From assembly GCA_001598975.1 (NCBI GenBank), contig BBXU01000039.1, forward strand, positions 1-52,429: DNA of 52,429 bases, in the 5' to 3' direction. Positions 1 through 52,429 of the stretch are shown in pieces (position 1 is the first letter of the stretch; every line of letters starts with the position of its first letter). Origin of the DNA: Parachlorella kessleri (taxonomy: Eukaryota > Chlorophyta > Trebouxiophyceae > Chlorellales > Chlorellaceae). The position numbers were made by a program, and so were the translations under genes. The notes beneath the pieces were generated by a model. That model searched no databases. It saw nothing but the letters and a program-made list of their open reading frames with translations, and was not told the origin of the DNA.

Positions 1-54
1 CCCCCCCCCGGAACGGCAAGCCAGCCTGCCCTCTGTGTGTGGTGCTGCCCGCAG

Positions 55-737
55 GTCACAGATCCCCAACCCTTGGAAGTGGTATGCCGTGATCAGCTAC
101 CTGCGCTACTCTTGGTGAGCCAGCGGGCCTGTGTGCCCGGCGCTGAGCATGCATGTACGTGCCATCTCAAGCTGCCATCTCAACCTTGGGGAGCAAGGCT
201 AAGCCACACGGTGTAACCCCTTGGTTGGGTGGTTGCTCCTCATGATGTTGGTGCGCTCAGATATCGCATGGGCCAGCCTCTGTGAGGGTTAAGTACCGAG
301 TGGCCTAGCCCCTGTGAGGCACATTCAACCCATGCCTGCAGGGGCTCTTTGATGGTCAATCAGGTGCGAGCAGTGGGTCGCCTCCGACTCAAATGTGTAA
401 GGCGCAGCTGCAACCCTTGTGCTGTGGTGCACGTTCACCCATTGCTCTTTTGTTGCCCCACAGCCTGGCCACTCCCATGACAGCCTCGCCATGAAGAAAG
501 TTAGCACCAGGGGAGTGACAACCCAAGGAGCAGACCAGACCACTCCTTTTGTCCCTCCTGCCGCAGTTTGAGGGGCCCAACAACATAGTGGCCTTTGGGA
601 ATGTGCGTGTGCTGGAGTACTACTCCCTGGAGGGCGTCAACAAGTGGGCGTGGATAGGGTATGAGGCCATCTTCCTGGTCGTCTTCCTGCTGCTCACATG
701 GCTGGCACTCATCACAGTCAGGCACCAGAAACGGTAG
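55..737 (+). CDS. ABCG-family half-transporter, C-terminal end (5' part outside window)
   Basis: Three exons can be joined in one frame: 55-114, 342-363 and 567-737, ending in TAG. The joined product reads SQIPNPWKWYAVISYLRYSW, then GSLMVNQ, then FEGPNNIVAFGN, and finishes with a hydrophobic segment (about 20 residues rich in Phe, Leu and Val) followed by a basic tail (VRHQKR). The pattern 'IP.PWKWY..ISYLRYSW..LM.NQFEG' is typical of the last extracellular loop and final membrane helix of ABCG (White/BCRP-type) transporters, which export lipids, waxes or hormones as dimers. The middle exon is only 22 bp, but it is needed to restore the frame and it completes the expected motif. The ATP-binding domain lies off the left edge, so the substrate cannot be guessed. 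A second, complete ABCG gene lies at the other end of the window, on the opposite strand. Confidence 0.85.
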
Positions 738-1910
738 TAGGGTCGGCTTCATGGCTGCCGTGCTTTCAGGCATTGCTGGCCTTGTCAGACAAGCCCAGCA
801 AAGACCTCTTCATGGTCCCTTGGACAAGTAGGGCTTGCAAGGTACACAGACAAGTGTGAGCTGTCCCTGCTGGACGCCAGGTGGGCTTTGGGGAATCCCA
901 CTGTACCATGGCCTTGGCAGACCAGGAAGTGTGCTTGGGATCCGCCTGACCTGCAGCTGCACATGTATCCCCTCCTGTCCCCTTCTGGCTGCTATGTGTC
1001 CGGGCCAAAGGCAACACACATCTGCCTTAGCCGTTCAACTAGCTGGTCTCTGCGTTACACAACCAGGGTCGTGGCACTGGCGTAGCGCTCTACACACCAT
1101 GGTAACAAGGGTGTCACCCACTAGCCCCCTGGCCACGCTACAAAAGAACCAGGGCTACTCCAAATTTAAAACAGTTATGTTTAACTCCCCCTCAAAAAGG
1201 CTGACAAGATCCCAGTGCTGAAATACAAAAGCAGTCAGGCAGTGTACAAAAGCCGACATGGCAGCAGCGCTACAAAAAGGAAGAGTAAACAGCCTTGCTA
1301 TCGCAGCAACACACGCCACCGCAAACTTCATCTACATGAGGTGCCTGGCATACACCCATCCTCAGCAGGCTGCAGATGGCAGCAAACAAAATGCCCTCCA
1401 GCAATCAGAGCAGCCACTCTCATATCAAGTCCCAGCGCACTCTCCGAAAGAGCAACAGCAGTGTTCAAAGTACGCCACCCAACACAACCGTCACAGGCTT
1501 TGGGTTTGGAAGTGTTGCAGACACAACAGCACGCATGATAAGCTGAACACGGCACAAGGGATGCCTACAATGTTTCACTCGTGTAGCGGTGGAAGATGAT
1601 ATATGGTAACCCAACATGTGCACGCAGGTGCGCAGCAATAGCTCGTCAGCATTTGCAGTCCCCAAGCTCAAGTCCCCATCACTACTCCTCATCCCCCCGG
1701 GAGGCAGTCATCCCCTAGGCCCTGCATCACAACCAACCCCAAACCCACCCGGACCACGTTCTCCTACCAACACACTGCACGAGCCAGGGTAACACCACAC
1801 CAGAGTGGAACAGCCCCACCCAGCTGCATAGGCAGGGAAGAAACCCAATCCTATGCCTTTCCTCATGTTTGTCTCCTATCTTTGTTCTCCCCTGCCCTAC
1901 CCACCTACCC
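738..1910. other. Convergent 3' regions of ABCG and UGP3
   Basis: The two flanking genes converge here and I see no supportable gene. A TTACA at 1055-1059 reads as TGTAA on the minus strand and could be the UGP3 poly(A) signal, which would imply a long 3' UTR of about 850 bp. No clear plus-strand TGTAA was found for the ABCG gene. Confidence 0.5.
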
Positions 1911-4900
1911 TCAGCTGAGCAGGGCAGGGCTTGCCTCTATCAGCTGTAGCACCACACCACCAGCGCCGCCTCCACCACCGCTGCTGGCAGCCACAGTGTA
2001 GGCCCAGGACCAGGAGGGGTGGGGACCCAGGGCAGCCAGCTGCACCACAGGCTCGCCTGCAGCGCCCGCTGTCACGGTCATGCGGTGGCCATCTGGCACC
2101 TGCACCATTAAACACATGGGAACCTTGGAACACACAGCGGGTGGGGTGGAAGGGATAACACGCGCATGTGTAGGTGCGGAGGTTGCCGGCAGCAGCTGTG
2201 CACAGGCTACTTGCGAGCTACATGCCTCAACATTAGCCACCGAGGCCGCCCTGCGAGATAAAAGCCCTCCGGGATGTGAAGCTACTACACGTCTTTGAGC
2301 TGCTTTGCCTGCTCCGCTCACCTCAAAGGCCAGGTCCCCTGCCAGGGTCACGTCGTGCGCTTCAAACTCCGACCTGCCATGCAGCACAATGCGGGCGCTC
2401 TCATGCCTCGCCACCTGCACAAGGGCACCACCAGCAGCAATCAGGACAGTGGCCCAACCTGAGCAGGCCCAACCTGAGCAGGCGCAACCTGCTCCACGCC
2501 GTCCCCCTCACCACCACACCTACCTACCTACCTACAGCATGCGACAGGCCAAAATTACCCATGCCAAGGGCCAGGCAAGGCGTCCGTATTCACCCCCCAC
2601 CAGCCAAGCACCCAGGGCCCATTCCAAACCACGTGCGCCAGGCGCCAACAGAGACTTCACGCCGCCGCCGGCAGGCCGGACCGGGCACCGCACCCACCTT
2701 GTGCCGCCAGTAGATATTGTCCGGGTGCTCCCAGTCCACCCCTCGGTTCTGCACCCGCACGTTCCGCAGCCGCACCCGCCCGCACCGATCACTATACACT
2801 AGCCGCGGCTCCGCAGGGGGTACTCCACCTGCCGCCACCTCAGCTGCACCTGCCGCCGTACCGCTCGTCTGCTCGCTGCTGCTCATGGTGGTGCCTACTG
2901 GCTGGGCCAAGGACACTGAGCCGTAGGCACCTTTAACTGTTGGGCGGTGCTCCACGCCGTTGTGCACCTTGCGCCCCGCCTTGCTGGCGGGCGAGTGCGC
3001 GACAACATGTTGTTGCATGGCTTGCTGGGGGCCGGCGCTGGGAGCTCCAGCGGGCACCTCAAGCTGGCCCATCACGCACTCGGCATGCACCAGCAGGCTC
3101 CCCTGCACGTAGGCGGCAGAGCGCGTCAGCTTAGCAGCGCAAGCAGATGTGCACTAGGACTTACCAGCCAACGCGTGCACCACCCGTGGGTTGAAAACAC
3201 CGTGGCTCTGGCATGGCAAGTGACTGCCCCCAACCCACCCAACCCACAGTATTCAGCCAGCCAACCAGCTAGCCTGTACATCATCATGACCAACAGGTCA
3301 GCAACTCCTTCAAATCCCTGCCCACATCCTAGGGGATCTCCCTGCCATGCCACTCACAGCTGCAGTGCAGCCCCTCACCACTGCTGGCACGCGGACCAAC
3401 ACTCATCAACGTTCGGCTACCAACCCTACCAACACCAGCACCCCTCCTTCACCAACACACCCACACCCACACAACCACATGCGCGCTGTCCCACCTGTAG
3501 ATGCAGCCCCTCCACGTCCGCCTCCGCCACCTCCAGCACCAGCTCAGAGCGCGGCGCCAGGCGGCCCCCGCGCAGCTTCTGGGCCACCACGTCCCACAGC
3601 GGGCCCAGCGCGGGGTGGAAGAGGAACATGAAGCCGGGGCCGCGGGAGAGGTAGTCGGGCACGGCGCCAACCTGCCCACCAGGGACGGCAAGTGGGCATC
3701 CACCGTCAGGAGGGGGTTTCTTGGCAGTTGGGGGTGGGAAGAAGGGTGGCCAGATGACCTGCGCTGCCCCTCTTGATTGGCCAAGGTGGCTTAGGTTTAC
3801 CACAATCATCGGCGGCGGACAAAAGTCCAACCTCAGCTAGTACCAATGGCCTTCCACCTGGCCTGCTGTCCTGCCGCTCCCCCACGGGCGAGCCGCTCCT
3901 GCAAACGTAGGCCTACTAGCCAGCTGCGCAGTTCGAGGTAAGCAACCAGCAGCGGGAGGCCCCACCTCTGGCACGTCAAAGCCGCAGCGGAGCAGCAGGT
4001 CTCGCGCATTTTGCTGTAGGGTGTAGAAGGAGCCGTCGGGGGTCTGGTGGATCTGGTCCGACCCCGGCTTCAGCTTGCGCTTGGCCGACGAGGTCACCTG
4101 CACCACCAAAGGTTGCAAGCCACCCCTAGATAGGTAATCCTTACCCACACAGGGCGCACCCAATAGTTAAACGCTCTTCAGTAGGTCGGGAAGCAGGCCA
4201 CAAAGCAAGACTGGGGATGCTGAGTCACATGCTGACAGGCCAAACATGAACGCCCCCACCCCCCAAGGTCACTGCACTGGACTCCCTCCTTTCAGGTGCG
4301 CTCTCCACAGCAAGGTGCACCCAGCATTGTTTCCATGCCTCGCTCAGGCTCCAACCCCCTCACCACCCAATAAGCACCCGCCCCCCGCCCCCCCCACCCC
4401 CCAACCACCACGCGGCCCCCACCTTGCGGCGCTGGTTGTAGAGCACAAAGGTGTCCAGCTGGCGCTCGCACCCCTCCAGCGCCCGGCTGCTGCGCGTGAC
4501 CAGCAGGTCGGCCAGGTTCTGCATCGTGCACTCCAGGCGGCCCGCAGCCACGGACCGCTCGCGGCCCAGCCAGGCGTCGAAGAAGGACACCTGCAGCAGC
4601 AGCAGACACACAGCGGCGGATGTAAGATGTCCGATGCGAACACTGGTGGCTATGTGGGCAGTTGCACATGGCTGGATCACGCGAGGACACTAGCCCACAA
4701 GAAGGATTTCTTCCGACGGGCAGGCTGGGCCAGTCTCACATCTGCAGCCCGGGGTGCCGTGTTAGGTGGGTGGAGCTGCTTGCCAGCAAAGGCCCATCCA
4801 CCCAGGCACCAACCACCGCCTGCTGGCGCGCACCTACCTTCTTCTTGAGGTTGAGGATCATGCCGGGCAGGATGGCGTCGGTGGTGCCCCGGGCCACGCT

Positions 4901-7900
4901 GTCGCGCACCAGGCCCTCGGCAGCCTGCAGGCAGGCGGGTAGGCAGCAACCAAATGCTGATGCACGCCACCATTGCTGTGCTCTGTTCAACAGCACTTTT
5001 GTTCCACACATACTTCTGCAGACCAAGCTTAAGGTGGACAACAGAGGCCGGATGCCGGGCCACAGCAAGCTGACATGCCTACCAAGATCCCTTTCAGAAA
5101 AGGCGAGCCCCCCCCGGCCCAACAAGCATCCCAGCTTTCCCCCACAGCAGGTACCCGCTAGCCCACCATGGCAAGCACCCAGCAGCCCGACAGGGTGCCC
5201 AGCCACCCACCTGGAGGCCGACATAAAGAACGTTGGTGTTGGCGGGGAACTTGGAGACGTTGCTGCCGTCGGCGGCCTGCTCGTCCGCAAAGCCCAGGCG
5301 CTCAAACTCGGTGTACTCCACATTCGTCACGCAGTACTCATACCGACCTGGCTCGCCTGCAGGTGAAGCCCGCCAGGTGTGATGATGTCATATTGAATTG
5401 AGCTTATCACCCTGGGGCACTGCTAATGAGCAGCATGGACACGTCAGACAGGCCCTCAAGAAACCCAAGTAGTAGGAGACGAGCCCAGTAACCAGTTGCT
5501 TCGCATATTCCCAGGCCATGGGCAATCAGGCAAGACCTCGCCCGTGCTCATGCCCACACACATGTGGCACCATCGCGACTCGCCCTTGCTTTTACTGCCC
5601 AAAGACGAGTGTCTCAGCCCCCCCCTCTCCACACACAGACATGCAGAGACTCCTCTCGGACTCCTCTGACTTGCCGCCCATAAACAGCAGCTCTCACCCG
5701 TGCGCCTGCCGGGCACATGCTGCTGCACTAGCACATTGATTCCCTCGGACGCGCCCACTGCTCGCTCGCAGGACGCAAAGCCAAAGGAGTGGCGTCCGCT
5801 GTGGCCGCTGCCCGCCAGCGCCAGCAGCGTGTTGTCCACGCCCGCCATGGGGTTGCTGCGGGCAGCCAAGGAGGGAAAACTGAGGAGGGAAGGAGCACAG
5901 GGAGCCCCTCAGAGTTCCCCATGTGGGAGTCCAGAAGGGCAATCTCGTCGGCTGCTCCGGTGTTAGGTAATGCGACTGCTGGGTGAAGCATGAAGGTGCT
6001 CCTTCCTGCTGGGCGTGGTAGCCTCGCCTTGATGACTGTAAAACAACCTTCAGAGCCTACACTCCAGGCCGAGAAACACAACCCCCCCCCCCCTTTCCCA
6101 CCAAGCAAGCTTTGCTTGCATGCCAAGATCATGCCGGAAGCAAGCCTCGAATTCATGCAGGGGCTCAGCCCCGCATTGAAGTTGCAATATAGAACTCATG
6201 AAGCCGTGCCTCAGCCTTGGGCCCAGCAGGCAGGACACAGCGCTGCCTCGCACCTGATCTGCCGCACGATGGCTGCCTCCCTGCCCAGGCCCCGGAGCCA
6301 GTCAAACACGCCGCTGTCCAGCATCAGCTTCCAGATCACGCCGTGCCCGCCGGGCTTCAGCAGCGGCTGCAGCGGCGCCGCCAGCAGCCACCGCCCGTCC
6401 TCACCGGCCACCATGGGAACCAGGGGCTGCTGGAAGAGCCTGCACGGGGGAAGTGACCGAGCAGTGGTGTTACCTAGCCGATGTGGGGGTGCTAGGTCCC
6501 ACATAAAGCAGGGCACTAGCATCTTACAGCTCTTGCCTGGCGAGAGAATTCCGTGAGCCTCAACATACAACAGCAAGTAGTCCTTCCGTGGCTTGGGCAC
6601 TATGCCTGCTGACAAGTTGCCCAGTTACCTCACCAACCAGCCTAGCCCACAAGCGCCACCATGGCTTGCCAGCAGCAGCCAGGTCTTACTCGCTCCCCTC
6701 CCTGGCACACCTGAATGACTCGCGACCCCGCCCAAACCAGCCCGCCGCCTCAAATGCCGCCTCCACCCGCCAGTGGTTGCCCTTGGCCGCCGACGTCATG
6801 ATGGCCACCGGAGTGGTCTGCTGGGTGCCGTGCACACGCCAGTGCAGATACTCCCGCGCCTGCGCATTGGCCCGGCTGAGCTTAGCACGGCTTCACTCCT
6901 TAGAAACTCCGCGCAGCGCGAGCACCAGGGTCGCGGTCCCGCCAAGACTGCAAACCTTACATTCCATCAGCCCACAGAACGCCACCTCATAAGCTGGCAT
7001 TGTTGGGTTACAGCCTGCCAGCCTCAATCTCTTCATCGTTGTTTATGGTGGCAGGTAGCGCGGACTGGGGCTAGGTACGGTACCATACAGACAGGGTTAA
7101 ATGCAAGGCATGCTGGTGAACACAGCCTCTGTGTCCTTGTTCACACCCTCCCAGGTCGCTGCACTGCACTTTTCACACCAGCCAACCCCTCGCCCGCCTG
7201 ACACATGCCTACACCATAACCCTCACGTCATCACCCGCCTGCCCGCCCGCCCCTCACCTGCAGGTCCCGCACCAGCACCTCCAGCAGCGACTTGCCGCAA
7301 TACTGCAGCACCGCCGTGGGCAGGCACTCCCCGGTCACCTCGCACCGCAGCCCCAGCCGGTCGCCCGCCCCGCCCAGGGGGTAGATCTCCGCCAGGGCCG
7401 GCAGGGCCTCCAGGCCTGCCAGCGAGGCAGCCGTGGCATGCGCGCTGTGCCCTGGGTCCGCCAGGTTGATTCCCTCAGGTACCAGGAACTGGGTGCTGGG
7501 GGCATGCTTGGCACTGCCGGCAGCAGTGCTGGCGCCAATGCTGTGCTGTCCCTGCTCGGCCTGCCGAGCTGCTGTGGCCTGCTGCTGTTGACAGATGAGC
7601 TGCAGGCACTGGCGCTGGTAGCCCACCAAGCCCCCAATGGAGTCGTAAAAGTGCTCCACGCCGCATAGGGCGTCTTCTAGCTGGCGCAGCGCCGCCGCCA
7701 CATCAACGCCTACGCATAAGGATGACTCCCATATAACATACGAGTGGCCGTGGCATGATGAGTGCACCAAACATCAGCTGCGAGCAGATGGCGCCGGATC
7801 CAAGCAACCTGGTCTGCTGCCGCACATGTGGGCGTTGCCATAATGAGCACGTAGAGCCGATGCATGGCAACTATGCTACGCAATAATGCTATAGCATTGC

Positions 7901-8874
7901 TGCTTTGGATGAAGCCAATGCCACCCAACTCGCACTGCTGACTTGGCCGTCATGCGCATGGCCTTGCTCACCTGATGGGAGTAGGGTCAGTACGTGCTCT
8001 TGTCCGATTGCGGGCAGGCACAACAGCACATAACCCTCCAGAGGAGTGAGCCCAGCAAGACGTGTACTGATCGCCTTGCCCTCTCTGCAGCACACCATAG
8101 CACCATCCATTTTTGCCCAAGGCTCTGCCAACCTAAGGTTACTGCGGGCAACCCACAGCTCCCTCTCTGCCACTCATCCAGAAGGTGCAGCTCAGCAAGG
8201 GAGCTGCGCTAGTGCCACACAACAGTTAGACTTACAGCAGAGGCGCTGCTTATAACATAAATAGGTGGCCCAGACGCGCCTAACTGGTCCATGTGCAAGG
8301 CAACGAGACCGAGAAGTTGGGCCCTGCCAGCGGGGGCTCGACAATCTCTTAGTATTCACACCTCGTGTTGAGAAAGTCCGCCACAGGAGAGTAGCACTCC
8401 AGCACTTTCACCTGCAACAGTAAGGTCCGCTGAAAGGGTGAACAGCAAAGGCTTTTGGAACAGCCGTGCAGCCAGTTAGGTCCGCTGCTGCAGCACAAAA
8501 TAATACAACACCCCGCAGCAACCCACCTTGTCCTCGTATGTGTTGGCTGCCCACAGCATCTGTGACAGTTTCTGCAGCTGCCGCAGCTGCTCCTCCACTG
8601 AGGGTGGCTCGTGCAGGCGTAGGGGCCCAGGCCGGGTCAAGGGAACCTCCGCTGCGGCGGCCAGAGCATGACTGACCACCTCCTGCCGCTGTTCGCCAGC
8701 GCCACTGCCACTGCCAGGCTGGAACGTGCGGGCCTGGGCCAAACATGGCAGAGGAACCCTCAGACGAGGGCTGCACCCCAAGGCCCTAGGAAGGCCTGGC
8801 CTGTAGGGTCTCCTGAGCAACAAGCTACCCCTGGTCTGGAGGCCGTTGTCGCCGGTACAACACACGTGCGCCAT
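1911..8874 (-). CDS. UGP3: UDP-glucose pyrophosphorylase 3, chloroplastic
   Basis: Fifteen exons (minus strand, 5' to 3'): 8527-8874, 8362-8411, 7972-8084, 7258-7709, 6711-6859, 6254-6439, 5698-5855, 5211-5356, 4838-4924, 4423-4590, 3966-4097, 3495-3671, 2698-3102, 2322-2414, 1911-2099. They give one 950-residue frame; Arabidopsis UGP3 is about 880. UGP3 makes UDP-glucose from UTP and glucose-1-phosphate in the plastid, the first step of sulfolipid synthesis. Diagnostic stretches are AREYLHW, TPVAIMTSAAKGNHWR, LKPGGHGVIWKL (nucleotide-binding loop, residues 398-409), GVDNTLLALAGSG, GFASCERAVGASEGINVLV and VTNVEYTEFERLGF. The C-terminal beta-helix part ends with SWSWAYTV. The first 50 or so residues are Arg/Leu/Pro-rich and fit a transit peptide. 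Exon 13 carries an Ala/Ser/Gly/His-rich insert of roughly 75 residues. The start is the ATG that opens the first coding exon. The gene is head-to-head with the LisH/WD40 gene. Confidence 0.94.
2453..2491. repeat. 15-bp tandem repeat in UGP3 intron
   Basis: CCCAACCTGAGCAGG occurs twice back to back (2453-2467, 2468-2482), followed by a partial, diverged third copy. It sits in the intron between UGP3 exons 13 and 14, close to a short TACC microsatellite at about 2518-2535. Probably replication slippage with no function. Confidence 0.85.
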
Positions 8875-9257
8875 GACGCTTTGCAGTGGTGCACTAGCTG
8901 CTCAGCCACGGAAGCCAGAGGCAGCTTCAGCGGGGGTACAACAAGGAGAAGAGCAGCAGCAACAGCAACAACAGTCGATCCTTGTGCAGAACCGGGCGGA
9001 CTGGGCTCTGTGCATTCAGCCGGGAGCGGAGGGCAAGGTTTGCACCAGGAGCCCGATCAAGCCACAGCAAGGTGTGAAACTCCTCTCAAGTCCCAAGGAG
9101 TTTGAAACAATAGCGACCCGGGATTCGGATCAATGAAGTCTGGAGATGCCGGGGAGGGCGGGAGGTACCCACACCCCGCCTTGTTCTGCGAAACTATATT
9201 GGTGTTGTCTGCAGACTTAATTCCCCTTGTTGCAAGCACCGTCGCCTTGCATTGATC
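8875..9257. promoter_or_regulatory. Head-to-head intergenic region, UGP3 / LisH-WD40
   Basis: These 383 bp separate the start codons of two divergent genes and so must hold both 5' UTRs and promoters. A CAG/CAA-rich run lies at about 8951-8975. No TATA-like box stands out. Confidence 0.5.
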
Positions 9258-11330
9258 ATGAGAGACCTAGGCCTCTTGCTGGATGCAGATGCATATGCCT
9301 TGTGCTGTGTGCAGCAATACCTGAAAGAGCACGGCTACACTGCAGGTATGCTTGGCAGCCACGCAGTGTGTAGAGGCTCAAACCGTGCGGATGGGTGGGT
9401 AGACATCTAGCCAGTCACCTGCCCTGCCCGACCCGCAGTGGTGGGCACCCTGCAGCCTTGCGGGCGCTGGAGCAGGAGTCAAGGGTGATTTTTGTGGATG
9501 AAAAGCTGCCACAGGGCTCAGAGTTGCTCAAGGTGCGGCCAGGGAGGAAGCTTGCAGTGCCAAGCCCGCCCGTTTGCAGGCTCACGTGAAGGTTGATGAG
9601 GCTCGCCACACTTGTTCCTGCGGAGCCTTAAATCGCTGGCACGACACCCAAGCATCCACAATTTGAGCCATTTGCTCCTCCATAGTTGCAGATGGTGTAT
9701 GAGCATGTGTCGGCAAAGCTGAGTGCAAGCTTGCGGGAAAAGAGCAGCCAGCAAGCCCACTTGCAACAGATAGAGGAGGAGCTGCTCCGGGGTGGGACAG
9801 GCGGCTATCCCCAACACCTGCTAACAGCCATATCCCTACCAGCAAATTGCATTTGCTTGGCATGCTGGCCCAGCCAGCGGATGCTGGCTGTGGGTCTTGG
9901 GGATGGCAGCCTGCGGCTGTGCAGCTACGAAGGGGAGGTGCTGGGCAGCTTGGTTGTGAGTAGCAGCGGGGTCCTCAGTGTAGCCATCCACCCCGACGGC
10001 AGCAGCGGGTGAGCGCTGTAAATAGGGTGTTGTGCCAAAATGGCGATCACCCGCGTGGCATTACACCACTCCGCCAGGTCGTCGCCCTTATGCTCATGCT
10101 CTGATGTCGATTTGCGACGAGCGCAAACTTGTCACTTGAGAACCCATGCCGAGTACTCCCCAGTGGGGAGATCGAAGAGTCGAATGTCTGCCTGCAGGTC
10201 GTTTGGCTCCTGCATAGCTGTCGGCTGCATGGATGGCACTGTTTGCCTCGTGAGTATTGCCAACCCAGCGGCCCCGCAGCTTGTGAGCTCGCTGCAGCCC
10301 CACAAGAAGTATGTGGTGGTGCTGAAGTTCTCGCCTGACGGCAAGCACCTTGTGAGCGGCTCCTGGGACCACACTTTTGTGGTGATGACTGTAAGCAGAA
10401 GAGCAGCCGCCACAGCGGACGCAGCAGCAGCGGCGAGCGGCGGCGGTGGTGGTAGCGATGAGACGTTGCTGCAAGCGATACACACAGAGCAGTGCGGGGC
10501 CCAGGTGCAGCATCTTGAGTTCCTGCCTGGCAGTGGCCAAAGCAGGGAACCCCCCTGCTTCCTGGTGGCAGTAAAAGGATCTAACTACCTTCGGCAGTAC
10601 ACGCTGGCCCCCCCGCCAGTTACAGACAGCAGCGGCAGCAGTGGGGGTGGAGGTGGCAACGACGGTGGCAGGGATGGGCCTACTGCGCTTGGGGTGGGGC
10701 TCCAGCCATCATTGGCAGTCCAGGTGAAGGAGATCCAGCGCATCAACATGAATGCCGTGGGCGACGACTATGTCAGCTTCTCAGCCTGCCACCTGGCTGT
10801 GTCACCGGGGGCTGGAGAGCTGCTGCTGGTGTCCGCGGACAACGGCAGGATCCTGGTGCTGGAAGCCCAAGGTACGTGAACCATCCTGGAGGCATAGGGA
10901 GCCAGCTGCTCATGTCTTAAAGCTGCAGGCTCGTTGATCGGCATGTAATAGCAGCAGCTGGTGGTGCCCTTGTGCAGGGGTTGCTAAATCAGTCGCATTG
11001 GAGATGGGCCGCCACCCTGGGCTTTCTTTCATGCCTGACAGCACGGCTTCTTATCGCGCAGGCTGGACGCAAGTGCGTAACCTTTACGGGTTACCCACAG
11101 AGCAGTTCCACCAGTTTGCAGCAGTCTGGGACAGCAGTGGCCATTATGTGCTGGCGGCTGCGGCTCATGGATGGGTGTATGTGTTCGATGTGGCCACAGC
11201 ACGTGTTGTGGCGAATTTCAAAGCTCATGACAAGAATGTGCGTGGGCTGGCATATGATGCTGCCAATAACCTGTTGCTCACTTGCAGCTTTGATCGCACC
11301 ACAAAGGTGTTCAGTGCTGGGCAGGACTGA
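9258..11330 (+). CDS. LisH and WD40 repeat protein
   Basis: Five exons: 9258-9345, 9456-9532, 9692-10008, 10198-10871, 11062-11330, joining to a 474-residue frame. The N-terminus (residues 1 to about 35) has the LisH pattern, a short helix pair with CVQQYLKEHGYTAALRALEQES. LisH motifs drive dimerisation and often precede WD40 propellers. WD-type blades follow: CLACWPSQRMLAVGLGDGSL, SCIAVGCMDGTVCLV, VLKFSPDGKHLVSGSWDHTF, VWDSSGHYVLAAAAHG, AHDKNVRGLAYDAANNLLL and CSFDRTTKVF. Two low-complexity Ala/Gly and Ser/Gly loops (around 10400-10460 and 10620-10680) interrupt the propeller. The short first exon carries the LisH start, and joining exon 1 to exon 2 at ACTGCAG|CCTTGCGG rebuilds the conserved LisH end. 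Probably a scaffold in a multi-protein complex; the exact orthologue is unknown. Confidence 0.86.
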
Positions 11331-12500
11331 CGTCGGAGCCGGTGTCCTTGTACCTGGTTAGTCCAGTGTGACTTATTCAAGCCTGCCTGCTTCTGGCAGC
11401 CATTGGCATGTTTGTTCTCGTTCCTTGATGGCATCTAGGCAAAAGTAGGGGTGTAGGGCTACCTCGATTGGTACCACCTTGGATATGGCACATGTCACCT
11501 GCCTGTTTGGCAACCAGCTTGGAAACAAGTAGCTTATGTACGTGCCTTCCACTGGCGCTTAGGGGCTTCTGGTTCCAAGGATGTCGATCTTGTATGCACT
11601 ACTTCCAACCCTAACGAGACTGCTTGAATGCGCAAGTCTGGTCAAGAGCCCTTGCAACGAGAACGTGAAGCAAGTGCCCACGCCCAAGTGCCTGCTAATC
11701 TCTTTTCATCCACAACCTGCTAGACCAGGTTGCATACCCCCGCTGGTCAGACAATACTGCTGCATCGCCATGTCTTGCCATCCATGTGCCAACAAGATGT
11801 TTGCTGGCCAAGAGATACCTGCCCTGCTACACAGGCATCACCAAGCCACCAACAAGAAATGCAAATGAAATGTAATGAACCATGGGTAGGGTAGGACAAA
11901 ACTCACGGGAGAGGGCTCCCTTGTACACAAAACCTACACTCTACCTCTACAGCTTCTGCAAGAGCCACTGCCTCAGTAGAGCAGCAGCACAGCACCAACC
12001 TCGAGCCACAGATCCAAAGCCTACACGACAGCTCTGCCTAACCGAATGGAGTGGAGCACAACACGCAAGCCCTGATGGTACACTCCAGGGATGAGTTCAA
12101 CACAGGTCATGCGTTATGGCATGCAGTGGAGCAACTGCAGGCCTGCCTGCTTGCCTGAGGGCAGCAGCTCTCTCTTACCCAGCTCCGCTCAGTACTGCAG
12201 GCCGAAACCAGGCGGTGGCATGGCTGGGCGAGGCCGGTCATACAGCCCAGCGCTGACGTCCAAGCTGGGCCCAAACCCTGGGGGAGCTGCAACGACATAA
12301 CAATGGCCACTTCTAAGCAGGATATCACACCTTAAAGTTTTAACCGTTGCCTCTTTTGGGGCACCGACAGGCGTGCAGTGATTCCTCTCCCGTTTGTGAC
12401 AAGCACTGTCTCATCTCCTGTAGTTCACAGCCAGAGGAGCCTGGACAACATGGGCAAGCTGGGAGGCTCCCGTGCAGGTCATGCACGTCAACATAACCAC
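11331..12500. other. Convergent 3' regions of LisH-WD40 and NOT4
   Basis: No gene could be supported here. The stretch lies between two tail-to-tail genes and should contain both 3' UTRs. Confidence 0.5.
11871..11875 (+). terminator. Candidate poly(A) signal TGTAA (LisH-WD40)
   Basis: TGTAA is the usual chlorophyte polyadenylation word. It lies about 540 bp past the stop codon, and no nearer copy was seen. Confidence 0.5.
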
Positions 12501-15500
12501 TCAAGCAGAAGCCGCACCTGGACGCGCGGCCATGACCGCAGGGTCCACAAAGCCGCCCCCCAGCTGCTGCAATTGCTGCTGCTGCTGAAGCGCATGCTGC
12601 TGCTGGAGGGCATGCTGCTGCAGTGCCTGCTGTTGCTGCTGCTGCTGCAGCTGGGTTGGCTGCTGATGGAGGCCAGCGCCCTGCAGCTGCCGCAGCAGCG
12701 CCAGCCCGGGCGACAGCCCCGCCCCTCCCAACCCGCCCAGGCCGCTGACGCCTGCTTGGTGCTGCTGCTGCTGCGGCTGGTGTTGCTGCTGCGGGGCAAA
12801 CATGCCTGCCAGGGGGTTGTACATTGTGTTAGGAGAAGTGCCAGGGTAAGGGCCCTGGGTCAGACCCCCAGCTGCAGGCGCACCAAACAAGCCGCCTCCA
12901 GTGCCGGCAAGGGAGCCCTCTTCCAAGCTACCATAGCCACCCAGCCCTGCCCCAGACTGGGCAAAGCCTGGAGGCGGCAGCCGGGCGGGCGGCGGCGGCG
13001 TCAAGGCGCTGCTGACATTGATGTTCACATTGGGGAACAGGGACTTGAAGAAAGCACCGGCATCCTGCTGAGAGGGGGAGATCTGCTGCGCTGGCGGCTG
13101 CTGCAGCACCCGGAGCGGGTTGTACGCGGCAGCCTCAGCGTCAGAGGCAGGTGGAGCCTGGAGGCCAAAGGCAGGCTGCACAGAAGTAAAACCTGCCAGG
13201 CCAAGGCTCAAATGCTGCGGCTGCTGTTGCTGCAGTTCAAGTGCTCCAGGCAGTGACGCTGCTGGTGCTCCCTGTGCTGCAGCAGCAGCACCACCCAGCT
13301 CACCCTCTGTCTGCGCAAACTTGAAGCGCGACTTGCGGCGGCCAGTGGTGATGGGGATGGCGGCGGTCGGCCCTGCTGCTATGCTGCCGTTGAGTGAAGT
13401 GGCCTGCATGCGTACTTGCCAGGGAGACCTCTATAGCATGGCCACAGCGGATTTAGGTGGATGTGGTAGACCAAAGCACCATCGTTCGCCTTGCCAGTGG
13501 TAAGCAGAGGCTGTCAAATCCCATTGTCCTTCACAGCATTAATGCATACATCACATCAACTCATCAAGAAAAAGTGCCATGCAGCAGCAGGGCCCAGCTG
13601 CCCGTCGGCTCAATACACAAATCTCTGACCTCGCTGCCAGCCGCCAATAGATCGCCCTGCGACGGCAGCCGCTCCGTAAGCGAATTGCTACTGCCCAGGC
13701 TGCTGAACAGGCTGCCCCCACCCACGCCCGCAAAGCTGCTGAAGGGCGTGAAGCCCTCCTGCAAGCTCGATTGCCGCTGCTGCTGCTGTTGCTCGGGGCC
13801 GCTTGACGCGGCCAATCCCGCCTCCGCGGCCAAGCGTGCAGGCCCAGCCCCAGGTGCTGCTGCTGATGTTCTTGCTGCAGTCCTGGCTGCCTCGGCCTCT
13901 GGCCCTAGCTGGGTGATAGAATCCACCGAGGTGTGGCCGGAAGCAGAGGGCGTGGCGCCGTTGCTGACAGGGCCGCCAAAGCCGGGTGGCGGCGTGAGCT
14001 GCAATGTAAGTAAACAGGTGGCAATGTAAGTAAACAGGGGCACCAGCTGAGCAGTGCTTCTGTCGCCCAAAACTTAGGTTGACGTCCCCGTATTAACATC
14101 CCCTTTCTAAATGTATGAGCTGGTCCGCACATCGGCATGCTATCCACCCAGAACAGCAAGCCGGGTCCCGGGTGCCCAGCGAGGATACCATGCGGGAACA
14201 ACAAACCTGCTCAGGGGCATTATCATCTCTGCCAAAAAAACCCACAGGGCGACCATGCCTACGCTTGGCATATGTCAGCTGAGGCAATCCAAACACCCGC
14301 CCCACAGAACAACTTCTATAAGTGCGCGCTAGCGCTATAATGGGTTCTCCATAGTACGGCTTGGCAGAGCCATGGCTGATAAGTAATGACAATGCTCATG
14401 TTTCTAGCACCTTTCCATGCGCACTCTTGCTCGGTAGCATCACCCATACATGTGCAACATGTGCAAGGCCCCCTACCTTCTTTGCCCGTGCCGCGCCCGC
14501 TGGGCCTGCAAAGCCTGGTGGCGGCAGGCGGGGCTTGGAAGCTGCAGCCCCCTCCGAAGCAGCCGCTGCCAATGCTCCGCCTGCTTGCCCGGCAGCAGCA
14601 GCATCACTGGCCTCATTGCTGCTGCTGCCATTGGCTGCAGCTTTGCTCTCCGGCTCAGGCTGTGCATCCGCAGGCCCACCATTGGCATGCGCAGGCCGCG
14701 CTGCCGTCGCCCTAGGCCCCTTGTCAGCTCCTGCACTCTTAGCCACAGGGGCAGCCTCCTGCACAGCTGCGGCTGCAGCAGGCGCCTCTTGCTGCTGCTC
14801 CGCTGCTAGCTGTGGCTGCGCATGCACGCCATTGGACAGCGGCTCCGCCGCTACTGCGGCGAGGGTTGCCGCGCCGCCTACTGCCTTCCTACGATCAGCT
14901 GGCGCCGCTGCAGTGCCAGCCTCTGCTGTCAGGCCTACCTGCGAGACACGTTGGGGCGCTGCGGCTGCAGCAGGCTTTGCGAGTGCTTTGAGTTTGGCAG
15001 GCGAGCTAAGTGGGAGCAGCTTCTTGGCTGCCCTGCCGCCCGCCGCCCCGCCCGCCCCAGCCCCGCCTTTATCTGGTGGATTGCTGTGCGCCCTCGCTAT
15101 CTGCTCTGCCATGGTTGCCCCGCCTGCAGCTAGGCTGCTGCCCCTCGGCAACCCATCGCCATTATCATCTCGGTCTGGTGAGGGTGCCCCCTGGGCCTGC
15201 GTGTTGCTACCGGCTGCCGGGGCTGCTGCTGTTGTGGCAGCCGTGCCTCCAAGCTCTGGCCATTCCTGGTCGTCTGTTGGGGGCGGCGGCAGGCTGCTGC
15301 TAGGTGCTGGGCCTGCTGCAGCCGCCGCTACCCAGGTGGCACCTGCTTTGGGGGCAGAGGTACCTACAGTAGTCGCGAGGCAACCGAAATGCTCATTGAC
15401 TTCCATGCAGGCCACCAATATCCCAGCTTCGGCTGCCAGCAGGGTGGCTACTTCGCTTACACTTCCCCAATGCCTCTGAGTGCAAGGACTCAACAGATGG

Positions 15501-18242
15501 GATGCCCCTCATCCATCGGCCTGTGCCGCCCACCTCTGCTGCATCACCACATCTCCGCTATGCTGGCAGATTGTAGGGTATTTCGAGTATTGTGCATATA
15601 CTCCAGCCCCAGGAAACCGCCACCAAGAGCCGTTGCCCCAGCTGTTGAACAGCTTCACACGCCAATCATCCGGGCGGACTGGCCACTCAGATGCTGCCTC
15701 ACCTGCAGCTGCTGCTCCCAGGGCTGCTAAGGAGGGTGACCCCCACGCCCCACTGCCGCCGCCGTCGTTCAGTACTATTCGCGGGGCTATTGCCACTGCT
15801 GCCGTTCGCGACAGCTGCGTGACAGACCCCGCCCGGCTCACACCGCCTGCTGCTGCTGCCGCTGCCTGTACTGCCGCAGGCGGCTGCCCGGCTGCGACTG
15901 CCGCCACTGCTGCTGCCTGCGCGGCCGCTGTGGCAGCGTTGGGTATGGGGTTGATTGTAAGGCGCGGCTTGAAGGTGTTAGTGGCCCCCATTGCCAGAAA
16001 CCGCGCCGGCAGCAGCCCCGCCGCAACCTCCTCCTTGGTCAAGCAGTCCGCGTCATCCGCTGCACAATCAGGAATAGGCACTAGTCAGGCAACCAGCTCT
16101 GCAGAAAGTATGCTGGGTCGCTAGTACAGTTCCATTTCGCGCGCTGACTTGGTAGTATAACTCATACCACAGGGAGTACCCAGCAGGCATGCACCACAAA
16201 CAACCAGCAGCTTAAACCCCAGGTAGAACGCCAGCACCCAGATTACACACAACAGTTCCAACACTTTAGTCAATGCTGCCCAGCTGCATTCAGGGGTAGC
16301 TGCTCAGCTAGCCTAGTGTGCCAGCCACCCACCGAGCTCATGAAGGTATAGGCAGTCTGGGTTGTTGCAGGTGAGGCCCTTGAGAAAGGCGTTGCAGTAC
16401 TTGGTAGTCCCAAAGCAGGCCTTGATGGGCTTGCCCTTCCAGAGGCTGCCGTCCAGCTGTTTGATGCAGCGCAGCGCGTCCTCCGGCCGCCGGAAGGTCA
16501 CATAGGCGCTGCCGGTGGGCCCATGCCGTGCCAGCGCAGAGGCATACTGGTTGCTGCGGTTGACCGAGATCTGCGGGCAAGACCAAGAGAGGGTGAGGAG
16601 GGCAGCTGTGTAGCCGTACATATTGAGCGCCACAAAGGAAGCTGCTGCACCTGCTTCTCTAGCAAGCTCATCTCCCAGACAATCTGAGAGGGGAAAAACT
16701 GTTGATGAAACTGAACAAAGGCTGCCACACGTCAACTGCTACGCAGCGAGAGCCTTGGTCAAGGCACCTGTATGTCGTCCCACACAATATTACTGGTGGC
16801 ATACCCATTTGATACCGAGAATCTGCTCCCATGGGCGATATTTTCAAAATAGGGCTCAAAGACAAGCGAAGACAGAGAAAAACGCTTGAGCAGTTCAAAA
16901 AAGAGCTTTTCATGCTGCAAGGTGCCAGGCAGCCTAGTATGAGCAGTACTGCCAGGAGGAGGCTCACAGCCTTGCTGGCTGCTGGAGGTGGCTTTTCTGT
17001 CATATGAGAACCACTTCCAAGGCAGACAGTGCAGGGTAAGGCGCTGGGCAGCTGGCATAAGCGCTGGAGCTGGAAAGCTAGCGCTGAGCAAACTTCGCAG
17101 GCAGGTCTGGAAGACAGCGGCTGAGAGTTTAGAGGAAGTAAACAAGTACAACAAGTCTTAAATCCACTCAGGGATCGAGTGTTTCAGCGCTGCACAGACT
17201 TTCCGGTTTTGTCTTTTGGCGGTACCACCAAAAATTTTCTTGGGATGATCAAATGGGTCTGCAACCAGTAATACTATCGAGTTCCGCAGCGCACCTTGAA
17301 CACCTTCCCAAACTGGCCAAAGTACTCATTCTCTCGAAGCAAGTCCTCGTTGCAGATCTCCAGAGGCAGTCCCACCGCGTACACCAGGTTGGGCTGCACA
17401 ACCCGCACGTTCTGCAACCACCACACACAGCGCCAACTCGTACCTCTTATCCTGTACACTTCAGGCTCAGGTAAAAACAACTGTCCAGATGCAAATCCAA
17501 CACAGCCGTGTATACAGTGCCTGCCATTTCATGTTGCCCCAAGCTGCTGCTGGTAGATGCGCTGCAACTTAGTTCCACTCACGGTCAGGTTTGCCCTGCT
17601 TTTCGGCGCCTCTGCTGCCCCTGGTTTCTTGTCCTTTTCCTTCATCTTGCGCTTCTCCTCCTCGAGCCTGAACACACGCACTCGCCGATCGTTCCCCCAC
17701 CTCACGAGAGCAGCTGGTGTGTAAGCGACTGCAAGCTGGGCAGTCCTCTGCCGCACCACCTACTGCGCCCTATGGGGAACAACACGCCCATCCCAGCCTC
17801 TTGACTGCAGGTTATCTTCTGCTGCACAGTTGCTGTTCCGACTACGCTCCAAGCCAGCACCCACTCACTTTTCCGCGTCAATATGCTGCATGGTTATCTT
17901 CTCCTGGTCGTACACGGAACGACAGTTGGGGCACCGCGCCGACAAGCTCTCCTTGGCTGCCTCCTCCAGGATATGGTGATAGCACCAGAGGCACATCTGG
18001 TCTGCGGCAGGCAAGCGTGCAGCAACCCCCGGTCAAAGCACCACCCACACAGAACTTGACGCAAAGGCAGGCCTCCCTGTGTGCCCAGCTGCAAGCCTCT
18101 GCTGCCCTGGGAGCTCCACAAGCCGTCACAGCCCTGCCTTACACTCACATCCGCAGCTGCAATACTGAATTGAGCGGTCGGTGAGGTCCAGCTCCGTGCA
18201 GCAAAGAGGGCAGTCCACCTCGCCATAGTCGCTGCCTGACAT
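12501..18242 (-). CDS. NOT4: CCR4-NOT E3 ubiquitin ligase NOT4 (RING-RRM-C3H)
   Basis: Nine exons (5' to 3'): 18149-18242, 17869-18001, 17583-17667, 17295-17411, 16333-16570, 15703-16059, 14477-15363, 13630-13998, 12501-13403, giving 1060 residues. The C4C4 RING has Cys 11, 14, 28, 30, 35, 38, 55 and 58 (VDCPLCCTELDL..YCSCGYQMCLWCYHHI..CPNCR). A linker coiled region (LEEEKRKMKEKDKK) follows, then an RRM starting NVRVVQPNLVYAVGLP and YVTFRRPEDALRCI, then a C3H finger (KYCNAFLKGLTCNNPDCLYLHEL) and DCLTKEE. This order is specific to NOT4/CNOT4, which ubiquitinates stalled-ribosome substrates and acts with the CCR4-NOT deadenylase. The long C-terminal half is disordered, rich in Ala and Pro, ends in poly-Gln, and contains three PPPGF motifs (622-626, 640-644, 903-907) and RRKSRFKFAQ. 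The ATG at 18242 directly precedes the RING. Confidence 0.94.
12560..12660 (-). repeat. CAG-rich poly-Gln coding run in NOT4
   Basis: An imperfect CTG/CAG triplet run (read CAG on the minus strand) encodes the Gln-rich tail of NOT4 within its last exon. Confidence 0.85.
14001..14040. repeat. 20-bp tandem duplication at NOT4 intron 7 acceptor
   Basis: GCAATGTAAGTAAACAGGTG at 14001-14020 is repeated at 14021-14040 with one mismatch. On the coding strand each unit reads TTTACTTACATTGC, so the branch-point and acceptor region is duplicated; only the copy next to exon 8 ends in GCAG. Confidence 0.85.
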
Positions 18243-20492
18243 TGTGTTTTACTTTCGCTCCCTGCAGCAACAAGGCAAGCCTGAGTGGCCTTCCAAGGGT
18301 AAACGCAGGTGAACTTAGCCGATCATGAGCCTGGCCATGTCACCTTGTTTGCTTCACTCCGCTCACGGTAAAACGTCTGAGCTTACAAATTCCAGAAAGT
18401 TGGTGCAAATTTGACTATGACTTGCTTCAAAGTCCTCAGCCAGGCTTGTTATAACATAATCCACTGGGGGATAGGAGCTGGAGGAGGTCCGCGTTCATGC
18501 TCCGCTTTGTTGTTCCATGTTTTGCAGAATCATTGGTTTAATCTAAATTATTATCAAGGTTTGGTTGGCCAGCATGAGTGTTGCGTTCGATGTTGGGGGC
18601 GAGGCGTGTGTTGTCTAGAGACACCTACACACACGCAGCAGGTTGTATCCCGAGCCGTGGTTCGACGGCATATGCGGTGGCTTCAGCAGCTGGCTGGTGG
18701 GACCCAACTGGAGACCGTGGTCCGGCTCGCAAGCAGCGCTTGTTTGGAGGTTAGGATGTGGGCTCCCGAGGGCGGGTGGTCACGGCATAGCTATCGGAGG
18801 AGGGCGACGGGCTGAAGCCCAACAGCAGTTTTGAGCGTTGCTCACAGCGGGGGGCTGCGCAGTTAGATGCTGTTGGGCTCCTGCTAGTGGTTCGTTGGCT
18901 TGCGTCCAAGCAGCCGACTTACTCCTTCTCCTCCCTTCAAACTGCGCACCACTTGGTGCCCTAGAGGTTGACCTCGTTAGGACGCCTGGAGGGCACAGCA
19001 AAGGGCCCGCGGCACTGTACCACGGAGGCCCGTCAGTATGTTGCAGCGTTGAGCCGCAGGTTTGCTACATGGGGGTGCCCCATGGGATGGGGTGTCTATT
19101 CCTCCGTGTGCATCTTACTATCACCTATTTGACCAGGTTTTGGGGAGTCTTGTCCCCCATGAAAGCCTGTGTGTTGCCCCAGTTTGAATTTGGGGGGGCG
19201 CGCGATGCCTTTGTGTGGCGTTCACAACCACTCAGCGGTCTCTCACTTGCATACAAATTTAAACCCCTGGGAGACTCGCCATGAGGACAGGCTATGTGTC
19301 ATCTGGGGTTCCCTCCTTGCGGGACGCGGAACAGGTTAGTGAGCATACCAAGTGGACTGTGGCAGCGCGCCGAAGACTAAACATGGCAGCGGCATGCAAA
19401 GGTACCTCATGCCCTAGTAGGGATAAGTATGCGCAAGGGTGTGAACATTCCTCTACCGGTGGTTGCTGCCGAATAGTGTCCAGAGCATAAGGACATCTGC
19501 AGCTAGGACCCGGTTGTGGAAGAAGCTAGCGACTGCATGTGTTGTTGTAAAGGTGGCTTGGATATGCTATTCCGCCACCCTTGCCTGCCAGTGGCTATGG
19601 CCTCCCAAGCCTTGCTAGCGGAAGTCGGACATTCATTTCTCCACTTGAGACGGTGTGGCAATCCAGCAATGTGAGTTGTGATTAGCGTGCTGTGGTGTTC
19701 GGGTTACATATAACAACCCACGTTACATATAACAACCCACAGTTCAGGCAGTCACCGGGTATCCCAACACATCTTCGCACATCACACCTTCGTCGACCAG
19801 CAGTACACAGGTCATATGCGACCCATCAGGCCAAGTCTTCTGGGAGAGAACTTCTGCAGCCCTTCGCCCCAACTCGCTCTGTTTGAACTGCCTGCCACCA
19901 TCGTGGTGAACTTCTAGGATGTTGGTGGCTGGAGGTGATGCATGCCATGAGAACTTGCGAGTGGAATTTGTGGTGCAATGGGTACAGGGCGTCTAGAGTT
20001 GGCCCGTATGTGGGGGTGGCAGCCTAAGCGCTGCAATATGCTAATCAAGACTGACACCCAAGTAGCAGTCCCTGTAAGGCGGCCCTCAAGGCTTGAGGGC
20101 TTGCCAAATTCACCGACGACTCATGGGTGCACTAGCCCCTCTGCGGCTCCTCCCTGTCATGCTGCAATCCCTCTTTGTACCCAATGCCGTGTTCCACGCA
20201 CCTGCCACATCTCAGTAAGTTGCCACAGCTTGTGACAGGTGGTAGTTTTTGCAAAGAAAGGCTTGGGCCTCTGGGCCTGGCAGCTTCACAGGAAGGGCAA
20301 CCCCTGATGGAGGGAATAAAGGGAAGGTAACCGCTCCAGTAGGCTTGCGGGTGCACCCGGGTGTGAAAGTAGCAGATGGGACCTACTCAAAATTGGCGGG
20401 AACGCTCAATCCAGCCACCACCAAGAGGAGGAGCCACCGGTTCTTTCCCACACCACCTGGCTTCATCCATTGTAGTCGGTCATCTAGTTAGA
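18243..20492. other. 2.2-kb gene-poor region between NOT4 and PetM
   Basis: This is the longest stretch without a recognisable gene. It contains the divergent 5' regions of NOT4 and PetM. The plus strand looks richer in T and G than its neighbours, and none of its open frames (for example 18838-19284) resembles a known protein or is flanked by convincing splice sites. It may hold decayed repeats, but I recognised no element ends, target-site duplications or transposase motifs. Confidence 0.5.
19703..19740. repeat. Perfect 19-bp tandem repeat
   Basis: GTTACATATAACAACCCAC occurs twice head to tail with no mismatch, about 750 bp upstream of the PetM start. Confidence 0.95.
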
Positions 20493-21368
20493 ATGGCGAC
20501 CGTTGCGTGCAGCTCTAGGGCCGTGGTGGCTGGCTGCAGCACCAAGGTGGTCGCTGGCCTGCGGCCCCTGCCCGCCGTGTTCAGGTGTGGGTGCATTGCT
20601 GGTATCTTCAAAGTGCAGTGCCCGCTGGATGGTGCTCGAGCTGGGCTGGCGAAGGCGTCATGTGTTGTCAACACCTCTGGCCTTGCAGGAAGCCCACCCC
20701 CAACCAGCAGTTCGCGGCTGTGCGGCGATCCTTGAAGGCAGAGCGCAAGGCTACCGCCGTGCAGGCGACCAGCGCCATGGAGGTGGCCCAGGTGGCTGTG
20801 GACACTGGACTCATCTTCGGCTCTGCGGCTGTCATGGTCGGCCTTACGCTTATTGTGAGTAAGGGAATACTGTTAGAGTGGCGTTTCCCTGATGCCTGCA
20901 GTGCGGGTTGCTGCTTGGGGTGGTGCTGGCATAGTAGTCGAGGGCGGAGTCTTGCCTTATGGTGACGCGGGTTATTGTGTGTTCAGGCCTGTACCACCCT
21001 GGGCAGTGGACAGGTTGTAAACGGGTTATCTATGTAGTATTTGTGGGACTCCTGTGTCTAGTGGGTGAGCAGTGCACCACCCTAGCGACAACTGTGTGTG
21101 AGGGGCAACCTAGGTTTTGTCACAGGCAGGCTGCAGCTGTGGACATCATAAAAAAGGGAGGCCAGGCAACATGGGCACCGGGGGACGCCCTTCTTCCAAA
21201 AATCGGCAGGGGGGCACAGACAAGGTGGACGGGTCGACACCGCCTCCTGCCCTCGATGTCCAACACTGCAATAACTAAGTCAGTTTTGCATGCTGCTTCT
21301 TGCAGGGCCTTGCCGTCGGTTTTGTGCTCCTGCGCGTGGAGAGCTTGGCAGAGGAGGGCAAGATCTGA
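20493..21368 (+). CDS. PETM: Cytochrome b6f complex subunit VII (PetM), plastid-targeted precursor
   Basis: Three exons, 20493-20584, 20689-20854 and 21306-21368, encode 106 residues. The end of the protein, GLAVGFVLLRVESLAEEGKI, is the conserved C-terminus of PetM, the small single-helix subunit at the edge of the b6f complex that links photosystem II to photosystem I. The mature part starts near AMEVAQVAVDTGLIFGSAAV and holds one transmembrane helix. Residues 1 to about 70 are rich in Ala, Val, Arg and Ser (MATVACSSRAVVAGCSTKVV) and form the transit peptide. The last intron falls within the membrane helix coding part, before GLAVGF. The gene is nuclear in green algae and plants, which fits the introns and transit peptide seen here. 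Confidence 0.95.
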
Positions 21369-21465
21369 GGGGAGCCTTCATGCTTGTCCACTGCCTGGCA
21401 CAACTTGGCTTATCTGCCGTGTGTTCTGATTTTGTATCGAGAAAGAAAACTTATATGGTCTGACG

Positions 21466-21470
21466 TGTAA
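21466..21470 (+). terminator. Poly(A) signal TGTAA (PetM)
   Basis: TGTAA lies about 100 bp past the PetM stop codon, a typical distance for chlorophyte genes. Confidence 0.7.
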
Positions 21471-21991
21471 CCACCCCTGTGTCTGACTCTGCCATTATGG
21501 AGATGTGAAGATGGGGGTGAGAAGTGGCAGGGAGTGGACCGAAGAGGGCCAGCTTGCTGGCTCGTCTGTGGACTGCCCAGAGTTGACTCGCTCATAGACT
21601 TTTGTATCGCTGCCAACTGTTGCCATGACAAACCCAGACTCTAAACAACGAGATCTTGGACACTACGCCTTGTTGGATCACTTGGGGCTAAAGAGCCCAA
21701 GTTTGAGTAGCAGTGCTTGCGCCTGCTAGATGCTCGTCTGCTAAATCTATAATCTTGTTTTGTGTCATCTCGCCAAGTGGACGGCTAGAGGGACCAGCTC
21801 CAAGGTAGTATATATCCTGGAAACCCCTTACCAGCCAGAATTGATGTAGGCAGACTCCGAGCAGTGCAACTTTGTGGGCCAGCCAGCTGAGAGACCCCAG
21901 TCACACTGACAACAGTTTAGTCACCGGGCGCCACAAGTAGCCGATCATCCGAAACGCCTTGGCTACCCATACTCCAGCCGTGGACAGGCCC
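21471..21991. other. Intergenic region PetM / CMD-like gene
   Basis: No gene is visible. It should contain the promoter of the downstream CMD-like gene on the same strand. Confidence 0.5.
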
Positions 21992-24764
21992 ATGAGGTGC
22001 ACAGTTTTCGCTGTGGATGCTATACTGCTACGGTTGTCGGCTCACAGGTGAAGGGGCGCTACCGTCGCTTGGCCCGCACCGACGGCGCCCTAGACACCCT
22101 TTTAAGCTACTTCACTCTGATCATACGCGCAGGCTGACTAGGGTGTGGAGGTGTGCTGCCACGAGCCCTAGCTTGACACCAGAGCGTGGCAGGTGCAGCC
22201 CTGCGCAGCTGCGGCACACCCCCAGTCTCCCAAGGAGCGTTTTTAGGTTTTCAGCAAGGGAGTTCTCAGCAGACAGCACCTTCAGTATGCAGCAGGAGCA
22301 CCTCAACAATAAGGAGCGGCAGATGGTGCAGCTGTACATAGCAGCGTGCTTCCACAAATGGGACCAGCTCCCAGGTCTAGTGCCTTTCATGCTTGGCGTA
22401 ACGTTTCTCATCCATCTGCCAATGTTTGGCATGCCTCCTCACTTTGGCAGCAACACTGCTTGGTTTGCCTGTTGTTGCAGATTTGGCCAAGGAGCTTGTG
22501 GCAGCAGGCTGCAGCCCTGAGGAGCTGAGAGGATGTGTTCGTCACCTGGTAGTGTAAGTCGTGCTCCACACCGACTGTAGTGCTCCAGCCCTGGCTCGGC
22601 GGTGTCGTGTGCAGCATTGTCACACTCCGACCATACGGTTATTCTAATGTACAAAATGGTATTCACAGCCAGCTGGCGAGGGTTTGCTGCAGGTTTGCGG
22701 GGTATGGACCCTGCCTGGCAGCGACCCTTACCCTCCACAAGGCCAAGGTGGGTTTCTTAAACCTGCCTGTTTCTGACTCACCGTTTTGGCAGCATGTCCT
22801 AAACTACACAGGTGGCTTGGCAACAACCACTTGCAGGTGCTGCCCGAGGATACGCCTGCCAAGGCTGGAGGGGCTCCCGGGAATGCCTTCGAGCTGGTGT
22901 ACGATGGCGTGACAGACCTGGTGCGGAAGAAGATGCATGCTGCTGACCCAGCCCTAGGAGAGTGGATCAGGTGGGTGTGACAGTGCTATCTCGTAGACAT
23001 TTTGTTGCTTGGAGGTGTCAGGCTTGGCTTGGTCGTGCCCCATACCACTGGAGCTCAGTGACAACTGAGCAAGGTCCCCATAGATTAGACTTGAGAGCAA
23101 GGCAAACATGTCGAAGATGTTGTGCAGAGCATGCCTTACCAGCAGCATAGATGCATTGGTGCAGGATGCATTTGTATGGGGATGTCTATAGCAGCCCGGG
23201 GCTGGACCTCCGCCAGAAGCAGCTGCTGACCTGCAGCTTCCTGGGCGTCGCAAACATGCCTGACCAGCTCTTTGGGCACGCGCTCGCGGTAAGTGGCAGG
23301 GCTGGCAGGCATGCGACAGAGCACTGGAGCTTTCAATGTCACGCTGTGGAGTCATGCCCAGCATGCGTAGCCGTGAGTAAGGAGCAGACGGAACGCAGCT
23401 TAGAGTGATGCTGGGGAGCGGTCGACCCGTGTTTGCCGAGAGCATGGAGCTCTCCTAGCCAGTGGCAAGGGCTCCTGCCCAAGGCATGGCCGACACTGCC
23501 GAGCTTGTACAGGGAGCAGCAAGCTAGAGGCACTGTCACTTGTGATGCGGTGCGGGGACAGTCGCCGCCGCACAAGTACTGCTTTCCTGGCACCCCTCAT
23601 GCAGGGGCTCCGGTTTGGCAACAGCAAGGCTCAGCTATCAGAAGCAGTACGCCTTGGGTTCCAGGTTGCGCCTCCCACCCCCGGCCTTGACGGCCACAAG
23701 CGGGAAGCCCTGAAGATGCTGGACATGGTGGGTAGCGAGCAACCCTGGGTCGGGTGGAAGGTTTTTGTGGCAACCCTGTATGATGTAAGGTTGTCAGCTG
23801 CTGGGCTCACACTAGAGACGTTGAATATCCACGTGTCCATGCTTGGAGTTGCAGCGGACTGGGTTAGGGGCTAGTGCCGGTGTGGCGTTTTTGGCTGGGC
23901 TTGGGCTGAAGTTTGCTTGGCTGTAGAGTGGGTGCAGCGATGGTGGTGAGTTGTTTTGATCATCTTGAACAACTAGGGATTACAACCCTTGCAGGCCTAC
24001 GCCAAGTACAGGAAGGACTTTGCGGACCAGCATTCCCCACCTGCAGTCACTATATCAGACCCCAGCAGCGTCAGGTATGGGGAGTTGGGCCTGCCGTAGG
24101 GCCCTGCATATTGACATCCATAAGCACAACGCTGACATTACAGCAAGCCTTCCTGGCAGTAGTGTATTCGAGCGGGCAGGCAGTCCTCCAGGCTCAGTCC
24201 GTTGCACCTGGGCCAGAATACCATTGTCAGTTTTTTCTTGCACTGCAGGATACCCCCGCTGCCTCCCTTGGTGATTGGTCCTGGCAGCGGGGGGGATCTT
24301 GCAGAGTCTGAGAGCGATGGACAAGGGGAGGATGCCACGGTTAGGGTGGCAGCAAGCCACACCAGCACCGGGACTGGTGCCAAAGGGGCCTCAGCGGGCG
24401 CAGCAGGCGGCGGCTTGGCGGGGATTAAATCTGCTGACCAGCTGGAGGCGGAGCCATCAGATGGTGTGGTGTTTGCCTGGGAGGTGCGTGCAGAACTGTG
24501 TCTGCTGGCTACAAATCTGACTAAGACCTTCTGAAGATTAAGTCACTGACTATGACGATGCCAAGCCAAAGGCATGGCTGCTTAAGTAGGCGTGGCTGCT
24601 TCACGATGGAGGTTGGGAGTCCAGCTCTCAAAGCAGGCTACGGGAACCCGTCTCAGCCTTTCAGCCTTCGAGTGGCGTGGACACTCGCCAACTAAATGGA
24701 GTTTGCCTCATTTGTGCAGGAGGTCGACCCCAGGTTTGACAGGACCTCCCGGAAACGGAGGTAG
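21992..24764 (+). CDS. Carboxymuconolactone-decarboxylase-like (CMD/AhpD fold) protein, two-domain, organelle-targeted
   Basis: Ten exons: 21992-22047, 22133-22374, 22481-22553, 22693-22747, 22837-22970, 23165-23288, 23605-23727, 23995-24074, 24249-24483, 24720-24764, giving 388 residues. An Arg/Ser-rich presequence (..RSVFRFSAREFSADSTF) suggests import into mitochondria or plastid. A first CMD-like helical unit follows (ERQMVQLYIAACFHKWDQLP, then AAGCSPEELRGCVRHLVVFA, GYGPCLAA). A second has LDLRQKQLLTCSFLGVANMP and FGNSKAQLSEAVRLGFQVA. This two-part layout matches CMD/AhpD proteins, but the catalytic CxxC of peroxidase-active AhpD is absent, so the activity is unknown. The C-terminus is acidic and low-complexity, ending in KRR. 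The 5' end is uncertain: an ATG at 22017 could also be used without the first splice. Confidence 0.78.
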
Positions 24765-25339
24765 AAGTGGCTGTGCTCATCGGGATCTCGGAACAGCTAG
24801 GTAGAGCCTTGGAGGCAGGGTCTCACATGCTAAGCTACCTGCTGACAAAGCCTTAACCACCTCCGAACGACTCGAGCTTCGAGCCCAGGCGGCACTATCA
24901 TGTGCAACATCCGGGAACACTGGAACTTCTTGGTTCTTGGTTGGTTCATCCGTAGCTATATTATTGGCGTGACCAATACAACTACCCCACACTGCCTACA
25001 TGTTTTGTTTGTTGCCTTTCACTGCAATCCGTCAAAGGCGCGGTCAGAGAGCAACCACTGCACACACTAAAACTTTGGCAGCTCCTGCCAGCATACCTGA
25101 GCATACAAAAATCTACTTCTACAGCAGTGGTTGCAACAAGCCCGCATGGTTGTTATGCTCACAAACCAGCTTTGACACGCTATCTAAACCAAGCCAAGCA
25201 ACCGGATGCCAGCTCCACATGTTCCGCTCCTGCTCCCGTGACCCTCCTCACCATGCTTCTATCTGTGATGTACAGGCAGCCAGTGATACTCGCCACCAAC
25301 ATTACTGGCAAACTACAAGATGAGTCAGTGAGAAGCCTC
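24765..25339. other. Convergent intergenic region CMD-like / SCP2
   Basis: Tail-to-tail spacer. No gene or clear TGTAA signal was seen on either strand. Confidence 0.5.
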
Positions 25340-26076
25340 TCACAGCTTGGACTTGGGCGCTGCAGCATCCAGGATGGGTTGCAACTTCATCGCCAGCCCC
25401 ATGCTGCCCTGGATCTTCAGCTTCCTCATCAAGAACGCCTGCACGAAAGAATAGAATAGGTGGCGGCTGACATTGGGTTCATAAACCTTGACGAGCTACA
25501 GTAGAGCTCACACCAAGGGCTGCAAGCAAGGCAAGGCCAACAGTTCGCAACGAGCTGGAGGCTGGAACGTAGCCAGTATTTTCTGAACCCTCTAGGTGCC
25601 ACCCACCTGCCTTCTCTCATGCCCTCACCTGCTGTGGCCCCAGCTTGCCCATGACCAGCTTGGCAAAGTTCTCATCATTGATGGTGAGCGTCAGGTCAGG
25701 CTGGTCTTCAGGGCTGCCCTTCACCAGGCTGCCCTTGCCTTCACGCAAGTCTAGTGTCCAGTCCTCGCCGTCAATTTTGAAGACAACTATACCCTGCGTC
25801 GGCATGGGTGGTCAGAGGTTGCCCACTAGCAAACTTGCTGCAGAGCAAGCTTGTTAAAAAGTCCAGGGCTGGCAGCTGGTAAGTGCTTTAACCTTGATGG
25901 AGGCTGTGCCACGCACTGCAACAGGCCAAGCCTGGAGCCAACCCAGCACACAAGGCTTCCTCAGGCCTTGCCTTGATTTTGGCTATCAGCTTCTTTCGTT
26001 CGGATTCATCGGCATCCAAGGTTTTAGCTAAAGATTCCAAGAGTGGCTGAGATGCTGACGCCTTAGCCTTCGTCAT
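25340..26076 (-). CDS. SCP2: Sterol carrier protein 2 (SCP2) domain protein, peroxisomal
   Basis: Three exons (5' to 3'), 25972-26076, 25629-25793 and 25340-25438, encode a 122-residue stand-alone SCP2 domain. Conserved parts are GIVVFKIDGEDWTLDLREGK, DLTLTINDENFAKLVMGKL, GPQQAFLMRKLKIQGSMGLA and MKLQPIL. The protein ends in SKL, the canonical type 1 peroxisomal targeting signal. SCP2 binds acyl-CoA and other lipids in a hydrophobic tunnel and supports peroxisomal lipid metabolism. Intron 1 has a GC donor (AAG|GCAAGG) rather than GT. Splicing there joins ..LIAKIK to GIVVFKIDG, exactly the expected SCP2 alignment. A possible 23-bp exon in between would break the frame. The gene is head-to-head with the KNL2-like gene. 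Confidence 0.93.
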
Positions 26077-26385
26077 GATGGCTTGAGTGTACAGGGTTAT
26101 GAAAACGATGCTCACTCCTACACGAGAGGACGACCAGTGCCGCAGACTCTCCAAAGGCCTTCTCGAAAGGTACCCATGTAATGGGCTGGTTTGCAATAAA
26201 GCGATCAAGGCACGCGGAGCAGGGCACAGCTGGCACAAAGAACTTACTTACTAGTTCATATTCATATTCAGGACACCATCTGTAACGCAAGAGGGTGTCT
26301 CAATGAGTTAGCGCGCTTCATACTATTTGCGTGATGAGGCGTTCCTGGGCTGTCGCAGAACCTGCCTAAGTAGACCTTCAAAACC
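26077..26385. promoter_or_regulatory. Head-to-head intergenic region, SCP2 / KNL2-like
   Basis: Only 309 bp separate the two divergent start codons, so the promoters must overlap or lie very close. No specific motif was identified. Confidence 0.5.
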
Positions 26386-29300
26386 ATGGAGCCTCCTCCT
26401 CTCACAGTCACGAAGAAGAGGGATCCCCTGCGTAACGCGTTCGAACAGCAGGACCCTCCTGTGACCTCGGGGTGAGCACTGTGTTACCAACGAGCAACAC
26501 CCAGGTTGCAGTGCAGCTGAACGGGGATAACACCCATCTAACCTCGACTCCTACTGCAGGCCTCTCCAGGTGTTCCGTCCAAACTTGCAGCCAGGTCCTT
26601 TCCAGCAGAGCGCTGCAGACGCCGCAGCCATCAACCGCAGTGTTGAGGCAGAACGCATACGGAGGGAGTTTAGTGCCCTGGTCGGTTCCAGCCCCCTGCC
26701 GCAGGTAAGCAGTCATATTTAAGGTGCAGCACACCCTACGCCGTGGGGGCCTGGGCAACTGACTTTGGTGCACACCAGGAATAGCAGAAAGGCACCAAGC
26801 ACCCCGTCCTGCACTGTTGCAGGCGGTGAGGCAGCCCCTCAGCGTCATATCATACCAGCAGCGGCTCGCTGGTCTCCAAGGCAGCTACAGCAGCCCAGCA
26901 GCAGTAACACCTGCCCTGCGGGGCTTCCAGCTTCCACCACCAGCACTGATTGGGTCAGGAGCGGCACCAGCAAGCCGCCTGCAACATGGTTTACAACCTA
27001 CATTCTCCCCAGCCGAGCCACAGGCTGTCCCAGCTGCAAGGTACCCCAGCGTAGTACAGCAATGGCAGCAGGAGCAGCCGCAGCAGCATGTGGCAGATGG
27101 GAGCTTCAGGCCAGGGGCAAATGTGGAGGTGGAGACCAGCAAGTTCACAAGGGTGCTCCACTCCCACAGCCCCAGCTACCAGGCGGTGGTATCAAGCACA
27201 GTAGAGGTTGTGCGGCAGACGAGCGCAAGGCCGCTGCAGCAGCCCCAGGTTCTGGGCAACTGGCCGCCGGGACATGCTGCATGCCCAGCAGCTGTGGTAG
27301 AGGAGCTGCCAACGCAGCTGCCTAGCTTGCCAGGCCGGCAAGACATACAGCAGGCACAGCAGCAGCACAATCCACCCCCTCAGCAGCAGCCCGTAGTGGT
27401 GCTTCAACTGCCTGTGCTACGGTCCCCACCGACTGTCCCATCTGCATCAACACAAGGCGTGCAGCCAGCAGCAGGGTCGCCAGAAGGACTGCGCAGTAGC
27501 AGTGTCCTTGCGGCATTGGGCATAGGCAGCCGGGGGTCAGTGGAGCTGCAGGAGCCGGCCTTACCTTTGTACACAGCAGATGGAGAGGGAAGTACTCAAA
27601 CAGATCGGCACGTAAGGCAGCCACCAGGCCCCTTACGACAAGAGCAGCAGCAGCCCGGAGGACAGCAGCCAGAAGATCCAGTGCAGCGGCAAGTCCTGCA
27701 GCAGCAGGTGCAGGAGGCTGTGGGAGTCCCTCATGAGGAGTTGGCTCCTTCACTGCAAAGCCCTGCCGGGACGGTTTCGAGGCTTCATGGCTTACCAGAG
27801 CTTGGGGGTGTACAGGGTGCCACCCCCACTAGCATGCAGAAGGCCATGGCCATGGCCCAAGTGGCCAGCCTGGTGCGAGACCTGTCCAGCCCAGTTCCTG
27901 ACGAGCCACCTAAGGCTGGGTGTGTGGAGGAGGGAACGGTCAGGGGTGGTGGCCAGAAAGGGGCTGCAGAGGAGCTGCCAGCAGCTCCAGCCAGTGCTGC
28001 TGGGCTGGGTGCTGGACCCTCTCGTTTTGCAGCTCAGCAGCACACAGCAGACATGGGCGTGCACCACCCTTCCTGTGCAGAAGAGCAGCAGCAACAGCAG
28101 CCGCAGGAGCAGCAACAGGAGGTGGGGCAGATGCAGCAGGCTGACGAGCCTGCTGCTGAGGGCCGGCAGGCAACTGCAGCAGCTGAAAATGAGCTTTCTG
28201 ATGAAGCAGGAGCCGAGGCTCCTCTTGCAAACCCTGCAAGGTCCCCTCGGCTGCCAAGGCCCAGCAAAGGCACCAAGCCGAGCAAGGCTGGGGTTGCCAA
28301 GGATAGCAGCAGGCGTGTGAAAACCGAAGGAGCTGACGCAACGGCATCGAAGAAGTGAGTGCTGCCCCTGGGATTGTGTCTCATCTTGGTAGCCTGGAAG
28401 ACATAATATCTCGCCCGGGTTGCCGCCTCCAGTGCATCAACGTGCAACATTCATCATGGAATAGGGGACGGCTAGTGAGCCGTGCTGCTGTGAGTGCGGT
28501 GCAGGCGGACAGGAATGTCTAGAGAAGCTGCGGCTCTTGCAAGATCGGCCCAGATGATAACCGGCAGGGACGCAGCAGGAGCTGAGGTGAGCCTGCGAGG
28601 TCAGTATGCATGGCAACCTCTGGGCTAATGTCACCCTTGTGATGTCGCCTGATATATCGCATCACCTGCAACGCTGGCGGCTCTCATGCTTTGATCAGCT
28701 GTCATTTGCCATGTTTCCCATCCAGTCTTCATTGCCGTAATTGCAAACTTAAACCCTACACCCTTCAACCCGAAATCTGATAGCATGTCAGTTACATGCT
28801 CTGCAGGGAGCAGTGCCGAAGCGTGCCCGGCTCAAGCCGCTGCCTTACTGGACCAACCCGCGGGTGGTGTTCAATGCTAACAAGGAGGTCGTGGCTGTGG
28901 AGGGAAGCGAGGACCTGCTGGGGCTGTCCGACCGGCAGCAGCGGCAGCCACTGCAGCAGCACGCCAGAGGCCCAGTTGCAGGTCAGTCCAACGCCTGCAG
29001 CTGCACCGCTTGCCCGCATGCTCAGTGGGCTCTTGTTAGCCTTCAAAGCTTCAGCAGGCACATCTTCAAGATTGCTGCAGTAAAGCTGCTTCCATGGTGT
29101 AGGTTATAGCTGTGGTGCACATTGGTGATGCCGTGATATGGATCATGACTATCACAACTGAGTGCAGGGGTTCAGGCAGTGAAAATGCCTAGCAAGGCCC
29201 AACAGCTGAAGACAGAGCCTAGCAGCGATCAGCAGCATGAAACCGGAGCTAACAAGGGGGAGCAGGCAAGGGTTGCACCTGTCAAAGCCTCCAAGGCCGG

Positions 29301-32293
29301 TGCAGCTAAGGAGCCTAAGCCGGAGCGAAGGAAAGCCAACGTAGCACCCAAGGCAGCAGCGTCAGCAGCTGAGCAGGAGCCAGGCGGAAAAGCGTCAAAG
29401 GACAAGCCAGTCGTCCAGCAGGATGTGCCCAAAGCTCAGCCGGTCACCCGCCAGAGAGATGGTCAGCGCAGCAAGGCTGGAGGCGCTGGTGCTAAGCCTG
29501 CAGACGTGGTGCTGCAGTTGCCTGAGCACCTGGCAGCGGAGCAGCAGGGGCCTCTGCAGCATAAGCCAGCCAAGCGATCCAAGGTACACACAGAGCAGCA
29601 GGAAGGGCAGCGGCGCGCACAGCATGGGAAAGTGGAGGTCGAAGCTGCCAAGCAACTGCAGCAGCTGGGTCAAGGTGCTGGCCGCAAGGAAGCTGCTGCG
29701 GAGGATGGCCGAGGCCCAAGCTCAGCGGCTGCGTCTGACGCTCAAAAAAGGGAAGCGGGGATGCATCGCCTGGCAGCCCTGGCGCTGTCGGCAGGCGTGC
29801 ATGCAGCACAGCAGGCGGGGCGGCAGCAAAAGGCTCGGATGCCTGCAGCACAAGCTGCACCCGACGGTGGTGCAGGAGCACCTGGTGGTGCAGCAGCGAC
29901 CCCTGCCCGAGATGGTGGGCAGGCACCAAACGCAGCCGTGCCAGCAGCATTGCCAAGGGTGGAGGGCGTGCCGCCCGACGTGGTTCGGCAGTTAGCGGAG
30001 CAGCAGCCTAACCAACGACACCGCTGCGGGCACTGTCGGAATTGCCAGCGGCCCCAGGCCAAGGCGGGGTGTTTAGCCTTGCGAGCCTTGCGCGAGCAGG
30101 CAGCTCCTGGTGAAGGTGCTGCCACCCCTGCTTCACCAGCAGGGAAGCAGCATCGGCAGTCGACAGGCAATCGCCAGCACATAGCACCACCGCTCCCAAC
30201 TGGCGAGGTGCCTTTGCCGGCTTCAGCTGCGCAGCAAGGGCAGCCAGGCAGGACTGCAAGGCAGCCACCGAAAGCTGCAGAAGGCGGAGGCGGGGCAAAG
30301 GCACCGGGTAGCAAGCGGCGAGCAGTGGAAACAGCTGCTGGCCAGGAGCCAGAACCTGCCGGCAAGAAGGCTCGGGTGAATCAACCGGTCAGGCAGCGCC
30401 AGCGGCAAAGGCAGCAGCAGCAGCAGCACCAGCTTGAAGATCGACGTGAGGATGCAGGCCACCCAGAGAAGGTGGAGCCAGTCATTGAAGCTCAAGGTGA
30501 GGAGGTGGGCGTGCATTGGGGACTTAACTTGGTTTGGTTATCGCTATGTCGGTGATGCGCAGCTTCTGCTGTAGTATGCAGCTGACATGCAACCAACCAG
30601 CACGGGAGTGGCAAAGAGCCCTGTGCGCTGTCATCACAGAAGTCAAATTGTGCACTGTGTGGGTGTTTCCAAAGCTGCAAGCATGCCCTCGGTCTGCTGC
30701 ATACACTTAATTAAACACAGACGGCTTCACATGCAGGAGAAGGTGCGCATGTACCGGATGAAGCAGAGGAAGAGGTTCCTGATGAGCAAGGCTGGACTGG
30801 CAGCCAGGCAGCAGCGTTGCAAAGCGCCTGGCTGCAGATCAACCCCACCGCCCCCAACTTCTGGCAGCTGGTTGCCAAGCAGGTAGAGGGGTGCTGGGGG
30901 TTGAAAAGGGCTGTTGGCCCACTGGCGTGTGAGGGTATTGTGGGTACATTCCTGTGTGAGAACTTGGGAAGGGAGAGGGGAAGCTGCTCCACATCATGCG
31001 CCACCAATTTGGAGTTGCACAGTGCCTAACCATTACATGTTCACCTTTTGCTACCATTAACAGGTGCCTGGCAAGACTGCCTCTGACTGCTACAACCGCC
31101 ACATGGCCAAGCATCCGACACCCACCCACGCAGCTCGCAAAGCTGCCCCCAAGAATTTGTTGGCGGCAGCCAAAGGCGGGCCCCGCATGCCTGAGCTTAA
31201 GCCAGGTGGGTGGCCATCTAATGTCCTGCAGGGCGCTTGGGATCAAATGTATGCTATGCCCCGCTTACACGTGAACAAGCTCGTACTGGTGAGGTAGTTT
31301 CCGTGACTGGCACGAAGGGAGGCTATATGCAAGAAGTGGCTGTCTGTCACTGTCCACATCTAGCTTTTTCTGGGTGCAGGCGCTTCCAAGCAGGCACTCC
31401 AGAATGCAGCCCGGAGGTATGCTCGTCAGCTCCAGTGGCAGCAGAAAGCCAACAAGGTGCAGGTAGGCGTTCAGGGCTTAGCGCGCCTACAAGTCAACCC
31501 AATCTTGATTCCAGGATGATGCTTGCTGGGAACTTGCACACCTGCCTGGGCATGTCACTGGCTTGCCATTATGGGTATGGCAATAAACCTGCCTGCAACG
31601 GAAGGCAAGAAGGGTTGCTTTTAGGAGTGCATGGACTGCAGCACCCTGCAGCTTCCCTGGTGCCTGGATACTGAACGCAGGGAGCCAACAGATCGCTTGC
31701 AAAGTTGAACCGAATGCAGGATTTGCGTGACGGCGACCACAAGGTTGGCGAAGGGCTGCGTGAGGAGATGGAGGTGGCTGAGAAGAAGGGGCGTTACATC
31801 GACCAGATCCTGCGCAAGCGGCAAGGCCGACCCCTAGGGATGGCGGCCCGTGGCAGAAAGCCAGCATCTGGACCGCTGGCCCCGTGGGCGCAACAGCAAC
31901 AGCCAGGCGGGAGCGCTGGAGGGGCTGCGCTGCAAGTTGGGCAGGTGCGGCTGTGCTGGCAGTCTGGATACAGGGCTCGTTGTTGCTCACAGGTTGCAGC
32001 CTGCGGGGCAGGAGGGCAAGCATGTCTGACATGCTTGCTGTCCCAGGTCCTGCTATCGGTTCCACGCAATTGATGGGGAAGCAGTCTAGACATGTGTGAA
32101 AGGCATTACATTGGAACATTGTGAAGAGGATTTGTGCTTTAAGTTGCAGGCTGCCCCTGGCGTCCGTTTGCTAGCAGCAACTGAGACTGAACGCGACGTG
32201 CGTGCTGCGCTGGCTGGCCTGACGCCGCAGCATGACTCGGAAGAAGACAGGGACAGCTTGGAGGGCGAGGATTACTACTGGAGTGATGCCTGA
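26386..32293 (+). CDS. KNL2/M18BP1-like protein: CENP-C motif, CXXC-like half finger, SANT/Myb domain
   Basis: Eleven exons: 26386-26471, 26560-26704, 26823-28354, 28505-28586, 28807-28981, 29168-30496, 30737-30882, 31064-31205, 31380-31462, 31681-31944, 32150-32293, giving 1375 residues in one frame. Most of it is disordered and Gln/Pro/Ala-rich. Three islands stand out. Residues 619-635 read VPKRARLKPLPYWTNPR, matching the CENP-C motif (R....KPL.YW). Residues 960-975 form CGHCRNCQRPQAKAGC, the Cys pattern of half a CXXC finger. Residues 1135-1180 form a SANT/Myb domain (WTGSQAAALQSAWLQINP, FWQLVAKQVPGKTASDCYNR). CENP-C-like motif plus SANT is the makeup of M18BP1/KNL2, which loads centromeric histone CENP-A. 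The usual N-terminal SANTA domain was not recognised. The small exon 28505-28586 is needed to bring the CENP-C motif into frame. The start ATG opens MEPPPLTVTKKRDPLRNAF. The family call is an inference. Confidence 0.75.
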
Positions 32294-32941
32294 TTGCCTA
32301 GAGGATCTGCAGCTGGGTGGCGCGTGCCACTTGGAGGCCGAGAACATGTCCTAGGCCCCGTAGGGATTGCGGCTCTGCCAGTCCCGAAAGGCTGCAAATC
32401 TACTCGGTGAAAGGCAGTGCTGAGCTTTTGTCTGCAACAATTGACAATGATGGGTTGTCAATTACTCGTCCAACCTGGCTCAGGTTTTTTCTTGCTTGGT
32501 TGCTGCCAACATGTGGAGTTTCTTGTGCAACTTGGGGAAAGCCCTTGTTATCCACAAACCTGAGCCCTTCATATGCACATGCTTGTATAAACTCGGGTTG
32601 TTGCCCCACTGCTCCGTTGAAGCCTGCAGTGGATGTTGGGTGCAGCACTCTCGGGGTCGGCCACTAGCAGGCAAGGACATGGGGTTCAGGATTTTCGTTC
32701 TGAAAGGCTGGCTGCAACTACTGATTTGTTGCTGCTTGGCAAGTCTCTTGCTGCCTGCCTTCCAGGGAGCCCAACAACAGCCTGTAGTATATGTTCGCCA
32801 GGGTGGTGACATTTTCTGACTGGGCTTCGTGAGTGCATGTCCCTAGGGGCGCGCTGGGGAGCCTATCACATAGCACAGCATGGGCGCAAGTTACCCAGGG
32901 TGGTTCTCAGGTGCCCATTTCAATATCATCACGTGTCTGAA
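32294..32941. other. Intergenic region KNL2-like / sucrase-ferredoxin-like
   Basis: Spacer between two same-strand genes, 648 bp. No additional gene was recognised; it contains the KNL2-like 3' UTR and the promoter of the next gene. Confidence 0.5.
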
Positions 32942-34802
32942 ATGCTCGCAGCCCGTTATGCTGTGCACACACGGGCTCTTGATCGTCTCCTTCGGTGCCA
33001 CTCAGCTGCCGCATGCGCCTGTGCATCTGCCGGCCTGCAGCTGTCACAACCCGAGCCAGCCAGCGTCCCAGAGTACCAACAGCACGTTTTGATCAAGCTC
33101 AACGCTCCTGAGGGCCACGCAGCGAGGGAGAGGGGGCATGGGTCCTGGTGGCAAGCATTTGTGGAGAAGGAGCCCTCAGTATTTGAGGCATTCAAAGCCC
33201 TTGCCAAGCACCAGGATGCCGTCAACAGCACCGTGAAGATAACAGCCTTCGACGATGTGGGCTTCCGGCAGCAACCAGCGGTGCCTGGCACCTGTGATGT
33301 AATCGCTTTCCCCGAGGGTGCGGTGCTGTCTAATCCAAGGCTGGCAGGGTGAAGCCTCCAGTGCGCCTGCCTGAAAGCAGGTCAGACAGCATTGCTGCTA
33401 GTCCAATGTCCGTGCTTGGCTTACATCTGCAGGTGTCCGCTATCGTAACCTTCCCCTGACCAGCCTTGGGGATGTCGTGCTTCATGCTGTGGCCGACAAC
33501 CCCGCAGAGCTTCCCCCACTGCATAAAGATGTGCAGAAGCTACAGGTACCCCACCTCACCGATATCAGCTCAGCTACACTCAGGCAGCACAGGGGGAGGC
33601 ATCCGTACCTCATGAGCTGGCTGATGGTCAAGTGGGTGAAAAAAGAACCCTATACCGTTGCCTTTGGCCTTTGCGTCGGCTTCTCTGTCCAGGAGTGCTG
33701 TGCCTTTAATTGCAGGAGGACGTGCCTGAAGTGGTGCTGCTTGTGTGCTGCCATGGGGCCCGAGATGCACGCTGTGGAGCCGTGGGGCCCACGTTAGCTG
33801 CCAAGTTGCTGAGCTTAGTCCGCAGCCAGGACTTGCAAGACAGAATCAAGGTGTACAAGACTAGCCATGTGGGCGGTTCCAAGGTTAGAAAGCGCAGACT
33901 GGCTGCAAGATAAGCAGGTCCTTGGGTGACGTGAGTGGTGGATCGCTTGCTGAGCGTGCTGAGTGTATCAGGGGCACCCCAGCGGCGCTGTGTATTCATC
34001 ATTGCCAAGGATGCATCCTAATTAGACACTTGTCAGCTGGTGAAGGGGTGCTGTATGTTATTATATAGTGTAGTACTGCAATCCTGGATCCTGGACAGCA
34101 ATTTCTTTAATGCCTGCGTGCAGTATGCTGGCAACGTGCTGGTCTTTGGGGCCATCCACCCGTGCGATGGTGACTGGTTTGGAGGCCTCAATGCCGACAA
34201 TGCTGCGGAATTCCTAGAAAGCCTTGTTCACGTAGAGGTAAGCATGGCGTAGTTGCTGCATTGGCATCAGGTAATACATACACACATATCTGCGATACAC
34301 ATCTGTGCTCAGCTAGGCTCGCCCCATGGCGGGTCAACATGGCCAATGCACACCCAGCATGGGCTGCAAGTGCTGGACCACTTTGTGCAACTTCCCATGA
34401 TGCCCACCTCCCCACCACCCCCAACCACCCCATAACCGCCGTGCCTCTGTTGCTTAACATGGCCCTCCGTGCCATCCTTCCGCATTTGTTGGCCTGCCTT
34501 GAAGGCCGAGCAATAAGCCTCAGTCCGCGGCGACGGAAACTCGCTGTTGACTGCTCGGCCTGCAGATTGGGACTGACGGGGGCGCCGAGGACTTGGTGCT
34601 GCGGCAGTGGTGGCGCGGGCGCATGGGGCTAGCCAAGGAGGAGCAGCGAGGGCTGTGGGAGCAGGGTGGCGGCATTGAGAACTGGGAGGGAGCGGAAGGT
34701 GCAGACGAGGAGGAGGACGAGGGGGAGTGGCAGGTAGAGGAAGGGAGCATGGGTGATGAAGAGGTGGAGCGGCTGTTGGGGCAGCCCAAGCCGAGGCAAT
34801 GA
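32942..34802 (+). CDS. Sucrase/ferredoxin-like (Apd1-type thioredoxin-like ferredoxin) family protein
   Basis: Five exons, 32942-33317, 33433-33545, 33716-33883, 34124-34237 and 34566-34802, encode 335 residues. The N-terminus (MLAARYAVHTRALDRLLRCH) looks like an organellar presequence. Family hallmarks are HVLIKL, the FPEGVRYRNL strand rebuilt at the first splice, CCHGARDARCGAVGP (residues 174-188), SHVGGSKYAGNVLVF and DWFGGLNADNAAEFL. Related proteins have a thioredoxin-like fold and, in yeast Apd1, bind a [2Fe-2S] cluster through two Cys and two His, the latter in an HxxxH motif. Here the first His (214) is present but the second is Ser (218). The C-terminus is strongly acidic (GADEEEDEGEWQVEEG). 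The first donor was set at CCCGAGG|GTGCGG because only this keeps the frame and the conserved strand. Likely redox or Fe-S function; substrate unknown. Confidence 0.9.
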
Positions 34803-35812
34803 TGGCACGCGCTGCTGGTACAGGACAGGCTGGTTTGCGGGTAGAAGCCTTGGGATATAACGAGCCGCGAGTTTGTCTTCTATGTTACACTTCAGTCCTT
34901 TGCCAGGGAGCTACCCAGGTTTCACGCAGTTTGTAGGTGCAAGTGGTTGGCACATAGCAAGCACAGTACAGTGCAGCGCTGTGTCACAAGATATTTTGAT
35001 TATGACCAAGAAGATCAAGATGCCCTGGTACAAGTGGGCTAGCAATACAGTGGGTAGTACTGAAGCATGTACTGCATATTGTCCTAAAGCCCTATTGCCT
35101 GCAATCGTCGGGAACTGACATACCACTCCTAGCTGATCAATCCATGCTGCTTACTAAGTCAAACTGGTCCTGTCCTGGTCCGTCTTGACTGCACCTATTC
35201 CATCAGCCAGCGCAAAGCAGTCAACCTGTCTACGAGCTGCAGAAGTCAGGGTTCATTGCATCCCACGCCACGCCTGTTGTAAGCTGCCCAGAGCTGATCC
35301 GGCTAACCTAGGCGGTGTCACGACGAGAGCCCATGCTTGTAGGCTTCAGCCATCCTATGGAGCTCTACTAGGAGCTCTTGCATCTCTGCATACAGACAAG
35401 AGAGGAATACCATGACAGGCGCTCGGCCACTACAAGCTGCAATGCAAGGTGGTCTTGCATGTTACTCGGAAGCCTGCGCTTTGGGCGGCAGGAGAAGGCA
35501 CGGGGCCCAAATTGCCCCACCAGCTTTGCTTGCTGGTTTGCCAAGTAGAAGCAGGCGCAATACCTCGAACCCCACTGCCTAGTACCCTTGAAACTTTTGC
35601 TTGCTGGGTTGCCAAGTAGAACCAGGCGCAATACCTGGCACCCCACTGCCTATTGCCCTTCAGACCTACTCCACGCATGATAAGTGACTGCCCTGGTCCC
35701 CTTGGATCTAACATTGGCAGAGAGCGGCACCTTGTATGCTACCTACTCTTTGGCCCAAGCGTGGAGTCTCAGGGCATGCTTTGTACGGAGCACTGCCTTG
35801 ATGCTACTTGAA
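34803..35812. other. Convergent intergenic region with 57-bp repeats
   Basis: Spacer between the sucrase/ferredoxin-like gene and the secreted modular protein gene. It holds a pair of direct repeats (35525-35581 and 35596-35652). A TGTAA at 35278-35282 (+) and a TTACA at 34885-34889 (TGTAA on the minus strand) are possible poly(A) signals. Confidence 0.5.
35525..35652. repeat. Two 57-bp imperfect direct repeats
   Basis: TTTGCTTGCTGGTTTGCCAA.. at 35525-35581 is repeated at 35596-35652 with a few mismatches. The copies start 71 bp apart and each ends with CCCCACTGCCTA. This is intergenic and no coding link is apparent. Confidence 0.88.
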
Positions 35813-38800
35813 CTAACATTGTGCATAGCAGCATGGTGTAGGGACTGAGCAGCATTCAGTGCTTGTTTGCCTGGGGGTCCCACCTGGAGGCATAAAGATA
35901 GGCAGCTCCAGGCTAACTAGGATGGTCATATTGCCCGACAGCAGCGGCGTGCCGGCAGAGGGGAGGTAGTTGTAGAAGTTAGTCACGTTGACGTTGACGG
36001 GCGGCTCGGGAGCAGGCGTGTGGGTTGGGGTGGGAGGTGCAGGCGCAGCAGGGGCGGGGGTCCCCTGAGGACTGGCAGCTGCATATGTCCTGCATCCACA
36101 GCATCCACACAGCAGGGTTGAAAGTGCTTGTGGGACTTTCCACCCAACACCGACAAAGCCAAGGATGGTTTTGAACAGGTGAGCTTTCCATCACACAGGC
36201 CGCCCAGCAGGCCGCGCAGTCTCGTTTACAAGTAAGGCACAGCCCTGGAAGGGTGCACTACTAGAAACTGCGGCGGGCATTCCCCTCGCACTGCCACTGA
36301 GCCGCGTGACACCCACTGCAACTCACTTGTTGATGTTGTACACGTTGGTCACGTTGGTCGTCGTGCTGTTTTGCGTGTTCCAGGTGTTTGAGTTGAAAGA
36401 GTCTGCGGCAGGGCAAAGCTTCACATGACGTCTCACTCTCAGTCTAATGGTGGGTCAACACAGCTGGGCACGGCAGGAGGTGCAGCACAGCCCCATGTCA
36501 TGCATGCACAAAGAGTGCCTGCCTTTGATTCCCAAGCTATTGTTCTGCCCGCCCACAGACAGTGTCGGGTTGCCGCCCGCATTGATGGAGCCCCCAGCCG
36601 AGTTGCATGTGGCGCCGACGCAGGTGGACCCTGCAGACACACACGTCGTGGAAGGGATTTCACGCGATGATGGTCCAGCTGAATCACCTCCTTTGCAACA
36701 AGCTCCAGACACCAAGTGTGCCGGCGCACGGACGCATGGACGCAGTGGACACAAATGCCTGGCCATCAGGGGAGGGTGATGGTTCAAGGCATGCACTGGA
36801 GTAGGAGGCGCCGGCACCCCCCTCCGGCCCAGCAGAGCACAGCAGGCTTACCGCCGCCAGCAGCCTCGGGCTGGCCGGCAGGGGAGGCGGCCTGATTAAT
36901 GGTGCCGATGGTGGCGCCCTGGTTGACGCCCCCAATGGCGCTGGCAGACCCCGAGCCGCTGTTGACAGTCTGGGTTGGGTTCCCGCCGGCTATGATCATG
37001 GTATTCCTGTGAAGACATGGGAAGGGAAGGGTCGCAGGTTCAGGTGGGGCTCCCTCAGGGCAATGCTGAGCTGGCTGGACTTCCCTTCATTGGCCATCTG
37101 CTCCACGCACAATGTGACACCTTGCGTTGCCATCATAGAACATGCACTAGCCGCATGCATGTCAGCATCTCACACAACCCACTGTTTCAACCCAAGCCCT
37201 TCAGAGATCCACCAACAGCTGCCTATCCTAAAGCAGAGGTGCGCATTACCTACGCAGCCCCCTGCGGCACTACAACACCCGCAGCAGTCGCCCGCCCAGA
37301 TATGCATCATGTTTCCGTTTGAGGGGCATAGCTCCTCCTCCCAGCAGGCAGTCTAGCTGCGCAGCACTAGAATGTACAGAGGCTGACAGCATCGCACCCG
37401 GCGGAGGCATCGTCTTGAACGCCATCATCGTTCTGGATGTTATTGTTGGTGGGCGCGTTGAAGCTCCCCGTGTTACTGCAAGCATACCGGCAAGTCAGCG
37501 CAAAGCCTCCACAGAAAAGGAGGTTCTGGCGGTGCAGCAAGCAAACACCCATGATATAGCAAGATGGCGGCACCTCGTGCCTACGTCCCAGGAGCGACCA
37601 CCCAGCTGCCTTCTTCTGACCCTCCAACCCCACCCCGCCGGGCACAACCGATGCAGCGACCTTGTGGAGGTGACAATCTCATTGTACTAGATATTACCCC
37701 AACGGTGACAGTACCCAGAGCATGACCCGGATGCCCGGACCGCCACCACGCCGTCACGTGCCTGGCACCCCAGCATGGAGCCCACCGCAGCACCCACCAC
37801 GCAACTCACCTCACGCCCGCGTTCCCTGCCCCCGAGTTAGACACGTCCCCGATGCTGCCAGAGTTGTGTGTCTCGTTGCTGGTGGCCACGTCCTGCTGCG
37901 CTGCCTTGGTGGTGTTGCCGGCGGGCTCCGGGGAGGGGCTGGCCTCTGCTGCTGCGGGCGACTCCCCTGCAGCCCCGGGGGAGGGCGATGCCCCAGCATC
38001 CCCTGATGTCCCCGTACTCTGCGCTGTGTCTGGAACCTGGTTGACAGTGCCGATGGTCGCCCCCTGCGTCTGGCTGCCCACGCTGCTGGCGGTGCCGGAG
38101 CCGCTCGCTGCTGCCCCTGCTGCTGCCCCTCCAGTGACGGCCAACGTGTTCCTGAATGGCAGCAGGACCGGCTGGGTCTGGGCTGGCTTCTGCTCTTGTG
38201 AGCACAGCCCACCACATGTGAGATACAGTGCTCGAGCCTGGCACTTGGCTTGAGAATACAATATCCCCTCCGACAGCCATGAGGTGCTTGGTAGTGCATC
38301 GCTGTCACCCTGCCACCAGTGGCACGGCATGCGCAGCGCCTTTGCTAGACTCAGCCGCTCACCCCGAGGAGTTGTCATCCAGGATGCCATCATCGTTGGC
38401 AATGTTGATGTTGGTTGGGTTTGCAGAGTGGGCACTGCACGAGACCAAACACTGCCCGTGAGTCGGGCTGTCAAAGCCAAGAACGAAGTGTAAGTGTGCC
38501 TAAGAACAGTGATGCCCCCTGCTGTTTGGCTTGCCTTCCCAGACCCTGCCAGTCAGGCTTTAGAAGTTCGGGGGCATGCAGGACTGCAAAGCAGCAGGGA
38601 GGCCCTTCTGCTGCTGACTTACTTGGCGCCTGTGTTGCCCGTGCCAGCATTTGCGACGCTGCTCTGGCTGCCAGAGTTGGTGTTGGAGTTGGTGGTGCCT
38701 ACCGTCTGGGACGCACTAGTCGTGTTAGAAGGAGCAGGACTGGTGCCAGCTGCCTGGGTGGCTGCAGTTTCTAATGCTGCTGTGGTGGGCTTGGGACTGA

Positions 38801-39452
38801 TCGCACCAACGGCTGCCTGCAGGCATGGCCAAGGCATCTCACCTCACCGAAGGAGGGCCCCTGGCACAGTTTCTGCTATCCACCCCATGATGATGCGCAC
38901 ATGCACCGCAAGCTGCTGCCCAGTTGGGCCGTCCACCCAACAGAAAGGCCCCCAGGGCTGGATCGGTACTCGATATTGTAGCGTTCATGCGGAGCCTCCT
39001 GTCGCTGCACCCTCTCACCTTGGTAGCTACGGGCGCAACCTTGGTCTCACTGCCTTTGACAGCAAGTCTGGGATCGGACTGCAAGGTGAAATGACAGGCT
39101 TTAGCGGCACCTCGGCGGGAAGGCACACAACGCTTGCATTCGCTTCCAGCAGGTGCGGCTCACCGGTGCCACGCAGGTCCTCCGGTTGGTTCATGGCTTG
39201 GAGCAAGGTAGGTTAGTAAGGCTCGACAGGCGGCCCAGATGGCACAGTACAATCAATTTTCACCTTGGCAGGAGCAGCCTCAGGCTGAGGTGCAGGCGCT
39301 GGGGCAGCGGTCGCCACCTCCGCCCCAAGAGACCTTCGATTGACTGCCCCACCCTGGACCGTAGGGGGAAGGGCGGCTGCCACAAGGACCAGCAACAGGA
39401 CAACAGCGGTACTCGTCTGCAGGCAGTCAAGCAGTTCAGTGATCAAGTGCAT
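35813..39452 (-). CDS. Secreted modular Asn/Ser/Gly-rich protein, unknown family
   Basis: Ten exons (5' to 3'): 39264-39452, 39019-39078, 38623-38816, 38363-38434, 37810-38151, 37398-37475, 36852-37006, 36523-36630, 36327-36402, 35813-36089. They form a continuous 516-residue frame. Residues 1 to about 34 are a signal peptide (VVLLLVLVAAALPPTVQG). The body repeats a module: ANPTNINIANDDGILDDNSS / NNNIQNDDGVQDDASAGN, then SGSGTASSVGSQTQGATIG / SGSASAIGGVNQGATIGTIN, linked by Pro/Ala/Ser stretches. Several NxT/NxS sequons suggest N-glycosylation (for example NSTTTNVTNVYNIN). The tail has PPVNVNVTNFYNYLP and a Cys-rich end. Introns 3 to 6 are all phase 2, so module exons can be duplicated without shifting frame. 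Intron 8 needs a GC donor (AAAG|GCAGGC). I recognise no family; a cell-wall or extracellular matrix role is a guess. Exact ends are less certain than the repeated core. Confidence 0.66.
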
Positions 39453-40349
39453 CTAGGCCATGACCGTCATCGGCTCTGTGCTCACGCGCCATCACTGGCA
39501 GGCCCACCCGTGGGTTGGGAGGCACATGCCATATGCAACCGGTGTTCAAGGAGGGGAAGCAAGATGATGTTTGGGAAGACTTGCTGATCAGCCGGGTCGA
39601 TTCGCTGTTGGCTGAACTTCACGCAACGGTGGAATGATTATCAATTGAAACGGAACTCTTCAACCATAACTATTAGCGCGCCGAGACAGAAAGGGCGCCT
39701 TGGATGAGAGGCGCAAGTTTGCCAAGCACAGGCTTCAGGCCGTTCTTTTGGATTCGCAGGCAGCGCCCAAGTCTGATATAACCCACTGCCTGCAGAGGTC
39801 TTACCCGACGTTCGGAGAGTACCATGACGACCCGTCTTTGATGGCAACAGCTTCCTTGAGGCGCTAAGCGAGGTGTTTAGTACCAGACCATAAAGCCCAA
39901 GTTGAGACCTAGACGTTCTATGCTTGTCAATAACGATCTCCACCTGTACCCCAGGCAGGCCCATAGCTAAACCCTCTGCCTTTCCTTCCTAGGCTCGTCG
40001 TACCCCTCCCCCTGACCGCCAGTAGGGTAGGGGAAGTGCTGGACAGTTACAAGGGATAACAGGTCAGCAAGCGTACCGTGACTCTCGTTTGCACGGGATT
40101 TGAAGGCAGTTCGTATCTGCGACATGGCAGGCAGACGACCCCGAGCGGGGGGAGGAGAACCTTAGTAATGCCTTACGGCATGCGCGCCGGGTGGAAGTGT
40201 GTCCCACCCGCCCCAGCAGCGTGCAATGACAACCATTTTTCTGCTAGTGTGCATGCATCACGAGAATAAAAACTTATGATCAAGGCAGCTTGAGGAGCAC
40301 GGTGCCTGACTGTTATTATCTGTAGCTCAGTTCAGAGATTTGTAGAAGC
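39453..40349. other. Divergent intergenic region, secreted protein / ZNG1
   Basis: The two flanking genes are head-to-head, and about 900 bp contain both 5' regions. No extra gene was recognised. Confidence 0.5.
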
Positions 40350-42912
40350 ATGTCAGGGGCCAGCAGTGATGACGATGATATGCCAGAGCTGCAGCTGCTA
40401 GTCGCTCCACAGCTCGCACCAGCCAGCTTGCCCCCACCACCGTCAGGTGCCCAACCTGCCACTGAGACCACAGACGCCCCTGCACCTGTGCCAGTCACTT
40501 TGATAACAGGGTGAGGACCGCTACCCACCACTCGGTCCATGTCCCACTGGGGACCCCTGTCGGTGCCGCTGGAGAGGGCACAGACAAAGCTGCGGGCCCT
40601 GAAACTGGTTAGGTGGTGTCACACAAGCTCTGTCGGAGTGCTAAAAGAGGGTAGAGGCGCGCAGTAGCCTGCGGGCAGAAATCAAGAGGCCATCTGCCCA
40701 TGCAGATACCTGGGAGCTGGCAAAACAACCCTGGTCAACTACATCCTGACCGCCAAGCACGGGTGCAGGTGCGCTTGCATGGCAGACCACCCGCCCCAGC
40801 CGTGCATCTGCCATTTTTACCTCCTGTGCGAGTTGGACAGAGGTGGGTGTTGGGGATCCGTTGGCTGGCGGGCGGATCAGGCGCTGACTCTGGTTATGCA
40901 CCCTCTGCAGGTGTGCGGTGCTGCTTAACGAAATCGGCGACTCGGCTGATGTGGAGCGAGCGCTGGTGAAGGAGCCAGAGGTGTGGGGATGGGCAGCTTG
41001 AACCCTTGGTGCAGGCTAGGGGAGGGAGGCCTTTTGTGAAGGGGCATCTCCGCCACTCGACAAAGTGCATGGGAGGTCCCTGCTGCTCCCCCTTGTAGGC
41101 CTTGCTTTGTAGGGAGAGCGGTCCCCATTGCTAACGTTTGTGAGCAGCTTGCCCTTGCAACCAACGCCCTGCAGGGCTCCGAGGCGGCCGCCATGGACGA
41201 GTGGGTGACTGTTGAGAACGGCTGTATCTGCTGCAGCAGCAAGAACGACATGGTGAAGGCCCTGGAGGCGCTGATGCAGCAGCGGGACAGGTTCGACTAT
41301 GTGGTGATTGAGACCACAGGTGGGTGGGTGGGTGGTGATGGGTCTGTCCATGGCGGGTGTGGCGGTGGGGTAAAGGGGGCTGGGGCAGAAAAGGTGCGCT
41401 CACCCCCACTAGCTCCATGCAAGTGCCCATCCTCTGCACTTATGTGGTAGCAGCGCCCTGCAGGGGACATGTGTGGTGTGTAGTCCTATTTGCCAGCCTG
41501 CCTGCCAGCCTGCCTGCCAGCCGGCCTGCCTGCCTGCCGCCTGTGGTGCTGATGAGCAGCAATATATGGTCTGGTGTGGGGCATGGGTGAGGCATCACAG
41601 GATACTAGCCCCAGGACCGCCTCTGCTCCATGTGCAGTCTGTCATGCAGCCTGCAGTTCCCTCGGACCGATACCCCCTTGCAAGGGCTTGTGAGCAGGTC
41701 TGGCCAACCCCGGCCCCGTGGCCGCCGCCCTCTGGACAGACGCCGAGCTGGAGAGCAGCATCTGCCTGGACGCGGTGGTCACAGTTGTGGATGCCAAGAA
41801 CATTCTGCGCCAGCTGCGGGATCAGCCTGGCCGTAATGCTGAGGCCCAGCCGGGCGCTGAGGCTTCGGTGAACGAGGCACAGCAGCAGCTGGCATTTGCG
41901 GATGTAGTGCTGCTGAATAAGGTGCGCAGCGATGGCAGGGATCACTCCTAGGAGAGCGAGGCTCGCGGGCAACAACTTCTTGCATGCTGTTGACGGCATG
42001 GACCGTCACTGTGTTGCTCATAGAGAATTTGAAGTGTGTAGCCTGTGCAGTGTTTGTGCAGCAAGCTTGCCAGAGGAGATACTGAAGCAGAAAGCGAGCA
42101 GTGGGCAGTGGTACGCTTGATACTGCTCTCAGGATGCATTCCTGTAGCCGCTGCGACTGCTGCCCCTTGTGCAGGTTGACCTGGTCAGCCCGGCCCAGCT
42201 GCAGGAGATCATGCGGGAGATCGCAGCCGTCAACGGCGATGCGCGCGTGCTGCCCTGCCAGCGGTGCCAGGTGGACCTGGGCCATATTCTCAATACCGGC
42301 ATCTACTCTGGCACCCTGGCAGGGCCTGCAGCTGGGCCCCAGCCCACACCCCTCCCCAAGGCCTCAGTGGGTGATAGCACTGCTGTACCAGCAGCACCAC
42401 AGCAACGGGACGGCCAGGCAACGGACCTTGCAGTTGAGGAGGCCTGCTGCGGCCATGCAGCCAGCGAGCAAGAGGCAGGGGCAGCTGACATTGACACCGG
42501 GCATCATGCCCCGGCCTGTTCCCTCCACGGGGCCGGCTGCAGCGGCGGCCACGGCCCGCAGCACCAGCAGGGCCTGGACGCGGCCACACAAGTGCGGACG
42601 CTCAGCATCCTCCTGCCCGACCGGCCGCTGCAATTGGAGCGCTTGCGCCACTGGCTGGATGACCTGCTGTGGGAGGAGCGTACCCCTGACCGGCCCGACA
42701 TTTTGCGTGTGAAGGGGCTGCTGTGGGTGCAGGGCAGCCCGCACAAGCATGTGTGCCAGGCTGTGTATGACATATATGATGTGGTGGAGGGCCCGGCGTG
42801 GCAGAGTGACGAGCGTAGGTTCAGCAAGCTTGTGTTCATAGGCCGACGGCTGGACCGGGCAGCGCTGGCTGCACAGCTGGGAGATTGGCTTGCAGACAAT
42901 GGTGACATGTAG
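40350..42912 (+). CDS. ZNG1: Zinc-regulated GTPase metalloprotein activator (ZNG1/CBWD, COG0523)
   Basis: Six exons, 40350-40510, 40706-40768, 40911-40980, 41175-41319, 41698-41921 and 42175-42912, encode 466 residues. Key parts are Walker A GYLGAGKTT (54-62), AVLLNEIGDSADVE, the metal-binding CxCC (CICC, 115-118), ETTGLANPGPV, VVTVVDAKNIL, FADVVLLNKVDLV (guanine base recognition NKVD), RCQVDLGHIL, and the CBWD C-terminal domain (LRHWLDDLLW, VFIGRRLDRAAL). COG0523 GTPases deliver zinc to client enzymes such as methionine aminopeptidase 1. A low-complexity Cys/His-rich insert (residues about 310-352: CCGH, GHH, HGAGCSGGHGPQH) may hold extra metal. The N-terminus has DDMPELQ where animal ZNG1 has the CPELVPI client-binding motif. 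All junctions are GT-AG. Confidence 0.95.
41491..41541. repeat. GCCT/CCAG microsatellite in ZNG1 intron 4
   Basis: Interspersed CCTGCCTGCCAGCCTGCCTG units in an intron. Confidence 0.85.
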
Positions 42913-43828
42913 CACGGAAGCTAGCTGGTCTTTTGCAGACCTTCTGGTCAGGGATTGGCAAGCATGTCATGCAGGCTTCTTGAGATGTCAAATGCGGCAT
43001 GGCTGCAGAGAGCAAGAGAGAAGGCTGAAATGCAGCTCCAACGTCTTGTGCATGTGGTGCCCTACACCAATTGGGTCCAGACAGCTGCCGCCTCTACGTC
43101 CTCAAAAGTGTGCCACTTTCCTAGTTCTCTCAAAAAATGTTTCTTGTGCTTACCAACTTCCCTGACCATAACAAGGCCAGGCCACACATGGCCTGTGCTG
43201 ACCACCTGTCAGCCGCTGAGCAAAAACTACACTACACCTCAAGCATCTTAATGCACCATTCCTTGCTTCAATCCTCTCACAACAATATAACTTAACACTC
43301 CGTGTGTGCAACTGCCTTGAGCCGGCAACAAAGCATTCTACAGTAAAAGAAAGACCTTCCTCCATATGAGAGGAAACAGCTAAAGCGGTGCCCTGGTCAC
43401 CACCTTGGAAGTGTTAAAACCTAAGATATCATGCTTGACACATTGCCATTAGCTCTGCCGATTATCATGCCGAGCTGGAGGGAAAAGCACCGAAAGGCAG
43501 GCACTCAGCTTTACCAAAATTGCTGCCAGTAAACCGATGAGGGTTTTGTAATGATTTTTAATGAATTAGCATGAAATTGGGACAGTATGCTACTCCCCAC
43601 TTCACTTGAAATCAATCTTGCAGATCTGCTGCATCACATACTGGCCAACATGTAGCCACATCACCAGGCATACCTACGCAGACACGCATCTTTAACCCAT
43701 TCACAACCACACTGCTAACAACCCCATCAGTAACCACTGCCAATACAGCCATCCAGTACCCAGCTGACACCCTTCCTCCAGCTGCCAGGTCAGCTGCCAG
43801 CTCCTCAAGCTGCTACCCGCACGTCAGT
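42913..43828. other. Convergent 3' regions of ZNG1 and ABCG
   Basis: No gene was seen. The stretch is AT-richer than the coding parts, as expected for 3' UTRs and spacer. Confidence 0.5.
43547..43551 (+). terminator. Candidate poly(A) signal TGTAA (ZNG1)
   Basis: TGTAA lies about 635 bp past the ZNG1 stop codon; no closer copy was found on the plus strand. Confidence 0.5.
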
Positions 43829-46800
43829 CTAGAAACCCCTGGTCTTGCGGCGCAGCGCAAAGTAGATCACGAAGCGGAGGAAGATCATGAAGCCCAGCAG
43901 AATGAAGGCATCGCGTATGGCCTCCCCGCGGTTGGAGGGGTCTTGAACCAGCCCCAGCGCCGACTTGAGGCTACAAGCAGCAGAGAGGCGCCACGAGGTG
44001 AGCCAGCACCGATTGGTTGAACCAAGGCTCAGCATAGGCCTGCCCAGGAATACTGAAAACAGTAACAATGACCATAAGTTCCTTCAGCTGGCAGGCTGCC
44101 CCTCATATCACCATGCAGACACGCATGCCACAGCTGCCCCCAAGTGAAGCACAGACTCCTTGGGCAGTGCTAAGGGATTCACCACTCACTCGTCCACGGG
44201 TGCACAGTCGGGGCGGCCCTCGGGTGACGACGGGTCGGTGAGGGTGCACACCTCGGCGCCGGGGGAGGTGTCCATACACCGGTAGATGGCGCGATTGCCC
44301 CCATCAAACTCGATGTACAGCAGCACACCTGCAATCAGACCCATGCGCAGTAGTTGCATGGTCGCGTGGGCGCCAGTTCGCATGATAAAGACCGGCAGTG
44401 AATGCACATTGATGCCCCGGTCATGCACGCAACACATATGCCATGCAGTACACATTAAGGCTCCCACACCTGCACAGAGACTCGCCACCTCTTCCACACA
44501 GAAGGCTGGGGACGCCTACGGCCCTTGCTACCCCCACCACCTTTGGTCATCAGACAGCAGGCGAGCAGACAAGTGGTGCTCAAACGTGGTGGTAGATCAG
44601 GCTCACCAAGCGCATAGTAGATGTACGACAGATACTTGAGCCACCCAATCCAGTCTGGCAGCTGAGCCACGAAGAAGCCTCCGGTAAGCACCTGCAAACA
44701 ACCGGGGCAGTGATGCACATACTTCACTACAAGTACAAGGCTCAAGGCGCAACATCTGACAGGCTTTGACAGAAGACAAGCATTTCAAGCAACTTAATTC
44801 CTCACAGTGCAAGCACAACAACCTGCCCCAGCAATATATCAACCAATTGCCACCCTGTCCAGCCTCTTGATGTGTACTAGCATGCATTGCACGCCACCGT
44901 CCCTCACCATTGTCAGCATAATGACTGATGCGATCGTCTGGGCCGACTTGGGCACCACGATCACCGCACCAAGCAGCAGGCCGACGCCCTGCACAAATGA
45001 AAGCCAGGCTGCTCTTCAGCTGTATGTGCGCCATCTACAAGTCATCTCCACCGCCAGGTAGCGGGACACTGCTAGAAGACTGGCGTCTAACCCACAGGCA
45101 ACTGACTGACTACCCACACTTTGCCCCCACGAGGCTACCTGGCAAACCAGCCCTAAAACCCAGGCTCCCACCCATGCCAGGCCAGGGTGGCTTCTTACCT
45201 GCGCAACCAGCATCGCCAGTATGTTGATGCCGTAGTTACCGAAGAAGGCGCCGGCGTTGTACCGCAGTCCTCCCATGAAGTACACGATGATCATGAACAC
45301 CGTGGGTATCTACACGGCCAGCCAGCACTCCATTAATCAGCGAAATCAGTTTTATGGCTCCATTTTACAAAGCTTACAAGATACAGGCTTGGGTCGACTT
45401 GAAAAGCCACATTGTAACGACCTTTGCTTGTTGGCCAGCCGCCACTGCATTGCGGGTGGTTGCTTTTACAATCCACAGCTCATACAAGCCTGCCAGACAA
45501 CACCCACCGCAAAATCCATGGGGAGGTCTGATGCTGTGCGCGCAATGTAGAAGGCAGACAGCCTGCACAGCCAGAAACTGACAGCAGCTTACTAGCATAC
45601 TCAGGTAGGGAACCTGTGCCAGTCAAAAGCAGGTGCTTCACTGTGGTCAGACTGCAAATGCCCAAATGACCCCCGCTCCACTAACAAGGGCTTGCTGCCA
45701 CAATAGTGTGATCCCAGAGTCTTTTCCGCCTTCCTACGCCTTACCACGGTAACGCCACGCTACAATCCGCCTCTCACCATCTATCTAGGTGCCCTCTCCC
45801 ATCCTGCTCATGTGCCTCAAGTCATCCGACCCTCCAATCACTTAGCTTGCTGGGTGCAGGCCGAGCACCTCCTGCAACACAACCCCCCACCTAGCAGCGA
45901 AGCCAAGCATACAGGTCCGGCGCAGGTTCAGCCGCCCACCCACCTGTACATGCCGCTGGCCCTCTCCTTGAGCATCATCTTGTGCTCCTCGGGGAAAGTG
46001 AACAACGCCACAAACAGCGCCCGGATGGACAGGAACATCAGCTCAAAGAACAGCAGGCCTGCGGACATAGCACGGGGTGCGAGGGCCATTCGTTTTTTTT
46101 ATGGCCTGTCCTGTGCAAGCCTACTGCAGCTCATTGGACGGGACTGGATTGCACCGGCGTCAAAGCACAGTGTACAACAGCTGACAGCAACTGACAGTGC
46201 CCTGTCCCTGCGCCGAGGGCCATCCCCCTACCACCGGCGCAGGGCTGGCACCCACCCGACCAGGCTCACCTAATGTGTTCCTGGCGGATAGTAGTGTGTC
46301 CTTGTTGGCCTTCTGGAGCCAGAACAGGCCGGCCAGCACCGCGATGGTGATGTACTGGAAGATGTCCTGCTTGCTGAAAGTCTGCAGGGTAGGAGCAGGC
46401 CAACGCACATCACGCGCATTGCTGCACATCCCGGGAGGCCTTGCTGCTAGCTGGGCCCCAAAAAGTGACAGATTGCAACCATGGGCCAGACACGCACGCA
46501 CCTAAATGAATCTCCTGCTTTGCTTCAAATTTGTATATGTCATACACGCCTTGCCAGAACACTTCCCAACAGGGGTGAGCAAGTGGTCACACCACCTTGC
46601 GCCCACATACCTCGAAGCGCCTCGTACGAATGGAGCGGCGGAACAGTATCGCCACCTGCTGGTGGAAGGGCGCGCCCCACCGCGGCTCCCCCATGTCTAA
46701 CCCAGCCTCCTCGTCATCGCTGGCACTTCCCTCCTCCTCCTCGGTGCCGCTGCTGCCACCCTCCTGCTGCTGGTAGCCCTTGTTGCTGGGCAGGCCGCCC

Positions 46801-49800
46801 GGCTGGCCCTTGGCCCCCGGCCCTGCAGCTACTGCCCAGCTCTGACCCTCTTCCGCGGCTGCCACGCTGGCTGCCGTGCTGCTGTGGTAGGCAAAGGCGG
46901 ACCTGCGGCTGCTGTCCCAAGCAGAGGGGGTGGCCGGGGATGGAGGCCGCGGCTGTCCCCCTGTTGCAGCGGCAGCGTAGGAGGGCGGCAGGGGGCTGCT
47001 GGCGTCTGCCCCGCTGCCCTTGAAGCTGCGGTAGCCATCTATCGCATGGCTCTTAAGGAAGGCCTCGCTGGAGTCTACCAGGTACTGGCGGGTGGCCTCC
47101 CCATCCCTGCAGGCACAGCAGCGAGGGATACAGTCTCCTACATGCCTTGTTGATGCACATACCAGGTCGAACGCACACGTCCTGGCTACTCGGCTGCCTC
47201 TGGCTATGCGGCTGATAGTAGCAGGAGACCAGTGTTCCCTGTGTCAAACTCCGAGGTGCTTTGCATTCTAGCATGCTCTTTATTAGGCCCATGGAGGACA
47301 AACCACAGCTGGCCTCATCTTTGCCCGATAAATGCTTACAACCTCTACTGCCTTGGGGACGTCCATGTACCCCCCCCCCCCCCCCCGACCACCACTTCCG
47401 GTGCAAGCCAAGAAGCTGCCACTCTCTTACCACACAAGCCAAGAGCGCCCCGGCCAGGTGCAGGGCACTCGCGCACAGGCTCAACCCATCAAGAAAGAGA
47501 CAAACACACACATGTAAAAACACCGGTCTAACCCTAGGCAGCGACCGTGCCCCACACTTGCCTGTCGCCCACTTCCACATCCCCCGAGGCCAAGTCCAGG
47601 ATGAAGTCGGCCACGTTCACGCCAAAGGGCAGCTGCGCGCCCAGGTCTCCAAAGAACTCCACCGCATGCGCCGCCTGGCCATAGTACATCACATGACCCT
47701 GCAAAAGTTACAATGGCAATGAAGGAGAGGGCGCAGGTAGTTAGAGGGCCGCTAGATTAGGTAAATGATCCGCCTGGTGAGACAATCAACTGCCTGCAAG
47801 AACCTAACAAAGCCAAGCAGCCAGGCCCCACCACAAGGGCCAGCATGCCAACACCAGTTTCATGCCACACAACCACCCCCCCACATGCACGGCTGCCATC
47901 AACAGCAGCATGTTGCGAGCATAAAAGCTTGCACAGTCCTGCAAGACTGCCTGCGGTTTACATTTCTGGTACTACCCCCACCTGACTGAGGAGCAAGAGC
48001 TTGTCCAGTTGCTGGTAGAGGCGCGAGGAAGGCTGGTGGATGGTTGTTATAATGGCCCGCCCGCCCACTGCCAGCTGGCGCAGCACACCCAGCAGGTGCA
48101 TGGCAGTCGTAGAGTCCAGGCCGCTGCATAGAAGATATGGCACTCGCATAGGGTCAGCAACGTCAGCCCACGAGTCAGGATGTAACGCAGCCACGTCTGC
48201 TGGGTCCACGGGCCAAGCATTGCGGAGTATATGGTTGCCATATGAAAGGTAGGAAGGGCACAACTCTTCACTCTCCTCAAGCTTTAATCAGCCCGTAGAT
48301 ATCTCTCAAATCTAGCAGACGGGAAGTGGCATACAGGACATGCAGCTTGCCTGGTTGGCTCATCCAAGAAGAGCAGTGAGGGGTTGATGAGGAGCTCATG
48401 CCCGCATGACGTCCGCTTCCTCTCACCCCCTGAGATACCCTTCCGAAAGAAACCGCCTGCAGAGCCACAGCCACAGCCAGGCTCAGCGCAGGGGTCTCCT
48501 ATGACGTATCTTCTCTATCACTGTTGCAGCTCTTTAAGACGAGATGCGAGGCAAAGGCATCAACCATGCCTGTTGCATGGAAGGGCAAACACAACACAAA
48601 GCACCTCCCACACTGTATCGCTCACAGAAGCACTGTTTGCACGTCCTGCCCGCCATGCAATACCTAAGCCCCACCCCGACAGTGCAGGCCTTACCAATGA
48701 TTGTGTCCCGGCACGTGTCCAGCCCCAGAGCCTTGATGACCGTGTCCACGCGGGCTCGCTTGTCAGCAACTGACATCGTGCGTGGCAGGCGCAGCATGGC
48801 AGCATAGTAGAGTACTTCGTAGACAGTCAGGCTTTCGTACAGCAGGTCGTCCTGCGATATGAGCGGGGAACGGGTGTACATTTGTCGCTGTTGGCAGCTA
48901 AGGCAGCTACCCCCCAAGCGTTGGGAAATGAGCTGACCCAGCTAACTCCCCTAACCAGGTCAAAGCCCGTCGTAACAAGACACACAGACAGACAGCCCAA
49001 GGGTGCAACCAACATGTTCTGCAAAGCAGTCCTGCATGCGCTGTCAACTTGCCTGCATGACGTATCCTATCTGTCGCTTGAGCCGTTTGCTCAACTTCTG
49101 CCCATTGAAGGTTACACGGCCTTCCACCTTCATGTGCCTGCACCAAGCACAGCTCTCCACTGCTTACACAAGCCCTTACAACGCCCGCAGCAGAGCCCAT
49201 ATCCACCTGGACCCACCACAACAAACAAAACGCTCCATGGGCCTGCCTGATCACCGTGTCTCATGAGCGGTTTTTGATATAGCGCTGAGAAGGCCAGGAG
49301 CATTCCTCCTGCATCATGACACACTCACTTCTGCTGCCGGGCCCCCAAAATTGATAGCAAGGTTGTCTTGCCGCTGCCGCTTGGACCTGCAGCGTGGCAA
49401 ATGAAGTCCCTTTGTGAAGATGCTGGGCGAGGCACATAACCACTGCTCCCAACACAGAGCTTGCGCTGCAATTTTTGCTAAAAAACAATACATGCCTACC
49501 CATGCGCACCACATCTGGAACTCGATGCTGGAAGTTAAGAGCGCTTGCGGGGCAGCGCGTGCACCCAGAAGATGCAAAGGCGGCCGAGGAAGGCTGCGAA
49601 ATCATGACGGTGGCTGCTCATTTCCCGAGCACAAGACACTCCACCCTAGTCTAACGAGACCGCCCAGGGGAACCTTGAGGTCACTCACCCATGAGAGCCA
49701 GGACCTCGCCTGGCCGTACAGAACCGCTCACATCGAAAAGTATCTGCATGCACCTCGATGAGATTCAGCTGTAAATATGGCTGGCCGGCTGGCTGTGCGG

Positions 49801-50707
49801 AGTGCACCTTGCACTGAATGCACTCGTACTGCAACCCACCAGTGCATGCAAAGTCTGGAAAACATGGTGCTTTCTCTTCTTTTTTGTCCTGTGCCAAGGA
49901 CTGCTCTGGCACAAGCAGTCCTTGGTCACATCACTGACATCAAGCCTCACCTGCCGGTATTTGCCCCCGTCCACAAGTTCCTTCTTGCTGCTGCTGAACA
50001 CTGAGGTCAACTTTGACCATGTGGAGGGCTGGTTGAACAGGTTAGGTACAGCAGCACAGACGTGCTCTATCTCGACGTTGATCTGTTTGTGTGAGGGAAT
50101 GGGCTGCAACAAGGAGCCCGCATCAGACCCGTCCACTCGAACGTGAAGCTGCACCTCTCCACCGTGACCCCCTTTCCTGGGCTGTGCTGTTGATGTCATG
50201 ACGATGGGACCTGCGGACTGTTTCTGCCTTGGTCGGATCGCCAGGCAAACTAATGGCTTGGGAGGGTCATGGGCCTGCTTGCGTACGGGCTTACCTAAGA
50301 TTCGGCAGAGCTTCCCAAACCGAAGATGGTGGGGAACGCGCAGGCGCAGGCCGCCACCGTGGAGGACCACACGATCTCCAACCGGAATCTCGTCGTACCT
50401 TCTGTGGTATAGATAGTGCTATCATAGTGGCCATTGAGGGTCTTGTGGTGCTTTAATCTGGCCAGACGTACCCGTGAATGCTTCGGAAGGGAAGCTGACT
50501 CACAAATTAGCTCGCTCCCGCTGGACAGCTTCCTTTGCCAGCCTTCTCGTGGTGGCTACCTGCGCCCGGAGCCAAACCGTGAGCCGAACCGACTACGTCG
50601 CTAAGCTTTGGGGGCTGAAGCTTAGCCCATACCCTTGTGAGGCTGTAACTGTGCAATAGGCACGTCTGCGTACACGGGCGAGGTGTGCACCGGGACGTAC
50701 GGGCCAT
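43829..50707 (-). CDS. ABCG-family half-transporter (complete, 20 exons)
   Basis: Exons (5' to 3'): 50633-50707, 50504-50559, 50295-50401, 49951-50210, 49689-49743, 49329-49386, 49053-49137, 48695-48851, 48351-48456, 47982-48123, 47562-47698, 46611-47106, 46270-46381, 45944-46058, 45508-45562, 45199-45309, 44908-44988, 44607-44691, 44190-44328, 43829-43970; 857 residues. The ATP-binding domain has Walker [12 protein letters not shown], signature ISGGERKR, Walker B plus D-loop [13 protein letters not shown] and H-loop TIHQPSS. A long acidic linker ([14 protein letters not shown]) leads to six predicted membrane segments ([61 protein letters not shown] and others) and the tail RRKTRGF. ABCG half-transporters dimerise to export lipids or hydrophobic compounds. 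Three introns use GC donors: after YVMQ, within DEPTS and within VGDR. The first three exons add an unusual basic N-terminal extension; its ATG (50707) is the least certain part. Confidence 0.93.
47370..47386. repeat. 17-bp poly-C tract in ABCG intron
   Basis: An uninterrupted run of 17 C on the plus strand inside the ABCG intron between exons 47562-47698 and 46611-47106. A 12-C run lies at 6082-6093 in a UGP3 intron. Confidence 0.95.
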
Positions 50708-51244
50708 GCGACTTTCAAACTAGGTATTCGTAAGTGGCGGTGGTGGCAGGCAGTGCGCATTGAGGAGAGGAAGGGTACAACGGACTGGCGGGGCTGGATC
50801 AAACGGTCCTTGTTCCTTATTCTTAAGCTGCAGTGGTAACTGGCAACGCACTTATCAGTAAGGGTGGCAGGTAGTGGGAATAGGGAGTAAGAAGTAAGCT
50901 ATCAGCATGGGTGGCATGTAATGCGAGCAGGGAGTGAGAGTTGAGCTGTGCGAACAGGCTATACTGACAGGCTGAATGCAGCATGTGCCTTAGTCTTGCC
51001 TATGTCCTGATCCAGTATTTCTCTCCCCAAGATAAGCTAAGTTATGCTATGCATACTAGTGCAGCTGGCATCTGCCAAACCGATGTCTAAGCCATTCCTG
51101 TTACGCATCCGATCTTGAGTAGGTTCCTGTATTTGCCCTGGCTTAATGCAAGGATGACTCCTCTTACCGTGCCTGTAAGGCAGGCCGACCTTGCGGTGTG
51201 ACCCTTGCATATGATTAACCAGGGTAGGACTCACCGACGCAGAG
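50708..51244. other. Intergenic region upstream of ABCG
   Basis: About 540 bp between the proposed ABCG start and the stop codon of the next minus-strand gene. It contains some near-repeats of GGGTGGCA(T/G)GTA(A/G)TG (about 50,863-50,925) but no recognisable gene. Confidence 0.45.
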
Positions 51245-52286
51245 CTATATTGCACACAACTCGGCTACAGCAAGGTCAGCAACCAATGCCTTCACCAGGG
51301 CTTGATCTTGCTTGATCAGTAGTCCATCCACATCGCTAGGCAGCTTGTCCCGTAAGCACTGGGACCCCAGAGCCACTTTTTCTCTCAGCAGCGCTTCTAC
51401 CCAGTCGATGCAGGCATCAACCTCAGCTAACAAGCTGCCTGCTGCACCTGCTGCCCGCTGAGCCTGCTGCTCATTCAGAATGCTGGGCTGCACCTCGACA
51501 ATAACCCCGACCAGTTCTGCCGCGCGCTGCATACTACTGGTCAGCTCCTCGCCCAAAGCATGTAGCAGCAGCTGGTCATCTGCTTGCAAAGCAAGCTCAG
51601 CAAAGCATGCGCTGTGCCAAGTGATTTGGACATAGGCAGCAGGGACAGCAGCAGCCGGTGGGCTGGGTGTAGCAGCAGCTGGGAGGCTGTAACATGCCTG
51701 ATGCCTGGCTCCACAAAAGGGCCGGTTCGCTGGCAAGGGTGCTAGCCCTAGCTGCTGGAAGAGTGCATCCAAAAGCCAGTACAGATCTGTCGCTCCTGAC
51801 TGCACCACCAAGTCCAGCCGGTGTCGCCAGGGGTGCTTCAGGGCGGCACCATCCTCTGCACACGTGCCGGCCGCGGCATGCTGCAGCGGCGGCTCTTCCA
51901 GTGGTTGTTGACCGGGTGCATCCCTGCCAGCTGGTCCCCTGAAGGGAAGGTGTGGCTGCCAGGGCAGTGACACCCTCCCCGCAGGGATGAACCCACTGCG
52001 GTCGGCCCCGGCCAATGACAGGACGTCATGTCCGCTAGGAGGGCTACCCAACACCACCCCAACGTCCACCGACTGGCTTGCCGCAGGGTCCTTACCCAGG
52101 CCAGCTCCCTGCACCTGCACCTGCTGCTGCACCGTCAGCATGCATGAGAGCTGCAAACGCCTGCTTCTGTCAGCTGCTGTGGGTGCTGCTGCCCCTGGCA
52201 GGCTTCCTCCGGAGGGCAGCCAGCAGCCTCTATGGTGCAAAGTGGTTGTTGACAGGATAGGGTTGGCTGCCACAAGGAATGCCGAG
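51245..52286 (-). CDS. Unidentified protein, 3' exon (5' end uncertain, may run off the window)
   Basis: A long open frame ends with a stop at 51245-51247 (..VADLAVAELCAI). Its 5' side has no good ATG near the top. A convincing acceptor (TTGCGCAG) puts an exon start at 52286, so upstream exons probably lie at or beyond the right edge. An internal ATG at 52141 could also start a 298-residue protein. The N-terminal half is Pro/Gly/Ala-rich. The C-terminal half is helical and Ala/Leu/Gln-rich, with LQADDQLLLHALGEELTSS, NEQQAQRAAGAAGSLLAEVD and DKLPSDVDGLLIKQDQALVK, suggesting a coiled or helical-bundle domain. I recognise no family. Codon use and the long frame support a real gene. Confidence 0.5.
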
Positions 52287-52429
52287 CTGCGCAACAAGCA
52301 CAGAGGTGACACACCCTGGCTTTACACACAACTACGAAGCGTGCCGCCGTGAGGTCTGTGCAGCATTTAGGCAAGGCCTTGGCTATGCAGCCTGCAACTT
52401 GAAGCACAGCCGAACTGGGGACCCCCCCC

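What the first reader, a model, noticed from the sequence alone, without database searches (positions are those of the whole stretch)
26386..32293. Probable algal KNL2/M18BP1 centromere-licensing factor with CENP-C motif and SANT domain but no visible SANTA domain
Seen: the reconstructed 1375-residue protein has VPKRARLKPLPYW (residues 619-630) and a SANT domain ending FWQLVAKQVPGKTASDCYNR. Known: CENP-C motifs (R....KPLxYW) bind CENP-A nucleosomes. KNL2 of plants and M18BP1 of non-mammalian vertebrates combine a SANTA domain with a CENP-C-like motif, and M18BP1 adds SANT. Inference: this is the chlorophyte counterpart, with SANTA lost or too diverged to see. Centromere licensing factors are poorly described in green algae.
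Basis: partly seen in the sequence, partly recalled or inferred. Interest (0 to 1): 0.8.

Follow-up and report, generated by a model that had tools for sequence, protein, structure and literature searches.

The report
Green-algal KNL2-like centromere licensing protein
A green alga carries a gene that looks like the missing algal version of the protein that marks where chromosomes rebuild their centromeres, but built without the domain normally used to recognise that family.

Summary
An 11-exon gene at 26386-32293 (+) encodes 1375 aa with an internal CENP-C motif and a C-terminal SANT domain; no SANTA domain is detectable. Nine homologues without a functional name share the layout wholly or in part: CENP-C motif, half-CXXC zinc finger, SANT, helical tail, DYYWSDAE end. 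Seven of the ten proteins carry both motif and SANT; three are fragments or a broken model. A motif profile finds only CENP-C, Mif2 and chicken KNL2 entries among solved structures (7 of 7); its reversed control finds none of them.

The same genome, Parachlorella kessleri or a close relative, encodes a Mis18 homologue (human Mis18-alpha E 8e-8), a CENH3-like histone and a separate gene with a more canonical CENP-C motif. So a Mis18 partner exists, and the window protein is probably not the alga's CENP-C.

Best reading: a KNL2/M18BP1-like CENH3-licensing factor without SANTA and with an added half-CXXC finger. I do not file it as a proven family member: SANTA was tested and not met, and the SANT does not single out M18BP1. 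A 2022 survey found no KNL2 in five algae, and papers of 2022 and 2026 say Mis18 is unidentified in plants. Both statements become directly testable.

The parts
26386..26471 (+). exon 1 (aa 1-28), start codon
   Evidence: GT donor, frame
26560..26704 (+). exon 2 (aa 29-77)
   Evidence: AG/GT borders, frame
26823..28354 (+). exon 3 (aa 78-587), Q/A/P-rich
   Evidence: AG/GT borders, open frame
27129..27221 (+). conserved N-terminal block VETSKFTRVLHSHSPSYQAVVSSTVEVVRQT (aa 180-210) with an S-P site; candidate Mis18-binding element (inferred)
   Evidence: shared with P0002 and P0009, 3 of 10 family proteins; 12 invariant columns of 45; not in the other models; no relative in the PDB
28505..28586 (+). 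exon 4 (aa 588-615); least certain exon
   Evidence: needed for frame (phase 2 to 0); no homology support
28807..28981 (+). exon 5 (aa 616-673)
   Evidence: AG/GT borders, frame
28813..28851 (+). CENP-C motif VPKRARLKPLPYW (aa 618-630), predicted CENH3-nucleosome reader
   Evidence: motif profile: 7 of 7 PDB hits are CENP-C-motif proteins (7on1 by recall, 7y7i); reversed control none
29168..30496 (+). exon 6 (aa 674-1116), K/A/Q-rich linker and zinc finger
   Evidence: AG/GT borders, frame
30025..30072 (+). half-CXXC zinc finger CGHCRNCQRPQAKAGC (aa 960-975)
   Evidence: in 8 of 10 family proteins; Pfam zf-CXXC weak in 2 of 8 segments, best 0.0064; weak PDB hits to CXXC proteins
30737..30882 (+). 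exon 7 (aa 1117-1165), first half of SANT
   Evidence: donor GTAGAG at 30883
30790..30882 (+). SANT domain, first part (aa 1135-1165)
   Evidence: fold seen on homologue P0002
31064..31205 (+). exon 8 (aa 1166-1212), rest of SANT at 31064-31123
   Evidence: AG/GT borders, frame
31380..31462 (+). exon 9 (aa 1213-1240), conserved helix SKQALQNAARRYARQ
   Evidence: helix in models
31681..31944 (+). exon 10 (aa 1241-1328)
   Evidence: AG/GT borders, frame
31795..31839 (+). conserved YIDQILRKRQGRPLG block
   Evidence: in 9 of 10 family proteins, with substitutions in P0001, P0006 and P0007
32150..32293 (+). exon 11 (aa 1329-1375) and stop
   Evidence: AG border, frame, stop
32270..32290 (+). conserved C-terminal end DYYWSDA
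   Evidence: 9 of 10 family proteins

Best explanation
This is a KNL2/M18BP1-like centromere-licensing factor of a trebouxiophycean green alga. Predicted mechanism: (1) its CENP-C motif docks on the CENH3 nucleosome, with arginines on the acidic patch and Tyr-Trp on the hydrophobic CENH3 C-terminal tail (contacts recalled from CENP-C structures); (2) the half-CXXC finger and SANT domain add contacts to chromatin; (3) an N-terminal element recruits the Mis18 homologue encoded in the same genome, possibly under CDK control; (4) this marks existing centromeres for deposition of new CENH3. Shown here: gene model, motif, SANT, family conservation, absence of detectable SANTA, and presence of a Mis18, a CENH3-like histone and a separate CENP-C-motif gene. 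Inferred: nucleosome binding, Mis18 binding, centromere localisation and licensing.
For: Motif profile: 7 of 7 PDB matches are CENP-C-motif proteins, including 7y7i, which PMC13294675 names as the chicken KNL2 CENPC-like domain with a CENP-A nucleosome (passage); reversed control 0. SANT profile: human MIS18BP1 is 2nd and 4th of 29 PDB matches (1wgx E 1.2e-5, 9f5w E 2.5e-4; that KIAA1903 in 1wgx is MIS18BP1 is recalled). Non-mammalian M18BP1 combines SANTA, SANT and a CENPC-like motif (passage). Nine homologues share the layout wholly or in part. Mis18 homologue: Pfam PF03226 E 8.6e-17, 61.7 bits against a cut-off of 26.6; 3 of 4 PDB hits are Mis18. CENH3-like histone with a W-containing loop and hydrophobic tail RRIRGPIYGVCAF. 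A separate CENP-C motif on C105 (6 of 6 PDB hits CENP-C/Mif2, five by name and 7on1 by recall). All 5 genome matches to the C-terminus are this locus.
Confidence: 0.7

Rival explanations
1. It is the alga's (or a second) CENP-C: a kinetochore scaffold that reads CENH3 nucleosomes with the CENP-C motif, lost its cupin domain and gained a SANT domain, acting in kinetochore assembly rather than licensing.
For: The motif profile matches CENP-C/Mif2 better (E 1.7e-4 to 0.039) than chicken KNL2 (E 0.74); no cupin CENP-C_C domain was found in the genome.
Against: A separate gene on C105 carries a more canonical CENP-C motif, GIRRSTRQKQSPLQWWRGE. SANT domains are, to my knowledge (recalled), a feature of M18BP1/KNL2 and not of CENP-C. 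Mis18 is present. The cupin search is exon-wise and weak: the real Mis18 only reached E 0.495 that way.
Confidence: 0.13
2. It is a SANT/CXXC chromatin regulator, not centromere-specific, whose arginine-rich KPLPYW stretch docks on ordinary nucleosomes or another partner and only resembles a CENP-C motif.
For: The SANT is close to DNAJC2 and Myb-type domains; the half-CXXC finger weakly resembles those of KMT2/HRX, MBD1 and CpG-binding protein. The window motif alone reaches only E 0.037, and pattern matches in the genome are no more frequent than in the reversed control (6 against 8).
Against: All 7 PDB matches of the family motif profile are CENP-C-type, with R, R, P, L, Y and W invariant in the 7 aligned sequences. 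The five other pattern matches in the genome lie, judged by eye, in stop-broken or implausible contexts.
Confidence: 0.12

Closest known systems
M18BP1/KNL2 of non-mammalian vertebrates (chicken, Xenopus)
   Same: CENP-C-type nucleosome motif and a SANT in a long, mostly disordered protein; a Mis18 homologue in the same genome.
   Different: No detectable SANTA; extra half-CXXC finger, YIDQILRKR block and DYYWSDAE end; N-terminal Mis18-binding region not recognisable.
alpha-KNL2 of land plants
   Same: Green lineage; CENP-C-type motif (CENPC-k).
   Different: Arabidopsis alpha-KNL2 has SANTA and lacks SANT (passages); here the reverse. Mis18 is reported as not identified in plants; this alga has one.
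CENP-C/Mif2
   Same: The nucleosome-binding motif, its best PDB matches.
   Different: No cupin domain detected; SANT and zinc finger present; another gene in the genome has the more canonical motif.
CXXC zinc-finger proteins (KMT2/HRX, MBD1, CpG-binding protein)
   Same: CGxCxxC plus a distal Cys, basic surroundings.
   Different: Only one CGxCxxC module of the usual two (recalled); matches are weak.

Membership tests
KNL2/M18BP1 | SANTA domain (PF09133) | tested here: not met
   Window protein: no match at E<=10; 0 of 9 homologues at E<=1; P0002 model has no strands, but is mostly low confidence. The stretch 26050-26400 before the start has no open + frame longer than 60 codons. Extreme divergence is not excluded.
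KNL2/M18BP1 | CENP-C-type motif (non-mammalian vertebrates, plant alpha-KNL2) | tested here: met
   7 of 7 PDB profile matches are CENP-C-motif proteins; window motif alone best hit CENP-C E 0.037.
KNL2/M18BP1 | SANT domain C-terminal to the motif (vertebrate type) | tested here: met
   Pfam Myb in 7 of 7 segments at E<=1, best 1.8e-8; window piece E 0.0019, below the curated cut-off; P0002 SANT modelled at pLDDT about 94; order motif then SANT.
KNL2/M18BP1 | SANT specifically of M18BP1 type | tested here: inconclusive
   M18BP1 2nd and 4th of 29, DNAJC2 first; by structure 1wgx 4th.
KNL2/M18BP1 | N-terminal Mis18-binding region with CDK sites | tested here: inconclusive
   Conserved HSHSP block in 3 of 10 proteins but no kinship shown; a Mis18 homologue exists in the genome.
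KNL2/M18BP1 | Centromere localisation and CENH3 loading | not testable with these tools
   Needs cell biology.
CENP-C | CENP-C motif | tested here: met
CENP-C | C-terminal cupin (PF11699) | tested here: not met
   Window protein at E<=10 and 9 homologues at E<=1: no cupin; SANT and helices instead.
zf-CXXC | Two CGxCxxC zinc modules in one finger | tested here: not met
   Each finger has one CGxCxxC...C module; Pfam zf-CXXC in 2 of 8 segments at E<=1, best 0.0064.

The most novel reading that the evidence does not exclude
Green algae did not lose KNL2. They keep a KNL2-Mis18 licensing pathway in which SANTA has been lost and a half-CXXC zinc finger helps find centromeres by reading their unmethylated CpG DNA, linking CENH3 and DNA hypomethylation in one protein.
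Probability: 0.2. Interest if true: 0.87.

Novelty: new variant of a known kind. Interest (0 to 1): 0.74.

Why it matters
A 2022 survey of 90 plant species did not retrieve KNL2 from any of five algae and left open whether it is absent or diverged beyond recognition (PMC9210943 section 5). Papers of 2022 and 2026 state that Mis18 has not been identified in plants (passages). This locus gives a concrete candidate that SANTA-based searches would miss, plus a clear Mis18 in the same green-lineage genome. If right, the Mis18-KNL2 pathway would go back to the green-plant ancestor and have been remodelled twice: Mis18 and SANT lost towards land plants, SANTA lost here (inference). Chlorella CENH3 chromatin has been mapped by ChIP-seq and described as hypomethylated (PMC11005252, passages), so the idea can be tested now.

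Tried and rejected
SANTA in the genome: PF09133 gave 0 candidates, but nothing rang in the controls, so this is no evidence of absence. Cupin CENP-C_C: 0 candidates, also weak evidence. Scm3/HJURP: one 28-position match at E 1.22 on C1211, not convincing. RuBisCO large subunit to name the organism: none found; the organism was inferred instead from a 98% identical Parachlorella kessleri Mis18 protein. Homology support for exon 4: none (24 of 200 shuffles reach the score). The N-terminal HSHSP block against the PDB: three irrelevant weak hits. The C-terminal region modelled from P0008 has low confidence (mean pLDDT 59.5); no fold is claimed. Genome-wide pattern [RS]-[FILMV]-x-P-[FL]-x-Y-W: 6 matches against 8 in the reversed control; one is the window's own, the other five look like noise by eye. 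This pattern does not fit the C105 motif, which one search found.

Rows dropped: P0010 (E 0.26), a two-repeat Myb protein by eye. P0001 is in the family but was not returned; its gene model breaks inside the CENP-C motif. P0005 was left out of the motif, SANT and finger profiles as a near copy of P0003/P0004; so these used 7 of the 8 proteins that hold each block. Literature: the ten searches cover open-access PMC only and were seen as listings; passages were read in five papers and one whole section in PMC9210943. No algal KNL2 or Mis18 report was seen, which is not proof that none is in print.

Full report
OBSERVATION. The CENP-C-like stretch VPKRARLKPLPYW is aa 618-630 and the SANT is aa 1135-1185. 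In the 50.9 Mb assembly all five matches (E<=1) to its C-terminal region are at this locus.

FAMILY. Two protein searches found nine homologues, none with more than 'hypothetical protein' as a name. P0003-P0009 came from one search, which listed nine proteins; P0002 was part of the query, and P0010 at E 0.26 was dropped as a plain Myb protein. Alignment of the ten proteins shows a shared layout. An N-terminal HSHSP block occurs in 3 of 10. The CENP-C motif, in homologues mostly TRFGRPRVKPLAYWSSERL, is intact in 8 of 10. A half-CXXC finger, RCGxCxxCxxPxxKxxC, is in 8 of 10 (twice in P0006). The SANT is in 8 of 10, a YIDQILRKR-like block in 9 of 10 and the end DYYWSDA(E) in 9 of 10. Seven of ten have both motif and SANT. 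The other three are a broken model (P0001) and two fragments (P0008, P0009). P0002 carries every block in one predicted protein, so the window's exons very probably belong together.

DOMAINS. A profile of seven motif sequences matched 7 PDB sequences at E<=10. Five are named CENP-C or Mif2, one (7on1) is Mif2 by recall, and the last is 7y7i (E 0.74). [quoted passage not shown] The reversed alignment matched only one unrelated sequence. The window motif alone gives CENP-C at E 0.037, and 4 of its 8 hits are CENP-C/Mif2. The SANT profile matched 29 PDB sequences: DNAJC2 first (8.3e-7), MIS18BP1 second and fourth (1wgx, 9f5w; that KIAA1903 is MIS18BP1 is recalled). The window SANT alone ranks them 8th and 16th of 18. 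So SANT is certain, M18BP1-type SANT is not. AlphaFold on P0002 is mostly low confidence (mean pLDDT 46.6). It shows a confident SANT, a moderately confident finger, helices near the C-terminus and no strands. Pfam finds no SANTA in the window protein at E<=10 or in nine homologues at E<=1. The finger profile has 21 weak PDB hits: the best three are engineered proteins matching the stretch before the cysteines. Eight are KMT2A/B-HRX, MBD1, CpG-binding protein or TET3, known to me (recalled) for CXXC fingers, and 4hp1 is a ninth by recall. Pfam zf-CXXC appears in 2 of 8 segments, best E 0.0064.

PARTNERS IN THE SAME GENOME. A weak exon-wise Mis18 signal became clear when four exons on C723 were joined: Pfam Yippee-Mis18 E 8.6e-17, and human Mis18-alpha (E 8.4e-8) and two chains named kinetochore protein mis18 as 3 of 4 PDB hits (that 7sfz is human is). 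A public Parachlorella kessleri protein is 98% identical, so the window is from that trebouxiophyte or a close relative (taxonomy). Among the histone matches, C824 encodes a CENH3-like histone: RWTAEGLTALQEAAEDFMVHLLEDCNLCAIHAKRVTI, ending in a hydrophobic tail PIYGVCAF. C1487 encodes a second, more diverged form. A recalled, approximate plant CENP-C C-terminus found one place in the genome at E<=10, C105, with GIRRSTRQKQSPLQWWRGETKNF (E 0.00997). All six PDB matches of that stretch are CENP-C/Mif2 (five by name, 7on1 by recall). No cupin or SANTA was seen in ten ORFs around it, so that this gene is CENP-C is likely, not proven.

MECHANISM. In vertebrates M18BP1 is needed to bring Mis18 to centromeres. 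In chicken and Xenopus M18BP1 binds CENP-A nucleosomes. N-terminal segments bind the Yippee domains and are blocked by CDK phosphorylation at T40 and S110 (passages of PMC9210943; PMC11315898; PMC13294675; PMC5245964). The algal protein has the nucleosome motif, a SANT after it, a Mis18 to recruit, and a CENH3-like histone with a hydrophobic tail to read. The HSHSP block, which looks like two short beta stretches around an S-P site, is a candidate Mis18-binding, CDK-regulated element; this is inference only. The half-CXXC finger is an addition. Because Chlorella CENH3 chromatin is described as hypomethylated (PMC11005252, passages), a role in sensing unmethylated centromeric DNA is an attractive but untested idea.

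MEMBERSHIP AND NOVELTY. Published KNL2 proteins are described as having SANTA (PMC9210943 and PMC13294675, passages). SANTA was tested here and not met, so I do not file the protein as a proven KNL2; I say it most likely works as one. The 2022 survey used Arabidopsis alpha-KNL2 and its domains as BLAST queries and found none in five algae (section 5). A SANTA-less homologue would probably be missed by such a search. Within the open-access literature searched (listings) I saw no report of an algal KNL2 or Mis18. The class is a new variant of a known kind.

Noticed in passing
G000:C723:2375-3474 (L039): A Mis18 homologue (Yippee domain plus a longer C-terminal tail) in a green alga, although recent papers say Mis18 has not been identified in plants; a 98% identical Parachlorella kessleri protein is annotated only as hypothetical.
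   Followed up: yes
G000:C1487 (L040) and G000:C824 (L041): Two different divergent H3 genes, both with a W-containing CENH3-type loop and hydrophobic C-terminal tails; the C1487 form is strongly diverged and may be a second CENH3 or a specialised paralogue.
   Followed up: partly
G000:C105:13074-13154 (L053, L054): A separate CENP-C motif (RRSTRQKQSPLQWWRGE); an upstream open frame repeats EGVPERW and nearby frames have acidic DDGFDY-type stretches. Gene structure and any cupin are unresolved.
   Followed up: partly
P0006, about residues 340-370 and 475-505: One homologue carries two half-CXXC fingers, which suggests the module can duplicate within the family.
   Followed up: no
window, about 25620-26080: A gene on the - strand that reads by eye like an SCP2 sterol-carrier domain protein starts about 300 bp upstream, leaving little room for a missed upstream SANTA exon.
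   Followed up: no
window 10022-10873 and 42148-42906: Stretches of a WD40 protein and a CobW C-terminal domain protein (Pfam).
   Followed up: no
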